Notes under the pieces: generated by a model
Seen by the model: only the letters and a program-made list of their open reading frames with translations
Told to the model about the DNA's origin: nothing
The model's database searches: none
DNA from: Propylenella binzhouense
GTDB taxonomy: Bacteria > Pseudomonadota > Alphaproteobacteria > Rhizobiales > Afifellaceae
NCBI RefSeq assembly: GCF_009866965.1
Contig: NZ_SPKJ01000008.1
Location: forward strand, 1 to 64,000
Direction: 5' to 3'
DNA length: 64,000 nucleotides
Translations under genes and position numbers: made by a program
Part shown: positions 1-64,000 of the stretch, one piece after another
Numbering within the stretch: position 1 is the first letter of the stretch
How the letters are laid out: each line of letters begins with the position of its first letter

Positions 1-648
1 GATACCGGCACGCCCTCCGCCGGCACCAGCACTGCGGACACGCCGACGCCCCCCGCCGGCGGCGTGGACACCGGAACCGCCCAAACGACGCCGCCCGCCG
101 GCGGCGCGGACACCGGAACCGCCCAAACGACGCCGCCCGCCGGCGGCGCGGACACCGGGACCGCCCAGACCACGCCGCCCGCCGGCGGCGACACCGCCAC
201 CCAGTCCGCCGACGCGGGCGCCAAGCCGATGGATTCCAACGCCTTCGTCACGGAGCAGAAGGACGAGCAGTGGCTCGCGACCGATTATGTGGGCCAGGCC
301 GTCTATAACGAGCAGGACGAGAAGATCGGCAGCATCAACGATCTCGTCCTCGACGAGGGCGGCGGCATTGCCGCGGTCGTCATCGGCGTCGGCGGCTTCC
401 TCGGCATCGGCGAGAAGGACGTCGCGATCACATACGACGCCGTCAACGTCCAGAAGGACGAGAACAACGACATCAAGCTGGTGGTCGCAGGCTCCAAGGA
501 GGCGCTGCAGGATGCGCCCGAGTTCAAGGACAAGGACGACATGGAGGCCGAGCAGAACGCCAATTCGCCGGCAGCGATGTCGGGCGGCGGCATGGGCGGC
601 GCCAGTCCGAATCCGGCGGCGCCTGCCTCCAGCGGCTCGCCCCAATAA
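1..648 (+). CDS. PRC-barrel domain protein, 5' end outside window
   Basis: The frame is open from base 1, so the true start lies upstream; an internal GTG at 64 is only a fallback. The visible protein begins with a low-complexity Asp/Thr/Pro/Gly segment containing about three copies of a 14-residue unit (DTGTAQTTPPAGGA). After a short linker comes one PRC-barrel domain (about bases 280-460, with the YVGQAVYNEQDEKIG and DLVLDEGGG strands), then an acidic Gly/Ser/Pro-rich tail. PRC-barrel proteins of this kind in alphaproteobacteria are often exported and stress-related, but no function is proven and any signal peptide is off the window. A strong terminator follows. The PRC call is firm; the biological role is unknown. 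Confidence 0.8.
   Translation, partial: DTGTPSAGTSTADTPTPPAGGVDTGTAQTTPPAGGADTGTAQTTPPAGGADTGTAQTTPPAGGDTATQSADAGAKPMDSNAFVTEQKDEQWLATDYVGQAVYNEQDEKIGSINDLVLDEGGGIAAVVIGVGGFLGIGEKDVAITYDAVNVQKDENNDIKLVVAGSKEALQDAPEFKDKDDMEAEQNANSPAAMSGGGMGGASPNPAAPASSGSPQ
67..189 (+). repeat. 42-bp tandem repeat in coding sequence
   Basis: Units at 67-108, 109-150 and 151-189 encode DTGTAQTTPPAGGA. The first two are identical and the third carries a few silent changes and lacks the last codon. Degenerate relatives extend back to base 1. The number of units could vary between strains by slippage. Confidence 0.85.
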
Positions 649-675
649 GAGCGACGAATCCTCCCTTCGACGACT

Positions 676-704
676 GGGCCCGCTTCGGCGGGCCCTTTCT
701 CGTT
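676..704 (+). terminator. Rho-independent terminator after the PRC-barrel gene
   Basis: A perfect 8-bp stem (GGGCCCGC at 676-683 with GCGGGCCC at 688-695) closes on a TTCG tetraloop and is followed by TTTCTCGTT. It sits 28 bp after the stop codon at 648. Confidence 0.9.
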
Positions 705-747
705 CCGGCCCTGCCGCGGCGCCGGACCGCGTTGCACCGCCACGGCG

Positions 748-782
748 GAGCCGCCATATCCGGGGAGCCGCCATATCCCGGG
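748..782. repeat. 17-bp direct repeat upstream of the helicase gene
   Basis: The unit GAGCCGCCATATCCGGG at 748-764 is followed directly by a near copy at 765-782 with one extra C. It lies about 77 bp before the helicase start codon. It could be a regulatory site or a chance duplication; nothing in the sequence decides. Confidence 0.5.
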
Positions 783-858
783 ACCGCCTCCGGGCGGCCG
801 CATGCTCGCAATCGGCGCGGCGTTGCCCTATTGTTCCGAAAAGGCGATTCGAAGCTTC

Positions 859-3225
859 ATGTCCGAACCGGCCCGCCGTTCCGCCATACAGTCCGACGAG
901 CTCGTGCCGAAGCCCGGTGGCATCGCGGCCCGGGCGCTCGCCGCGCGCGCCGCGCCCTATTTGGCCGGCCTCAATCCCGAACAGCAGGAGGCGGTGGAGG
1001 CGACCGAGGGACCCCTTCTCGTCCTCGCCGGCGCGGGCACGGGCAAGACGCGGGTCCTGACCACCCGGATCGCCCACATCCTCGCCTCCGGGCGCGCCTA
1101 TCCCTCGCAGATCCTCGCCGTCACCTTCACCAACAAGGCCGCCCGCGAGATGAAGGAACGGATCGCGCGCCTCATCGGCGAAGGCATGGCCGAGGGCATG
1201 CCCTGGCTCGGCACGTTCCACGCGATCGGCGTCAGGATCCTCCGCCGGCACGCCGAACTCGTCGACCTCAGGTCGGACTTCACGATCCTCGACACCGACG
1301 ACCAGATCCGGCTCCTGAAGCAGATCATCCAGGCCGCCAATATCGACGAGAAGCGCTGGCCGGCCCGCCAGCTCGCTGCCGCCATCGACGGCTGGAAGAA
1401 CCGCGGGCTCGCGCCGGACAAGGTGCCCGACGGCGAGGCCTATGCCGCGGCGAACGGCAAGGGCCGCGAGCTCTATGCCGAATACCAGGCACGGCTGAAG
1501 ACGCTCAACGCCGCCGATTTCGGCGATCTCCTGACCGAATGCCTGCGGCTCTTCCGCGAGCGGCCGGACGTCCTTGCCGAGTACCAGAAGCGCTTCCGGT
1601 ACATGCTGGTGGACGAGTACCAGGACACCAATGTCGCGCAATATCTGTGGCTCAGGCTGCTCGCCCAGGGCAAGGAGAGCCGCAACATCTGCTGCGTCGG
1701 CGACGACGACCAGTCGATCTACGGCTGGCGCGGCGCGGAGGTCGACAACATCCTCCGCTTCGAGCGCGACTTTCCGGGCGCCAAGGTGATCCGGCTGGAG
1801 CGGAACTACCGCTCGACGGGCCACATCCTCGCCGCCGCCTCGGGCCTCATCGCGCACAACGAGGGGCGGCTCGGCAAGACGCTCTTCACCGAGACCGCCG
1901 AGCTCGGCGAGAAGGTGGCCGTCAATTCCGCCTGGGATTCCTCGGAGGAGGCGCGTGCGATCGGCGACGACATCGAGCGGCTGCAGCGGCAGGGCCACGC
2001 GCTGAACGACATGGCGATCCTGGTCCGCGCCTCGTTCCAGATGCGCGAGTTCGAGGACCGCTTCGTCACGCTCGGGCTCAACTACCGCGTGATCGGCGGC
2101 CCGCGCTTCTTCGAGCGGCTCGAGATCCGCGACGCGCTCGCCTATCTCCGCGCCACCGTGAACCCGGCGGACGACCTCGCCTTCGAGCGGATCGTCAACA
2201 CGCCGAAGCGCGGCCTCGGTCCCGCGACGCTGCAGCTCCTTCACGGACATGCCCGCCGGCGGAACATGCCGCTGATGGCGGCGGCCGCGGAACTCGTCGG
2301 GACCGAGGAGCTGAAGCCGAAGCTGCGCCAGGCGCTCTCCGCCCTGCTGCGGAGCTTCGAGCGCTGGTCCGCCCTCATCCCCCACACGCCGCACACCGAC
2401 CTTGCGGAGATGGTGCTGGAGGAGTCCGGCTACACGGAGATGTGGCAGCTCGACCGCTCGGCCGAGGCGCCGGGGCGGCTCGAGAACCTCAAGGAGCTGG
2501 TCAACACGATGGGCGAGTACGAATCGCTCCCCGGCTTCCTGGAGCACGTCTCGCTCGTCATGGATTCCGAGGGCGGCGAGGCGAGCGACGCCGTCTCCAT
2601 CATGACGCTCCACTCCGCCAAGGGCCTGGAGTTCGACACGGTCTATCTCCCCGGCTGGGAGGAAGGGCTGTTCCCGCACCAGCGCGCGCTCGACGAGAAC
2701 GGCCGCGCCGGCCTCGAGGAGGAACGCCGCCTCGCCTATGTCGGGCTCACCCGCGCGCGCCGCCGTGCCGCCATCTGGTTCGTCTCGAACCGCCGCGTCC
2801 ACGGGCTCTGGCAGTCGACCGTTCCCTCGCGCTTCCTCGACGACCTGCCGGAGGCCGATGTCGAGATCTCCGAGCCGGCGAGCTATGGCGGCTACGGCAC
2901 GGCCATGCCCTACGGCATGTCGCGCTTCGACACGATGGCGCCGTTCGGCTCGACCTACGCGACGCCCGGCTGGCAGCGGGCGCAGGCGAACCGCGACACC
3001 GCCGATCCCAGGAAGCGGACGGGGCGGCAGGCGCTGACGATCGAGGGCGAGCTCGTCGCCAAGAGCGTGATCGGCGGCGAGGCCCGCTTCGCGGCGGGCG
3101 AGCGCGTCTTCCACCAGAAGTTCGGTCCGGGCACGGTCGCCGCGGTCGACGGCAACAAGCTCACGGTCGATTTTGACAAGGCCGGCCGCAAGCGCGTCGT
3201 CGACAGCTTCGTGGAGGCCGCCTGA
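859..3225 (+). CDS. ATP-dependent DNA helicase, UvrD/PcrA/Rep family
   Basis: A 788-residue superfamily 1A helicase that unwinds DNA 3' to 5' in repair and replication restart. Visible motifs in order: Walker A GAGTGKT (about residues 58-64), Walker B VDEYQDTN, GDDDQSIYGWRGA, LERNYRS (motif IV region), LHSAKGLEFDTV and YVGLTRARR. The C-terminus ends in a Tudor-like segment (VFHQKFGPGTVAAVDGNKLTVDF), as in UvrD/PcrA. The ATG at 859 was chosen; an in-frame ATG at 802 adds 19 residues with no family resemblance. The next gene is convergent, only 4 bp away. The family is certain; UvrD versus PcrA versus Rep is not resolved. Confidence 0.95.
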   Translation: MSEPARRSAIQSDELVPKPGGIAARALAARAAPYLAGLNPEQQEAVEATEGPLLVLAGAGTGKTRVLTTRIAHILASGRAYPSQILAVTFTNKAAREMKERIARLIGEGMAEGMPWLGTFHAIGVRILRRHAELVDLRSDFTILDTDDQIRLLKQIIQAANIDEKRWPARQLAAAIDGWKNRGLAPDKVPDGEAYAAANGKGRELYAEYQARLKTLNAADFGDLLTECLRLFRERPDVLAEYQKRFRYMLVDEYQDTNVAQYLWLRLLAQGKESRNICCVGDDDQSIYGWRGAEVDNILRFERDFPGAKVIRLERNYRSTGHILAAASGLIAHNEGRLGKTLFTETAELGEKVAVNSAWDSSEEARAIGDDIERLQRQGHALNDMAILVRASFQMREFEDRFVTLGLNYRVIGGPRFFERLEIRDALAYLRATVNPADDLAFERIVNTPKRGLGPATLQLLHGHARRRNMPLMAAAAELVGTEELKPKLRQALSALLRSFERWSALIPHTPHTDLAEMVLEESGYTEMWQLDRSAEAPGRLENLKELVNTMGEYESLPGFLEHVSLVMDSEGGEASDAVSIMTLHSAKGLEFDTVYLPGWEEGLFPHQRALDENGRAGLEEERRLAYVGLTRARRRAAIWFVSNRRVHGLWQSTVPSRFLDDLPEADVEISEPASYGGYGTAMPYGMSRFDTMAPFGSTYATPGWQRAQANRDTADPRKRTGRQALTIEGELVAKSVIGGEARFAAGERVFHQKFGPGTVAAVDGNKLTVDFDKAGRKRVVDSFVEAA

Positions 3226-3229
3226 GCGG

Positions 3230-3817
3230 TCAGAGCGCCTTCGAGCCGAGCTCTTCCATCTTTGCAAGCCAGCCCGTCCGGCCGCCGCCCTCCTTCGCCG
3301 CGACCATGCCGACCAGGCTCTCGCGGACCGGCCGGATGCCGCAGAACTTCAGGATGTTGCGCTCGAAGCTCTTCAGGCTGTGGGCGCCGAAATACCAGCG
3401 ATAGACGAGCGCGGGCATGCCCATCGTGACGACGATCCGGGCCGAGCGGCCCTTCAGGCGCTGCGTCCAGGCCGTGCCGGCAGCCTCGCCTGAGACCGCG
3501 AAGCCCGGGCGGAGCGCCTGCTCGAGGAAGCCCTTCAGGAGTGCCGGCATCGCGCCCAGCCAGAGCGGATAGACGAAGACGAGATGCTCGGCCCAGCCGA
3601 TATTGTCCTGCGCCTGGACGATGTCATCCGGCGGCGCGGCGTGCTCCCAGTCGGCCTGCGTCCTGAGGAGCGGAAACGCGAGCGATGCGACGTCGATCTG
3701 CCGGACCTCGTGGCCGGCCGCCTCCGCGCCCTTCCGATAGGCCTCCCCGAGCGCGCGGCAGAAGCGCTCCGGCCTGGGATCCGGATGCCCCTGGATGATG
3801 CAGATCCGCTTCGCCAT
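3230..3817 (-). CDS. NAD(P)H dehydrogenase (quinone), flavodoxin-like fold
   Basis: A 195-residue protein of the NQO/KefF/MdaB-like family, which reduces quinones or other electrophiles by two electrons using FMN or FAD. The N-terminal strand and phosphate loop (IIQGHPDPRPERFCRAL), the HLVFVYPLWLGAMPALLKGFLEQ segment and VTMGMPALVYRWYFG near the flavin site are typical, and the length fits. It is monocistronic and convergent with the helicase gene. The physiological substrate cannot be deduced. Confidence 0.85.
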   Translation of the reverse strand: MAKRICIIQGHPDPRPERFCRALGEAYRKGAEAAGHEVRQIDVASLAFPLLRTQADWEHAAPPDDIVQAQDNIGWAEHLVFVYPLWLGAMPALLKGFLEQALRPGFAVSGEAAGTAWTQRLKGRSARIVVTMGMPALVYRWYFGAHSLKSFERNILKFCGIRPVRESLVGMVAAKEGGGRTGWLAKMEELGSKAL

Positions 3818-3881
3818 GGAGATCCCCGCGGTTCAACCTGCCTCCTCCGATATAGTCCTGTCGAAGACGGGGCTGCCGATC

Positions 3882-3897
3882 CTTGCGGAATCGCAAG
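3882..3897. promoter_or_regulatory. Short dyad in the divergent quinone reductase / prmA interval
   Basis: CTTGCG-GAAT-CGCAAG is a perfect 6-bp inverted repeat about 65 bp upstream of the quinone reductase start. Small flavin reductases are often controlled by a regulator binding such a dyad, but no regulator gene is adjacent. The rest of the 292-bp interval 3818-4109 shows nothing recognisable. Confidence 0.3.
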
Positions 3898-4109
3898 ATG
3901 AGCGGGGATTCGTCTTGCAGGCCGGGCGCGATCGGGAGCGGCCGGGTGCCCTGCCGATCTCCCTGCCTTGATGGGCCGGGGTCCCTCCGGGGCCGCGGCG
4001 CCCGACCGGCCGGTCGGCGCATGCCGCGCACCGCGGGGCCCTGCGGCCGGCTCCGCGGCGCGCCCAACGAAGTCGGGAAATCTCCCCGCATTGGTGCTAA
4101 GGGCGGGCG

Positions 4110-4994
4110 ATGATCCTCAAAGCGACCTTCACCGCTCCCGAGCCCGAGGCCCGCCGCATCGCCGCTTGCCTGGAACGCGAATTCGAAGACGGCGCCGTGC
4201 CGGTGGCGCTCTTCGAGGAGCCGGAAAGGCGGTTCACGGTCGATCTCTATTTCGAGGCGGGCGAGCCCGACGCGGTCGCGGCCATGGTCGGCGACAGGCT
4301 GGCGGCCAACGGGATCGCGGCGCGGCCCGAGGTCGAGGTGCTTCCGGAGGCGGACTGGATCGCCGAAGGGCTGAAGGCGCTGCAGCCGGTCGAGGCCGGC
4401 CGCTTCGTGATCCATGGCAGCCACGACCGGGCGACCGTCCGACCGGGCCGGGTCGCGATCGAGATCGAGGCCGGCCAGGCCTTCGGAACCGGCCACCATG
4501 GCACCACCGCCGGCTGCCTGGCGGTCCTCGACCGCCTCACGCGCGCGCGCCGGTTCGAAAACCCGCTGGATCTCGGCACGGGATCCGGTGTTCTCGCCAT
4601 CGCGCTCGCGAAGGTGCTCCGCGTCCCGGTGCTCGCCACCGACATCGATCCGGTTGCGATCCGGGTCGCGCGCGAGAACGCGGCGCTCAACCGCGTCGCG
4701 CCGCTCGCGAATTTCGTCGCGGCGGGAGGAATGCAGCACGGCGCAATCCGCAGGCGGGCTCCCTTCGATCTCATCGTCGCGAACATCCTGGCGGAGCCGC
4801 TGATGCGGCTGGCGCCTGCCATTGCCGGCGCCCTCGCCCCGAACGGCGTGCTGGTGCTCTCCGGCCTTCTCAGGCACCAGCGCGAGCGCGTCGTCGCCGC
4901 CTATGCGCTGCAGGGGCTGCGCCTGGACTCGGCGCGGATATTCGAGGGCTGGGCCGTACTGGTGCTGGCGCGCCGACACGCGCGACAAGAATAA
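4110..4994 (+). CDS. prmA: Ribosomal protein L11 methyltransferase PrmA
   Basis: A 294-residue SAM-dependent methyltransferase expected to trimethylate ribosomal protein L11. The SAM loop LDLGTGSGVLAIAL begins near residue 152, followed by the acidic ATDIDP strand and VANILAEPLMRLAP (about 224), which corresponds to the PrmA motif NILA.PL. The segment AFGTGHHGTTAGCL is also diagnostic of PrmA. Length matches the family. A perfect inverted repeat follows the stop codon directly. Confidence 0.93.
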   Translation: MILKATFTAPEPEARRIAACLEREFEDGAVPVALFEEPERRFTVDLYFEAGEPDAVAAMVGDRLAANGIAARPEVEVLPEADWIAEGLKALQPVEAGRFVIHGSHDRATVRPGRVAIEIEAGQAFGTGHHGTTAGCLAVLDRLTRARRFENPLDLGTGSGVLAIALAKVLRVPVLATDIDPVAIRVARENAALNRVAPLANFVAAGGMQHGAIRRRAPFDLIVANILAEPLMRLAPAIAGALAPNGVLVLSGLLRHQRERVVAAYALQGLRLDSARIFEGWAVLVLARRHARQE

Positions 4995-5018
4995 GGCCGG
5001 GGCCCGAGGGCCCCGGCC
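4995..5018. terminator. Inverted repeat between prmA and the DUF1127 gene
   Basis: GGCCGGGGCCC (4995-5005) and GGGCCCCGGCC (5008-5018) form a perfect 11-bp stem beginning one base after the prmA stop. The two flanking genes are convergent, so it could serve both. There is no T-run on either side, so it is not a textbook terminator. Confidence 0.6.
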
Positions 5019-5040
5019 TCCAAGAGACGTCCGTCCGGCC

Positions 5041-5256
5041 TTAGGCCGACGCCCGGCCGATCGCCCGCGCGACCTCGGCACGCGTATAGCCGAGATCGGC
5101 AAGCGTCCGGTCGTCCATGAGCGCGATCTGCTGTGCGATCAGGCGCTCGGCCTGGCGGGTCCGCGCCGCAACGACCGCATCCACCGCGCGGGCGAAAAAG
5201 CTCTTGCCCTGGCGCGCTTCGCGGGTAATGGCACCGGCATAGGTGCTCGCAGCCAT
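5041..5256 (-). CDS. Small DUF1127 (YjiS-like) protein
   Basis: A 71-residue basic protein ending in the DUF1127 signature (MDDRTLADLGYTRAEVARAIGRA). Members with this domain in alphaproteobacteria include small RNA-binding proteins and regulators of phosphate, carbon or motility genes. The start ATG at 5256 follows a GGAGG box. The gene stands alone, with its own promoter candidate. The domain call is firm; the specific role is unknown. Confidence 0.85.
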   Translation of the reverse strand: MAASTYAGAITREARQGKSFFARAVDAVVAARTRQAERLIAQQIALMDDRTLADLGYTRAEVARAIGRASA

Positions 5257-5298
5257 GATGGCCTCCTCCAAGAAGAAATGTCCTGTGTTCCGGGTAGT

Positions 5299-5328
5299 TA
5301 GATAGCCGTTCCTGAGAGTCCGCGTCAG
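5299..5328 (-). promoter_or_regulatory. Candidate promoter of the DUF1127 gene
   Basis: Read on the minus strand: CTGACG, an 18-bp spacer, then TATCTA, placed about 45 bp upstream of the start codon. Both hexamers match the general consensus at four of six positions. This is a prediction from sequence only. Confidence 0.35.
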
Positions 5329-5436
5329 GGCCTGCGCCGCATGGCTGCCTTGTTTCTTTTGCATGTGCGAAGAGCGCGGGAGCACCGCAGCGACCGCGCC
5401 CTGTGCGCTGCCGGGCACCCATGCTAAGAGCAGGCG

Positions 5437-7290
5437 ATGTTCCAGAGCTTCGAAGACAGAGCCGACGGCAGCCGCGGCGCGGAGCGCGCGGAGGCACTCC
5501 GCGCAATGCTCGCCCCGCTCGGGATCGACGGCTTCATCGTGCCGCGCGCAGACGAGCACCAGGGCGAGTACGTGCCCCCCTCCGCCGAAAGGCTCGCCTG
5601 GCTGACCGGCTTCACGGGCTCCGCGGGCACGGCGGTGGTGCTGCGCGACAGGGCCGCCATCTTCATCGACGGCCGCTACACCCTCCAGGTCCGCGACCAG
5701 GTCGACACGGCCGTGTTCGAGCCCGTCTCCGTCATCGAGACCCCGGTCTCCGCCTGGCTCAGGGCCAATGCCGGCCACGGCGCGCGGATCGGCTACGATC
5801 CCTGGCTGATGACGCGGGCGCAGGTGCGCCAGATCGCCGAGGCGATCGAGGGCGCAGGCGGCACGCTGGTGCCGGTCGAGGCCAACCCTGTCGACGCGAT
5901 CTGGCAGGACCGGCCCGCCCCGCCGCTCGCTCCGGTCGGCGAACATCCCGAAGAACTCGCCGGCCGGCCGGTCTCCTCGAAGCTCGAGGAGCTCGGGCGC
6001 GCGCTCCGCGAGAAGCGGGTCGACGCCGCGATCGTCACCGATCCGGCCTCGATCGCCTGGGCCTTCAACATCCGGGGCGACGACGTCCCGCACACGCCGC
6101 TCCCCCTCTCCTTCGCAATCCTCGCGGCCGAGGGACGGCCGACGCTCTTCATCGACGGCCGCAAGCTCTCCAACGCCGTCAGGGATCGCCTGGAAGGCTT
6201 TGCCGACATCCTGGAGCCGAGCGCCTTCCGCGACGCGCTCGAGGCGCTCGGGCGCGGCGGCCGTCGCGTGCTCTACGATCCGAACGGATCGGGCGAGGCC
6301 GTGGCGCGTCTCGTCGAGGGGCATGGCGGCACGATCGTCGAGGGCGCCGACCCCGTCGCGCTGCCCAAGGCCCGCAAGACGCCGGCGGAAATCGCCGCCA
6401 CCCGGCGCGCGCATGTGCGTGACGGCGCCGCGATGGTGCGCTTCCTGTGCTGGCTGGACCGGCATGGTTCGGACGGATCCCAGACCGAGATAAGCCTGGC
6501 CCGCAGACTGGAGGACGCCCGCCGGACGACCGCCGAGGCCGACGGACAGGCGCTCGCCGGCATCTCCTTCGACACGATCTCCTCGACCGGCCCGAATGCG
6601 GCGATCAATCATTACCGCGTGACCCGGCGGACCGACCGGACGGTCGCGCCGGGCGACCTCTATCTCGTCGATTCCGGCGGGCAATATCGCGACGGCACCA
6701 CCGACGTCACCCGCACGGTGCTGATCGGCACGGCCGCCCCCGAGCGGCTCGACCTCTATCGCGACCGCTTCACCCGGGTGCTGAAGGGCATGATCGCCAT
6801 CGCCTCGGCCCGCTTCCCGAAAGCGACCACCGGGGCCCAGATCGACGCCCTCGCCCGCGCTGCGCTCTGGCGCGCAGGGCTCGATTTCGACCACGGCACC
6901 GGCCACGGCGTCGGAGCCTATCTCTCCGTGCACGAGGGCCCGCAGCGGATCGCCAAGACCGGCCACACGCCGCTCGAGCCCGGCATGATCCTCTCCGACG
7001 AGCCGGGCTACTACCGGGCCGGCGATTTCGGAATCCGGATCGAGAACCTCGTCGTCGTGCGGGAAGCGGAGCCGATTCCCGGCGGCGACCGGCCCATGCT
7101 CGGCTTCGACACGATCACGCTCGCGCCGATCGACAGGCGCCTCGTCGCCCCTCGCCTGATGGACGCGGCCGAGATCGCATGGCTCGACGCCTATCACATG
7201 CGCGTCTGGGGCACCCTTTCCGGCTGGGACACGCTCGACGCGGCGGAGCGCGACTGGCTGGCCGAAGCCTGCCGCCCGCTCGTCGGCTGA
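5437..7290 (+). CDS. pepP: Xaa-Pro aminopeptidase (aminopeptidase P family, M24)
   Basis: A 617-residue three-domain aminopeptidase P that removes N-terminal residues preceding proline. Two creatinase-like N-terminal domains (about 1-330) precede the pita-bread catalytic domain. Metal ligands are visible: Asp in DSGGQYRDGTTDVTRT (about 412 and 423), His in GTGHGVG (490), Glu in SDEPGYY (522) and Glu in IRIENL (536). The length above 600 residues fits the eukaryotic-like long aminopeptidase P group rather than E. coli PepP (about 440). Monocistronic and divergent from the DUF1127 gene. Confidence 0.92.
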   Translation: MFQSFEDRADGSRGAERAEALRAMLAPLGIDGFIVPRADEHQGEYVPPSAERLAWLTGFTGSAGTAVVLRDRAAIFIDGRYTLQVRDQVDTAVFEPVSVIETPVSAWLRANAGHGARIGYDPWLMTRAQVRQIAEAIEGAGGTLVPVEANPVDAIWQDRPAPPLAPVGEHPEELAGRPVSSKLEELGRALREKRVDAAIVTDPASIAWAFNIRGDDVPHTPLPLSFAILAAEGRPTLFIDGRKLSNAVRDRLEGFADILEPSAFRDALEALGRGGRRVLYDPNGSGEAVARLVEGHGGTIVEGADPVALPKARKTPAEIAATRRAHVRDGAAMVRFLCWLDRHGSDGSQTEISLARRLEDARRTTAEADGQALAGISFDTISSTGPNAAINHYRVTRRTDRTVAPGDLYLVDSGGQYRDGTTDVTRTVLIGTAAPERLDLYRDRFTRVLKGMIAIASARFPKATTGAQIDALARAALWRAGLDFDHGTGHGVGAYLSVHEGPQRIAKTGHTPLEPGMILSDEPGYYRAGDFGIRIENLVVVREAEPIPGGDRPMLGFDTITLAPIDRRLVAPRLMDAAEIAWLDAYHMRVWGTLSGWDTLDAAERDWLAEACRPLVG

Positions 7291-7355
7291 TCCGCCCCAA
7301 GCAGCACCGAAGCCGCTCCGCCGATTCCGCACGCGGGTAGCTCGCCCACCCCTTC

Positions 7356-7373
7356 GATCACGCTGTCGTGATC
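7356..7373. promoter_or_regulatory. Dyad in the leader region of the RTX gene
   Basis: GATCACG-CTGT-CGTGATC is a perfect 7-bp inverted repeat 177 bp upstream of the RTX start codon, followed by an AT-richer stretch (about 7385-7445) unlike its surroundings. It is a plausible operator or a terminator remnant of the preceding gene, with no T-run to support the latter. Confidence 0.35.
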
Positions 7374-7549
7374 AGGGGCAGGCGCGATTTCGTCGATTGT
7401 CGACCTTCTTCAACTTTCTCTGTCATGTTAATATTGGCTGCCGGAATTCTGGGAGCAATTCTTCCGGCGTGCTCCGGAACTCCTAAGTTTTCCAGCACTC
7501 CAACTATTTCAGAGGGCCGGCCCCAGAATCCGGCCCCGGGAGAGGGCTC

Positions 7550-9622
7550 ATGGCGCTGGTCAAGGGCAGCAGCGGAAGCGATTTCATCCACCGGGCCGGG
7601 GACGGCCGGGCACCCCCGCTCGGCACGAACGAGGTCACCGGTGTCACGACGGCCGCGGACACGGTCTATGCGGGCGCCGGCGACGACATTCTCTATGGCG
7701 ACGACGGCGACGACACGCTCTTCGGGGGCGACGACAACGACAGTCTCCACGGCGGCGCAGGCAACGACACGCTGAACGGCGGCAACGGGACCGACACCGC
7801 CGACTACAGCGAAGCGTCCGGTCCCGTCACCGTTAATCTCACCGCCAAGGTCGCGTTCGGCGACGGCAACGATATTCTCGTCGCCATCGAGAACGTCGTC
7901 GGGTCCGGCTTCAACGACACGCTGCTCGGCGACGGCGGCAACAACGCACTGAGCGGCGGCGGCGGCGACGACCACCTGCTCGGCCTCGGCGGCGACGACA
8001 CGATGGATGGCGGCGACGGAACGGACCTCGTCAACTATTCCTATTCCGCAGCCGCGGTCACCGTCGATCTCGCGGCCGGCACGGCGACGGGCGAGGGGTC
8101 GGACACGATCATCGACGTCGAGAACGTCTACGGTTCCGCCTTCGGCGACAATCTCGCCGGCGACGGCGGCAACAACGTGATCTGGGGCGCGGACGGCGAC
8201 GACGTGCTGACGGGCCGCGGCGGAAACGACACGCTGAACGGCGGCGGCGGCATCGACACGGTGAACTATGCCGAGGCGTCGGGCCCGGTCGTCGTGAACC
8301 TCACCGCAAGCGTCGCGACCGGGGACGGAAACGACACGGTGGTCGGCATCGAGAATGTCGTCGGGTCCGCATTCGCGGACAAGCTCCTCGGCAATGCCGT
8401 CGCCAACGAGCTCGACGGCGGAGCGGGCGACGACGTCCTCAAGGGCTTCGACGGCGCGGACACCCTGATCGGGGGCGAGGGAAGAGACCACCTGGTCGGC
8501 GGTGCGGACGGCGACGCTTTCGTTTTCGGCGACGGCGACACGGGTGCGACAACGGCGAGCGCCGACGTCATCGTCGACTGGGAGATCGCCGACTGGGTCG
8601 ACATGTCGATCGCCGGCACGGCCGGGAACTACATCGAGAGCCTGCTGGTCGATTCCTGGTACGTCTATGGCTGGTGGACCGTCATCCCCGGCTGGTGGAC
8701 GCCGGGCTGGTGGTCCTGGACCCCCGGCTGGCAGTACTGGCATCAGGGCTGGTGGACGCCGGGCTGGTGGTCGTGGACGCCGGGATGGCAGACCTGGAAC
8801 CCGGGGTGGTGGCATCCGGGCTGGTGGTCCTGGACCCCGGGCTGGTGGACGCCCGGCTGGTGGTCCTGGACCCCGGGCTGGCAGACCTGGCACCCGGGCT
8901 GGCAGACCTGGAACCCTGGCTGGTGGCACTCCGGTTGGTGGACGCCCGGCTGGTGGACGCCGGGCTGGTGGTCCTGGACCCCGGGCTGGCAGACCTGGAA
9001 CATGGGCTGGTGGCATCCGGGCTGGTGGAACGGCGGATGGTGGACGCCGGGCTGGTGGACCCCGGGCTGGTGGTCATGGACGCCGGGATGGCAGACCTGG
9101 AACCCTGGCTGGTGGCACTCCGGCTGGTGGACGCCCGGCTGGTGGACGCCCGGCTGGTGGTCCTGGAGCCCGGGCTGGTGGTCCTGGACCCCGGGCTGGC
9201 AGACCTGGAACCCGGGCTGGTGGCACCCCGGCTGGCAGACCTGGAATGCCGGCTGGTGGCATCCCGGCTTCTGGTCCTGGACGCCCGGCTGGCAGACCTG
9301 GAATCCCGGTTGGTGGCAGCCCGGCTGGTGGGCCTGGACTCCGGGCTCCTGGACCTGGACAATGGGCTGGTGGCACCCGGGCTGGTCCTACTGGAATTCC
9401 GGCTGGTGGGCCTACGAGTACTACTTCGCGTGGTCGATCGAGGACGCGGCGGCTTATGCGGAGGCGAACTACGTCGGCTACACGTTCTTCTTCACGTGGA
9501 ATCCCTCGACCGACACAGGCTATCTGGTGGCGGATCTCGACGGGAACGGCTCCTTCGAGACGGGGATCGAGCTCGACGGCGCCGGCTACGGCTGGGAGTT
9601 CGACTACACCGACCTGATCTGA
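7550..9622 (+). CDS. RTX calcium-binding protein with a giant tryptophan-rich repeat insert
   Basis: A 690-residue protein. Residues 40-325 are RTX repeats (GGxGxDxLxGG type, for example GGAGNDTLNGGNGTD) alternating with beta segments such as GPVTVNLTAKVAFGDGND. Residues 370-620 consist almost wholly of 5- and 7-residue modules such as GWWTP, GWWSWTP, GWQTWNP and GWWHP. Residues 621-690 resemble the end of RTX/serralysin C-terminal domains (YLVADLDGNGSFETGIELDG). There is no N-terminal signal peptide, which with RTX repeats implies type I secretion through a C-terminal signal; no ABC exporter is nearby. The tryptophan block appears inserted within the C-terminal domain. A purine-rich GGGAGAGGG precedes the ATG. 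I do not recognise a described family for the tryptophan modules. RTX assignment is strong; function unknown. Confidence 0.85.
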   Translation: MALVKGSSGSDFIHRAGDGRAPPLGTNEVTGVTTAADTVYAGAGDDILYGDDGDDTLFGGDDNDSLHGGAGNDTLNGGNGTDTADYSEASGPVTVNLTAKVAFGDGNDILVAIENVVGSGFNDTLLGDGGNNALSGGGGDDHLLGLGGDDTMDGGDGTDLVNYSYSAAAVTVDLAAGTATGEGSDTIIDVENVYGSAFGDNLAGDGGNNVIWGADGDDVLTGRGGNDTLNGGGGIDTVNYAEASGPVVVNLTASVATGDGNDTVVGIENVVGSAFADKLLGNAVANELDGGAGDDVLKGFDGADTLIGGEGRDHLVGGADGDAFVFGDGDTGATTASADVIVDWEIADWVDMSIAGTAGNYIESLLVDSWYVYGWWTVIPGWWTPGWWSWTPGWQYWHQGWWTPGWWSWTPGWQTWNPGWWHPGWWSWTPGWWTPGWWSWTPGWQTWHPGWQTWNPGWWHSGWWTPGWWTPGWWSWTPGWQTWNMGWWHPGWWNGGWWTPGWWTPGWWSWTPGWQTWNPGWWHSGWWTPGWWTPGWWSWSPGWWSWTPGWQTWNPGWWHPGWQTWNAGWWHPGFWSWTPGWQTWNPGWWQPGWWAWTPGSWTWTMGWWHPGWSYWNSGWWAYEYYFAWSIEDAAAYAEANYVGYTFFFTWNPSTDTGYLVADLDGNGSFETGIELDGAGYGWEFDYTDLI
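8657..9409 (+). repeat. Tryptophan-rich GWW repeat array (about 40 modules)
   Basis: Hand parsing gives 40 consecutive modules, each starting with Gly: 18 of five residues (mostly GWWTP or GWWHP) and 22 of seven (GWWSWTP, GWQTWNP and variants). About 92 of 251 residues are Trp. Higher-order blocks recur, such as GWWTP-GWWTP-GWWSWTP-GWQTWNx-GWWHx. On the DNA level GGC-TGG-TGG creates 25 copies of the octamer GCTGGTGG. Because Trp is only TGG, the opposite strand and other frames contain almost no stop codons here, which produces long spurious reading frames. Confidence 0.95.
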
Positions 9623-9630
9623 GCCGCGCC

Positions 9631-9694
9631 CGGGCCGACGGCCCGGCGCGAGAACCCGGGCCGCCGCCTCGCAGAGGCGGCGGCCTTCTTCTTC
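9631..9694 (+). terminator. Double hairpin with Rho-independent terminator after the RTX gene
   Basis: A first hairpin, CGGGCC-GAC-GGCCCG, lies at 9631-9645. A second, stronger one has 11-bp arms GCCGCCGCCTC (9660-9670) and GAGGCGGCGGC (9674-9684) around a GCA loop, followed by the pyrimidine tail CTTCTTCTTC. It ends the RTX transcript and separates it from the convergent ligA. Confidence 0.88.
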
Positions 9695-9758
9695 CTGGAT
9701 CGGGCTGGCGGCAGCCCGGCCCCGCGAACACGCCGGCACCCGGGCCTGCGATCGGGTC

Positions 9759-13564
<3,806 letters not shown>

Positions 13565-13579
13565 GGCCGGCGGAGCCTA

Positions 13580-14416
13580 TCAGGCGCCGATGGCTCCGCG
13601 GAAGGCGCGCGAGATCCAGGAGCCCTGGTTCTCGTTCGGCTCCACACCGCCCTTCTGCAGGAGCTGGTAGCTGTACTTGTACCACTCGCTGTCCGGGAAG
13701 TTGTGGCCGAGCACGGCCGCCGCCGTCTGCGCCTCGGGCACGATGCCGAGCGCGAGATAGCATTCGGTGAGGCGGTGCAGCGCTTCCTCGACATGCCTTG
13801 TCGTCTGATAGGTCGTCACCACGATCTTGAAGCGGTTGACCGCGGCGAGATAGTCGCGCCGCTCCTCGTAGTAGCGGCCGATCTGCATTTCCTTGCCGGC
13901 CAGCTGGTCGACGGCGACCTGGACCTTCTGGCGGGCGTCCTCGGCATATTCCGAATCGGGGTACTTCTGCACCACCTCGTTCATCGCCTGGATCGCCCGC
14001 TCCGACAGTTCCTGGTCGCGGGTGATGTCGGGGATCTGCCGGAAATAGGATTCGCCGACGATGTACTGGGCGTAGGCGGCGTCCTTGCTCGCCGGAAAGA
14101 GCGTCACGTAGCGCTTGCCGTCATTGACCGCCTCCGGGTAGCGGCCCCGCTTGAAGTTCAGGTAGGCCGACATGATGAGCGCGCGACGCGCATAGTCCGA
14201 GTACGGGTGCTCCTTGTCGATCGCCTCGAACTTCTCGCGCGCTTCCGTCGTGTCGCCGGCATTCAGCAGCGCGAGCCCCTTGTTGTAGGTGATGTCGGCG
14301 CGTTCCGGCTCCACGAGATCCTTCGAGAAGTCCTCGGTGCTGGAGCAGGCCGAAACCACAAAGGCGGAAGCGGCGATGCCGAAGGCGGCGAAGATGCGGC
14401 GGAAGGGCTCGATCAC
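13580..14416 (-). CDS. bamD: Outer membrane assembly lipoprotein BamD
   Basis: A TPR lipoprotein of the BAM complex that folds outer-membrane beta-barrel proteins. The GTG at 14416 is preferred because it gives a clean lipoprotein signal peptide: VIEPFRR, a hydrophobic core and the lipobox VVSA-C with Cys24 as lipid site. A longer reading from ATG 14497 would add 27 residues in front of the signal peptide. TPR-type helices follow (YNKGLALLNAGDTTEAREKFEAIDKEHPYSDYARRA). The product is about 278 residues. It sits between lpxC and recN, as in related genomes. Confidence 0.93.
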   Translation of the reverse strand: MIEPFRRIFAAFGIAASAFVVSACSSTEDFSKDLVEPERADITYNKGLALLNAGDTTEAREKFEAIDKEHPYSDYARRALIMSAYLNFKRGRYPEAVNDGKRYVTLFPASKDAAYAQYIVGESYFRQIPDITRDQELSERAIQAMNEVVQKYPDSEYAEDARQKVQVAVDQLAGKEMQIGRYYEERRDYLAAVNRFKIVVTTYQTTRHVEEALHRLTECYLALGIVPEAQTAAAVLGHNFPDSEWYKYSYQLLQKGGVEPNENQGSWISRAFRGAIGA

Positions 14417-14536
14417 GGTCTGTCCATCAGGTCTGCCCAGCGGGCGGTGCCGCGCCCCTGTTAGCCGAGCGGCGCTCAGGCTCCAAGCCGTTCCCACGCA
14501 ATCGTGGCCCCGCTGTGACGAAACCGGGCGCGTCTT

Positions 14537-15490
14537 TCAGGAGACTTCCGGGGCAAAGGCCGCGACGAGCCCCTCGAGCGAGCGCGCCCGCGTCTCGACC
14601 GCGCTCTCGCGAACCTCGCCGCCCACGATGGTCCAGGCATCGCGCTCGGCGAGGAGCGCATTGAGCGCCAGGGCGTTGAGGCGGTGCCCGCCCCGGAACG
14701 AGCGGTAGAGGCCGAGAATCGGCAGGCCGGCGAGCGCGAGATCGCCGATCGCGTCGAGCATCTTGTGCCGGACGAACTCGTCCGGGAACCGGAGCCCGTC
14801 GGGATTGACGATGCCTTCCTCGCCGATCACGACGGAGTTCTCCAGCGAGGAGCCGAGCGCGAAGCCCGCCGCCCAGAGCCGCTCGACATCCTTCATGAAG
14901 CCGAAGGTCCGCGCCGGCGCGATCTCGCTCCGGAAGCTCGAGGCGGTCAGCGTCACGCCGAGCGATTGCCGGCCGACAAAGGCCGAATCGAATTCCACCG
15001 TCGTCTCGAAGCGCCGTCCGTCGAAGGGAAGGAACTCCGCCCGGGACGAGCCGACCTCGACCGAAACGCTGCGGAGCACCCGGATCGAGCGGCGGGCGAC
15101 GCGCTGCACCTTCAGGCCAACCTGATCGATCGCCTCGACGAAGGCTCGCGCGCTGCCGTCCATCACCGGCACCTCGGGGCCGTCGATCTCGATCAGCACA
15201 TTGTCGACCGCGAGCGCCGAGAGCGCCGCCATCAGATGCTCGACCGTCGCCACGTGGAGACCGCGCGGATCCCCGAGAACGGTCGACAGCTCGGTCGCGC
15301 CGACCGAAGAGCTCAGCGCCGGAATCTCCGCCTCGGACCCGTCGGCACCGCTGCGCAGGAACACCACGCCGGTATCCGGGCAGGCCGGGATAAGGGACAT
15401 CCGGACCGTCTTCCCGCTGTGAACGCCAATCCCCGTGACGTCGACCCTCCCCTTCAGGGTCTTCTGCATCGAGGTGGTCGAGAACGCCAT
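14537..15490 (-). CDS. lpxC: UDP-3-O-acyl-N-acetylglucosamine deacetylase LpxC
   Basis: A 317-residue zinc amidase, the committed step of lipid A synthesis. Zinc ligands are visible as His85 (TVEHLMAAL), His242 and Asp246 (RHKMLDAIGD), with the catalytic His269 in GGHRLNALALNALL. The N-terminal KGRVDVTGIGVHSGKTVRMSL is typical. It lies downstream of ftsZ behind a 232-bp interval that holds a promoter candidate, so it is probably transcribed separately as well. Its presence shows the cell makes lipid A. Confidence 0.97.
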   Translation of the reverse strand: MAFSTTSMQKTLKGRVDVTGIGVHSGKTVRMSLIPACPDTGVVFLRSGADGSEAEIPALSSSVGATELSTVLGDPRGLHVATVEHLMAALSALAVDNVLIEIDGPEVPVMDGSARAFVEAIDQVGLKVQRVARRSIRVLRSVSVEVGSSRAEFLPFDGRRFETTVEFDSAFVGRQSLGVTLTASSFRSEIAPARTFGFMKDVERLWAAGFALGSSLENSVVIGEEGIVNPDGLRFPDEFVRHKMLDAIGDLALAGLPILGLYRSFRGGHRLNALALNALLAERDAWTIVGGEVRESAVETRARSLEGLVAAFAPEVS

Positions 15491-15612
15491 GTCCAGTCCC
15501 GGGTACGTGTCCGAGGGCGCCCGGCGGGAGCCGGAGCCCTGATTCGCTTGGCTTAGGTTGCCGGGAAACTACAGATCGCGGTGCACCCCCGCCAATCAAC
15601 GTTTCTTACCGA

Positions 15613-15642
15613 TTGTTACGATCTAAGTAATTGCAAAACCAA
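15613..15642 (-). promoter_or_regulatory. Candidate lpxC promoter
   Basis: On the minus strand TTGGTT, 18 bp, then TAACAA, about 120 bp upstream of the lpxC start in a conspicuously AT-richer patch (15590-15655). The long leader leaves room for post-transcriptional control. Sequence prediction only. Confidence 0.35.
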
Positions 15643-15675
15643 TGATTTCCCGGCCCTGCATGCGGTCGCGCGCGA

Positions 15676-15701
15676 ACCGGCCCGCACGGCGGCGGGCCGG
15701 T
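15676..15701 (-). terminator. Hairpin downstream of ftsZ
   Basis: ACCGGCCCGC (15676-15685) and GCGGGCCGGT (15692-15701) form a perfect 10-bp stem with a 6-base loop, starting 21 bp after the ftsZ stop on the minus strand. No U-run follows, so termination may be partial. Confidence 0.5.
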
Positions 15702-15722
15702 CCTGTCGCAGATCGGTGCGGA

Positions 15723-17468
15723 TCAGCTCGACTGCCGGCGCAGGAAGGCCGGGATCTCGAGATGATCGTCCTCGCGGCGCGTTTCCGGCTGGACGACGCG
15801 ACCGCGCGGATCGAGATTCCCCGCCACCGGCGCCGGCTCGCCCATCCTGCGGGGCTGCGCCTGCTTGGCGAACTCCGACTGGCTTTGACGTGGCGCCGGG
15901 GGAGCGGCGGCATGCGCCGCGCGCGGGTCGATCTCCATGCTCGGCCGCTGGGCGGGCTGCCGCGGATAGTCGACCTCCTCCTCCCGCTTGGCGAGACCAT
16001 GCGTGATCCGGGCGAGCAGCCCGCGCGGCCGGCGCTCGTCCTCCACCGCATGGGCCACCTGCTGCGGCCGGGCGCCGCGCTGGGCGACGGCCGGGAAGTC
16101 CTCCACCCGCGGCATGCGGGGCTGGACGTCCTCCGGACGCTCCGCCGCCGGCGGGATGAAGGGCTGCGCCCCCGGATGGCTGGTCTCGGCCTCGACCGCC
16201 CCTTCGAAGTCCGCCTCCATGGCGCGCGGGGTTGCGAGCGATGGCTCGGGCCGGAACGGCCCGATCCGCACCGAGGGGTCGGCCTGGCGCTGCGACGCCG
16301 GAGCCCTGGCAGGCTGGATTGCTGCCGGCGCCGCGCGGAGGTTCGCCGAGGCGAGCTCCGCCTCGAGCGAATCGAGCGCCTGTGCATGGGCGATCTCGCG
16401 CTCGCGCGCCGGCTGGGCGGGCGTGGCGACGGAACGCAGGCGGCGCTGCAGCTCGGCGATCCCGGCTTCGCCGGCCGGCTGGGCCTGCTCCTGCATGCGC
16501 TGGGCATGGTCGATGCCCGTCGCCACGACGGACACCCGGATCATGCCTTCGAGGCTCTCGTCGAAGGTCGCGCCGAAGATGATGTTGGCGTCGCCGTCGA
16601 CCTCCTCGCGGACCCGGCTCGCCGCCTCGTCCACCTCGAAGAGTGTCATGTCGCGGCCGCCGGTGATCGAGATCAGCAGGCCCTGCGCGCCCTTCATGCT
16701 GATGTCGTCGAGGAGCGGATTGGAGATCGCCTTCTCGGCCGCCTCGACCGCCCGCTTCTCGCCGGAGGCCTGCCCGGTCCCCATCATGGCGCGTCCCATT
16801 TCCCGCATCACGGAGCGGACGTCCGCGAAATCGAGATTGATGAGGCCTTCCTTCACCATCAGGTCGGTGATGCAGGCGACGCCGGAATAGAGCACCTCGT
16901 CCGCCATCGCGAAGGCATCCGCGAAAGTGGTCTTCTCATTGGCGATGCGGAAGAGGTTCTGGTTCGGGATGACGATCAGCGTGTCGACATGCTTCGTCAG
17001 TTCCTCGATCCCCGCTTCCGCGAGACGCATACGGCGGACGCCCTCGAACTGGAACGGCTTCGTGACGACGCCGACGGTCAGGATGCCCGCCTCGCGCGCG
17101 GCCCGCGCGACGACCGGCGCGGCGCCGGTGCCGGTGCCGCCACCCATCCCGGCGGTGATGAAGACCATGTGCGCGCCGGAGAGGTGGTCGTTGATCTCGT
17201 CGATCGTCTCCTCCGCGGCGGCGCGGCCGATCTCCGGCTGCGAACCGGCGCCGAGACCCTCGGTGACGGCGACACCCATCTGGATCAGCCGTTCGGCCTT
17301 CGCCATCGCGAGCGCCTGGGCGTCGGTGTTGGCGACGACGAAATCGACGCCTTCGAGCCCCGCCTCGATCATGTTGTTGACGGCGTTGCAGCCGGCGCCG
17401 CCGACGCCGAACACGGTGATGTGCGGCTTCAGCTCCTGAAGGTCTGGCATTCTCAAGTTGATCGTCAT
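15723..17468 (-). CDS. ftsZ: Cell division protein FtsZ
   Basis: A 581-residue tubulin homologue that forms the division ring. The nucleotide loop [11 protein letters not shown] (21-31), the tubulin signature GGGTGTG (109-115), and the T7 loop [10 protein letters not shown] (about 211-220) are all present. A long, Pro/Ala/Arg-rich variable linker (about 330-560) leads to the C-terminal peptide [13 protein letters not shown], the FtsA-binding tail. The extended linker, giving a protein far longer than E. coli FtsZ (383), is usual in alphaproteobacteria. It follows ftsA. Confidence 0.98.
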
Positions 17469-17529
17469 CGCTTCGTCCTCTTCCGCCTTTTCGCCGGCGG
17501 CTTGGCCGCCTCTCCGCGTCCGTTCGCTT

Positions 17530-18861
17530 CTAGAAACTGTCCCAAAGCCATCGCCCCATCCGGGCGAGGTATCCGTCCGTCCCCGTCATCGCGCCCCAGC
17601 CAGGCTGCCGCGCCTCGAACTGCTCGATCTTGGCGACCTGCGGGTAGATCACGAGGCCCACCGCCGCCGAGAAGGCCGGCCCCTTGGCGGAATCCGGCAT
17701 GCCGGCGATCCCGAGGGGACGGCCGAGCCGCACGTTGCGGCCGAGGATCCGGCGGGCGGTTTCCGCGACGCCGGTGAGCTGGCTCGCGCCGCCCGTGAGC
17801 ACGACCCGGCGGCCGACCTGCTCGGCGAAGCCCGACTGCAGCAGCATGTCGCGGGCCATCTCGAGCGTCTCCTCGACGCGCGGGCGCACGATCCGGGTGA
17901 GCGCCGAACGCGGGACGGTGTTCGGGTGGTCCCGCTCGTCCTCGCCCACCGGCGGGATGGTCAGAATGTCCTTGTCGTCGGAGGCGGACGGCAGGGCCGA
18001 GCCGAATTTGGCCTTGAGCCGCTCCGCATCCGCAAGACCCGTCGAGAGGCCCCGCGCGATGTCGAGCGTGATGTGGTTGCCGCCGATCGGCACCGCATCG
18101 GCATGGACGAACTGGCCGGAGCAGAAGACCGAAAGCGTCGTCGTGCCGCCGCCGAGATCGATGCACGCGACGCCGAGCTCGGCCTCGTCCTCGACGAGGG
18201 TCGAGAGGCCGGAGGCATAGGGCGTGGCGACCACCGTCTCGACCTCGAGATGGCAGCGGTTGATCGCGAGCTCGAGATTGCGAAGGGGGCTCTCGTCCGC
18301 GGTGACGACATGCATGTCGATGCCGAGCGCCTCGCCGACCATGCCGCACGGATCGGCGATCCCATGCTGGCCCTCCAGCGCGTAGCCGATCGGAACCGAG
18401 TGGACGACCATCCGCCCCTCGCGCACCGAATGCGCGCCGCCGGCCGCGAGCACGCGCTGCACGTCGCCATTCGTCACGGTCGGGCCGCGCACGGCAACGC
18501 CCGCCGAGAAGACCTCGCTCCGAAGGCGGCCGCAGGAGAGGTTCACGATCACGCTGCCGACCGTCATCTCGGCCATGCGCTCGGCCTGGTCGACGGCGAG
18601 GCGCATCGCGACCTCGGCCTCGTCGAGGTCGACCACGAAGCCCGACTTCACCCCACGCGACCGCGTGGTGCCGAAGCCGAGCACCTCGATCGCGTGGCTG
18701 CGGTGCCGGAGCGCCTCGCTCTCGCTCGGCCGCAGGCGCGCGATCAGGCAGGTGATCTTGGTCGAGCCGACATCGAGCACGCTGACGATCGCGGAGCGCC
18801 GGGCGCTCAGCGGCTTGATCCGGGAGACGCCCGCCACGGTCCGGTCCGGTGCGCCCCTCAT
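17530..18861 (-). CDS. ftsA: Cell division protein FtsA
   Basis: A 443-residue actin-like membrane anchor for FtsZ. Phosphate 1 motif [16 protein letters not shown] (about 26-41), the SHS2/1C region, the phosphate 2 motif [15 protein letters not shown] and the adenosine motif [12 protein letters not shown] are visible. The C-terminal amphipathic tail ([10 protein letters not shown]) matches the membrane-targeting sequence. The ATG at 18861 overlaps the ftsQ stop by 4 bp (ATGA), fixing the start; an open frame continues upstream to 19371 but is antisense-like shadow of ftsQ. Confidence 0.97.
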
Positions 18862-19769
18862 ATCCGTGCCGCGCCCTTGCGCGCCTTCTCCTTGCCCTCC
18901 CCGGGGAGGGGCTGCCCTTCCGCGAGCCGCGCGGTGATGTGGTCGGGGATGCGGAGGTCGAGCTGCGTCACGTCCCGTTCGAGGATCTGCTGATCCCGCT
19001 CGAGCTGGGCGAGCCGGGCGAGTGCCGCGGCCGGATCCTTCTCCGGCAGCTTCACGACGATGCCGTTCTCCAGGTGCAGGTCCCAGCGCCGGTTCGCCAC
19101 CAGCACGGCCGCGCGGGTGCGCTCTGCGAGGAGGGGCTGGCTTGCGACGGCGGGCCAGAACGCCGCCACCTTGAGATTGGCGCCCGGACCCACGACGAAG
19201 GGAAGCCGCGCGTAGCGGCGATCGCGGAAGGGCATGATCGAATTGCCCTCGCGGTCCACGATCTTGATCGACCCGGACTGGTCCTGCCAGAGCGCGAATG
19301 GCGGCCGCTCGACGAGATCGACGGCGATCCCGTTCGGATAGAGCTTGCGCACCGTCACGTCCGCCACCCATGGCAGCCCGGAGAGCCGCTCGTGAGCCGC
19401 CTCGGCGCTGAACAGAGGCAGCGCCGTGCGATTGATGCGGAGCGCGCCGATGACGGCCTTCTCCGGCGTTTCCGACGCGCCGGAGACGCGGATCTCCTCG
19501 ATCCCGAAGCCGGAAACGAGAAACGCCGCGTTGACGAGGGCGGGCACGTGACCGCCGCCGACCACGCCGTAGAAGACGGTCGCCGCGAGGAAGCCGACGG
19601 CCGCCTTCTGGCCGACCGGCCGGGTGCGCTGGCGCTCCACCTTCTCGATGATTCGGCGCAGCCTCCGGGGAACGAGCGCGGCGATCGGGGACCCCAGCCG
19701 GCCGAGCGCGGCATCGAGTCCGGCGACGGCATTCCGCGCCCCTCTCGTCACCCCACCTACCGTCGGCAC
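18858..19769 (-). CDS. ftsQ: Cell division protein FtsQ
   Basis: A 303-residue bitopic membrane protein of the divisome. A basic cytoplasmic N-terminus is followed by one transmembrane segment (about 54-78, [15 protein letters not shown]) and a periplasmic POTRA domain ([23 protein letters not shown], about 90-160), then the FtsQ beta domain ([30 protein letters not shown]). It overlaps ddl by 13 bp and ftsA by 4 bp, indicating coupled translation. Confidence 0.95.
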
Positions 19770-20680
19770 GAAGCGTCCTCCACCATCCAGTCCACCAGTT
19801 CCAGAAAGCTCAGGCCGGCATGGGCCGCGAGTTCGGGAACGAGAGAGGTTCGCGTCATTCCCGGCTGGGTGTTGATCTCCAGCCAGATCACCTCGCCGCT
19901 TCCGTTCTCGTCGTATCGGAAGTCGGATCGGGTGACCCCGCGGCAGCCAAGGGCTTGATGCGCCTCAAGAGCCAGCCTGCGAAGATTTTGGTAAACAAAG
20001 GGTTTAAGAGGTGCCGGAACGACGTGCCGCGAGCCCCCGCTCGCATATTTCGCATCGTAGTCGTAGAAGCCGTGGCCGAGCGGAATGATCTCGGTCACGC
20101 CGAGCGCCTCGCCGCCCATGACGGCGCAGGTGAGTTCGCGCCCCGCCACGTACCGCTCCACCATCACGGTCTCGCCGTAGCCCCATTCCGCCGAGAGCAC
20201 GGACTGGGGCGGGTGCGCCTGATCGGGCCCGACGATGATGACGCCGAAGGACGAGCCTTCCGCGACCGGCTTGATGACGTAGGGCGGCGGCAGCACGTGG
20301 CTGCGGGCCGCCTCCTCGCGGGGGACGAGCCGGTGCTCGGCGACCGGGATGCCGGCCGCCTGGGCGACCGACTTCGCCTTGTCCTTGTTCATCGCGAGGG
20401 CGGAGGCGAGCACGCCGGAATGCGTGTAGGGAATGCCGAGGATCTCCAGCAGGCCCTGGATCGTGCCGTCCTCGCCATAGGGGCCGTGGAGAGCATTGAA
20501 GACGACGTCCGGCCGGAGCTCGGACAGCACGCGCGCGACATCCCGGGTGACATCGATCCGGGTGACCCTGTGGCCCGCCTGCTCCAGCCCGTCGGCGCAT
20601 TCCTTTCCGGAGGCAAGGCTGACCGGCCGCTCGGAGGACCAGCCTCCCATCAGCACCGCAACATGCTTCGGCTTGGACAT
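19757..20680 (-). CDS. ddl: D-alanine--D-alanine ligase
   Basis: A 307-residue ATP-grasp enzyme that makes the D-Ala-D-Ala dipeptide of peptidoglycan. The N-terminal [17 protein letters not shown], the flexible loop EGSSFGV, and the metal-binding C-terminus ([24 protein letters not shown]) are all present. It is the first gene of the ddl-ftsQ-ftsA-ftsZ run here. In many relatives murC and murB precede ddl; here a divergent Rrf2 regulator does, so the division cluster is broken at this point. Confidence 0.96.
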
Positions 20681-20810
20681 GACGCACTCCCCGGTCGAGG
20701 GCGTGTCTTCTGCCAGCCGATTCGGTTAGAAACCGTTAACCAAGGCGTCCAGTCTGCCTCGCCGGAAGCTGCCGGGGGTTCGGGAATTCCGACCGGGGAT
20801 GGAGAAATTG

Positions 20811-20832
20811 CAGCATTTGCAAGGCAATGCTG
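20811..20832 (+). promoter_or_regulatory. Candidate operator upstream of the Rrf2-family gene
   Basis: CAGCATT-N8-AATGCTG is a perfect 7-bp dyad 58 bp upstream of the regulator start and inside the shared ddl / regulator promoter interval. Rrf2 repressors bind comparable AT-rich dyads and often control their own gene. Autoregulation is inferred from position. Confidence 0.45.
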
Positions 20833-20890
20833 GCGTTGGCGGAACTCCTCCCCATATGGTAGCTTCCGCTTCAAACGCGTGTCCGGGCCG

Positions 20891-21391
20891 ATGAGACTCA
20901 CCAAGCAGACGAGCTACGCGCTCCGAATTCTCCTGCACTGCGCGCTCCATCCGGACCAGCAGGTCAAGGCGGCCGAGATCGCGCGCGCGTACCAGATCAC
21001 CGAGTTCAACGTCCTCAAGATCATTCCGATTCTGGTCCATGGGGGCCTGGTGAAGACCACGCGCGGCCGCAAGGGCGGCCTGCGCCTCGGAAAGGCGCCG
21101 AGCGAGATCAGGATCAGCGATGTCGTGCGCCTCACCGAGGACGCCGACATCCAGGCCGACTGCTTCGGCCAGGTGGCCGACAAGTGCCTGATCCGGCCGG
21201 CCGCACCGATCAACCGGATCTTCAACAGCGCCTTCAACGCCTTCCTCGACGTGCTCGAGCAGCACACGCTGGAAGATCTCGTGAAGGCCCGGCGGGCGCA
21301 TCCCTGGCCCGGCGAGCCGGGGATGGAATCCGGCTTCGTTCCGGGCGGCGGCGCGAAGGACCCCGGCCCGCTCCTGGCCTATTTCGACTGA
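20891..21391 (+). CDS. Rrf2-family transcriptional regulator, RirA-like with incomplete cluster ligands
   Basis: A 166-residue Rrf2 regulator. The N-terminus MRLTKQTSYALRILLHCA and the winged helix with GLVKTTRGRKGGLRLGKAP match RirA and NsrR, which carry Fe-S clusters and sense iron or nitric oxide. Cys91 and Cys99 keep the C-x7-C spacing I recall for RirA, but the third ligand expected at about 105 is Ala in the segment CLIRPAAPINRI. C-terminal LEDLVKARRAHPW is also RirA-like. The ATG at 20891 was chosen by family alignment. It may regulate iron genes, but target and cofactor state are open. Confidence 0.8.
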   Translation: MRLTKQTSYALRILLHCALHPDQQVKAAEIARAYQITEFNVLKIIPILVHGGLVKTTRGRKGGLRLGKAPSEIRISDVVRLTEDADIQADCFGQVADKCLIRPAAPINRIFNSAFNAFLDVLEQHTLEDLVKARRAHPWPGEPGMESGFVPGGGAKDPGPLLAYFD

Positions 21392-21501
21392 GCCGCTCCG
21401 CCCTCGTGCCTCCCATCCGACCTGGACGATCCTCGCGGTAAGGTTCGGGTAACCATGTCGCGCCATGCTGCCGGGAAACGAATTTCGCGGCAGCGGGACG
21501 G

Positions 21502-22134
21502 ATGGCGCCCTTAAGCAGACCGGAAGCAGGATCGCAGCGGCGGAGAACCGAGCAGTGGACCCGTCCGCTGCCGACGCTCGCGGCGAGACCTCCCACGCCC
21601 TACCGGCCCCGCGCCGCATTCACCCTGGAGCACGGCCTCGCGCTCGCGGGCATCCTGCTCGCCGTCGCCTCCGGTACCTTCGCCGGAGCCATGATCTCGC
21701 GCACGCCGGCGCCCGGCCTGATCGCCACGGGCGCCGATGCGCCGGCCGGGCCCCCCGGCATCGCCTTCGACATCGACCGCCACGCGGACTGGGACAAGGG
21801 ACCGACAACGACCGGCTCCCTCCCGATGACGGTCCGGCCGAAGGTCGAGCTCCAGAGCGCATCCGGTTCCGCGGACGAGGCTGCCGCCGCTCGCTTTGCC
21901 GGCGGCGAGCCCGCCGACGCCGGGGACTACCGCCTCCTGAGGGTCGCGGACGGCGCCGCCGTGCTGGAAAGCGCCGAGGGGCTTCGCCAGGTCCGCCCCG
22001 GCGCGGTGCTGCCGGGTGCGGGCCGGGTCGACGCCATCGAGTTCCGCGAGGGTCGGTGGGTGGTCGTGACGGCCGCGGGACTGATCCGGACCGCGGACGA
22101 ACCGGAATCGCTCCGCACCACGCCTCTGCCGTGA
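21502..22134 (+). CDS. Conserved-looking membrane-anchored protein of unknown function
   Basis: A 210-residue protein. A basic, Pro-rich N-terminus is followed by one hydrophobic segment (about 46-65, HGLALAGILLAVASGTFAGAM), a probably disordered linker, and a C-terminal beta-rich module (about 140-200, YRLLRVADGAAVLESAEGLRQVRPGAVLPGAGRVDAIEFREGRWVVVTAAGLI). That module recalls small beta domains in pilus or secretion proteins such as PilP, though the similarity is loose. Its stop overlaps the PilZ gene start (GTGA), so the two are probably co-expressed. The start is uncertain. Confidence 0.55.
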   Translation: MAPLSRPEAGSQRRRTEQWTRPLPTLAARPPTPYRPRAAFTLEHGLALAGILLAVASGTFAGAMISRTPAPGLIATGADAPAGPPGIAFDIDRHADWDKGPTTTGSLPMTVRPKVELQSASGSADEAAAARFAGGEPADAGDYRLLRVADGAAVLESAEGLRQVRPGAVLPGAGRVDAIEFREGRWVVVTAAGLIRTADEPESLRTTPLP

Positions 22135-22490
22135 GCCTCCACCCGCCGGGCGAGGAGAAGAGGAGCGAACGGAGGCGGCGCACCCGGCTGCGGGCCGGCA
22201 AGATCCTCGATTGCCGGAACGCCTTCCTGATCGAGTGCCTCGTCCATGACCGCTCGCCGGACGGAGCGCGGCTGCGGCTGGTCGCGCCGGTCGCGCTGCC
22301 CGATTCCATCCGTCTCTTCGAGGACGAGGACCGGAGGCTCGCCGCCGCCGACGTGATCTGGCGGAACGGGCAGGAGATCGGGATCCGGTTCCGGCCGGGC
22401 CAGTCCGACCTCGCCATGACGGCGCGCGCCCGTGCTGCGATGGCCGGCCCCTATTACGCCGTCGCCGAGCGCAGCCTCACGCGCCGATGA
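22131..22490 (+). CDS. PilZ-domain protein (probable c-di-GMP receptor)
   Basis: A 119-residue single PilZ domain. The basic RxxxR-type stretch (SERRRRTRLRAGK, about 13-25) and the second motif DRSPDGARL, matching [D/N]xSxxG, are both present, so c-di-GMP binding is likely. The GTG at 22131 overlaps the preceding stop codon. Its 3' end overlaps the convergent minus-strand gene by 14 bp. Standing at the edge of a flagellar regulon, it may link c-di-GMP to motility; that role is inferred. Confidence 0.75.
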   Translation: MSLHPPGEEKRSERRRRTRLRAGKILDCRNAFLIECLVHDRSPDGARLRLVAPVALPDSIRLFEDEDRRLAAADVIWRNGQEIGIRFRPGQSDLAMTARARAAMAGPYYAVAERSLTRR

Positions 22491-22920
22491 ATTCGTGAAC
22501 CTCTTCGAAGGAGCGGAACCGCCGCACCCCGAGAAGGGTCTCGATCTCGACGCTGCCGTCGCCGTAGACGGCATAGCTTCGGTCCCGAACCCGGCCGCGC
22601 TCCACGACCTGGTCGGCCGGCAACTCGGCCGAAGCGGCCTGCGCAGCCTCGCGGCTCCGCTCCGCCGAAAGCCGAAGGAGCGCGCCGAAGAGGCCGTCGA
22701 GCGCGCCGAAGCCGGCCACGAGCACGCCGATGACGGCCAGCGCCAGGCCGCTGACAATCGCCATCTCCGCAATCGAAACGAGCCTCGCATCTGCCGCGAG
22801 CCGCGCCGCCGGGCCGGCGCCTTCCGCCACGAACTGGGCCGCGCCGAGCATTCCGAGGAGGAGCCAGCCGCACGCGGCGAGCGCAAATCCCGACCAGGTC
22901 AGGCGGTTGAACCGGCTCAT
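22477..22920 (-). CDS. Small two-helix membrane protein, unknown function
   Basis: A 147-residue protein with two predicted transmembrane segments (about 9-31 and 49-76) and a soluble C-terminal part containing RSYAVYGDGSVEIETLLGVRRFRSFEEVHEFIGA. It is last in the flagellar minus-strand run, 67 bp beyond the preceding gene, and converges with the PilZ gene. I do not recognise the family. Position suggests, but does not prove, a motility link. Confidence 0.55.
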   Translation of the reverse strand: MSRFNRLTWSGFALAACGWLLLGMLGAAQFVAEGAGPAARLAADARLVSIAEMAIVSGLALAVIGVLVAGFGALDGLFGALLRLSAERSREAAQAASAELPADQVVERGRVRDRSYAVYGDGSVEIETLLGVRRFRSFEEVHEFIGA

Positions 22921-22987
22921 CCGTGCCGACCGGCCGGGCGGTCCCGATCTTCGAGCAACCGATCCGGATCGCCCCGGCGCGCAGGGC

Positions 22988-23440
22988 TCACCAAGGGACC
23001 GCGCTCGCCGGCACGTAGTTGAATTCCTCGACGAGCACGTCGGCTACGATCTCGGCGGCGAGACGGGCATTGACGCTCTCCGCGATCCGCCTCGTGAGGG
23101 CGGCGAGGTCGTAGCGGTCGAGGTGCCGGAAGTCGAGCGTGGGGTCGGCGTAGATCGCCCTGAACGCCTCGTCGGTGACGAATGCGAGCGAGGGCACGGG
23201 GAGGCTCGCGCTCCGTTCGGAATCGAGCGTGACGGTGAAGCTCGCCACAACATAGCCCTGCAGCGCGCCATCGGCGATGATCGGCACGCTGATCGGCCGG
23301 GTCTTTTCGAGGGCGAGGTGCTGCGCGGCCCCGCCGGTCTCGGCGCGGGCTTCGGCGCCGAGCTTCCACTCCATCGCCGCATAGCTCGCGGCAAGCGTGA
23401 CGAGGCAGATCCAGAGGCCGGTCGCGACGAGCCGGATCAT
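22988..23440 (-). CDS. Bitopic protein with FliL-like organisation
   Basis: A 150-residue protein with one N-terminal transmembrane helix (about 2-22) and a periplasmic domain. The region 45-150 has a pattern resembling FliL: a first strand after a Pro (RPISVPIIADGALQGYVVASFTV), a helical part (DRYDLAALTRRIAESVNARLA) and a last strand ending VADVLVEEFNYV. A separate, canonical fliL exists at 42693. The start overlaps the upstream gene stop by 4 bp (ATGA). The FliL relation is a tentative reading by eye. Confidence 0.5.
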   Translation of the reverse strand: MIRLVATGLWICLVTLAASYAAMEWKLGAEARAETGGAAQHLALEKTRPISVPIIADGALQGYVVASFTVTLDSERSASLPVPSLAFVTDEAFRAIYADPTLDFRHLDRYDLAALTRRIAESVNARLAAEIVADVLVEEFNYVPASAVPW

Positions 23441-23847
23441 CCCCTCGCCCCGACCTGGCCCGAATAGGTGCCGTCGGATTCCGATTCCCGGATGGCCTCG
23501 GCAAGGAGCCCGGAGATCTCCTGCGCCGCCTTCATGTGCACTCTGAGGACCGCCTGGTTCGCATCGAGCCGGGCTCGAAGCGAACCGAGCCGCCTTGTCA
23601 CGATCTCGGCATGGCCGGCACGTTCCACTCCCCGCATCGCGCGCGAGAGTTCGAGCAGGCCCAGGCTCTTGCGCCTGTTGAAATCGTCGAGATCGATGCG
23701 CCCGCGCCGGGCCCGGAGGGCCTCCGTCTCCTCGTCCACGACCGCCTCGAGCCGCGAGACCGCATTCAGGAACCCGCCGAGCGCCGGGCTGCGGTCGGCA
23801 GCGGATCGAAACGCTCCGCACGGCTCCAGATTTTCCGACATTCGCAT
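23437..23847 (-). CDS. FlgN-like flagellar chaperone (tentative)
   Basis: A 136-residue, mostly helical protein (LGGFLNAVSRLEAVVDEETEALRARRG... and LDANQAVLRVHMKAAQEISGLLAEAI). The spacing of the two long helices and the VLRVHMKAAQEISG segment resemble FlgN-type chaperones that escort FlgK and FlgL, both encoded in the same run. It follows the rod protein gene by 2 bp and overlaps the next gene by 4 bp. FlgN sequences are weakly conserved, hence moderate certainty. Confidence 0.55.
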   Translation of the reverse strand: MRMSENLEPCGAFRSAADRSPALGGFLNAVSRLEAVVDEETEALRARRGRIDLDDFNRRKSLGLLELSRAMRGVERAGHAEIVTRRLGSLRARLDANQAVLRVHMKAAQEISGLLAEAIRESESDGTYSGQVGARG

Positions 23848-23849
23848 GG

Positions 23850-24440
23850 TCAGCCTCGCTTCGTGACGCCGTGACGGACCGGTGCGGCCGCCTGATACGC
23901 CGGAGCCGCGTCCCCGTCCGAGGCCGGACCGGCCGCACCTGCGGGATGCGCGGCAAGCACGGCATCCGCGATGCCGATCCCGCCCGCCTTCGCGATCTGC
24001 CCGGCGATCTGCTCCGCAAACATGGAGCGCCAGACGGAGCCGCTCGTTCCCTTCCCGAAGATGCCGTCCGTGTCCTTGGGCAGCACGGCTTCCACGAAGG
24101 TCTGCAGCACGAAGGCCTCGAACCGGCGATAGGCGGGCGGCTCGCCGGCCGAGCCCCCGTTCCGCAGGGCGGACGCGTTCTCCATCCGCCTGAGCACCGC
24201 GGCCGAATCGGACCTGCCCGGATGCGGCGCGGGACGGATGGCGGCCTCCATCATGGCGTCGAAGGTCGGCGCCTGGTCCGGCGGAGCAAGCGCGAGCGTG
24301 CGCAGCCGGTCGGCTGCCGCCCGCGCGCGACCGGGATCCGCCGCACGGGCAACGTCCAGGATGATGTCCGACGGCGGTTGGATGGCCACGTCCGGAATAC
24401 TCGCACTCGCGACTGTCCTGGTCGCAGGATGCCCGGGCAA
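23850..24440 (-). CDS. flgJ: Rod-binding protein, FlgJ N-terminal type (CheL-like)
   Basis: A 196-residue protein with the rod-binding domain seen in the N-terminal half of FlgJ: RRFEAFVLQTFVEAVLPKDTDGIFGKGTSGSVWRSMFAEQIAGQIAKAGGIGIAD (about 105-160). It caps the growing rod. The muramidase half of enteric FlgJ is absent, as in related alphaproteobacteria where the protein is also called CheL. A separate transglycosylase gene at 34006 could supply the missing wall-cutting activity. Confidence 0.8.
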   Translation of the reverse strand: MPGHPATRTVASASIPDVAIQPPSDIILDVARAADPGRARAAADRLRTLALAPPDQAPTFDAMMEAAIRPAPHPGRSDSAAVLRRMENASALRNGGSAGEPPAYRRFEAFVLQTFVEAVLPKDTDGIFGKGTSGSVWRSMFAEQIAGQIAKAGGIGIADAVLAAHPAGAAGPASDGDAAPAYQAAAPVRHGVTKRG

Positions 24441-24442
24441 GC

Positions 24443-24841
24443 TTACGGGAGGCTTGCGCTGCCCCCGCCGGCGATCCGGTCGATCACGTCCTCAAGCTCG
24501 CGTGCCTCCTGCCGTCGGCGCTCCTCATCCTCGAGCGCCGTTCCGAACCGCCTCGCCTGCTTCAGCCTGCGCCCCTCGCCGAGCAGCGCCGCGCGCGCCT
24601 CATCCGTCTCGCGCACGATCCGGTCGCCCTCGCGGGAAAGAGCGGCCAGCCGTCTGGACGCCTGCTCCAGGAAGAGGCCATGGAGGGCGTTCTCGGCGCC
24701 GAGGGCCCGGAGGACCTCGCCCTGGGCTTCGGCGTTCGCGATCCGGCGCGCTTCCAGATCCGCGACCTTCCGCTCCGCGATCCGGAAGAGCTCCTCCTGG
24801 ACGGCGATCATGCGCCTGATCTGGCGCAGCCGGTCGGCCAT
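24443..24841 (-). CDS. fliJ: Coiled-coil protein, FliJ-like export component
   Basis: A 132-residue, almost entirely helical, charged protein (IRRMIAVQEELFRIAERKVADLEARRIANAEAQGE ...). Size, coiled-coil character and place next to fliR support FliJ, the stalk of the export ATPase that bridges FliI and FlhA. FliJ is poorly conserved in sequence, so the call leans on structure and context. It is 5 bp after fliR and 2 bp before flgJ. Confidence 0.6.
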   Translation of the reverse strand: MADRLRQIRRMIAVQEELFRIAERKVADLEARRIANAEAQGEVLRALGAENALHGLFLEQASRRLAALSREGDRIVRETDEARAALLGEGRRLKQARRFGTALEDEERRRQEARELEDVIDRIAGGGSASLP

Positions 24842-24846
24842 CGCGC

Positions 24847-25602
24847 TCACCCGGTGAGAAGCCAGGCCGCGAAGCCCGACAGGAAGAGATGCAGCACCTC
24901 GCGCACCGTGGCATAGACGAGGAACAGGCCGCCCAGCAGGACGAACGGAATCGAGATGAAATAGACCGGGATCTGGGGCGTGAGCCGGTTGGCGAGGCCG
25001 ACGCCCAGATTGACGACGACGCCGTAGACTACGAAGGGGCTGGTCACCCGGAGGGCGAGCACGAAGGCTTCGGAGAGCCGATCGGCCAGTCCCGTCAGGC
25101 CGAACCGGGGCGAGAACCCCTCCCCGACCGGAAGCGCGGCGTAGGAGGCCAGAAGCCCGCGCAGGATCTCCCAGTGCTGCTCGGTCGCGAACACCAGCAC
25201 GGCGGCGGAGAGCATGACGAGGGACACGAGCGGGGGAAGCGGCTCCGCGTCGTCGATCGGCGCTCCGGGCATGTTGCCGAGACCGACCATCATGGCCGCC
25301 CCCGCCGCAAGCGTCTCGAGTGCGATGAAGAAGATGCGGCCCATCAGCCCGATCGCCGTGCCGGTCAGAACCTCCGCGAACACCGTGCCGGCGAGCGCCA
25401 CCGGGCGGTCGTCCACGGCGAGACCGGAGACGCGCGGCACGAGGATCGGTGCAAGCGCGAGCGTGACCGCAACCGCGAGGAAGAGCCGGACCTGCACCGG
25501 GATGCGACTGCTCGAAAAGCCGGGCATCAGCATCAGGCAGCTTCCGATCCGGCAGAACACCAGAAAGGTCGCGAGCACGACCTCCGGCCCGAGCGGAGTC
25601 AC
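24847..25602 (-). CDS. fliR: Flagellar biosynthesis protein FliR
   Basis: A 251-residue membrane protein of the export gate. Several hydrophobic segments and typical FliR strings are present: [43 protein letters not shown], and [33 protein letters not shown]. It overlaps flhA by 4 bp and is followed closely by fliJ. Confidence 0.95.
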
Positions 25603-27713
25603 GAGATCGTTCCAAGCGACCTGATCTCGACGCCACGGGCGATCTCCAGGTGCGAGAGGACCGGGAGCGTCGCAAACAGACGCTCGATGATGAGCCTCAC
25701 ATAGGGGCGCGCCTCGGGCGCCGTCACGATGACGAAGTGCTCGCCCTTGTCCATCCGTTCGCGAACCGCCTTCGTCGCATCGGCGCCGAACTGCTCCACC
25801 TGCCGCGGATCCATGTCGAATTCCACGACGTCTCCCTTGGCGTCGCGCTTGACGCTCTGGTGGAAGGCGAGATCCCAGCGATTGCCGAGCCGCAGCACCT
25901 TCAGCACGCCGTCATCGGCGAGATCCCCGCAGATCTGCGGTGCGATGCGCATCCGCACATGCTCCGCGACCTGCTCCGAGCGCCGGACATGGGGCGCGAT
26001 CTCCGCGATCGCTTCCAGGATGAGATGCAGGTTCCGGATCGAGACGCGCTCGGCAAGAAGGAGCTTCAGAACGGCCTGCAGGCCCGAATAGGAAAGGTGG
26101 GCCGGACAGATGTCGTCGAGGAGGCGCTTGTACTCAGGCTCCAGCCGGTCGAGCAGCATGCGCATGTCGCGGTAGGACAGGAGCTGCGGCAGGCTGTTGC
26201 GGATCACCTCGCTCAGATGCGTGAGGATCACGGACACGTTGTCGACCGGATCGAAGCCCTGGCGCTTGAGCTCGCCCGCGAAGGCCTGCGGAATCCACAG
26301 CGCCTTCATGCCGAATGCCGGCTCGCGCGCCTCGTCGCCCGGGACGTCCGGAAGACGGCCATCCCCCGTTATGACGAGCACATCGCCGATCCGAAGGTCC
26401 TGGCGCGCCGCGACCGTGCCGTGGATCAGAACCTGGTAGCTCTTCGGCGGGATGGTCAGGCTGTCGGTGAGCCGGATCTCGGGAACGACGAAGCCGTATT
26501 GCTGGGCGAACTTCCGCCGCATCCTGGCCACCCGGTGGGCGAGCTCCCCGTGCGAGGCGAAGAGCGTCACCGCAAGCTGCTTGCCGAGGCAGAGCTCGAT
26601 TTCGGCTGTCTTCAGGGATTCCTTGACCGAATCGGCCGCCTCCCGCCTGAGGGCGGCCTCCGCCTCCCGCGCCTTCTCCTCCTCCGCGGCTCGAGCCTGG
26701 GCCAGGCGGACCGGGATCATGCGGCCGACCGACGCCATCAGTCCGCCCAGAATGGCGAAGGGCAGGAACGGGAGCCCCGGCAGCACCGCGAGCACCCCCA
26801 TCAGCAGGGCGGCGACGGAGAGCGCGCGGGGATAGGTTCCGAGCTGGCCGAGCACCGCCTGTTCCGCGGAGCCCCGCGTGCCGCCCTTCGAGACGAGGAG
26901 GCCGGCCGCGAGCGAGACGATCAGCGCCGGAATCTGGCTGACGAGGCCGTCGCCGACGGAGAGCTTCGTGAAGACGTCGGCCGCCTGGCCGAGCGGCATG
27001 TCGTGGCGCGTCACGCCGATCAGGATGCCGCCGAATATGTTCACCGCCGTGATGATGAGCCCGGCGACGGCATCGCCGCGGACGAACTTGGAGGCGCCGT
27101 CCATAGCGCCGAAGAAGGCGCTCTCCTCCTCCAGCTCCCGCCGGCGCTGCTGGGCGACCTTCTCGTCGATGAGGCCCGCGGAAAGGTCGGCGTCGATCGC
27201 CATCTGCTTTCCGGGAATGGAATCGAGGGTGAAGCGGGCGCCCACTTCCGCGATGCGCGTGGCGCCCTTCGTGATGACGACGAAGTTCACCGTCACCAGG
27301 ATGACGAAGACGATGAGCCCGATGACGAAGTCGCCGCTCATCACGAAGCTCGAGAAGCCGCCGATAATGTATCCGGCCGCCGTCGTTCCCTCCGAGCCGT
27401 GCGAAAGGATCGTGCGCGTGGTCGCGATGTTGAGCGACAGGCGCAGCATGGTGGCGATCAGGAGGACGGTCGGAAAGGCCGAGAAGTCCAGCGGCTTCTG
27501 AATCCAGAGCGCCACCATCAGGATCAGGACCGAGACGGCGATCGAGAGCGCCAGGCCCATGTCGATGAGGACGGCCGGGATCGGCAGGAAGAGGATCGTC
27601 AGGATCAGCACGATCCCGAGCGCGAATCCGATGTCTCGCCCGCCCTTCCGCGGGAGGGCTGCCGATGAGGAGACCAGCGTGTCCGCCACTATCCACCCTT
27701 GTGCATGCGGCAC
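25599..27713 (-). CDS. flhA: Flagellar biosynthesis protein FlhA
   Basis: A 704-residue core of the export gate. The N-terminal half has about eight transmembrane segments with the FHIPEP-type loop ([36 protein letters not shown]). The C-terminal cytosolic domain runs from about residue 340. Two GTG starts are possible: 27713, used here, and 27689, eight codons later, which is closer to a GGTGG element. It is followed by fliR with a 4-bp overlap; fliQ lies 67 bp upstream. Confidence 0.96.
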
Positions 27714-27780
27714 CGAAGATGGCGGACCAAGCTTGCGCGGAGATGGTCGAGGCTCCGCGGGCCGGCGGCTTCAAAAGGCG

Positions 27781-28047
27781 TCAGAAGCCGCTTTCGATCC
27801 GGCCGTAGACCTGCTCCGTGAAGGCGTAGATCTGGCCGCCGATGAAGGGCGCGGTAAGCGTCATGGCGACGAGGATGACGACGATCTTCGGGATGAAGGT
27901 GAGCGTCATCTCCTGGATCTGGGTGACGGCCTGGAAGAGCGCGATGACGACGCCCACCAGCATGGCCGCGGCGACGGCTGGCCCGGAGGCGATGATCACG
28001 GTCCAGATCGCGTTCTGGACGAGGTCGAGGGCGTCCGCCTCGTTCAT
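27781..28047 (-). CDS. fliQ: Flagellar biosynthesis protein FliQ
   Basis: An 88-residue export-gate protein with two transmembrane helices, containing the FliQ string VGVVIALFQAVTQIQEMTLTFIPKIVVI (about 31-58). Normal length. It begins one base after flgD ends. Confidence 0.96.
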   Translation of the reverse strand: MNEADALDLVQNAIWTVIIASGPAVAAAMLVGVVIALFQAVTQIQEMTLTFIPKIVVILVAMTLTAPFIGGQIYAFTEQVYGRIESGF

Positions 28048-28048
28048 G

Positions 28049-28453
28049 TCAGCTGATCGTCACGCCGGCGTCGAGCACCAGCTCGTCGCCCGTGTCGAGA
28101 ACCGCGACCGGCGCGCCGGAGGTCATGCGGAGCGCGGTGACCGTGCCGGAGACGGTGCCGTCCGCCGAGGTCGCGGTCCGGCCGATCACTCCGTCCGCCT
28201 GGGCAAGCGAGGAGGAGGTCAGGAGTGCGTCGAGCTTGGCGTTGGTCGCGATCCCCTGCTCGACCGTCGCGAAGGAGGCGAACTGGGCGACATATTCCGA
28301 GGAATCCATCGGGTTCGTCGGGTCCTGGTTCTGCATCTGCGCGATGAGGAGCTTCAGGAATGCGTCGTAGTCGAGCGACGAGGCCGAACTCGCCGAGGAT
28401 GACGAAGCGGACGAAGCCGCCGTCGCGGCGCTCGTGCTCGAAGTCACTTCCAT
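28049..28453 (-). CDS. flgD: Basal-body hook cap protein FlgD (short form)
   Basis: A 134-residue FlgD. After a Ser/Ala-rich leader, the N-terminal domain is clear: LDYDAFLKLLIAQMQNQDPTNPMDSSEYVAQFASFATVEQ (about 27-66). It guides hook subunit assembly. It is shorter than enteric FlgD (about 230), lacking the large C-terminal Ig-like part, as is usual for rhizobial FlgD. Confidence 0.92.
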   Translation of the reverse strand: MEVTSSTSAATAASSASSSSASSASSLDYDAFLKLLIAQMQNQDPTNPMDSSEYVAQFASFATVEQGIATNAKLDALLTSSSLAQADGVIGRTATSADGTVSGTVTALRMTSGAPVAVLDTGDELVLDAGVTIS

Positions 28454-28465
28454 CCCGCCCTCCCT

Positions 28466-28876
28466 TCAGGCCGCACAGGGCGAGACTTCGCCCGCGGAAT
28501 GCCTCAGGATCGCATCCTCGATCGGGAACAGCGCACGCAGGCTCTTCAGCGCGTCGAAGGGACGCCCGGCGCCCACCTGACGCTCGACGGCCGCAAGCCC
28601 GGCAAGCACGTCCTGACGTTCGAACGTGCCCACGAGGACGCCATGCAGCGTCCGGAACATGTCGCGCGCGGCGAGGGCCTCGCCGGGCTCCATCAGGATC
28701 GTCTGCACCACGAAATAGAGCTGCCGCAGCGGAGTCGTCGCCTGCTCCGGCTGCAGCACGTGGCTCTCGAGCAGGAAGGTGACGTCGTTCAGGAGCTCGA
28801 GCGACACCTTGCGGTCGACGCGCAGCACCGCGCCGTTGACGTAGATCTTCTCCCCGGGCCGGAGCGAGATGATCAT
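28466..28876 (-). CDS. flbT: Flagellin mRNA regulator FlbT
   Basis: A 136-residue FlbT (ISLRPGEKIYVNGAVLRVDRKVSLELLNDVTFLLESHVLQPEQATTPLRQLYF). In Caulobacter FlbT binds the flagellin 5' leader and promotes its decay until the hook is done; in Brucella it acts positively. A 4-bp overlap with flaF couples their translation. A structured flagellin leader is present in this window at 41795-41961. Confidence 0.95.
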   Translation of the reverse strand: MIISLRPGEKIYVNGAVLRVDRKVSLELLNDVTFLLESHVLQPEQATTPLRQLYFVVQTILMEPGEALAARDMFRTLHGVLVGTFERQDVLAGLAAVERQVGAGRPFDALKSLRALFPIEDAILRHSAGEVSPCAA

Positions 28877-29232
28877 GAATTCTGGCCCTTCAGGCCGTCC
28901 CTGATGGTCCGGCTGATCTCGATCAGGGGGACGAAGGAATCGGCCTCCTCGAGCCGGATCCGGTCGGCCTCCTTGACGATCCAGATGCCGATCGAGATGA
29001 GGCCGGCGCGCAGGTCCGGCGCGAGGCTGTTCCCGGGCGAGGCCAGATCGTCGAGCAGGATCGACCAGAGCCTGATCAGGAAGTGCAGCGACTCGGCTGC
29101 CTCGCGGGTGCCCGGGCCTGCCCTTTCGGCAGCCTCGAGCAATGCGATCGAGCGGTCGAACGCCTCGCGCTCGCTGTCTCGCATCGTCTGCGGGCGCTCA
29201 TCGAGGACCTCGGCGTAAGCGGACTGGTACAT
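28873..29232 (-). CDS. flaF: Flagellin biosynthesis regulator FlaF
   Basis: A 119-residue helical FlaF protein (YAEVLDERPQTMRDSEREAFDRSIALLEAA, and LIRLWSILLDDLASPGNSLAPDLRAGLISIGIWIV). FlaF and FlbT act as a pair on flagellin synthesis and secretion in alphaproteobacteria. It follows flgL by 31 bp and overlaps flbT by 4 bp. Confidence 0.95.
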   Translation of the reverse strand: MYQSAYAEVLDERPQTMRDSEREAFDRSIALLEAAERAGPGTREAAESLHFLIRLWSILLDDLASPGNSLAPDLRAGLISIGIWIVKEADRIRLEEADSFVPLIEISRTIRDGLKGQNS

Positions 29233-29263
29233 CGCCCCCTGCCTCTCCTATCCGGACCCGATT

Positions 29264-30313
29264 TCAGATATATTTCAGGAGGCTGAGCTGCTGGATCCGA
29301 GCAGTCAGCGCATAGGCCGTTTCGATCTTCGTCATGAGCGCGTTGACCCGCGCCGAAGCTTCCAGCGGATCGACGTCCTCGAGAGCGCCGATCTGGCTCG
29401 CGAGCAGGTCCATCTGGACGTCCATCGTGTCGTTGGCATCGCCGATCCGGGCCTGCGCCGAGCCGAGCCGAGCCTGCATCTGCGTGATGCCGGCCGTGGC
29501 GCTTCCCAGGAGCGATTGCGCGGAGGCGACGACCGCGCCGCGCGCCTCCGCCGAGAGCCCGTCCACCCCGACCTCGCTCACCATGGTGAGCGCGGCCACG
29601 AGATCGCGCACCGCCGGATCGTTCGCGTTGACCGACGTCTCGACAAGCTCCGAGCGCGAGATGCGGCTGCGGATGTTGCGGTCCGAGGCCGAGGAGAAGT
29701 TCTCCTGCCAGGATCCGTCGTCGAAGAGCGCGGCAAACTCGCCGCCGAGGAACGACTGCATCGCGTCCGCGCCGATGCCGGAGGCGGAAGGATCGTCCGC
29801 CGGCATGCCGAATGCGCTCTCGAACGCCGCCGCGATGGCCGAACGGCCCGGCGAGCCTGCCTCCGCCAGGAAGTCGTCCATGGGCGCGGCGTCGACATTG
29901 ATGCCGGCGAAGAGATGCGTGCCCTGATAGGTGGCGTTGAGGGTGGAGAGCACCGTCCCGAGCGCCTCCTGGGCGCGAGCCCTCAGGGTCTCCGGCGAGA
30001 CGTCGCCCTCTCCGATGGAGAGCAGGGTGCCGAGAAAGTCCTCCGCGACTTCGTTGATCGTGCCGAGGGCGTCCTGGCTCGCCTGCAGGCGCGACGCGAC
30101 GAGCTGGTTCGCGTCGGTCAGCGACTTGAGGCTCGTGCGCTCCTGGTCGAGCGAAACCAGTCGGCGCGTCTGCGCTCCGAGCGCGAGCCCGGCATCGTCG
30201 ACCTTGCCGGTCGAAAGCTCCGACTGCGCCTTCAGGAGCTCGGCCTGCATTCTCTGCAGCGCGCTTCGCGTCGAATAGGCAATCGAACTGGTCGAGACGT
30301 TCATGGATTTCAT
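29264..30313 (-). CDS. flgL: Hook-filament junction protein FlgL
   Basis: A 349-residue hook-associated protein 3 with flagellin-like ends: STSSIAYSTRSALQRMQAELLKAQSELSTGKVDDAGLALG at the N-terminus and a C-terminal helix (ASARVNALMTKIETAYALTARIQQLSLLKYI). It joins filament to hook next to FlgK and begins 5 bp after flgK ends. A second in-frame ATG lies three codons in. Confidence 0.92.
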   Translation of the reverse strand: MKSMNVSTSSIAYSTRSALQRMQAELLKAQSELSTGKVDDAGLALGAQTRRLVSLDQERTSLKSLTDANQLVASRLQASQDALGTINEVAEDFLGTLLSIGEGDVSPETLRARAQEALGTVLSTLNATYQGTHLFAGINVDAAPMDDFLAEAGSPGRSAIAAAFESAFGMPADDPSASGIGADAMQSFLGGEFAALFDDGSWQENFSSASDRNIRSRISRSELVETSVNANDPAVRDLVAALTMVSEVGVDGLSAEARGAVVASAQSLLGSATAGITQMQARLGSAQARIGDANDTMDVQMDLLASQIGALEDVDPLEASARVNALMTKIETAYALTARIQQLSLLKYI

Positions 30314-30318
30314 GGCGT

Positions 30319-31785
30319 TCAGGCGACCTCGAGCAGGCTGGCGAGCATGGAATCGACGGTGGAGAGAAGCTTGGCCGAGGCCTGATAGGAGCGCTCGAGG
30401 CGAAGCATCTCGGTCAGTTCATCGTCGAGATTGACCCCGGTCGCGTTCGAGAACGCCTCGCCGGCCCGGTCGAGAAAGGCGGCCTGGTAGTCGGCATCCG
30501 ACGAGGCGGTCTGCCGCGCCGATTCGAGCCATCCGATGGAGCCGTTCGCGAACGCGAGAAGATCGCTGTCCGTCCCCGATGCGCCGCCCGTTTCGAAGCT
30601 GCGGGCGGCGGTGATCGCCTCGAACAGCGCCTCGATCCGATCGGAGAAGCCGGCGTCGCCTTCCGGATTGGAGACATAGGCCGGGTTGGACGGATCCGAG
30701 AGGCCGCCATCACGGATGCGAAGAAGGCTGCCGCCCTGGGCAGGATCCGCGTTCGGATTGACGCTGATCGCGGCGGCGAGGCCCTCGAGCACCCCGCCCT
30801 CCGCCGGCATGGCCGGATCGCCGGGATAGGTGAACAATCCCGGCCGGACGGGGGCGGCGGACCCGTCGGCGGGCGTCTCGGCGAATGCCTCGATCACGCC
30901 GCGCGCGATCTCGTCGAGCTGGCGCTGGTACTCGACCGTCGCGCCGTCGCGGAGCTCGACGAGGCCCGTCAGCTTTCCGGACCGGATCGGCATGCCGCCT
31001 TCGCCGGTGACAGGCACGCCGTCGACGAACACGGGGTTTCCGGAGACGCCGGCAGCGAAGGCCTGCGCCGGCTCGAACGTCACCGAGCGCGCGACCTTGT
31101 CGAAGAGCGGCACGCCGCTATCCGTGTAGATCGCCATGTCGTTGTTGGCCCTGACCTGGACCGTGATGCCGATCTCGGAGGAAAGATCGCCCAGAAGCTG
31201 GTCGCGCGTGTCGAGGAGGGCGGTGACGTCCGTTCCGGCCGCCGTGCCCCGGACGATCGCCGTGTTCACGTCCTGGAATTTCGCGAGGGTCGCGGTGACA
31301 TGGTCCACCGACGCCGCGATCGCCTCGTCGGCTTCGGCACGCACCGACTGGACGGCCTCCGTACCCTCGTGGAGCGACTGAACCAGCGTTCCGGCGGCTG
31401 TCAGAACGTCCTGCGCGGCGAGCTCGTCGTTCGGGGAGGCGGCGTAGAGCTGGAGCGCATCCCGCAAGGACGCCAGACCGGCGGCGGGCGAGCGCGCGTA
31501 GTCCGTTCCGAGCCCGGCCCGGATCGCCTCGAGCCCGTCCGCAAGCACCTGCGCGCCGGCCGAGGTCGAGGTGGCGCGAAGGAGCCTGTCCTGAAGCGCC
31601 TGGTCGCTAGCCCGCGAGACGGCGACGCCCCGCACGGATCCGTCCGCCGCTGTGAGCACGGCCGCGATCTTGCGCGTATAGCCCGGGTCCCCGGCGCCCG
31701 TGATGTTCCGCGACACCACTGCCGTCTGGGATGCGACCGCCCTCACGGAGGACTGTGCGGTGTTGAGGGCTGCTGAGAGGCTCAT
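30319..31785 (-). CDS. flgK: Hook-associated protein FlgK
   Basis: A 488-residue hook-associated protein 1. The N-terminus (LNTAQSSVRAVASQTAVVSRNITGAGDPGYTRK) is the conserved axial helix and the C-terminus ends in NLDDELTEMLRLERSYQASAKLLSTVDSMLASLLEV, typical for FlgK. It follows flgE by 28 bp. Confidence 0.95.
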   Translation of the reverse strand: MSLSAALNTAQSSVRAVASQTAVVSRNITGAGDPGYTRKIAAVLTAADGSVRGVAVSRASDQALQDRLLRATSTSAGAQVLADGLEAIRAGLGTDYARSPAAGLASLRDALQLYAASPNDELAAQDVLTAAGTLVQSLHEGTEAVQSVRAEADEAIAASVDHVTATLAKFQDVNTAIVRGTAAGTDVTALLDTRDQLLGDLSSEIGITVQVRANNDMAIYTDSGVPLFDKVARSVTFEPAQAFAAGVSGNPVFVDGVPVTGEGGMPIRSGKLTGLVELRDGATVEYQRQLDEIARGVIEAFAETPADGSAAPVRPGLFTYPGDPAMPAEGGVLEGLAAAISVNPNADPAQGGSLLRIRDGGLSDPSNPAYVSNPEGDAGFSDRIEALFEAITAARSFETGGASGTDSDLLAFANGSIGWLESARQTASSDADYQAAFLDRAGEAFSNATGVNLDDELTEMLRLERSYQASAKLLSTVDSMLASLLEVA

Positions 31786-31813
31786 GGAGAAGGGACCTTT
31801 TACGACCGCCCCG

Positions 31814-33073
31814 TCAGCGCTTCAGATTTACCAGTACGTCGAGGAGATCGGCCCCGGTCTGGAACGCCTTCGAATTCGCGATGTAGCCGCGCTGGGCCTG
31901 GATCATCGCCGTCAGCTCGGAGGCGAGATCCACCGTCGAGCTCTCGAGCGCGCCCGAGACGACCGAGCCGAAGCCGGCAAGCCCGGGGAAGCCGACCACC
32001 ACGTCGCCGGATTCGTTGCTGAGCTGGTAGACGTTGCCGCTGATGGGCGTGAGGCTGTCGGGGCTCGGCACGTCGGCAAGCGGGATCTTGTAGGTCGCCT
32101 TCCGCTCGCCGTTGTCGTAGACGGCGTAGACCGTCCCGTCCGCCGCGACTTCCACCGAGGCGACGCTGCTCGGAGCATTGCCGTCGAGCGTCGCCTCGAC
32201 GAGCGCATAGTCACCCGAAAGCTCGGTCGTGCCGGCGAGGTCGATCGTGACGGTCGCCCCGTCCGGGATGGCGAACGAGAGCGCCGAAGCGCTGCCGACG
32301 GCGATCTGTCCGGTGGCGGGATCGAAGGTCAGCGTCTCGACGGAAAGCGGCGCCGAGGAATAGGGGAACCCGCCTTCCGCGGACGCGTCCGCCTGGTCGT
32401 AGACGGCGACCTCCCACGTGTTCTCGCCGGTCTTCGTGTAGTAGACGTCCAGAATGACCTCGCCGCCCACGCTGTCATAGGCCACCAGGGAGGTCTTGGC
32501 GCTGTAGGTCGAGCCCTCGACATTGTCGGACGGAAGGCTGCCGGCCGCCACCTCGGCGGCGTCCACGGGGAGGTTGACGACGAGATCCCCCTCGGTCGTC
32601 GGCGTCGCAACGAGCTCGCCGGCATCGATGTTGACCATCTCGAGGCCGGTCAGCCCGTTCGCCACGGCGGCCGGATCTCCCGCGTCGAGGCTGTAGCCCA
32701 TCAGGTAATAGCCGGCCGCGTTGACGAGATTGCCCTCGCTGTCCGGGACGAACGAACCGGCACGGGTCAGGTAGGTGTTGCCCGACGCATCGCTGACGAC
32801 GAAGAAGCCGCTGCCGTTCACCGCGAGATCGGTCGACGAGTTCGTGTATTCGAAGCCGCCCTGTTCCGAGATCGCGTAGGTCATGCTGCTGGTAACGCCG
32901 CCCGCCTCGTAGTCCTCGACGGCGCCGCGCACGACGAGCGACGAGAACTCCGCCTCCGCGCGCTTGTAGCCGTTGGTATCGGAATTCGCGATGTTGTCGG
33001 CGACGGCCGAAAGCCGGTTGGACTGGGCAGCCATGCCCGAGACGCCCGCCCGCATGACAGTATAGAGGCTCAT
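31814..33073 (-). CDS. flgE: Flagellar hook protein FlgE
   Basis: A 419-residue hook subunit. Both axial motifs are present: MRAGVSGMAAQSNRLSAVADNIANSDTNGYKRAEAEFSS at the N-terminus and LASELTAMIQAQRGYIANSKAFQTGADLLDVLVNLKR at the end. The ATG at 33073 follows AAGG at good spacing; a GTG two codons earlier (33079) is also open. A 15-bp element shared with motA lies 48 bp upstream. Confidence 0.95.
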   Translation of the reverse strand: MSLYTVMRAGVSGMAAQSNRLSAVADNIANSDTNGYKRAEAEFSSLVVRGAVEDYEAGGVTSSMTYAISEQGGFEYTNSSTDLAVNGSGFFVVSDASGNTYLTRAGSFVPDSEGNLVNAAGYYLMGYSLDAGDPAAVANGLTGLEMVNIDAGELVATPTTEGDLVVNLPVDAAEVAAGSLPSDNVEGSTYSAKTSLVAYDSVGGEVILDVYYTKTGENTWEVAVYDQADASAEGGFPYSSAPLSVETLTFDPATGQIAVGSASALSFAIPDGATVTIDLAGTTELSGDYALVEATLDGNAPSSVASVEVAADGTVYAVYDNGERKATYKIPLADVPSPDSLTPISGNVYQLSNESGDVVVGFPGLAGFGSVVSGALESSTVDLASELTAMIQAQRGYIANSKAFQTGADLLDVLVNLKR

Positions 33074-33120
33074 CCGCACCTTCCCCGCGCGCAGTGTCCG
33101 CGCGAATTAGAAGTCAGGGA

Positions 33121-33135
33121 GCTTGCGTGAAGCTG
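33121..33135 (-). promoter_or_regulatory. flgE upstream element shared with motA
   Basis: GCTTGCGTGAAGCTG on the plus strand, CAGCTTCACGCAAGC in flgE orientation, 48 bp before the flgE ATG. It differs at one base from the element 49 bp before motA. A related core (CTTGCG, 40797-40802) lies 42 bp before fliF. Candidate promoter or regulator site. Confidence 0.5.
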
Positions 33136-33169
33136 TCCCGGCCCGGCGACCCCTCGCCGGGAAGCCGGA

Positions 33170-33841
33170 TTACGGCGCCGTGAGGCAGTATCCGAGGTAC
33201 CGCCTCGAATCGATCGGATCGTAGCCGAGCCGCTGGCGGAGCTTCTTGCGGAGCTTGCTGACGTGACTTTCGACCACGCTCTCCTCCACGTCCTCGTCGA
33301 AGATCCCGTAGATCGCGTTGAAGATCTGGGACTTGCTGACCCGCCTGTTCCGGTTGGTCACGAGGTATTCCAGGATCCGACGCTCCCGCCGCGGCAAAGG
33401 CAGGATTTCGCCCCTGATCTCCGGATCGCGGCCGTCGAAGAAGACCCGCATCTCACCCACGATCGCTTGCGCGTCGGCCGCCTCGTAGCGCCGGCGGATC
33501 GCGCCGACGCGCGCAAGCAGCTCGCGCACATGGACGGGATTGCGGACGACGTCGTCGACCCCGGCCGCGAACAGCTCGAGCGTCCGCTCCAGCGACGGAT
33601 TCTCGTTGAGCGCGATCACCGGAGCGCGCGAGCGCTCCCGGATCAGCTTCGGATAGGCCGATCTGTCCTGGCAGTCGCCAAGAATAAAGGCCTCGACAGC
33701 CGACAAGTCGTCTGCGGCGACCGTTTCGACCCAGTCCCGGAACTCTCCGGGGCAGAAGCCGGTCGAGGAGATACCTTCCCGCCCGAACCTCGATGCATAC
33801 CCGTTTGTGACGATGTCCCGATCGTCGACAATAATGAACAC
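33170..33841 (-). CDS. ftcR: Flagellar response regulator FtcR (Rem orthologue)
   Basis: A 223-residue two-domain regulator. The N-terminal receiver-like domain starts [29 protein letters not shown] and looks degenerate compared with classical receivers. The C-terminal winged helix is OmpR-like ([31 protein letters not shown] ... [13 protein letters not shown]). FtcR of Brucella and Rem of Sinorhizobium activate flagellar genes and sit beside flgE, as here. Translation starts at a GTG. The leader carries repeated CGATTC/CGAATC units. Confidence 0.92.
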
Positions 33842-33842
33842 C

Positions 33843-33876
33843 CGAATGCCCCCGATTCGCCCGATTCCCCCGAATC
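33843..33876 (-). promoter_or_regulatory. Repeated CGAWTC half-sites in the ftcR leader
   Basis: Plus-strand units CGAATG (33843), CGATTC (33853), CGATTC (33862) and CGAATC (33871) occur at 9-10-bp spacing directly upstream of the ftcR GTG start; the last two form a dyad. OmpR-type regulators bind tandem sites at about this spacing, so self-binding, or interference with translation, is possible. Confidence 0.4.
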
Positions 33877-34005
33877 ACTTAGGCACCTTACATTGGGATT
33901 TTGACAATTTGAATCTTCTCGAGGAGGAAAGCGTCCGGAGCACCCGAACGAGCGCGATGCAGCCGGGGGCTGTGCGGCGGCGCTCGAGGTCTTTGCCGCG
34001 CTCCG

Positions 34006-34578
34006 CTACCTGCAGAAGCTCTTTGCCTCCGCGGTCCAGGATCCGAATCCGGAAGCAACCATGTTGCTGATCACCGCGCATACATAGCGCTTCTGCGCCG
34101 GGTTGTTGTTCGGGCCCGCATGATAGCGAGCAACCGCCATGGTCCAGCTGCCCTCCTTGGTGTATAGCGATTTCAGGAACCGGGCGGCGTAGCCGACATT
34201 CTTGGCAGGATCGAACATTTCGGCCACGGAATTGAACTTCTCCGCGTGGTAACGGTAGTTGATCTGCATGCAGCCGATGTCGATCAGGTCCGTTCCCGCC
34301 CGGCGCGCGGCCCCGAACCGCCTGAGCGCGTCGTCGACGTCGACCCCGAAGAACGGCTCGCCGGCGATATTCATCGCGAAGGGCTGCAACGAGCCGCGAC
34401 GACCTGTCTCAGTGAGCGCGACCGCATAGAGCATGCCGAGCGGGACCTGATGGCGCTGCGAGGCGAGCGCCATCTCGCGCTCGCAGATCGCCGGGGCGGC
34501 CGCGAGAGCCGGCAGGCTGCAGGTCAGGCTAGAGATAGAGAGGGCCGCCGCGGCGAGCCCCCGAACCGTCGATCGCAT
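34006..34578 (-). CDS. Secreted lytic transglycosylase (SLT domain), flagellum-associated
   Basis: A 190-residue exported protein. A signal peptide (about 1-28, MRSTVRGLAAAALSISSL...ALAAA) precedes a goose-lysozyme-like SLT domain with catalytic Glu57 in AVALTETGRRG, then GCMQINYRYH and ARYHAGPNN. It would cut peptidoglycan to let the rod pass, a role done in enterics by the C-terminal half of FlgJ. Its start lies inside fliK, a 50-bp overlap, so the two are probably co-transcribed. No strong ribosome binding site is visible. Confidence 0.85.
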   Translation of the reverse strand: MRSTVRGLAAAALSISSLTCSLPALAAAPAICEREMALASQRHQVPLGMLYAVALTETGRRGSLQPFAMNIAGEPFFGVDVDDALRRFGAARRAGTDLIDIGCMQINYRYHAEKFNSVAEMFDPAKNVGYAARFLKSLYTKEGSWTMAVARYHAGPNNNPAQKRYVCAVISNMVASGFGSWTAEAKSFCR

Positions 34579-36043
34579 TGGGAGGTCCTTCGGCGCCGCC
34601 GCGGGATGCCGGACGGAGAGGTGGCGCGGGGGCGCGGGGCTCGTCCCGCCCGCCGGACGCGTCCCCGCCCGCCAGCTCGCCCCCGGACGCCTGTCGCGCG
34701 ATTGCGGAATCGGTCCGAGCCTCGATCCTCGGGGCGCGGCCGTCCGGGAATTCCGCCCGGGTGACGGTCACGGCCTCCAGGTCGAGCCCCGCTCGGCCCA
34801 GCCGCTCGCCGAGCTTTCCCCGATCTTGGTCGATCCGCCGCGCGAGTTCGTCATCGGACACGTCGAGCGCGACGCGGATCGCACGGCCTCGCAGCTCGAA
34901 GCGCACCCCGATCTCGCCGAGCGAGCCGGGCTCGAGGCGGATCTCGAGGAAGCGCGCCATGACGATCGGCCGCGCCGCAGGCGCAGGATCGAAGCCCGTC
35001 GGGCTCGGGCGGAGGAAATCCCCGCCCGCGCCGAGCACGGCTTCCGCAACGATCCGGTCGCCGATCCGAAGCGCGAGCTCCCGGTAATCGGCGGGAGGAA
35101 GATGCGTCTCGGCGTGCGCGGCAAGGATCCGCGGCGTCTCGAACGCCTCATGCCTTGGAAGATCCCGGGGAGCATCGCCGGACGCACCGGCGCGGTGCGA
35201 AACCGGCTCCGCCGCCGCGAGCGCGCCACGATCGTTTCCGGTCCGGCTGTGCGGACGGGCTGACGAACCGTCCCCGGATCCGTCGGAGAGCGCGGTCTCG
35301 GAACCGCTCCGGGCCCCATGCACGTCCGGCCGCGCAAGCTCAGACGATCGCTCCCGGCCGGAGATCGCGTCGGCGGCAAGATGGGCCCACGCACGCCCCG
35401 CGGCATCCAGCAGGCGCTCGCGCGTCGGCTCGTCCGGCGCCGCAGCGGCGTGCCGGACCGCGCTCCTCCGCGCCGATCGGGATCGGGCGGCCTCCTCGGC
35501 AGGCTCCGTGCCGGATCCGCCGGCGGCAATCCGGGAAAAGGCCTTCCTTTGTTCATCCAGGCAGCGGGGGTGGGCCATCGGCTCCGATCCGGAGGAGCCC
35601 TTGGGCGTCCGGGCGGCTGCCCGGCCGGCCTCCTCCGGCAGGGCCGCGCGATGCGGATCGACGCGCAGAGAGCGGCTCTCGGCCGGCGTTCCGGACGGGC
35701 GGGCGGACGGGCGGGCGGACGGCAGCGCTTCCGGGCCGTGTCCACTCTCTCCGTCCGGTCCCCCGCGCGAGCCGGGCGCACCGACGGAAGGCGACCCCGA
35801 CCGGGCGGTGTCCGGACAGAACCGGTCGAAGGGCGGAGCCTGGAAGGGCGTTGCGGGACCGGCCGGGTATCCGGGAGCCTTGCCGCCGGCGGCGGCGGCG
35901 CCGCGATCGGATGGGGCCGCGAGATAGCTTTCGAACAGGCCGTCCGCCGACCCTCCCGGACCGCCCCTGCGCGAGCCGGACGGCATGCCGCCCGGGCGTC
36001 CTGTGTCGCCGGCTCCTGCCGGACTTGCGGGAATGGCCGTCAT
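34529..36043 (-). CDS. fliK: Flagellar hook-length control protein FliK
   Basis: A 504-residue protein. The first roughly 330 residues are Pro/Gly/Arg/Ser-rich and probably disordered, as expected for the molecular-ruler part. The conserved C-terminal domain is clear: LEIRLEPGSLGEIGVRFELRGRAIRVALDVSDDELARRIDQDRGKLGERLGRAGLDLEAVTV (about 395-456). The ATG at 36043 overlaps the motC stop (ATGA), fixing the start; a longer open frame upstream is a shadow of motC. Confidence 0.9.
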   Translation of the reverse strand: MTAIPASPAGAGDTGRPGGMPSGSRRGGPGGSADGLFESYLAAPSDRGAAAAGGKAPGYPAGPATPFQAPPFDRFCPDTARSGSPSVGAPGSRGGPDGESGHGPEALPSARPSARPSGTPAESRSLRVDPHRAALPEEAGRAAARTPKGSSGSEPMAHPRCLDEQRKAFSRIAAGGSGTEPAEEAARSRSARRSAVRHAAAAPDEPTRERLLDAAGRAWAHLAADAISGRERSSELARPDVHGARSGSETALSDGSGDGSSARPHSRTGNDRGALAAAEPVSHRAGASGDAPRDLPRHEAFETPRILAAHAETHLPPADYRELALRIGDRIVAEAVLGAGGDFLRPSPTGFDPAPAARPIVMARFLEIRLEPGSLGEIGVRFELRGRAIRVALDVSDDELARRIDQDRGKLGERLGRAGLDLEAVTVTRAEFPDGRAPRIEARTDSAIARQASGGELAGGDASGGRDEPRAPAPPLRPASRGGAEGPPNAIDGSGARRGGPLYL

Positions 36044-37194
36044 TGCAGGCTGGCAAGAAGCGCGTCGGCCTCGGCGACCGCCTTTTTGCCGCGCACGGCG
36101 AGGTCGGGATCGGGGCCCTGGCCCTCTGCCGGGAGCGCGCCCGCAGGCGCATCGGCCGGCCATTCCCGAAGCCGCGCCGACAGCGCCGTCGCCGCGCGGA
36201 GGAGATCGCGATCGGCGGAGCCGAGCAGCGCGGCGTCGACGCCCGCGAGCTTCCCAATGCCGAGATCGTAGGCCTCCGTCGCGATCAGCACCGCGGCGGC
36301 ATAGAGATCGGCCCGCGCCCGCTCCGCCGTGCCCGGCCCGCTCAGCGCGGCCGCACGGTCGGCCGTGAGGATGGCGTGATCCGCCTTGCCGGAGATCGCG
36401 GCGGCGCGCGCGATCGCCAGATAGAGCGCGCGGCGGGTGCCGGTGTCGAGGCCGGCAATTATGGAGACGATCGGCCGCTCCGCGCTCGCGATCATCGGAA
36501 ACTCGAAGCCGACCACGGCGGCCGCGAATTGCGGCAGGAAGGCGGGGGCATAGGCCGAATGCCGGAAGCGCCGGAAATATTGCCCCGAGAGAAAGGCGAA
36601 GCGATCGTAATCGCCCCGTCCGGACGCGAGCACCGCCTGCCGGCGCAGGGCCGCCTCCTCGATGAGCGTGCCCGGCGAAAGGAGGCGCGCGACATCGAGG
36701 AGCCGGTCCGCCGCGGCCGGATCGGCGGCCTCTTCGACCATCGCTTTCACGAGCGCGATATGGCCGCCGGTTCCGGCGGGAAGAGCGAGCGGGTCGATGC
36801 CGGCGAGCGCCTTCCGCGCCGCCTCGTTCCGCCCTTCGGTGAAGGCTATGGCGCCTTCGAGGAGCGCGGGAGGAATCCTGTCCGTGCCGCGCGCCTTCAG
36901 ACGACGGAGCGGTTCGGGGCCCCCGCCGCTCAGGGCGTAAAGCAGCACCGCGCGCACGTTGCGCGGATCTTCCCACGCCGCCTCGGATGCCGCGGCGATC
37001 GACCGTCCGATGGCGCGAAGAAGCTCCGGCTGGGCCTTCTGCGCCTTGTCGTCGCCGGCCGCCACCCGGCCCTGAAGCGCCTGCAGGCCGCGCAGGAGAC
37101 GAAAGGGCTCCTGCCCGGCCTCCGCGCAAGCCGGAGCGGCAGCGGCAAGCGACGCGGCAGTCGCAATCGCCAAAGACAGGGCGCGCACCCTCAT
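36040..37194 (-). CDS. motC: Periplasmic motility protein MotC
   Basis: A 384-residue exported protein with a signal peptide (MRVRALSLAIATAASLAAAAPACA) and a helical body (PEPLRRLKARGTDRIPPALLEGAIAFTEGRNEAARKALAGIDPLALPAGTGGHIALVKAMVE). MotC is specific to rhizobial flagella and interacts with MotB in the periplasm to control the stator. It overlaps motB and fliK by 4 bp each. Confidence 0.9.
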   Translation of the reverse strand: MRVRALSLAIATAASLAAAAPACAEAGQEPFRLLRGLQALQGRVAAGDDKAQKAQPELLRAIGRSIAAASEAAWEDPRNVRAVLLYALSGGGPEPLRRLKARGTDRIPPALLEGAIAFTEGRNEAARKALAGIDPLALPAGTGGHIALVKAMVEEAADPAAADRLLDVARLLSPGTLIEEAALRRQAVLASGRGDYDRFAFLSGQYFRRFRHSAYAPAFLPQFAAAVVGFEFPMIASAERPIVSIIAGLDTGTRRALYLAIARAAAISGKADHAILTADRAAALSGPGTAERARADLYAAAVLIATEAYDLGIGKLAGVDAALLGSADRDLLRAATALSARLREWPADAPAGALPAEGQGPDPDLAVRGKKAVAEADALLASLQ

Positions 37195-38480
37195 CGGGCC
37201 TCCCGCCTGAGGAGTATCTCGATCCTGCGGTTTTCGGCGGCTTCCGGATCGGCGGGATTCCTGAGGTCCCGGTCGGCGTAGCCCTCGAGGCGCTCGATCC
37301 GTCCCTCGTCGAGCCCGCCGCGGACCAGCATGTACTGAGCCATGTGGGCGCGGGCGGTGGAAAGGCGCCAGTTGTCGTACTCCGCGGACCGGAACGGCCG
37401 GCCGTCCGTATGGCCCCGGATGACGATCCGGCCGGTCCGGCTCTCGAGGATCGCCGCGATCTTCTCCATGATCGCGATCACCTCCGGACGCGGCTCCGCC
37501 GAGCCGATCGCAAACATGCCGAAAGCGCGGTCGTCCGAAAGGTTTATGAGCGTCCCCTCAGCCGACGCGGAAACATCGACATGGGGCAGCACGTCACCTT
37601 TCCGCTGCGGATCGATCGCGCCTTCGAGCTCCGCCCTGACTGCCTCGGCCTCGCTTTCCGCAGCGCTCTCCGCCTTCCCCTCCGGGCCTGCCGAGACCGC
37701 CTCCGTCGGGCGGGCGGGATCCCCGGACGGCTCTCGCGAAGCTACCTCGGCCGTCTTCGCCGGAAGCGGGGCCGGGGCGGGTCCGGGCACGCCCGCAGCG
37801 GGCGGCGGCGGCGGAGGAACCGGGGCCGGTACGACGGGATCGGCGGCGCCGGGCTCGAAGGTGATGCCGTCGGGCGACGGCCAGGAGGCCGGATCGAACG
37901 GATCGCGAAAGGCTTCGCCGCCCTTCAGGCCCGCCTGATCGCCGCCGCCGGCCGCGCGCACCTCCTGCCGGTCTGGAATCCCGCCATTCGTCTTCGCATT
38001 GGCGGCTATCTCGTCGAGCACCGCGTACGGATTGGCGAAGAGGGCCTCCTCGGAATAACGCGCAGGCTGCTCCGCCGCAGCCGCGTGCTCCGGCGCGGGC
38101 GCTTCCTTCGGCACAGGCGGCGGCATCTCGGTGCCGTGACCCGCAATATCGCCGCCGTCGCCCTGCTTCGCCTCCGGCTTGGTGTCGCTGCCGCCCTCCA
38201 GCCGGCCGCCGCCATCGACGCGCTTCGGATCGCGGATTCCCTTCGGATTGGTGGTGGTGTCCGCGAGCTTCAGCGGATTGAAGTAGCTCGCGACCGAGGT
38301 CTTGGTCTTCTCGTCGGTCGCGTTGATCAGCCACATCACCAGGAAGAACGCCATCATGGCCGTCATGAAATCGGCATAGGCGATCTTCCAGACGCCGCCG
38401 TGGTGGCCGTCACCATGGTCGTCGTGGCGGCGGCGGATGATGACGAGCTCGTGCTCGCCGGCTGCCGAACTGTCCGCCAT
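37191..38480 (-). CDS. motB: Flagellar stator protein MotB
   Basis: A 429-residue stator subunit. The plug and transmembrane helix with the proton-binding Asp are in HHGGVWKIAYADFMTAMMAFFLVMWLINAT (about 24-53). A long Pro/Ala-rich linker leads to the OmpA-like peptidoglycan-binding domain (IVIRGHTDGRPFRSAEYDNWRLSTARAHMAQYML). The linker is longer than in enteric MotB (308), as in rhizobia where MotC binds it. Stop of the previous gene and start share one base (TGATG). Confidence 0.95.
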   Translation of the reverse strand: MADSSAAGEHELVIIRRRHDDHGDGHHGGVWKIAYADFMTAMMAFFLVMWLINATDEKTKTSVASYFNPLKLADTTTNPKGIRDPKRVDGGGRLEGGSDTKPEAKQGDGGDIAGHGTEMPPPVPKEAPAPEHAAAAEQPARYSEEALFANPYAVLDEIAANAKTNGGIPDRQEVRAAGGGDQAGLKGGEAFRDPFDPASWPSPDGITFEPGAADPVVPAPVPPPPPPAAGVPGPAPAPLPAKTAEVASREPSGDPARPTEAVSAGPEGKAESAAESEAEAVRAELEGAIDPQRKGDVLPHVDVSASAEGTLINLSDDRAFGMFAIGSAEPRPEVIAIMEKIAAILESRTGRIVIRGHTDGRPFRSAEYDNWRLSTARAHMAQYMLVRGGLDEGRIERLEGYADRDLRNPADPEAAENRRIEILLRREAR

Positions 38481-39103
38481 CAGTCGCAGGCCTCGTCGAG
38501 ACGGCGGATCCAGGCCCCGAGTTCCGTCTCGATCAGGGTGGCCCCGGCAGCGACCCGGACTTCCGCCCCCGCCCCCGCCTCGAAGACGACCGCGTCGGAT
38601 GCCCGGCCGAGGCGCGTCCGCACGGCCTCGAGGAGATCCGCCGGGCCGCTCACGCGGACCAGTTCGTGCCCGCCATGATCGAGGAGGGTCGAGACGGCAT
38701 CCGAAACGGCATGGACCGTTCGCACGCGAAGCCCGGATTCCACCACGGGCCGCAGCGCACGGGCCACCTCGGCCTCAAGCGACGCGCGGAGTTCCTTCAG
38801 CGCGGACGAGAGGCCATCGCCGATCCTGGCGCCCTCCTCCGCCGCCCAGCGGGCGCGCGCCTCCTCCATCGCGGCGCGATGCGCGGCCGCCTCCTGCGCC
38901 AGCCGCGCCTCGAGCTCCGAATTCGCCCGCGCCCGCTCCTCCTCCCGCCCCGCGGCCCGCGCCATGGCGAGCTGTTCCGCGAGCGTCGGTCCGGGATCCG
39001 CCACGAGCCGCTGCCGCTCGTCCGGATCGGCGATTTCGGGCTCGTCGGCAGCGGGAGGCGCGCTAAAATCGGTCAGATAGCGCGCGATGGAGACGACCGT
39101 CAT
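38480..39103 (-). CDS. fliH: FliH-like flagellar assembly protein
   Basis: A 207-residue protein with a long charged coiled coil (MARAAGREEERARANSELEARLAQEAAAHRAAMEEARARWAAEE) followed by an alpha/beta C-terminal part (ALRPVVESGLRVRTVHAVSDAVSTLL...VRVSGPADLLEAVRTRLG), the FliH layout that negatively regulates the FliI ATPase. The ATG at 39103 overlaps the fliF stop (ATGA); an upstream in-frame ATG at 39127 lies within fliF. Sequence conservation is low, context strong. Confidence 0.75.
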   Translation of the reverse strand: MTVVSIARYLTDFSAPPAADEPEIADPDERQRLVADPGPTLAEQLAMARAAGREEERARANSELEARLAQEAAAHRAAMEEARARWAAEEGARIGDGLSSALKELRASLEAEVARALRPVVESGLRVRTVHAVSDAVSTLLDHGGHELVRVSGPADLLEAVRTRLGRASDAVVFEAGAGAEVRVAAGATLIETELGAWIRRLDEACD

Positions 39104-40755
39104 GCCCGGGCACCCTCGTGAATCCACTGCTTGAGGATCGCGGCGGCGTGCTCCTCGTCGAACTGGATCATCTGTTCGAGCCGCTTCTGCGGCGTTCGCG
39201 TCATCTTGCTCGTGAGGTCCTCGATGAGGCTCACTTCGGCAGCGGGCAGGGCCGGCGCCCCGATCCCGTCATCGGTCCCGGACGGCAGCTGGGGCTCGAC
39301 CGCCGCGACCGCGACGGAAGCTCCGCCCGGAACGGCCGGCTCGAACCGCTGCAGCAGCACGGAGGCGGCGGGCCGCAATCCGAACCAGATGACGAGGAGC
39401 GCGATCACCAGGATCGTGCCGGCATTGATGAGCGTGCCGGACTGGCGGAGGAGAATCTCGGAAAGGCCCGGCGCCGGCACCGGGTCGAGCTTCCCTTCGT
39501 CGCCCAAGAACTCCACCAGCGACACCTTGATGTCGTCGCCGCGATCCGCCTTGTAGCCGCTGGCGGATGCGACGATGTCGTGGATCTCCCGCATCTGCGC
39601 GTCGATGGCGTCCTGGCTCGGGCTCTCGCCGAGGCTCGCGAGGAGCCGCGGCCTGTTGACAAGCACCGCCACGGTCAGCCGGTCGAGCACGTAGCCGTCG
39701 CTCGTCGTCGTCGTGGATTTCGAGGACACCTCGAAATTCGTCACCTCCTCGCGCCGGTCGTTCTCCTCGTTCGACCGGTCGGCGGCTTCCGAGCCGACCT
39801 GCTCGTTCGGAATGTTCTGCTCAACCGTGGTAGGCGGCTTCGAGGTGGCGTTCTGCGAGGTCTGGTTCTCGCGGATGACGCGGACCGAGCGCTCCACCCG
39901 CGAATCGGGATCGTAGACGGTCTCGCTGATCTGGCGCTTGTCGGTATTGAGCCTCGCGGCGACGCTCACCTGGAAGTTCTCAAGGCCGAGATAGGGCGCA
40001 AGGGTGGTGCGGATGCGATCGCGGATGCTCTCGCCGAGCTTCGTCTCGAGCCCGACGAGCTTGCCGGGCGCGAGGTCGACGGACCCGTCCCCGGACGCCA
40101 GGATCGCTCCATCGGTGTTGAGGACGGTCACCTCGCCGGCGGTCATGCTGGGAATCGCCGCGGCGACCAGATGGCGGATCGCCTGGGCGCGCGCCGCATC
40201 GTCGCCCCCTTCGCTGCGGATCACCACGGAGGCGGACGGCGGCTGGCTGCCGCGCCGGAACGAGCCTTCGTCGGCGAGGACGAGGTGGACGCGGGCTGCG
40301 CGGATGCCGCGCATGGTCTGGATGGTGCGGGCGAGTTCGCCCTCGAGCGCGCGGACCCGGGTCACGCCCTGCATGAACGAGGTGAGGCCGAGCGATCCGA
40401 GATCGTCGAAGAGCTCGTAGCCGGCGCCGGCGCTGTGCGGCAGGCCCTTCTCGGCGAGCAGCATGCGGGCGTGCCCGGTATCGCCCGGCCGAACCAGGAC
40501 CGCGTTCCCCTCGGCATTGACGTCGAAGAGGATGCCGGCCTCCGCGAGCGCCGCTCCCATCCGGCTGACGTCGTCGCGCTCGAGCCCCGTATAGAGCGTC
40601 ACGAGTTCGGGCCGGCTCAGATAGTACCCGCCCAGGCCGACGAGCGCGAACACCGAGAGACCGACGAGCGCGAGCGCGGCGAGGCGACGCGAGCCGAGCC
40701 CGATCACGTTCGCCCACAGATTTTCCAGCTGTTCCCGGCCCAAGATGGAACCCAT
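39100..40755 (-). CDS. fliF: Flagellar MS-ring protein FliF
   Basis: A 551-residue ring protein. First transmembrane helix about 25-48; ring-building motifs include LYTGLERDDVSRMGAALAEAGILFDV and ALEGELARTIQTMRGIRAARVHLVLADEGSF. A second transmembrane helix lies near 440-465 (LINAGTILVIALLVIWFGL), with a C-terminal FliG-binding tail. It starts the fliF-fliH-motB-motC-fliK-transglycosylase unit. Confidence 0.96.
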   Translation of the reverse strand: MGSILGREQLENLWANVIGLGSRRLAALALVGLSVFALVGLGGYYLSRPELVTLYTGLERDDVSRMGAALAEAGILFDVNAEGNAVLVRPGDTGHARMLLAEKGLPHSAGAGYELFDDLGSLGLTSFMQGVTRVRALEGELARTIQTMRGIRAARVHLVLADEGSFRRGSQPPSASVVIRSEGGDDAARAQAIRHLVAAAIPSMTAGEVTVLNTDGAILASGDGSVDLAPGKLVGLETKLGESIRDRIRTTLAPYLGLENFQVSVAARLNTDKRQISETVYDPDSRVERSVRVIRENQTSQNATSKPPTTVEQNIPNEQVGSEAADRSNEENDRREEVTNFEVSSKSTTTTSDGYVLDRLTVAVLVNRPRLLASLGESPSQDAIDAQMREIHDIVASASGYKADRGDDIKVSLVEFLGDEGKLDPVPAPGLSEILLRQSGTLINAGTILVIALLVIWFGLRPAASVLLQRFEPAVPGGASVAVAAVEPQLPSGTDDGIGAPALPAAEVSLIEDLTSKMTRTPQKRLEQMIQFDEEHAAAILKQWIHEGARA

Positions 40756-40814
40756 GACCGCACCAAATCAGTCCGGGTCGACCTTCCGACAGGAACCTTG
40801 CGCGGGCATTGCAG

Positions 40815-40847
40815 AACGAGAAAGGCCGCGCCCCGAAGGGCGCGGCC
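40815..40847 (-). terminator. Rho-independent terminator of the flagellin gene
   Basis: Read on the minus strand, a 10-bp stem (arms at 40838-40847 and 40824-40833) with a TTCG-type loop is followed by TTTCTCGT. It begins about 23 bp after the flagellin stop, as expected for a highly expressed gene. Confidence 0.88.
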
Positions 40848-40870
40848 CGCGACCGGGATCTTCTACGCGA

Positions 40871-41794
40871 TCAGCGGAACAGCGAGAGAATGTTCTGGCT
40901 GCTCTGATTGGCGATCGAGAGCGCCTGGATGCCGAGCTGCTGCTGGACCTGCAGGGCCTGCAGCTTGGTCGACTCCTCGTTCATGTCCGCATCGACGAGC
41001 TGGCCGACGCCGCGGTCGATCGCATCCATCATGTTCGAGACGAAGGAATTCTGCAGCTCGACGCGCTTCTTGGCGGCGCCGAGATCGGAGGCCGCCGTCG
41101 TCATGGAGGAGAGCGCCGCATCGACGCCGCTGATCATGTCGTCGATGTCGGTGTTGTCGATGCCCGCAGCGGTGATGTCGAGGGTCGCGACCGAGACCGT
41201 CACGCCGCCGCCGCCGGTCGTCGTGAATTCGGTGTCGAGAATGCCGGTACCGGTAGCGTCGGCGTCGAAGAGGGCCGTGCCGCTGATGTCGACGTCGATC
41301 GTGCTGACCGAGACGGCGCCGGTGGAATCGCGGGTGAAGGACGCGACGATCGACTTGGTGGCCGAATAGCTGGTGGCACCGGAATCAACCGAGAGCCAGT
41401 TCTCGCCCGAGAAGGTCGCCGCGGCGGCGTTGTTCGTGAGCTGCGCCTGGAGCGAGGTGATTTCGGACTGGATCTTGGCGCGGTCGACGCCGGGCTCGCG
41501 GGCGGCGACCAGCTTCGTCTTGATATCGTCGACCACCTCGATCGCGGTGTTGATGCCCGTCGAGGCGACATCGAGCTTGGCTGCGCCGAGGCCGAGCGCA
41601 TCCTTCACGGTGGAGAGCGCCTTGTTGTCCGAACGCATCGTGGTGGCGATCGACCAGTAAGCCGCGTTGTCGGAGGCGTTGCCCACCTTGTAGCCCGTGG
41701 CGATCCGAGCCTGGGTGGTCTCCAGGGTCTTGTTCGTCGCGGAGAGGGTCTGCAGCGCGGTCATCGCCGCGGCGTTGGTCAGAAGACTCGTCAT
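40871..41794 (-). CDS. Flagellin
   Basis: A 307-residue flagellin. The N-terminus MTSLLTNAAAMTALQTLSATNKTLETTQARIATGYKVGNASDNAAYWSIATTMRSD and the C-terminus LQALQVQQQLGIQALSIANQSSQNILSLFR are standard for alphaproteobacteria; the central part is Thr/Ser/Gly-rich and variable. The ATG at 41794 is chosen because family members begin MTSLLTN; an upstream in-frame ATG at 41848 would add 18 unrelated residues. It is the only flagellin seen and stands alone between fliP and fliF with its own terminator. Confidence 0.96.
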   Translation of the reverse strand: MTSLLTNAAAMTALQTLSATNKTLETTQARIATGYKVGNASDNAAYWSIATTMRSDNKALSTVKDALGLGAAKLDVASTGINTAIEVVDDIKTKLVAAREPGVDRAKIQSEITSLQAQLTNNAAAATFSGENWLSVDSGATSYSATKSIVASFTRDSTGAVSVSTIDVDISGTALFDADATGTGILDTEFTTTGGGGVTVSVATLDITAAGIDNTDIDDMISGVDAALSSMTTAASDLGAAKKRVELQNSFVSNMMDAIDRGVGQLVDADMNEESTKLQALQVQQQLGIQALSIANQSSQNILSLFR

Positions 41795-41834
41795 AACGCT
41801 ATGTCCCAATCTTTGTTGAATTCGGTCAGGGACA

Positions 41835-41853
41835 TACCGGACTTTCACCGGTA
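41835..41853 (-). promoter_or_regulatory. Inverted repeat in the flagellin leader
   Basis: TACCGG-N7-CCGGTA lies 41-59 bp upstream of the flagellin start. If transcribed, it would form a leader hairpin, a plausible FlbT target by analogy with Caulobacter flagellin mRNA; if not, it could be a protein-binding dyad. Confidence 0.4.
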
Positions 41854-41920
41854 CGGCTGGGCGGCGTCATGCCTTTGGAGCGGAGGGTGCGGGCTCCAAC
41901 CGGCCGTAGGCAGACGTCTA

Positions 41921-41939
41921 GCCGGATAATATTACCGGC
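41921..41939. promoter_or_regulatory. AT-centred palindrome between fliP and flagellin
   Basis: GCCGG flanks A-TAATATTA and CCGGC, with a perfect TAATATTA core, 127 bp upstream of the flagellin start. In this GC-rich setting the AT core could be a -10 element of the flagellin promoter or a terminator of the fliP unit 22 bp away. Confidence 0.35.
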
Positions 41940-41961
41940 GGCTTAACGGCCGGCGGCGATC

Positions 41962-42696
41962 TCAGCCGTAGGAGCGCACGAGCCCGCCGATCAGCATGTT
42001 CCAGCCGTCGATGAGGACGAAGAACAGGATCTTGAACGGAAGGGAGATGACGGTCGGCGGCAGCATCATCATGCCCATGGACATGGTCAGCGTCGCCACG
42101 ATCATGTCGATCACGAGGAACGGCAAGACGATCAGGAACCCGATCTCGAAGCCGCGGCGCAGTTCCGAGATCATGAAGGCCGGGACGAGTATCCTGAGGG
42201 AGACCGGGTCCTCCGGTCCGGGGCCGGCAGCCTCGCTTGCGGCAAGATCCCGGAAAAGCCTCAGGTCCTTCTCGCGCACCTGTTCGAGCATGAAATCGCG
42301 GAACGGATCCGCAATCAGCGTGAAGGCCTGCGCCTCCGAGATCCGGTTCTCGAGAAGCGGCTGAAGCCCGTCGCGCCAGGCGCGGTCGAAGGTCGGTCCC
42401 ATCACGAAGAAGGTCATGAAGAGCGACAGGCTGACGAGGATCAGGTTCGCCGGCGTGCTCTGCAGGCCCAGTCCGGAGCGGAGGAACGAGAGCGCCACGA
42501 CGAAGCGCGTGAAGCTCGTCACCATGACGAGGAGGCCCGGCGCGACCGCCAGGACCGTCAGCAGCGCGACGAGCTGGATGATCCGGCCGGTGGCGCTGCC
42601 CTGCCCTTCCGGGATCAGGCTTCCGAGATCCGGCACCTGCGCCAGTGCCGGAGAGGCCAGCAGGAGCAGGCCGGCGACAAGGGCGACGCGCTTCAC
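41962..42696 (-). CDS. fliP: Flagellar biosynthesis protein FliP
   Basis: A 244-residue export-gate protein with a cleavable signal peptide (KRVALVAGLLLLASPALAQ) and four transmembrane helices. Family strings include LVMVTSFTRFVVALSFLRSGLGLQSTPANLILVSLSLFMTFFVM and SELRRGFEIGFLIVLPFLVIDMIVATLTMSMGMMMLPP. Translation starts at GTG, overlapping the fliL stop (GTGA). Last gene of the flgB-to-fliP unit. Confidence 0.96.
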   Translation of the reverse strand: MKRVALVAGLLLLASPALAQVPDLGSLIPEGQGSATGRIIQLVALLTVLAVAPGLLVMVTSFTRFVVALSFLRSGLGLQSTPANLILVSLSLFMTFFVMGPTFDRAWRDGLQPLLENRISEAQAFTLIADPFRDFMLEQVREKDLRLFRDLAASEAAGPGPEDPVSLRILVPAFMISELRRGFEIGFLIVLPFLVIDMIVATLTMSMGMMMLPPTVISLPFKILFFVLIDGWNMLIGGLVRSYG

Positions 42697-43205
42697 TGCA
42701 CGACCAGGGTGAGGATCACGAGCTCGCGGACGGCCCCGTCGGCCCGGATCGCGGCGCGGTCGGCGAGGTCCTCGCGAAGATGCTGGAGCCCGCTCGCGCC
42801 CTCGATGTCCTCGAGCGAAACCGTCCTCAGATAGGCGAGGATATCGCCGGCGATCGCATTGGCGACGTCGTCCGGCAAAGGGGCAGCCGGATCCTTGAAG
42901 ACGAGCGAGGCTTCGAGCCTCACGGAAGTCGTCGCGGGATCGCCGAGATTCGTTATGACCGGGGGCAGCGGATGGATGTTCGATGGCCGCGCGTCCCCCG
43001 ACCCGTGCTCCGCGGCCGGGCCGGCGCCGGCGGGAGCGGCGGCCTCGTCCGCAGGTGCCGTCCAGGCGGGCAGACGCAGGCCGAACAGACCGCCGGCGGC
43101 CCCGGCGAGAAGCGTCAGGACCGCGACCGCGCCGATCGAGGCGCCCGGACCGGGCCCCTTCCGCGTCTCGCGCCCGGCCGGCGCGGGCAGTGCCTTCGGC
43201 GCCAT
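42693..43205 (-). CDS. fliL: Flagellar basal body-associated protein FliL
   Basis: A 170-residue bitopic protein with one transmembrane helix (about 24-46, SIGAVAVLTLLAGAAGGLFGL) and a periplasmic domain ending in AAIRADGAVRELVILTLVVQ. FliL rings the stator and supports torque. The ATG at 43205 is preferred, 17 bp after the flgH stop, with GGAAGAG upstream; a longer frame to 43301 overlaps flgH. Confidence 0.88.
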   Translation of the reverse strand: MAPKALPAPAGRETRKGPGPGASIGAVAVLTLLAGAAGGLFGLRLPAWTAPADEAAAPAGAGPAAEHGSGDARPSNIHPLPPVITNLGDPATTSVRLEASLVFKDPAAPLPDDVANAIAGDILAYLRTVSLEDIEGASGLQHLREDLADRAAIRADGAVRELVILTLVVQ

Positions 43206-43221
43206 TCCGCTCTTCCGCCGC

Positions 43222-43926
43222 TCAGTACGGGGTGACGGCGTCGTAGAGCCGCTGCCCCCATGCCGGCTGCTGGACGTCGGTGAGACGCCCGCGGCCGCCA
43301 TAGGAGATGCGCGCCTCGGCGATCTTGTCGTAGGGAACCGTGTTTTCCGGCGAGATGTCGCGCGGCGTGACGATTCCCGCGATCTTGAGGACGCGGACCT
43401 CGAAGTTCACCCGCACCTCCTGAGAGCCGCTGACGAGGAGGTTTCCGTTCGGCAGCACCTCGGCGACGACCGCCGCGATCGAGAGCTCGATCTTCTCGGA
43501 GCGGTCGATCGAGCCCTTGCCGTTCGACTTCGAGGTGCTGTCCGCGGACCCGTCGGCGCTCAGGCTCGATCCTTCGCCGTTCAGCGAAAAGCCGAGGCTG
43601 AGCCCGGTCTTGCCGCTCGCCTCCCGCGAGCGCCCCGAGGCATTGTCGAGGGTCGCCCGGTCGTTGATGGCGATCCTGACCGTCACGATGTCGCCGACCT
43701 TCGAGGCCCGCGTGTTGCTGAAGAGATTCGGCCGGCTCGGATCCCAGAGCGACTGCTCGGAAGGACGTGCCACCGCCGGAAACGCGGCGACCGGCACCGG
43801 CTCCCGATAGGCCTGCAGCCCGCTTCCGACCGGGCTCAGGCGCGGCTCCCGCCCGAAATCCTGCAGCTCACCGGCACAACCGGAGACGGCGAGGCCCGCC
43901 GCCGCGAGAAAGGCAATGCGCGTCAT
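43222..43926 (-). CDS. flgH: Flagellar L-ring protein FlgH
   Basis: A 234-residue outer-membrane lipoprotein with lipobox AVSGC (Cys17). Typical strings are SLWDPSRPNLFSNTRASKVGDIVTVRIAINDRATLDN and VLPNGNLLVSGSQEVRVNFEVRVLKIAGIVTPRDISPENTV. Forms the L-ring bushing. Start and preceding stop share a base (TGATG). Confidence 0.95.
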   Translation of the reverse strand: MTRIAFLAAAGLAVSGCAGELQDFGREPRLSPVGSGLQAYREPVPVAAFPAVARPSEQSLWDPSRPNLFSNTRASKVGDIVTVRIAINDRATLDNASGRSREASGKTGLSLGFSLNGEGSSLSADGSADSTSKSNGKGSIDRSEKIELSIAAVVAEVLPNGNLLVSGSQEVRVNFEVRVLKIAGIVTPRDISPENTVPYDKIAEARISYGGRGRLTDVQQPAWGQRLYDAVTPY

Positions 43927-44459
43927 CACGATTTCTTCCCGTCGGCTTCGTCGTCGCGCTTGCCGGCGATCGCATCGGCGAGACCTGCCGCCCGTTCCGG
44001 CGCCATCTCGTTCAGGATCGCGCTGGCATTGCGCGCATTGAGCTTGGCGAGAATGGCGGCCGCCGTACCGCCGTCCATGGTGACGAGCTGCTGCGCCGCC
44101 GCGTCCGGCCGCATCTTCGCGTAGATCGCGACCACGCTCTCCTCCGCGCTGGCCAGCAGCGCCTCGCGCCGCCGCACCCACGCCTCGAGTTCGGCGCGTT
44201 TCGCCTCGAGTGCGGCGATGCGGGCCTCGACTTCCTGCTCGACCTCGCGGAGCCTCTTCGCCTGCCACTGCACACGCGCCTCGGCCGCCGCGTCGCCGAT
44301 ATTGCGGCAATAGCGGTCCGCATCGCTCTGAGCCTCGGCGGGCTTCGCCGTTTCGGCCGCGGCCGGCGCGCCGGATGCCATCGCGACCGCAATCCCGGCG
44401 AGGACCGGGAGGAGCGGCGTCAACGGTCTGGCGGTCCTGACAGGCATCTTCCGCGGCAC
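43926..44459 (-). CDS. motE: MotE-family periplasmic chaperone
   Basis: A 177-residue exported protein: signal peptide (about 13-36), coiled coil (RLREVEQEVEARIAALEAKRAELEAWVRRREALLA), then a helical domain related to the MgtE N-terminal domain (VVAIYAKMRPDAAAQQLVTMDGGTAAAILAKLNARNASAILNEM). In Sinorhizobium, MotE is a chaperone for MotC folding and lies between flgI and flgH, exactly as here. Confidence 0.9.
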   Translation of the reverse strand: MPRKMPVRTARPLTPLLPVLAGIAVAMASGAPAAAETAKPAEAQSDADRYCRNIGDAAAEARVQWQAKRLREVEQEVEARIAALEAKRAELEAWVRRREALLASAEESVVAIYAKMRPDAAAQQLVTMDGGTAAAILAKLNARNASAILNEMAPERAAGLADAIAGKRDDEADGKKS

Positions 44460-44523
44460 GATTCCCGATCGGTCGACGCATCGTGGCCGGAGAAGCTTGC
44501 GCCGGGCTGGCGACGGGCGCGAC

Positions 44524-45624
44524 CTACTGGATGACGAGATCGGCCTGCAGCGCGCCGGCGGTCTTGATCGCCTGCAGGATGGCGATGATCCCGGTCGGCT
44601 TGAGCCCGATCTGGTTCAGGCCACGGACGAGCATCTGAAGGTTCGTGCCCTCCACGATCGCCATCTGGCCGCCACCCTGCTCCGCCATGACCGAGGTCTG
44701 GGGCGTGACCACGGTCTCGCCGGCGGCAAAAGGCTGCGGCTGCGAGACGGTCGGCATCTCGGTGACGCGCACCGTCAGGTTCCCGTGTGTCACGGCGACG
44801 GTGGAAACCTGCACGTCCTGGCCCATCACGACGGTGCCGGAGCGCTCGTCGATCACGACGCGGGCGGGCGTGTCCGGCTCGACCCGGAGGTCTCCGATCT
44901 CGGCGATGAAGCGCGCCGCGTTGACGGCGCCCGGCTTCACGAGCGTGACCGTCCGGAGGTCCTGCTCGTAGGCACTCCTCACCCCGTAGCGCCGGATGGT
45001 GAAGGCATTGATGGCATCGGCCACGAGGATCGCGGTCTTGAAGTCGGGATTCCTGAGCTCGAGCACGAGCGCGTTCGAATCCCCGAAGCGACCGGGGATG
45101 CGCTGCTCGACGAGCGCGCCGTTCGGCACCCGCGCGACGGTCGGAACGCCCTGGGTCAGCGTCTCCGCCTGGCCGGCGGAGGCGAAGCCGGACACCGCCA
45201 CCGGGCCCTGGGCCACGGCATAGGTGCGGCCGTCCGGACCCATGAGCGGCGTCAGCATCAGCGTGCCGCCGAGGAGCGACGTGGCGTCGCCCAGCGAGGA
45301 TACCGTGACGTCGATCCGCGCACCGCGGCCGATGAAGGCCGGAAGCTCGGCCGTGACCATCACCGCCGCGACGTTCCGGGTCCGCAGGTTGGCGTTGCGT
45401 ACATTTATGCCCATCGCGTCGAGCATCGACTGGAGTGCCTGCTCGGTGAAGGGCGAGTTCCGCATGCTGTCGCCAGTCCCCTGCAGGCCGGTGACGAGCC
45501 CGTAGCCGATCAGCTGGTTCTCGCGCACCCCCTGGACGCCGGTGATGTCCTTGATCCGGACGCCCGCCTCGGCCGCCGTCGCCGCGGCAAGGAATGCGAG
45601 CGCGAGGAGCAGCCGCAGCATCAT
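44524..45624 (-). CDS. flgI: Flagellar P-ring protein FlgI
   Basis: A 366-residue periplasmic ring protein with a signal peptide (MMLRLLLALAFLAAATAAEA) and the conserved start VRIKDITGVQGVRENQLIGYGLVTGLQGTGDS. The C-terminus ALVRGLNQIG-type string (NLQMLVRGLNQIGLKPTGIIAILQAIKTAGALQADLVIQ) is diagnostic. The start overlaps the flgA stop. Confidence 0.97.
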   Translation of the reverse strand: MMLRLLLALAFLAAATAAEAGVRIKDITGVQGVRENQLIGYGLVTGLQGTGDSMRNSPFTEQALQSMLDAMGINVRNANLRTRNVAAVMVTAELPAFIGRGARIDVTVSSLGDATSLLGGTLMLTPLMGPDGRTYAVAQGPVAVSGFASAGQAETLTQGVPTVARVPNGALVEQRIPGRFGDSNALVLELRNPDFKTAILVADAINAFTIRRYGVRSAYEQDLRTVTLVKPGAVNAARFIAEIGDLRVEPDTPARVVIDERSGTVVMGQDVQVSTVAVTHGNLTVRVTEMPTVSQPQPFAAGETVVTPQTSVMAEQGGGQMAIVEGTNLQMLVRGLNQIGLKPTGIIAILQAIKTAGALQADLVIQ

Positions 45625-46085
45625 CCGGCCCCCACCCGCACGGTGCCGTCCGACTGGATCACGCCGAAGATGACGAGCCCCGTGTCGATGTTGCGCACGC
45701 GCACGACGTCGCCGACGCGGCCCGGCTCGAGCGCCGATCCGTAGGCGGTGATCACCAGCCCGCCTTCCCGGAAGACGACCTGAACGGAGGCGCCGCGCGC
45801 GATGATGTTGGGCTCCCCGAGCGCGTTCACCGGGATCGGCTGCTCGGGGAGGAGCGTCCTCCGGGCGACCTTGCCGATCACCGCCTCGAGGTTCGGGGCC
45901 GCCCCGCGCACGAGCATGGATGCCGGAAAGGTCCGGCTCGTCACGAAGGCAGGCTCGATGACGTCGCCGGGATAGATCGTCATCGCCGGCACCGGAAGCT
46001 GCAGCGACTGCGCCGCCGCCGGGCCCCCCGGCCATGCGAAGGCCGCCAGCAGCAGCGCGAGGGAGACGAAGCGCGCGGGCGTCAT
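45621..46085 (-). CDS. flgA: P-ring assembly chaperone FlgA
   Basis: A 154-residue exported protein with signal peptide (about 1-25) and SAF-type region (TIYPGDVIEPAFVTSRTFPASML ... IGKVARRTLLPEQPIPVNALGEPNIIARGASVQVVFREGGLVIT). Short form of FlgA, as is usual in alphaproteobacteria. Ten bp after flgG, overlapping flgI. Confidence 0.92.
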   Translation of the reverse strand: MTPARFVSLALLLAAFAWPGGPAAAQSLQLPVPAMTIYPGDVIEPAFVTSRTFPASMLVRGAAPNLEAVIGKVARRTLLPEQPIPVNALGEPNIIARGASVQVVFREGGLVITAYGSALEPGRVGDVVRVRNIDTGLVIFGVIQSDGTVRVGAG

Positions 46086-46095
46086 GTCCGGCCGC

Positions 46096-46884
46096 CTACC
46101 GGATGCCCTTGGACACCACGCCGGCCATCTCGTCGGCGGCCTGGATCACCTTGGAGTTCATCTCGTAGGCACGCTGGGCGGAGATCAGCTCCGTGATCTC
46201 CTTCACCGGATCGACGTTGGACGCCTCCAGATAGCCCTGGTGGATCCGCGCGAAGCCGGGATCGGCCGGCACGCCGACCACCGGCTGGCCGGAGGCTGCC
46301 GTCTCGCGGTAGAGATTGCCGCCGAGCGGCTCCAGGCCCGAATCGTTCGCGAAATTGGCGAGCGTCAGCTGTCCGAGAAGCTGCGGGTCGGGATTGCCGT
46401 CGAGCGTCGCATAGACCTGGCCGGATTCGTTGACGGCGATGTCCACCGCGTCCTGCGGGATGGTGATCGCCGGATCGAGCGCGTAGCCGTCGAGCGTCAC
46501 GATCACGCCGTCCGCGCTGGTGTTGAAGGAGCCGGCGCGCGTGTAGACGGTCTCGCCGTCGGGCCCGGTCACCTGGAACCAGCCACGGCCGTCGAGCGCG
46601 AGGTCGAGGCGGTTGCCCGTGCTCGTCAGCTCGCCCTGGAGGTGCAGGTTCCTGATCGCCGCAGTCCGGACGCCGAGGCCGAGCTGCGCCCCTTCCGGGA
46701 TGGCCGCCTCCCCGCCCCGGTTCGACACGCCCTGCAGCCGCTCCGCCTGGTAGAGCAGGTCGGTGAACTCGGCGCGCGCGCGCTTGAAGGCGGTGGTGTT
46801 GATGTTCGCGATGTTGTTGGCGATGACCTCGAGGTTCATCTGCTGGGCGGTCATGCCCGTCGCGGCGATTGCGAGCGCTCTCAT
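46096..46884 (-). CDS. flgG: Distal rod protein FlgG
   Basis: A 262-residue rod protein: [46 protein letters not shown] at the N-terminus and EGSNV-like [35 protein letters not shown] at the C-terminus. The YQAERL...[21 protein letters not shown] segment marks it as FlgG rather than FlgF. Ten bp after fliE. Confidence 0.95.
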
Positions 46885-46894
46885 GTCGAAGTCC

Positions 46895-47227
46895 TCAGAT
46901 CGCCATCCGGCTGATTTCCTGGTACGCGGCGACCACCTTGTCGCGGATCGCGATAGCGGCCTGGAGCGTCTGCTCCGCGCTCATCACCGCCTCCACCACC
47001 TGCTGGACGGGAGCCTTGCCCTCGATTCCCGAGATCGCGGCCGCCTCGCCGGCGTGGAGCGTGCCGACGGCTTCGGCCGAGACCTGCGCGAGCACAGAGC
47101 CGAAATCCGCGGCGCCGGAGGCGGGCGCGGCTGCCGCCGTGCGGGCGGCCGAGGCTGCGCCGTGGACGGATCCCGCCCCGGAGATCCCCCGGAACGAGGA
47201 CGAGAGAACGGCGAGCGTATCGGTCAT
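46895..47227 (-). CDS. fliE: Hook-basal body complex protein FliE
   Basis: A 110-residue protein that joins the MS ring to the rod. C-terminal helices [37 protein letters not shown] are typical. Overlaps flgC by 4 bp. Confidence 0.93.
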
Positions 47228-47649
47228 GTCGGCCTCAGGAGATCGATGGTCCGCGAGATCATCTCGCGCGCCTGCTGGATCATCTGCAGATTCGCTTCGT
47301 ATGTGCGGGTGGCTTCCCGCATGTCCGCCATCTCGACGAGCACGTTGACGTTCGGGAACTTGACGAATCCCGCCGCGTCGGCGGCCGGATGGCCGGGATC
47401 GAACTCCATGCGGAAGGGCGCCCGGTCGACGCCGATCCGGTCGACCCTCACCAGCTCGACCTCGGCGGCGCGGTCCAGCTCCTCCGCGAAGGTCACCGTC
47501 TTGCGCGCGTAGGGATCCGCGCCCGGGGCCGACCCGGTCGACTGCGCGTTGGCGAGGTTCTCCGAGACGACCCTGAGCCGCGTGGATTGCGCGGCGAGGC
47601 CGGACCCGGAGATGCGGAGCGCAGCCTGGAGCGGATCGAGCGCGCTCAC
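47224..47649 (-). CDS. flgC: Proximal rod protein FlgC
   Basis: A 141-residue rod protein ([34 protein letters not shown] ... [40 protein letters not shown]). The GTG at 47649 overlaps the flgB stop (GTGA), so the open frame beyond it to 48045 is discarded. Confidence 0.94.
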
Positions 47650-48026
47650 CCCCTGAGCCCCATCATGACCATGCGGTGGAACGCCTTCACGATGCCGGTG
47701 TTCAGCGAGAAGTCGCGCTGCACTTCCCCGGCCTTGATCATCTCGTCCTCGACCGCGACCGAATTGCCGGAATGCGTAACGTCCCAGCCGTCGACCCGCT
47801 CGACCGTGCTGGTGCGCAACCCTGCCGGCTCGAGATCCATGTGGCCCGGAGCCGTCTTGGCCAGTTTGGTGCCGAAGCTGTCGAGCACGTCCTGAAAGGG
47901 CTCGATCTCGCGCGCGGAATAGCCGGGTGTGTTGGCGTTCGAGACGTTCTCCGCCACCGTCGCCTGCCTGACGGCGAGCCACCCCGCGCGGCGCGAGGCG
48001 AGGTCGAACAGATAGACTCCGTCCAC
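47646..48026 (-). CDS. flgB: Proximal rod protein FlgB
   Basis: A 126-residue rod protein ([42 protein letters not shown] ... [38 protein letters not shown]). First gene of the flgB-flgC-fliE-flgG-flgA-flgI-motE-flgH-fliL-fliP unit. The 102-bp interval upstream holds a 14-bp GC palindrome (48098-48111) of unknown use. Confidence 0.94.
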
Positions 48027-48128
48027 GAAGGCCGCTCCCGATCACCAGTCAGGGCGGACCTTACGGCGGGAATCTTGTCCGAGGCTGGCGCGGCAGGCCC
48101 GCGGCCGCGGGGGGAGCGCCCTCCGGGA

Positions 48129-48557
48129 TCAGGAACCCGCGAGGCGCGCGTCGCCGAGGGCCGCCACGAGCCGCCGCGTATTGGCTTCCGGCGAAGGGTC
48201 CGGGGCCGCGAACGCGATATAGTGGATGTCGACGGCGGTCTCATCGCCGCGAAGCTCGAGATTGAACAACACCGTCACGCCCATGTGCCGGAACTCGAGA
48301 TCGAGCATGACCGCCGGTGCGGCGCGCCAGTCGATCTCGACCTGCGCGGCGGCGCCGAAGCGCAGCGTTCCCGGCTTGAACAGGAGTTCCACCGAGGAGT
48401 TCACCAGATCCGCAATGTTCGCGTAGCGCTCGAACCTGACGAAGGCGACAAGATCCGCCACGTCGATCAGGCGCAGCTCGTCCGCTACCTCCCGAAGGGC
48501 TTCCGTGAGCGCCCGCTCCCGCCGAAGCGCGTGATCGTCCCGAACTTGCATCAACAT
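48129..48557 (-). CDS. Uncharacterised protein downstream of flhB
   Basis: A 142-residue soluble-looking protein, no signal or transmembrane segment. The first half is helical and charged (RERALTEALREVADELRLIDVADLVAFVRFERYANIADLVNSSVELLF); the second alternates strands (TLRFGAAAQVEIDWRAAPAVMLDLEFRHMGVTVLFNLELRGDETAVDIHYIAF). It begins 9 bp after flhB, so it is co-transcribed with the export and C-ring genes. I do not recognise the family. Confidence 0.65.
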   Translation of the reverse strand: MLMQVRDDHALRRERALTEALREVADELRLIDVADLVAFVRFERYANIADLVNSSVELLFKPGTLRFGAAAQVEIDWRAAPAVMLDLEFRHMGVTVLFNLELRGDETAVDIHYIAFAAPDPSPEANTRRLVAALGDARLAGS

Positions 48558-48566
48558 CTTTATGCG

Positions 48567-49649
48567 TCACCTCGCCGGCGGCCGTGCCGCCGTCTTGGCG
48601 TAGAGGAAATATATCACTTCGGCCACGGCGCGGTAGAAATCGGGCGGGATCGCCTGGTCGATCGCGACGCTGTCGTAGAGGGACCGTGCGAGCGCCTTGT
48701 CCTCGACCACCGGAATGCCGTTCTCCTCCGCGATGCGGCGGATCGTGAGGGCGATCAGATCCTGCCCCTTGGCGAGGACGACCGGCGCCCCGCCCTCCTC
48801 GCGCACGTAGCGCAGCGCGACCGCGAAGTGCGTCGGATTGGCGATGACCAGCGTCGCTTGCGGGACGGCCGCCATCATGCGCTTGCGGTTGCGATCGAGG
48901 GAGAGCGAGCGCAGGCGCGCCTTCACGAGCGGATCGCCCTCCATTTCCCGGAACTCGTCCTTCACCTCCTGGCGCGTCATGCGCAGGTCGCGCCGCCATT
49001 GCAGCTGCGCCCAGACGAGATCGGCCGAGACGAGCAGGATGGTGGCGACGCAGACCGCGGAGAGCAGCCGGATCGACATGTCGAGGATGAGCTGCGGGAT
49101 CGTGTTGGGATCGATCAGCATGGCATTGAACATGCCTGCCGTTTCCGAGCGCAGGAGCAGCGCGACGACGCCGGTGATGGCGACGAACTTGAACACGGAC
49201 TTGGCGAACTCGACCTGGCCCGAAAGCCCGAAGATGCGGGCGAACCCCTTGCCCGGCGAGAGCCTCGACCAGTCCGGCTTGATCCGCTCCAGCACCAGCC
49301 GCGGCGCGTTCTGGAGGACGGCGGCCGCGATGCCGGCAACGGCAAGCAGGACGACGATCGGCACCAGGAACCGGAGCGCCTCCCGGAACACCGCCTGCCA
49401 GAGCAATATCGCGTCCATGCCATTGTCGAGCGACCATCCCGCCGGGTCATCGAGCAAGCGGCTCAGCACCAATGCCAGCCTTCCGGCGTGCTGATTGATG
49501 AGGAAGCCGAAGACGATCAGTATCGCACTGAATGATGCGAAGACCGCCGCTTCGCGGGAGATGGGGACGCGACCTTTTTCGATGGAATCCCGAATTTTCC
49601 TTTCGGTAGGTTCCTCGGTTTTGCTGTCTTTTTCAGGCGTATCGGCCAC
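48567..49649 (-). CDS. flhB: Flagellar biosynthesis protein FlhB
   Basis: A 360-residue export switch protein with four transmembrane helices and the self-cleavage motif NPTH in VIANPTHFAVALRYV (about 270). The N-terminus DKTEEPT-like KDSKTEEPTERKIRDSIEKGRVPISREA is standard. Translation begins at GTG 49649; the open frame upstream of it is a shadow of fliG. Eleven bp after fliG. Confidence 0.95.
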   Translation of the reverse strand: MADTPEKDSKTEEPTERKIRDSIEKGRVPISREAAVFASFSAILIVFGFLINQHAGRLALVLSRLLDDPAGWSLDNGMDAILLWQAVFREALRFLVPIVVLLAVAGIAAAVLQNAPRLVLERIKPDWSRLSPGKGFARIFGLSGQVEFAKSVFKFVAITGVVALLLRSETAGMFNAMLIDPNTIPQLILDMSIRLLSAVCVATILLVSADLVWAQLQWRRDLRMTRQEVKDEFREMEGDPLVKARLRSLSLDRNRKRMMAAVPQATLVIANPTHFAVALRYVREEGGAPVVLAKGQDLIALTIRRIAEENGIPVVEDKALARSLYDSVAIDQAIPPDFYRAVAEVIYFLYAKTAARPPAR

Positions 49650-49660
49650 GATGCAGCAAC

Positions 49661-50716
49661 TTACTGGTAATATTCGGCGTCTTCGGTGGCGTTGAGCTCG
49701 ATTTCGCCGCGCTCCGCCATGCCGAGCGCGATGTCGGCAATCGTCCGGCGGGCCTTGATGACGTCGCGCTGCGGGGCCGGCTCGCCGTTCGCGAGCTCCG
49801 CCTCGACGATGCGGCGCGCGCGCGAGGCGAGCGAGGAGAGGATGAGGTCCCGGAACTCGGCGTCGGTTCCCTTGAGCGCGAGGACGACGCGCTCCGTCGA
49901 GATCTGGTCGAAGAGGACCATGCGCGCCTTGGGCGTGAGCTTGCCGATGTCCTCGAAGGTGAAGAGCAGCCCCTTCAGGATCTCCGCCGCCTTCGGCCGC
50001 TCCTCCGAAAGGCTCTGGAGGACGTCCTCCATCTGCTCGCGGTCCATCTTGTTGATGATGTCGGCCATTCGCGCATGCGCATCGGCGCCGGTCTTGCGCG
50101 CGAGGTTGAGGAGCAGGTCCTCGTGCAGGGTGCCCTCGACGAGGCGCATTGCCGGCTCCATGACCGGCTTCAGGCTGAACATGCGGCGCATGAGGGCGTT
50201 GCGCACGCTGCGCGGCAGATGCCCCATCACCTTCGCGGCGCAGGTCGGGCTCACCTTGGAGAGGATCAGCGCCGCGGTCTGCGGATGCTCCTTGACGAGA
50301 TAGGAGGCGAAGACCGTCTCCGAGACGGAGGAGAGCCGCTCCCACATCGTCTGGTTGGAGCTTCCGAGCACGTCCGACATGATGTCGGCGATCTGCTCCG
50401 GCGGCAGCACGCCCAGGAGCAGCTGCTCGACCTCCCGCGCGGTGCCGAGCAGGCTCGCGCCGGACGAGAACTGCACCGCGAATTCCTCGATGACGCCCTC
50501 GATCGCCTGCGGCGATACCGGGCCGAGATCGGAGGCCGCGCGCGTGATCTGGCGGAGCTCGATCTCGTCGAAATGCTTCAGGAGCTGCGTCGCCAGCGGC
50601 TTGCCCATGGCAAGCAGCAGCGCGGCCACCTTGTCCGGCCCGCGCAGCGGCTTGACGGCGAGCGCCTTTCCGGGCGCCGCCGCAGCCCTCGGGAACTTGA
50701 GGTCAGGCGCCGCCAT
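49661..50716 (-). CDS. fliG: Flagellar motor switch protein FliG
   Basis: A 351-residue rotor protein. Armadillo-type domains and EHPQTAALILSKVSPTCAAKVMGHLPRSVRNALMRRM mark the middle domain; the C-terminal torque helix region is DREQMEDVLQSLSEERPKAAEILKGLLFTFEDI. Interacts with FliF, FliM and MotA. Overlaps fliN by 14 bp. Confidence 0.95.
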   Translation of the reverse strand: MAAPDLKFPRAAAAPGKALAVKPLRGPDKVAALLLAMGKPLATQLLKHFDEIELRQITRAASDLGPVSPQAIEGVIEEFAVQFSSGASLLGTAREVEQLLLGVLPPEQIADIMSDVLGSSNQTMWERLSSVSETVFASYLVKEHPQTAALILSKVSPTCAAKVMGHLPRSVRNALMRRMFSLKPVMEPAMRLVEGTLHEDLLLNLARKTGADAHARMADIINKMDREQMEDVLQSLSEERPKAAEILKGLLFTFEDIGKLTPKARMVLFDQISTERVVLALKGTDAEFRDLILSSLASRARRIVEAELANGEPAPQRDVIKARRTIADIALGMAERGEIELNATEDAEYYQ

Positions 50717-51044
50717 CGGAGCCCGACTGCCCGACGATCTCCGTCAGGGAGACGCCGAACCGGGAGTTGTCCTCCTCCACCACGACGACTTCGCCCCGGG
50801 CGACGACGCGGCCGTTCACCACCACGTCCACCGGCTCGCCGATCCTGTGGTCGAGCGGGATCACGGCGCCGCGTCCGAGCTTCATCAGATTGGCGACGGG
50901 CATGGTGGTGGAGCCGAGGACGACCTGGACCGAGACGGGAATGCGCAGGATGGCGTCGAGATGGCGGCCGGGCTCGGGGGCGGGCCTTGGCGGCTCGCCG
51001 GCAGCGCCGGCGGTCGAGCCGAAGAGAGCGTCACTGTGCGACAT
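50703..51044 (-). CDS. fliN: Flagellar motor switch protein FliN
   Basis: A 113-residue SpoA-domain protein (LDAILRIPVSVQVVLGSTTMPVANLMKLGRGAVIPLDHRIGEPVDVVVNGRVVARGEVVVVEEDNSRFGVSLTEIV). ATG 51044 chosen; the frame is open to 51131 but the added residues do not fit the family. Confidence 0.94.
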   Translation of the reverse strand: MSHSDALFGSTAGAAGEPPRPAPEPGRHLDAILRIPVSVQVVLGSTTMPVANLMKLGRGAVIPLDHRIGEPVDVVVNGRVVARGEVVVVEEDNSRFGVSLTEIVGQSGSDGGA

Positions 51045-51088
51045 GGAGACCGGGGCCTTTGGCTGGAACTCGGGGTGGGACGGTCGGG

Positions 51089-51433
51089 TCAGGCATTGCC
51101 AGGCAGGATGCGGGCCGCGGCGGCATCCCACTCGCCGGACGCCCGGGCGACCTCCGCCCTCGCCGTGCGAAGCTCGCCGTCGAGACGGCCGAGCACCGCA
51201 CGGCCTTCCTCGATGCGCTCGGCGAGCGCGGCGAGGGTCTCGCCGGAACGGCCGTTGACGTCGTGGATCGCGCGCTCCAGGCCGCCCAGCGCCTCCCGGG
51301 TCTGCTCGAACACGCGTTCGTAGTCGGCGTGGTAGAGCCGCAGGCGCTTGAGCTCGCGGTACATGGCGGTCACGCGCGCGCTCGTCAGCAGCAGCGCGAC
51401 GACGAGAACGCCGTCAACCAGAAACGAGGTCAT
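51089..51433 (-). CDS. Membrane-anchored coiled-coil protein between fliM and fliN
   Basis: A 114-residue protein with one N-terminal transmembrane helix (about 4-23, FLVDGVLVVALLLTSARVTA) and a cytoplasmic coiled coil (YRELKRLRLYHADYERVFEQTREALGGLERAIHDVNGRSGETLAALAERIEEG). It resembles the DUF6468 proteins of alphaproteobacterial flagellar clusters, an attribution from memory. It overlaps fliM by 20 bp, so it is translated with the C-ring genes. Function unknown. Confidence 0.7.
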   Translation of the reverse strand: MTSFLVDGVLVVALLLTSARVTAMYRELKRLRLYHADYERVFEQTREALGGLERAIHDVNGRSGETLAALAERIEEGRAVLGRLDGELRTARAEVARASGEWDAAAARILPGNA

Positions 51434-52358
51434 CGATCACGTCCTCGTTCTTGTCGATGAAGTCTTCCACCCGCAGCGTGTAGACGGAATCGGAACGGCC
51501 CAGCTCGCACCAGAAGAGCGGCTGGTCGGCACATTCGAGCCGGACCCGCGTGCGCGGCGTCGCCTCGAGCGGCAGAATCATGCCGGCCCTGAGCTCCGCC
51601 ACCTCGCCGAGCGTCATCTCACGCTCCTCCAGGATCGCGCGCAGCCGCACCTCGGTGCGCGCGACCTCCGAGTGGATCTGCCGCGTCCAGCGCGGATCGC
51701 TCGGCGAGACGTCGCCGGAGAGCACACGGGCGAGGTTCTGACGCATCGGCGTCAGCGCCGATTGCGGGATGACGATGAACATGTCGCCGCCGCGTTCATG
51801 GGCCTGCATGGCTATGCGCGTGACGACGGCCGGGTTGTTGCGCCGCCCGATGACCGCGAAGTCGAGGCGCGTCTCGACCCGCTCGATCTTGAACGGGGCC
51901 TCGCCGACGGAGGCGAAGCAGGCGGCGAGCGCGGCTGCGACATGCTCGAAGACGAGCTGCGCGACCTTCATTTCGATGGTGGTGAAGGCGCGGTCCTCGG
52001 GATCCTGCGGCTCGGTGCCGTCGCCGCCGAAAAGCGCCTCCAGGATCGCGTTCGTGCAATCGCGATCGAGCCCCACGAGGATGCGGGTGTCCCACTCGCT
52101 CGCATAGAGCACGGCCGCGACGGCGCCGCGCTGATAGGCCGACAGCACATCGCCGATGCGCCCCGTCTCGACCCCCTCCATGGAAAGGAGGATCGGCGAG
52201 GGCGAGAGCGGGCGGAGGGCGTCGGCACAGCTCGTCGCCAGGCGGTCGAAGACCACCCTGAGCATGGGCATCCGGTCGATCGAGATGCCCGCGACCTCCA
52301 GCAGCCGGTCATGAACGGGCGGCTGCATGTCGGGATCGGCGATACCGGCGGCACTCAT
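51414..52358 (-). CDS. fliM: Flagellar motor switch protein FliM
   Basis: A 314-residue C-ring protein: CheC-like middle domain (ILLSMEGVETGRIGDVLSAYQRGAVAAVLYASEWDTRILVGLDRDCTNAILEALFGGDG) and a C-terminal SpoA domain (TEVRLRAILEEREMTLGEVAELRAGMILPLEATPRTRVRLECADQPLFWCELG). The N-terminal CheY-binding peptide (LSQxEID) is not obvious, as in rhizobia. Three bp after motA. Confidence 0.93.
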   Translation of the reverse strand: MSAAGIADPDMQPPVHDRLLEVAGISIDRMPMLRVVFDRLATSCADALRPLSPSPILLSMEGVETGRIGDVLSAYQRGAVAAVLYASEWDTRILVGLDRDCTNAILEALFGGDGTEPQDPEDRAFTTIEMKVAQLVFEHVAAALAACFASVGEAPFKIERVETRLDFAVIGRRNNPAVVTRIAMQAHERGGDMFIVIPQSALTPMRQNLARVLSGDVSPSDPRWTRQIHSEVARTEVRLRAILEEREMTLGEVAELRAGMILPLEATPRTRVRLECADQPLFWCELGRSDSVYTLRVEDFIDKNEDVIDDLVSG

Positions 52359-52361
52359 CCG

Positions 52362-53249
52362 CTATGCCGCCTGCTTCTGCGGCTCGGCCGCCCGGCCGCC
52401 GCCGGCGATCGTCTCGCTCTCCACCTCGTCGATCGAGGGGCGATCGAGGGCCGAGATCGTCTTGCGGCCATGTTCGAGCGCGATCTGCGGCATCGCCCCG
52501 TTCATGAAGGCTAGCAGCGTCTGCTTCACGATGACGTAGAGCCGGCACCGCTTCTCGCGGCTGACCTTCACCTTGTGCGCGAGCGGGCCGACCACGCCGT
52601 AGGAGAGGAAGATGCCCGCGAAGGTTCCGACCAGCGCCGCACCGATCAGGTGACCGAGGAGTTCGGGCGATTCGTTGAGCGCGCCCATCGCCTTGATCAC
52701 GCCCAGCACGGCCGCGACGATGCCGAGCGCCGGCAGCGCTTCCGACACCGAGACGAGGGCGTTGTAGGGCTTCAGCTTGTCGCGATTGACGGTGTGGATC
52801 TCCTCGTCCATCAGCGCCTCGATCTCGTGGGTTCGGGCGTTGCCGATGATGATGAGCCGGCAATAATCGCAGATGAAGTGCGTCAGATCCCTGTCGGCGA
52901 GGACCGTCGGGAAGCGCTTGAAGATTTCCGACTGCTCGGGATTGTCGATGTGCTCCTCGACCTCGTTCCGCGCCTTGGACCGCAATTCGCGCATCAGCGA
53001 GTAGAGCAGCCCCAGGAGGTCGAGATAGTCGCGCTGCTTCGGGCCGCCCCCGAGGATGGCCTGGACGGAGGCGCGGCCGGTATCGGCGACGGTGGAGAGC
53101 GGATTGGCGATGATGAACGTGCCGAGCGCGCTTCCGCCGATGATGACGAATTCCCAAGGCTGCCAGATGACGGCGAGATGCCCGCCGAGCGCGGCGAAGC
53201 CGCCGAGCATGCACCCGATCGCGATGATCAAGCCGATGAAGAATCCCAA
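52362..53249 (-). CDS. motA: Flagellar stator protein MotA
   Basis: A 295-residue stator subunit with four transmembrane helices. Typical strings: [49 protein letters not shown], and the proline hinge [19 protein letters not shown]. Rare TTG start at 53249 with GGAG upstream; the next Met is inside the first helix. First gene of motA-fliM-orf-fliN-fliG-flhB-orf142. Confidence 0.95.
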
Positions 53250-53297
53250 CCGCCCAGCTCCGGACCAGCTCTTCCGGAGCCCGGAATAGCGGGCAAG

Positions 53298-53312
53298 GCT
53301 TGCGTGAAACTG
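53298..53312 (-). promoter_or_regulatory. motA upstream element shared with flgE
   Basis: GCTTGCGTGAAACTG on the plus strand, CAGTTTCACGCAAGC in motA orientation, 49 bp before the motA start. One base differs from the flgE element, same orientation and spacing. It also lies 69 bp before the divergent DUF1217 gene, so it might serve both. Confidence 0.5.
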
Positions 53313-53380
53313 GCTCGACGCCAGCTTCGGGCAAGCCGGACGGCCGAAGGTGGCGTCGCTCCATTGATCGGGGACCGCCC

Positions 53381-54163
53381 GTGCTTTCGACCTTCACGAG
53401 CTATCGGATGATTTCCGGCAGTCTGACCCAGTCGCTCGAGCGCACGTCGCAGCAACCCGTCGTCGCGCGCGAGAGCGCCTATTACCTGGAGAACATCGTG
53501 AAGGTGAAGTCGATCGACGACTTCATGGAGAACGATCGGCTGTTCTCCTACGCCATGAAGGCCTACGGCCTCGGCGACATGACCTATGCCAAGGCGTTCA
53601 TGGGCAAGGTGCTCGAAGGCGGCATCGACGATTCCGACAGCTTTGCCAACCAGCTCACCGACAAGCGCTACCAGGACTTTGCCCAGGCGTTCAACTTCGT
53701 CCGCTACGGCGAGACTGCGACCGTCTTCACCCGCGCGCAGCAGGGCACCGTCGACAAATACGTGCGCCAGACGCTCGAGGAGGACGCGGGCTCGTCCAAT
53801 GACGGGGTCCGGCTCGCGCTCTATTTCCAGCGCAAGGCGTCGTCGGTGACGAGCGCCTACGGCATCCTCGCCGATACCGCCCTCATCCAGGTGGTGCAGA
53901 CGGCGTTCGGCATCTCCTCCCTCACCTCCATGTCCGACATCGACCGCCAGGCGGACTTCATCACCTCCAAGCTCGACATTTCCGACCTCCAGGACCCGGA
54001 GAAGGTCGACAGGCTCCTGCAGCGCTTCACCGCGATGTGGGACGCGGAGAACGGGACGACGCAGTCGGTGTCCCCGGCGATCCTGATCAGCCAGCCGGTG
54101 GCGGCGGGGATCGGCACGGACCTGCTGATGAGCCTGCAGGGGCTCAAGCTCGGGGGCAATTAG
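53381..54163 (+). CDS. DUF1217 flagellar protein
   Basis: A 260-residue protein of the DUF1217 family, confined largely to rhizobial flagellar clusters and generally next to flgF and fliI. The sequence begins [63 protein letters not shown]. No signal peptide or transmembrane helix. The GTG at 53381 was preferred over an ATG at 53300 because the family begins near STFTSY. Function unknown. It starts the only plus-strand flagellar unit. Confidence 0.85.
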
Positions 54164-54886
54164 GTGGAGAGCAGCCTCTACGTATCGCTGTCCGGCCAGA
54201 TCGCGCTGGAGCGCCGGCTCGAAACGATCGCCCGCAACATGGCGAACGTGAGCACCGCAGGCTACCGGGCGGACGAAGTGAGCTTCGAGGCCATCCTCTC
54301 CCGGACCGGCGATCCCGTCGCCTTCGCCTCGACCGGCGAGACCTTCATCGAACGCCGTTCGGGCGCCATGACGCAGACGGGAAATCCTCTCGACGTCGCG
54401 GTCAGGGGCGAGGGCTGGTTCGCGATCCAGACACCGGCCGGCATTGCCTATACCCGCGACGGCCGGATGCGGATGCTCCCGACGGGAGAGCTCCAGACGC
54501 TCGCCGGCCATCCCGTCCTCGATGTCGGGAATGCGCCGATCCAGCTCGATCCGGACGGCGGCGCGATCTCCATCGCAAGCGACGGCATGATCACCCAGGC
54601 CGGCGAACAGCGCGGCGCGATCGGCCTCTTCAGCATCGACCCGGCGGCCGGGCTGAAGCGCTACGACAGCTCCGCGGTCATCCCCGATCGCCCGGCCGCG
54701 CCCGTTCTCGATTTCGCGGAAAACGGCGTCGCTCAGGGCTTCGTCGAAGGGTCGAACGTCGATCCGGTCCGCGAGCTGACGAAGCTCATCATAATGTCGC
54801 GGGCCTTCGAGGCGACCGCCTCCGCCGTGGCGGAGACGGAGGGAGCGCTCAAGGACACCGTCAAGACCCTCGGCACCTCCGTCTGA
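54164..54886 (+). CDS. flgF: Flagellar proximal rod protein FlgF
   Basis: A 240-residue rod protein (SSLYVSLSGQIALERRLETIARNMANVSTAGYRADEVSFEAIL, then LDVAVRGEGWFAIQTPAGIAYTRDG, and C-terminal VEGSNVDPVRELTKLIIMSRAFEATASAVAETE). Starts at GTG immediately after the preceding stop, no spacer. The YVSLSGQ start separates it from FlgG. Confidence 0.94.
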   Translation: MESSLYVSLSGQIALERRLETIARNMANVSTAGYRADEVSFEAILSRTGDPVAFASTGETFIERRSGAMTQTGNPLDVAVRGEGWFAIQTPAGIAYTRDGRMRMLPTGELQTLAGHPVLDVGNAPIQLDPDGGAISIASDGMITQAGEQRGAIGLFSIDPAAGLKRYDSSAVIPDRPAAPVLDFAENGVAQGFVEGSNVDPVRELTKLIIMSRAFEATASAVAETEGALKDTVKTLGTSV

Positions 54887-54930
54887 CGGCAGGCGCCGCG
54901 GCGGATGGAAGGATCGGAAGCAGGCCCGCC

Positions 54931-56259
54931 GTGAACGCGCTCGAACGACTTGCCCAGGCGCTCGCCCCCCACCCGCAGCTGCGATCCTTCGTGCGCGCGA
55001 GCGGGCTCGTGACGGAGGTCACGCCGACGCATTTCCGCATCGCCGGGCTTTCCCATTTCCTGAAGCTCGGCGAATGCATCGCCCTGTCGGAAGGCGGCCA
55101 GGCGATCGGCGAGGTGATCCGCATCGATCCGGCCGCGGCGACGGTCAAGCCCTATGCCGACCTGATCGAGATCGGCCCGGGCACGCGCGTCCATCGCCTG
55201 GGGCCGCTCGCGATCGCCCCCGACGCGAGCTGGAAGGGCCGGGTCATCGACGCGCTCTGCCGCCCGATCGACGAAGGCGGCCCGCTTGCCGCCGGCACGG
55301 TGGAGCGCACCGTCGACGCACCGCCGCCGCCCGCCATCCGCCGCGCGCGCGCCAAGGAGCCGGTCGCCACGGGCGTGCGCGTGCTCGACCTCTTCACGCC
55401 GATCTGCAAGGGGCAGCGGCTCGGCATCTTCGCCGGCTCCGGCATCGGCAAGTCGACGCTGCTCTCGATGCTCGCCCGGGCCCAGACTTTCGACAGCGTG
55501 GTGATCGCGCTCGTCGGCGAGCGCGGCCGCGAGGTCCGCGAGTTCCTCGAGGAGAGCCTCGGTCCGGCGCGCCAGCGCACCGTCGCCGTCGTGGCGACCG
55601 GCGACGAGAGCGCGATGATGCGCCGGCTCGCGCCCCGCACCGCCATGAGCATCGCGGAGTGCCTCCGCGATGCCGGCGAATCGGTGCTCCTCATCGTCGA
55701 TTCGATCACGCGCTATGCCCATGCGGCGCGCGAGGTCGCGCTCGCCGCGGGCGAGCCGGCGGTCGCGCGCGGCTATGCGCCGAGCGTCTTCGGCGACCTT
55801 CCCCGGCTGCTCGAGCGCGCCGGGCCCGGCGAGGACGGCAGCGGGACCATAACCGGGATATTCGCCGTGCTGGTCGACGGCGACGATCACAACGAGCCCG
55901 TCTCCGACGCCATCCGCGGCACGCTCGACGGCCATGTCGTCCTCAGCCGCGCGATCGCCGACCAGGGCCGCTATCCGGCCGTCGACCTTCTCGGCTCCCT
56001 CTCCCGCCTCGCCCGGCACGCCTGGTCGGCCGACCAGCGGATCCTGGTCGGGCGCCTGAGGACCATGGTCGCGCGCTACGAGGACAGCCGGGACCTGCGG
56101 CTGATGGGAGCCTACCATCCCGGCGCGGACGCCGAGCTCGACCAGGCGGTGGCGCTCGTTCCGGCGCTCTACCAGGCGATCGCGCAGGACCCCTCGTCGC
56201 CGCCCTCGCGGGATGCCTTCCGCGAGCTTGCCGACGCTTTGCAGGGACCGCGGCCGTAG
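54931..56259 (+). CDS. fliI: Flagellum-specific ATP synthase FliI
   Basis: A 442-residue export ATPase. Walker A GIFAGSGIGKSTLLSML (about 165-181), VIALVGERGREVREFLEESLG, Walker B VLLIVDSITRYAHA. Works with FliH and FliJ. GTG 54931 is preferred; the frame is open back into flgF but only as a shadow. Last flagellar gene here; convergent with the catabolic island 18 bp away. Confidence 0.95.
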   Translation: MNALERLAQALAPHPQLRSFVRASGLVTEVTPTHFRIAGLSHFLKLGECIALSEGGQAIGEVIRIDPAAATVKPYADLIEIGPGTRVHRLGPLAIAPDASWKGRVIDALCRPIDEGGPLAAGTVERTVDAPPPPAIRRARAKEPVATGVRVLDLFTPICKGQRLGIFAGSGIGKSTLLSMLARAQTFDSVVIALVGERGREVREFLEESLGPARQRTVAVVATGDESAMMRRLAPRTAMSIAECLRDAGESVLLIVDSITRYAHAAREVALAAGEPAVARGYAPSVFGDLPRLLERAGPGEDGSGTITGIFAVLVDGDDHNEPVSDAIRGTLDGHVVLSRAIADQGRYPAVDLLGSLSRLARHAWSADQRILVGRLRTMVARYEDSRDLRLMGAYHPGADAELDQAVALVPALYQAIAQDPSSPPSRDAFRELADALQGPRP

Positions 56260-56277
56260 CGGCCCGGCCGTCCCGTC

Positions 56278-57432
56278 TCAGCCCGGATTGGCGACCGGCC
56301 GTGCGCCGGCCGGCGCGGCCGCCTTGGGCGGCGCCTCGTGGGCGCGGCGCTCCTTGGCGTAGCGCACGAGCGCCGCGAAGCGGTAGATGCCGTGGACGAA
56401 CTTGCCGTAGGGCATGGTCACGAACAGGCTGAAGACGACGCCGAGATGGACCGCGAGCAGGATCCCCATGGCCGGGGTGGCGCGCAGCAGGAGAAGCAGC
56501 AGGCCCGTCAGCCCGGTCAGGAAGAGCATCGCGATGAAGGCGACGTCCATGCCGGTTTTCGTGTGGTCGACCATGGCCGGATCGCGGCGACGCTTCGCGA
56601 TGTAGAGGCCGATCGGACCAACCACGAGGCCGATGCCGCCGAGCGTCCCGAGGACGACCGGCAGGTCGTACCAGGGATAGGGGGCCTCGCGTCCGAGGAA
56701 ATAGTGGTAGAGCGTCGCGATGCAGGTCGACGCGAAGCACAGCATGAAGCCGTAGAACGTCGCGTGGTGGGCGTGCCGGCGCCCGTCCTTCGGGCGCGGA
56801 CTGTCGTTCATGCAGCCCATGCCGCCGCCGTCGAGATAGCGCAGGCTGGCGGCGTCCTTGACCGCCTGCCAGATCGATCCGCCGTCATCGAGCGGATGGC
56901 TCGGCTCGCCGATATCCCGCCAGAAGTTCCGGAAGCCCATGACGAGCGCGACGATCGCGTAGATGAAGGCGGCGCCGAAAATGGCCACCATCCAGTTGTG
57001 CGGCATCAGGCGGTAGAACGCGCCCGCTCCCGTCTGCGTGGCGAATACGACCGAAGGATCGTTCGCGGCGACGAAGCCGAGGATGAAGACGGCGACGCTC
57101 AGCGCCGCGATCAGGCTGATCGCGAGCCCGTTGCGCGCAAAGACGCCTGCGAATGCGCGCGGCCAGGCATAGGCCTGGTAGGTCTCGCCGCGGAGCTTGG
57201 CGAGGGTCTGCGGGACGTCGACGCTGAATTCGTGCGGCGGCGAGAACTGGCAGTCGTAGTAGCAGGCGCCGCAGGCATGGCAGAGATTCGCGAAATAGTT
57301 GAGGTCGCCCGGCGTGAACGCGCGGCGCATCTCCATCGCGGGAAAGACGGCGCACAGGCCTTCGCAATAGCGACAGGCATTGCAGATCGTCATGATCCGA
57401 TCCGCTTCCTGCTGCGTGTCAGTTGCGTACAT
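56278..57432 (-). CDS. tcuB: TcuB/CitB-type iron-sulfur membrane protein
   Basis: A 384-residue protein with two N-terminal 4Fe-4S motifs (CNACRYCEGLC and CHACGACYYDC), then about five or six transmembrane helices. In Salmonella TcuB re-oxidises the flavin of TcuA and passes electrons into the membrane. It overlaps tcuA by 14 bp, consistent with that partnership. Confidence 0.88.
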   Translation of the reverse strand: MYATDTQQEADRIMTICNACRYCEGLCAVFPAMEMRRAFTPGDLNYFANLCHACGACYYDCQFSPPHEFSVDVPQTLAKLRGETYQAYAWPRAFAGVFARNGLAISLIAALSVAVFILGFVAANDPSVVFATQTGAGAFYRLMPHNWMVAIFGAAFIYAIVALVMGFRNFWRDIGEPSHPLDDGGSIWQAVKDAASLRYLDGGGMGCMNDSPRPKDGRRHAHHATFYGFMLCFASTCIATLYHYFLGREAPYPWYDLPVVLGTLGGIGLVVGPIGLYIAKRRRDPAMVDHTKTGMDVAFIAMLFLTGLTGLLLLLLRATPAMGILLAVHLGVVFSLFVTMPYGKFVHGIYRFAALVRYAKERRAHEAPPKAAAPAGARPVANPG

Positions 57433-58858
57433 TGGCAGCCGCCTCTCGTCCCGCGATCCGTCCGAAGACGCCGCCGATGGTCATTCCGATGCCGGCGAGA
57501 TAGCCCTTTCCGAGCACGTTTCCGGCCATGATCTCGCCCGCGGCGAACATGTTCGCGGACGGCTTGCCGCCTTCCATGATGATGCGGGCCTCCCTGTTCA
57601 CGCGTGTCCCGAGATAGGTGAAGGTGATCCCCGGCCGAACCGGATAGGCGTAGAAGGGCGGCGTATCGATGCGCCGGGCCCAGTGCGACTTCGGGGGCGT
57701 CAGGCCCTCCGTCCGGCAGTCGTCCAGCACGGTGGAATCGAAGTTGCCGGAGCGCACGGCCGCATTGAACTCCGACACTGTTCTTTCAAGCTTCTGCGGG
57801 TCGAGGTTCAACTGCTGCGCAAGGCCCGCAAGCGTGTCTGCCTTGAGCGGCGGATAGACCGACGGCATGAAGGACGTGATGGATTTCTGGTCGATGAGGA
57901 TGTAGGCGATCTGGTCCGGCTGGCCGGCGACGAGGCGGCCCCAGATCGCGTAGCGCTTCGGCCAGAAATCCTCACCCTCGTCGTAGAACCGCTCGGCGTC
58001 GCGGTTGACCACGATGCCGAAGACGACGCAGTCGAGCCGGGTGACGATGCCGCCGTCGAACTTCGGCGAGCGCGCATCGATCGCCACCGCATGGCACTGC
58101 GTCGGGTCGCCGATCGGCTGGACACCGGCGTCGAGCAGCATCCTGAGGATCGAGCCGCGATTGTGGCGCGTGCCGCGTATGAGGAAATTGTCGGCGGGCG
58201 GGCCCCAATATTCCCGGAGCCATTCGAGGTTCGATTCGAAGCCGCCGGCGGCGGCGACCAGCGCGCCGCCCCGGACGACGAATTCGCGCTCGCCGATGCG
58301 GACCGTCGCCGACAGGAAGGCGCCGTCCTCGATCGCGAGCGCCACCACCGGCGCATCGTAGAAGATCTCGACCCCGAGATCCTCCGCCGTCCGGTAGAGC
58401 GCGTTCAGCATCGAGCGCCCGCCGCCGAGAAAGAACGCATTGGTGCGGCCGAGGCTGAGGGTGCCGCCCAAGGACGGCTGGAACCGGACGCCCTGGTTCG
58501 TGTGGAAGTCCCAGAGCTCCTTCGACTGCGCGATCGTGTAGCGCGCCAGCTCCTCGTCGGTCTGGCCGCCCGTGACGCGCAGCAGGTCGTCCCAGAATTC
58601 GTCCTCGTGATAGGGGCCGGTCAGAACCTCGTTCGGCTCGTCATGCGCCACGCGCATGTTGCGCGTGTGCCGCGTATTGCCGCCGCGGTAGAATTTCGGC
58701 GCGGCCTCGAAGACGACGACGGACCGGCCCGCCCGCCGCGCATTGTTGGCCGCGCAGAGAGCGGCGTTTCCGCCGCCGATCACGACCACGTCGTAATGTT
58801 CCGCGGGGCGCGCCGCTTCCCCGGGCGGAGCTGGATTCGGATCTGACGCCATGTTCAT
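57419..58858 (-). CDS. tcuA: FAD-dependent tricarballylate dehydrogenase, TcuA-like
   Basis: A 479-residue flavoprotein of the succinate dehydrogenase / fumarate reductase family. FAD loop VVVIGGGNAALCAANNARRAGRSVVVFE (about 24-51), GGNTRHTRNMR, VAAAGGFESN, and the C-terminal GEIMAGNVLGKGYLAGIGMTIGGVFGRIAG. TcuA oxidises tricarballylate to cis-aconitate; the actual substrate here may be a relative. The ATG at 58858 gives the FAD loop its normal distance from the N-terminus; an open frame further upstream is discarded. Confidence 0.85.
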   Translation of the reverse strand: MNMASDPNPAPPGEAARPAEHYDVVVIGGGNAALCAANNARRAGRSVVVFEAAPKFYRGGNTRHTRNMRVAHDEPNEVLTGPYHEDEFWDDLLRVTGGQTDEELARYTIAQSKELWDFHTNQGVRFQPSLGGTLSLGRTNAFFLGGGRSMLNALYRTAEDLGVEIFYDAPVVALAIEDGAFLSATVRIGEREFVVRGGALVAAAGGFESNLEWLREYWGPPADNFLIRGTRHNRGSILRMLLDAGVQPIGDPTQCHAVAIDARSPKFDGGIVTRLDCVVFGIVVNRDAERFYDEGEDFWPKRYAIWGRLVAGQPDQIAYILIDQKSITSFMPSVYPPLKADTLAGLAQQLNLDPQKLERTVSEFNAAVRSGNFDSTVLDDCRTEGLTPPKSHWARRIDTPPFYAYPVRPGITFTYLGTRVNREARIIMEGGKPSANMFAAGEIMAGNVLGKGYLAGIGMTIGGVFGRIAGREAAANVRN

Positions 58859-59187
58859 CGCACATTTCCGTATACAACAGGATACATGATTGCAAGGAGG
58901 CTGTGCGCGTCGCGCCGGGCGCTCCGCGGCAGGCGGGCATCCGGCCTGCAACCGCGCCGCACAGCCCCGAAGCCTGCCTTCGCTCCGCATCGGCCATACC
59001 TGGAAATACAATTGCATACGAACGGCGGGACTTCCCCTCATCCTTCTGTATAATCCCCCGTACGTTGCAGTTGCCGGTTGCGAGCGGCATGGTGCGGCAC
59101 CACGGCCAGGGAGGAGAGGCCGGCGACCGGGCCTCCCCGTCCGCCGCGATTCGGCCCGGCGCCGGATCGGAAGCAGCAGGAGTGATG
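58859..59187. promoter_or_regulatory. Divergent control region, tcuA / GntR gene
   Basis: No gene in this 329-bp stretch. It carries a GTATAC palindrome at 58870-58875, just before tcuA, with a second half GATAC at 58881-58885, a GCATAC at 59014-59019, and a perfect TATAAT at 59049-59054 that could be the -10 of the GntR gene (no good -35). The segment 59000-59065 is AT-richer than its surroundings. Confidence 0.5.
58868..58885 (-). promoter_or_regulatory. Candidate GntR operator before tcuA
   Basis: The palindrome GTATAC at 58870-58875, inside CCGTATACAA, stands 12 bp upstream of the tcuA start codon with a GATAC half-site following. FCD-type GntR regulators often recognise TTGTATACAA-like dyads. 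A second copy, CGTATACG, precedes the crotonase operon. Confidence 0.5.
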
Positions 59188-59886
59188 ATGGCGGACGCAA
59201 CGGACCCGATCCGGAACATGCCCTCAGCCTCGGGCGAACCGCACGGCGGATCCAAGACGTCCCGCGCCCAGTGGGTGTACGAATCGCTCCGGAACGGCAT
59301 CCAGCTCGGGCGATACGGTCGCGGCGAACGCATCCGCGAGGAGGAGATCGCGCGTGCGCTGGGCGTCAGCCGCACCCCGGTCCGCGAGGCGATCTCGCGT
59401 CTTCAGGCGCGCGGGCTCCTCGAAATGGCGCCCGGCGGCCTGGTGGTGGCGACCCTCAGCCGGCCCCAGACGATCGAGCTCTACGCCATGCGCGAGATCC
59501 TCGAGGGTTCCGCGGCGCGGTTCGCCGCGCAGCATGCCTCGCCGAGCGAGATCGCGACGCTCCATCGGCTCGCCCAGGCGTTCGAGCGCGCGGCCGGCGA
59601 TGCCGACCGGCAGGCGCATTACAACCGGGAGTTCCACGGCGCCATCTACGAGGCGGCGCACAACCGCTATCTGATGCGGACCCTCGACGAGGTGCACGAT
59701 GCGATGGCGCTCCTGCCGAGCACGACCTTCACGGTGTCGGGGCGGCCGGAGCGGGCCGTCGCGGAGCATGCCGCCATCGTCGCGGCGATCGAGGCCCGGG
59801 ACGCGGACCGGGCCGAGCACGCGGCCCGCTCCCACATCCAGATGGCGCAGGAGGCGCGCCTCGGGATGATGTTCGACATCGGCTGA
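59188..59886 (+). CDS. GntR-family regulator with FCD domain
   Basis: A 232-residue regulator: winged helix (QWVYESLRNGIQLGRYGRGERIREEEIARALGVSRTPVREAISRLQARGLLEMAPGGLVVATL, about 28-90) and FCD ligand-binding domain with metal-site residues in REILEGSAARFAAQ and AEHAAIVAAIEARDADRAEHAARSHI. Two adjacent ATGs exist (59185, 59188); the GGAG at 59179-59182 favours the second. Probably senses a catabolic acid and controls tcuAB and the opposite operon. Confidence 0.9.
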   Translation: MADATDPIRNMPSASGEPHGGSKTSRAQWVYESLRNGIQLGRYGRGERIREEEIARALGVSRTPVREAISRLQARGLLEMAPGGLVVATLSRPQTIELYAMREILEGSAARFAAQHASPSEIATLHRLAQAFERAAGDADRQAHYNREFHGAIYEAAHNRYLMRTLDEVHDAMALLPSTTFTVSGRPERAVAEHAAIVAAIEARDADRAEHAARSHIQMAQEARLGMMFDIG

Positions 59887-59894
59887 CGCGGGCG

Positions 59895-59912
59895 GGCGGC
59901 CGAACGGCCGCC
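59895..59912. terminator. GC palindrome between convergent genes
   Basis: GGCGGCCG-AA-CGGCCGCC, a perfect 8-bp stem between the ends of the GntR gene and the aldolase gene. It lacks a T-run, so it would be a weak two-way terminator at best. Confidence 0.45.
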
Positions 59913-59914
59913 GA

Positions 59915-60718
59915 TCAGCCCTTCGCCTCGGCCGCCCGCCTCAGGTCCGAGACGCGGCGGCTCGCTTCCGCCATCAGGAAGGCGACATCCGTCTGCGTGG
60001 TGATGAAGCGGACGCCCTCATGGATGAGCCTGGTCTGGCGTCCGAGGTCGCGGTCGCCGCCGAGGCCGGCCCATTTGCCGTGCTTCCTGCAGGCCTCGAT
60101 GATCCGGCCGATGGCCGCCATGATCCTGGGCTCGCCGAAGGCGCCGGGCGTGCCCCACGCATTGAGGAGATCGTTGCAGCCGATATGGACGACGTCGACG
60201 CCCTCGACGGCCGCAATCGCCTCGACGTTCTCGAGCCCCTCCGGGGTCTCGATCATGCAGACCACGAGGGTGGTTTCGTTCAGGATCCGGATCGCCTCCG
60301 GAATCGGCTTCGGCTTGAAGTCGAAGATCGAATAGCCGCCCGCGACCGACCTCTTGCCGACCGGCGCGAACTTGCAGATCTGGACCGCCCGCCGCGCCTC
60401 TGCGGCGTTGTTCACGTCCGGGAAGACGACCCCCATGACGCCATTGTCGAGCAGGCGCGGGATCTCGGGATCCTCGAGGTTGCGCGCCCGGACGAGCGTG
60501 GCGATCCCGCAGCCGAGCGCCGCCTGCGCAATGTGCCCGATCGTCTCCGCCGAGAAGATGGCGTGCTGCCCGTCGACGAAGATGAAATCGTGCCCGCTCG
60601 CCTTGGCGATCCGTGCGATCTCGCCCGAGCGCGCGAGCCGCACCACCATTCCGAGGCCGACCTCGCCGGCACTCATTCGATCCCGGAGCGGGTTGCGGAT
60701 GTCCTGGGTCGCAGTCAT
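59915..60718 (-). CDS. HpcH/HpaI aldolase / citrate lyase-family protein
   Basis: A 267-residue TIM-barrel class II pyruvate-type aldolase. The catalytic His is in FIFVDGQHAIFS (HpaI has DGEHAPN), metal ligands in VVCMIETPEGLENV (Glu) and HIGCNDLL (Asp), and GGDRD near the end. It would split or join a 2-oxo-4-hydroxy acid. Third gene of the crotonase-Ldh-aldolase run, 25 bp after the Ldh gene. Substrate unknown. Confidence 0.85.
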   Translation of the reverse strand: MTATQDIRNPLRDRMSAGEVGLGMVVRLARSGEIARIAKASGHDFIFVDGQHAIFSAETIGHIAQAALGCGIATLVRARNLEDPEIPRLLDNGVMGVVFPDVNNAAEARRAVQICKFAPVGKRSVAGGYSIFDFKPKPIPEAIRILNETTLVVCMIETPEGLENVEAIAAVEGVDVVHIGCNDLLNAWGTPGAFGEPRIMAAIGRIIEACRKHGKWAGLGGDRDLGRQTRLIHEGVRFITTQTDVAFLMAEASRRVSDLRRAAEAKG

Positions 60719-60743
60719 GTCGTCGTCCTCCGGCCGGCCTCTG

Positions 60744-61850
60744 TCAGCTTCCTAACGGCTGCGACGCGACGGCGAGCAGCGGCACGCCGCGTCCCCGCGC
60801 ATCGGCCAGAAGCGGCTCGAGATCCTTCGCCTGGTAGGGGATCCCGGCTGCGAGCCGCCGCGCCTCCTGGCGCGCCTCGGGCTCGCCGGGCATCAGAATC
60901 TCGTCGAACCCCTCGGCCCTGGGGCAGGTCTTCACACGTTCGACGAGCACGTCCATGCGCGCGCGGAAATCCGCTGCCGACATGAAGAGATCCGGCCTGA
61001 TCGCCAAGAAGAAATGCCCGACATTCTGCGGTCGCGTGTAGTCCTTGTACTGGTCGGTGACGTCGCCCGCAAAGGCGGCGCCCGACAGCACCCCGCCCAT
61101 GATGTCCATCAGCATGGAGAGGCCGGATCCCTTCGGGCCGCCCATCGGCAGCACCACGCCCTGGAGCGCCTTGACCGGGTCGGTCGTCGGCTTGCCTTCC
61201 GCGTCGAGCGCGTAGCCGAGCGGGATCTGCTCCCCCATCCGCTGCGCGCGCCGGATCTTGCCGCGCGCGGCCACGCTCGGCGCCATGTCGAGAACGAAGG
61301 GTCCGCGCTCGCCGCCCGGTGCGCCGGCCGCGAACGGGCTCGTCCCGAGAAGCGCCTCCCGCCCACCCCAGGGCGGCATGGCGCGCGAGGCATTGGTGAA
61401 GACGAACGCGATGAAGCCCGCCTCCACCGCCTGCAGGACATAGCTCGCGGCCATGCCGAAATGCGTGCTGCGCATCGCCGACACCATCCCGATGCCGACC
61501 TCGCCCGCCATCGCCATGGCCTCCGCCATGGCGCGCGTGGCGATCACGAAGCCGAACCCGTCGCCGCCGTCGAGATGCGCGACAGCCGGCGTGACACGGC
61601 GGGGCCGGAGGTTCGGGCGCGGATTGACGAGCCCGCGCCGGACACGGTCGAGATAGCCGCCGAGCCGCGCGATCCCGTGCGTGTCGACGCCGCGGAGATC
61701 GGCGCGCACCAGGCATTCGGCGATGACCCGCGCGTCCTGCGGGGGGACCTCGTAGGTGGCGAGAAGCGCTGCAACGAAGCGGCGCGCCTCCTCCGCCTCC
61801 ACATGGACCGTGCCGCTCGCCGCGGCCGCGGCACTCTTCGCATCCTGCAT
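60744..61850 (-). CDS. Ldh-family (malate/L-sulfolactate-type) NAD(P)-dependent oxidoreductase
   Basis: A 368-residue member of the malate/L-lactate/ureidoglycolate dehydrogenase family, unrelated to classical Rossmann LDH. Motifs: RADLRGVDTHGIARLGGYLDRVRRGLVNPRP with catalytic His, MRSTHFGMAASYVLQAVEAGFIAFVFTNASRAMPPWGG and FVLDMAPSVAARGKIRRAQRMGEQIPLGYALD. The ATG at 61850 follows GGAAG at five bases; a TTG at 61862 is also possible. Oxidises or reduces a 2-hydroxy/2-oxo acid. Confidence 0.88.
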   Translation of the reverse strand: MQDAKSAAAAASGTVHVEAEEARRFVAALLATYEVPPQDARVIAECLVRADLRGVDTHGIARLGGYLDRVRRGLVNPRPNLRPRRVTPAVAHLDGGDGFGFVIATRAMAEAMAMAGEVGIGMVSAMRSTHFGMAASYVLQAVEAGFIAFVFTNASRAMPPWGGREALLGTSPFAAGAPGGERGPFVLDMAPSVAARGKIRRAQRMGEQIPLGYALDAEGKPTTDPVKALQGVVLPMGGPKGSGLSMLMDIMGGVLSGAAFAGDVTDQYKDYTRPQNVGHFFLAIRPDLFMSAADFRARMDVLVERVKTCPRAEGFDEILMPGEPEARQEARRLAAGIPYQAKDLEPLLADARGRGVPLLAVASQPLGS

Positions 61851-61892
61851 CGTCGCTTCCAACCCTGCTTCTTTTCGCGTCCCGCGGTGCAG

Positions 61893-62687
61893 CTAGCGCC
61901 CGGTGAAGACCGGCTTCCGCTTCTCGCGGAAGGCGCGGCGGCCCTCCGCATAGTCGGCGCTGTCGAGGCAGGCCGCGGCGAGCGCATCGAGACGCGTCAT
62001 GTCCCGTTCCTGCGGATCCTTCAGCGCGGCGTCGATGGTGAGCTTCGAGGCCTCCACGGTGAGCGGCGCGTTCTCCGAAATCGTCGTCGCCATCGCGCGC
62101 ACGGTCTCCTCGAGCGCGTCCACCGGGACCACGCGGTTCACGAGCCCGATCCGCCACGCCTCCGCGGCGTCGAGCCGGCGCGCGGTGAAGAGCATTTCCT
62201 TCGCATAGGCCGGCCCGACCAGCTCGGTGAGCATCTTCAGGTTCTCGATGCCGTAGCTCAGGCCGAGCCGTGCCGCGGGAATGCCGAACACGGAATCCTC
62301 CGATGCGATCCTGATGTCCGCGCGCATCGCGATGGCGAGCCCGCCGCCGAGGCAGAAGCCGCGGATCATGGCGACGAGCGGCTTGCGAAGCGCCGACATC
62401 CTCGCCCGCCCGCCCTCTGAGAGCTCCTTGTAGAGTTCGCCGGCGCTCGCATCCGCGCGCTTCTCGTCGAACTCGGTGACGTCCGCCCCTGCCGTGAACG
62501 CCCGCTCGCCGGCGCCCTTCATGACGACGACCCGCACCTCCGGGTCCGCATCGTAGGTCGCGAGCGCGGTCACGATGGCGCGCCACATCTCGAGCGAGAT
62601 CGCATTGCGGCGCTCCGGCCGGTTGAAGACGAGCCAGCCGATCCCGCCTTCCCTTTCGGCGAGCACCTTGTCCGTGCCGAGTTCCAT
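61893..62687 (-). CDS. Crotonase-fold protein without canonical catalytic glutamates
   Basis: A 264-residue enoyl-CoA hydratase/isomerase family protein. The fold motifs are intact: FNRPERRNAISLEMWRAI, the oxyanion loop AFTAGADVTEF, and GFCLGGGLAIAMRADIRIASEDSVFGIPAARLGL. In true hydratases the latter reads GGGcELA and FGxPE; here the two glutamates are Ala118 and Ala138. Simple hydration is therefore doubtful; isomerase, hydrolase or decarboxylase chemistry is possible. First gene of its operon. Confidence 0.85.
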   Translation of the reverse strand: MELGTDKVLAEREGGIGWLVFNRPERRNAISLEMWRAIVTALATYDADPEVRVVVMKGAGERAFTAGADVTEFDEKRADASAGELYKELSEGGRARMSALRKPLVAMIRGFCLGGGLAIAMRADIRIASEDSVFGIPAARLGLSYGIENLKMLTELVGPAYAKEMLFTARRLDAAEAWRIGLVNRVVPVDALEETVRAMATTISENAPLTVEASKLTIDAALKDPQERDMTRLDALAAACLDSADYAEGRRAFREKRKPVFTGR

Positions 62688-63030
62688 GCTTCCTCCGCCG
62701 GCGGCCGGAGCGGCCGCAGCCCATCGGCCCGTCCGGATCGTTCACCGCCCGTCTGGCTCTTGCCCGGACTTATTCGTATACGTCTGCATTCAGCATTGCA
62801 CGGGTGTCAAGGCGCCCGCGCCGGCCGTGCTGATGATGTCGCCTTCTTCGTGCTGAGCTCGCGCGCCGGCTCGGGCGTGCAGAGCTTCGGGATCGCGGTG
62901 CCCTTTTCAGCCTGCGCTCCGTCCGCACCGGGCGGAGCGCCTGAACGGAAGAAGGGCGGCCCCGCGGAGCCGACCTTCCCGAATTCGCACCGCGGACGGG
63001 CGGAGGCGACCGCGCCCGCCCGCTCGCCGG
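62688..63030. other. Intergenic region between the TctC gene and the crotonase operon
   Basis: No gene is seen in these 343 bp. It holds a CGTATACG palindrome at 62775-62782 and a GC hairpin (GCGCTCCG 62914-62921 with CGGAGCGC 62933-62940) downstream of the TctC gene, without a T-run. The part 62755-62800 is AT-richer and is the probable promoter of the crotonase operon. Confidence 0.6.
62775..62782 (-). promoter_or_regulatory. Candidate GntR operator before the crotonase operon
   Basis: CGTATACG, a perfect 8-bp palindrome 88 bp upstream of the crotonase gene start. It shares GTATAC with the site before tcuA, suggesting control by the GntR regulator encoded between the two operons. Confidence 0.45.
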
Positions 63031-64000
63031 TCAGAGCTTCACGTTGTAATTGTTGATCAGATAGTTGCGGAGCCACTCGCGGGCCTCGTCCGGCATGGTC
63101 GTGGCCACCTGGTAGAGCTTCTCCGCCGCCGCGCCGGTCGCCTGCTTGTACTCGCCGAGGATCTCGCCCTTGTTCGCCTGGAGCTCGGGATCGGCAACCG
63201 CCTGCTCGAAGGCCTTGGTATAGGCGTCCACGATGTCCTTCGGCGTCTTCTTCGGCAGCATGACGGGCTTCTGCGCTGCGAAGCCCGAGCCGAACACCGC
63301 CTTGTAGACGTCGAACTCGATGCCTTCCGGCTTCTTGCCGTGCATCATCTCGTAGGCCTCGACGAAATGCGGCAGATCCGGGAAGGTCGGATCGCGCGCG
63401 AACTCGCCGTTTTCGTCGAGGACGCCCCAGGAGAAGATCGGGACCGCCTTGCCGGCCTCGACCAGCGGAACCACGTTGGCGAGATAGGCGCCGGAGGTCT
63501 GGTAGTCGATCGTGGTCTCGCCGCGCTCGAAGGCGAGCCGGCCGTCGGCGCGGCCCGGCATGCCGAAGACGTAGCGGACGTTGAGCCCGAGCACCAGGAA
63601 GGCGATCATCGGCACGAGGTCGAGCGAGGTCGGGCCCTGGCTGCCGTAGATGAGCTCCTTGTCCTTGATCTTGTTGAGGTCGGCCGCGGACTTCACGCCG
63701 AGATCGGGCGGCAGGTAGCAGACGCCGCCGGTCGGCGAGACAAGCACCGGCGTGAAGTTCTTGTAGTCGTAGCGCACCCGCGGATCGCCGAGCAGATAGG
63801 GGAACTGCGTGGTCGCCGAGGTGACGATGATCATCTTGCCGTCCGGCCGGGCGCGCGCCGCGAACTCGTTGGTTCCGGTGATCGAGCCGCCGCCGGGAAT
63901 GTTCCGGACCACGATGTCCGGGTTTCCCGGAAGATACTTCTTCAGGAACGGAAGATAGAAGCGGGCGAGCACGCTGCTTCCGCCGCCTTCCGAGAAGGGG
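63031..64000 (-). CDS. TctC-family tricarboxylate-binding protein, 5' end outside window
   Basis: The C-terminal 323 or so residues of a periplasmic Bug/TctC receptor; the frame remains open to 64000, so the signal peptide and start are missing. Seen: PFSEGGGSSVLARFYLPFLKKYLPGNPDIVVRNIPGGGSITGTNEFAARARPDGKMIIV, the usual GG...ARxxxP start of the mature fold, and a Gly/Asp-rich ligand loop. Such proteins bind di- and tricarboxylates for a TctAB carrier, whose genes are not in the window. It supports tricarboxylate uptake feeding the adjacent enzymes. Confidence 0.85.
   Translation of the reverse strand, partial: PFSEGGGSSVLARFYLPFLKKYLPGNPDIVVRNIPGGGSITGTNEFAARARPDGKMIIVTSATTQFPYLLGDPRVRYDYKNFTPVLVSPTGGVCYLPPDLGVKSAADLNKIKDKELIYGSQGPTSLDLVPMIAFLVLGLNVRYVFGMPGRADGRLAFERGETTIDYQTSGAYLANVVPLVEAGKAVPIFSWGVLDENGEFARDPTFPDLPHFVEAYEMMHGKKPEGIEFDVYKAVFGSGFAAQKPVMLPKKTPKDIVDAYTKAFEQAVADPELQANKGEILGEYKQATGAAAEKLYQVATTMPDEAREWLRNYLINNYNVKL

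Follow-up and report, generated by a model that had tools for sequence, protein, structure and literature searches.

The window, that is, the whole stretch of DNA that was analyzed (64,000 nucleotides from Propylenella binzhouense), includes near one end a gene coding for a crotonase-fold protein. This gene and its neighbors are arranged as follows:

63031..63999, minus strand: TctC-like solute receptor, upstream of the crotonase gene; extends beyond the window end
61893..62687, minus strand: crotonase-fold protein, PRK06127 (NCBIfam NF004781); 264 amino acids, ATG start
60744..61862, minus strand: Ldh_2 family (malate/L-lactate/sulfolactate-type) dehydrogenase, directly downstream of the crotonase gene, likely in the same operon
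59915..60718, minus strand: HpcH/HpaI-type aldolase, next directly downstream, likely in the same operon as the crotonase gene
58903..59886, plus strand: GntR/FCD regulator, a neighbor
57419..59200, minus strand: TcuA-type FAD-dependent tricarballylate dehydrogenase, a neighbor
56278..57432, minus strand: TcuB-type 4Fe-4S protein, a neighbor

The Ldh_2 gene probably starts at the ATG at 61850. The true start of the TcuA gene is probably downstream of the start of the open reading frame listed above, and that of the GntR/FCD regulator probably lies inside its open reading frame. The TcuA and TcuB homologues, a tricarballylate dehydrogenase and its 4Fe-4S partner, adjoin the divergent regulator between 56278 and 59886. 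An aromatic meta-cleavage type cluster is located just past the window end (L131, G000:C208:62001-82000, at 3540-8440 on the plus strand). It includes genes for a TctA transporter subunit, a 4-oxalomesaconate tautomerase (502 bits), a LigK-type 4-carboxy-4-hydroxy-2-oxoadipate aldolase (363.8 bits) and a catechol 2,3-dioxygenase (321.7 bits). The gene set of the island looks like one for tricarboxylate/aromatic catabolism.

The crotonase open reading frame begins in the context GGAGGAAGC-ATG, with a good ribosome-binding site. An ECH_1 domain (PF00378) spans the full protein with a score of 185.7 bits (cut-off, 27), which places it in the crotonase superfamily, and the subfamily model NF004781 (PRK06127, named 'enoyl-CoA hydratase') matches it over its full length with 355.2 bits (cut-off, 291). 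The AlphaFold2 model, for which 41 family sequences were used as input, was confident (mean pLDDT 94.2, pTM 0.92). Among the PDB entries listed, the best match to the fold was 4k2n (Z 35.2, rmsd 1.7, 261 residues aligned), and all 50 nearest entries listed are crotonase-type by title or name.

Loss of the hydratase glutamates across the subfamily

Two codons of the crotonase gene occupy the places of the catalytic glutamates of enoyl-CoA hydratases in the alignments:

62334..62336, minus strand: Ala118 codon, place of the first hydratase glutamate
62274..62276, minus strand: Ala138 codon, place of the second hydratase glutamate

These places are those of rat Glu144 and Glu164, respectively. 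The two glutamates of the Clostridium acetobutylicum crotonase (5z7r, GGGCEIAM and FGQPEVGLG) pair with Ala118 and Ala138, as do those of the Metallosphaera 3-hydroxypropionyl-CoA dehydratase (5zai) and of E. coli PaaF and CaiD. The crotonase has neither of the glutamates that mark a two-glutamate enoyl-CoA hydratase in the motifs GGGxE and FGxPE.

Conservation was determined in 110 related loci. Eighty of them are named GTDB loci, taken from 102 relatives found by a pattern search, and 30 come from genomes of the family and order; in the order search, loci were taken from 29 others among the 74 matching genomes (the window's own included). The pattern search covered Met34-Trp35, Cys112 and Tyr145, one pattern per locus being sufficient, so the conservation counts at these residues are somewhat biased. 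Tyr145 and Cys112 were present in all of L021 and L102-L130, which belong to the 110 and were chosen without those patterns. For closer comparison, an alignment of 41 sequences (A1) consisted of 40 loci and the window crotonase; it was obtained by thinning the 74 clean loci of full length in the range L021-L101 at 72% identity, which left 41, and then omitting L021, which came from the genome search.

Neither glutamate nor aspartate was found at either position in any of the 110 loci. Position 118 is occupied by alanine in 64 loci, glycine in 24, serine in 6, asparagine in 6, glutamine in 5, leucine in 3 and valine in 2, and position 138 by alanine in 109 and proline in 1. The oxyanion-hole motifs are intact, with Ala68 of the GAD motif present in all 110 loci and Gly115 of the GGG motif in 109. 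A chance substitution or a sequencing error was rejected because both glutamates are missing in every locus. Judging from these sequences, members of this large bacterial subfamily, which is already catalogued, normally have neither glutamate, and the double loss is no peculiarity of the island. The sequence-only reading of this DNA had stated that both hydratase glutamates were replaced, by Ala118 and Ala138, and that the oxyanion loop was intact; the residues of the open reading frame, the four alignments and the conservation counts bore this out. Its view that the product is unlikely to be an ordinary hydratase gained support, since all sampled members of the subfamily share the loss and no acid both invariant and family-specific takes the place of the glutamates.

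The subfamily is widespread. Matches to NF004781 over the cut-off were found in 38 of the 142 genomes sampled in the class, and 59 of the 142 matched at E 1e-60; the 14 control genomes gave one match (Sulfolobus acidocaldarius) and none over the cut-off. With the crotonase as the query (E 1e-60), 74 of 199 genomes of the order matched, whereas its own family gave no more than 2 matching genomes out of 11; both counts include the window's genome, and the distribution is thus patchy. The host genome has 20 places that match the query, and the window gene alone scores over the NF004781 cut-off. All three sampled relatives that were scanned (L022, L095 and L089) also score over it, and nothing that separates the window crotonase from members of the NF004781 family was found in these tests. 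A search of the open-access literature found no paper on a characterized member of the subfamily, and the names PRK06127, NF004781 and PRK06144 also gave none.

The usual neighbor is a CoA-transferase. A gene for a family-III (CaiB/BaiF) enzyme lies within 400 bp of the crotonase in 78 of the 110 loci (tblastn), the family being called (PF02515) from a scan of one representative. In the version based on gene calls, it is directly upstream of the crotonase and on the same strand in 70 of 80 pairs. In L022 (Roseitranquillus, 60% identity), the closest among the 80 of 102 relatives listed, the CoA-transferase gene comes directly after that of the crotonase, and transporter genes of the TctC and TctA types lie no more than 8 kb away. 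Thalassobaculum is another relative with the crotonase gene. An adjacent CoA-transferase is absent at the window locus and in 32 of the 110 loci (tblastn, 400 bp); 14 of these 32 have a serine acetyltransferase-type gene near the crotonase. In the host genome, a 56%-identical CoA-transferase is encoded on contig C10, beside a PRK06144-type crotonase. That locus (L148, G000:C10, 8465-10594, plus strand) has the crotonase gene directly after the family-III CoA-transferase gene, and TctC, TctA and GntR regulator genes are nearby.

The island genes do not accompany the crotonase elsewhere. At E 1e-15, the Ldh_2, TcuB, 4-oxalomesaconate tautomerase, LigK-type and dioxygenase genes were found near it in none of the 110 loci, HpcH, TctC and GntR genes in 1 each, and TcuA-like and TctA genes in 3 each. 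More distant linkage would escape these counts, as the flanks covered reach at most 8 kb for 80 loci and about 1.5 kb for 30. The local gene set was accordingly rejected as an explanation of the crotonase, and the island genes, which are not conserved partners, are a weak guide to its substrate. Other neighbor clusters, such as DUF3014, IF-2B, HlyD, CysE and alpha/beta hydrolase, indicate no pathway, and no conserved neighborhood points to a substrate. The proposal of the sequence-only reading that the crotonase may define the unusual chemistry of the island was not supported: the enzyme type is common, its usual CoA-transferase is missing here, and the genes of the island are near it in 0 to 3 of 110 loci.

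Family-specific residues and candidate acids

Positions were considered family-specific when kept in at least 95% of the 41 aligned sequences and present in no more than 3 of the 16 proteins used for comparison, which were 5 E. coli crotonases and 11 paralogues from the same genome. They are M34, W35, R77, Y86, I108, C112, A138, Y145 and C240. Met34 is kept in 109 of the 110 loci, and the codons and conservation of five others are the following:

62583..62585, minus strand: Trp35 codon; Trp in 106 of 110 loci, Arg in 4
62457..62459, minus strand: Arg77 codon; Arg in 109 of 109 readable loci
62352..62354, minus strand: Cys112 codon; invariant in 110 of 110 loci
62253..62255, minus strand: Tyr145 codon; invariant in 110 of 110 loci
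61968..61970, minus strand: Cys240 codon; Cys in 109 of 109 readable loci

Eight columns of the 41-sequence alignment are at least 90% acidic, and none of the eight is an invariant and family-specific acid that could replace the glutamates. Asp69, Asp124, Asp245 and Glu248 were rejected as a relocated catalytic acid because they are general crotonase positions, and positions 164, 176 and 255 because they are often acidic outside the PRK06127 family too. Position 33, a Glu in the window crotonase, stays a candidate since it is acidic in 38 of the 41 members but in only 3 of the 16 comparison proteins; the remaining 3 members have His or Ala. If its side chain reached the pocket, the site would not be acid-free. 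At the level of sequence, the check for an alternative acid that had been proposed for this gene showed no acid that is both invariant and family-specific and left one candidate, at position 33.

Relatives of the family and a proposed reaction

In a tree of 36 sequences (supports given as SH-aLRT/UFBoot), the PRK06127 family formed a clade (81.9/96) whose sister was the PRK06144-type paralogue from the host genome (68.3/92); ScpB, the E. coli methylmalonyl-CoA decarboxylase, was the next branch outside both (80.3/86). The branch support that would link the family to ScpB is moderate. The paralogue (NF004796, contig C10, 39% identity to the window crotonase) also has neither glutamate (Gly and Ile in their places) and shares Cys112 and Cys240, but it has Leu for Tyr145 and Tyr for Trp35. 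Another paralogue of the host genome, L007 on contig C153, is MenB-like; it has His and Gly in the glutamate places and Asp beside the Tyr145 column, and it groups with E. coli MenB (99.8/100).

ScpB belongs to the same superfamily and is 31% identical to the window crotonase. Its tyrosine in the stretch LGVPYN aligns with Tyr145 in LGLSYG, and this residue, Tyr140, is a functional position of ScpB. The two sites differ, since ScpB keeps a glutamate in the first position and has a histidine in the oxyanion loop (AGHD), both of which the family is without; Ala68 takes the place of the histidine in the crotonase and in 110 of 110 loci. ScpB also has Pro for Ala138. Three PDB entries with titles that call them putative, 4wcz (Novosphingobium) and 4olq/5c9g (Hyphomonas), are 32-37% identical to the crotonase. 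They are without both glutamates and keep the Trp35, Cys112 and Tyr145 columns, but they have Thr-Pro at 137-138 instead of Pro-Ala, and 4olq does not keep Arg77 and Cys240. In 4wcz and 4olq the tyrosine is part of the motif FGxTP..LGLVY, which resembles FSMTP..LGVPY of ScpB.

Base-free reactions fit best with an intact oxyanion hole and an absent glutamate base. The crotonase is an ordinary PRK06127 member, and we tentatively hypothesize, with less than even confidence, that it converts a carboxylated acyl-CoA by way of an enolate, with assistance from a tyrosine and without a glutamate, a decarboxylation being the most likely reaction. A CoA-transferase, in this host probably encoded elsewhere in the genome, would attach CoA to a small organic acid that is probably carboxylated. 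The oxyanion hole of the crotonase would then bind the carbonyl of the thioester, and the thioester enolate would form without a glutamate base, most likely through loss of CO2. Tyr145, at the place of the ScpB tyrosine, would either position the carboxylate that leaves or donate a proton to the enolate, and a second carboxylate might be held by Arg77. The most economical proposal would be that a thioester of the malonyl or dicarboxylate type is decarboxylated with the help of Tyr145, and it agrees with the CoA-transferase partner because such enzymes activate organic acids. The whole-protein scores are evidence against a decarboxylase, as they do not favor methylmalonyl-CoA decarboxylase: its model (NF008506) ranks sixth among the 71 NCBIfam models that match the crotonase, with 168.6 bits and under its cut-off of 257. 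The loci without an adjacent CoA-transferase, the window's and 32 of the 110, also speak against the proposal.

The protein could instead be a hydratase or dehydratase with a special substrate, in which a carboxylate of the substrate, Tyr145 or an acid at another position would activate the water; position 33 is the sole candidate seen for such an acid. In favor are the curated subfamily name, 'enoyl-CoA hydratase', the presence of a 3-hydroxypropionyl-CoA dehydratase and a short-chain enoyl-CoA hydratase among the best-scoring solved relatives of assigned function, and the acidic residue that most members have at position 33. We consider this reading unlikely nonetheless, as both glutamates are absent in all 110 loci, 3 of the 41 members have His or Ala at position 33, and the name is a homology label for which an assay of a member was not found in the literature searched.

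Type I MenB of E. coli offers another precedent, since it also is without both glutamates (Val and Gly) and keeps the GGG and GxD motifs. PMC3637252 describes type I MenB as bicarbonate-dependent, with the bicarbonate at the place of the catalytic base of other crotonases, and names Ser-161, Phe-162 and the functional position Asp-163. In our alignment, the Tyr145 column contains the Asp of a Ser-Phe-Asp stretch of MenB, and this assignment fits the three residues named in that paper. A bicarbonate or another small anion bound in the empty site of the second glutamate could thus serve the crotonase as the base for proton abstraction in an isomerization, a Claisen or a retro-Claisen reaction. 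According to PMC3637252, bicarbonate use was not known for any other crotonase-fold protein, and the crotonase has Tyr145 in place of the MenB Asp and Pro137-Ala138 where MenB has Thr-Gly, which leaves this possibility quite improbable.

A low probability also attaches to an acyl-CoA hydrolase or isomerase with Cys112, Cys240 or Tyr145 as the putative nucleophile or acid/base. Cys112 and Cys240 are conserved in every readable locus and are found in the PRK06144-type paralogue as well, but an invariant cysteine can be structural. That the protein is catalytically dead and assists the CoA-transferase in a structural or regulatory role is very improbable: the hydratase acids are missing and the two genes are paired in 78 of 110 loci, but the oxyanion-hole motifs are intact, the nine family-specific positions hardly vary in members with 40-60% identity to the query, and the crotonase occurs without an adjacent CoA-transferase in the window and in 32 of the 110 loci.

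Significance of the subfamily

The concept of a glutamate-free crotonase is not new, as MenB is already such a case, and PRK06127 is a known but uncharacterized subfamily to which the window crotonase adds one member. Extended to the whole subfamily, tyrosine-assisted enolate chemistry leads to a wider hypothesis, conceivable although doubtful. PRK06127 and the family-III CoA-transferase may form an unrecognized two-step module, present mostly in proteobacteria, that activates an acid and then decarboxylates or otherwise cleaves the CoA ester at a site with Tyr145, Cys112 and Arg77 and no acidic catalytic residue; many genes called 'enoyl-CoA hydratase' would then be misnamed. A common subfamily that carries this name cannot use the usual two-glutamate mechanism, and the name is a probable misannotation. 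Because the subfamily is found so widely, in most loci beside a CoA-transferase, a single assay would give the reaction for many genes, chiefly proteobacterial.
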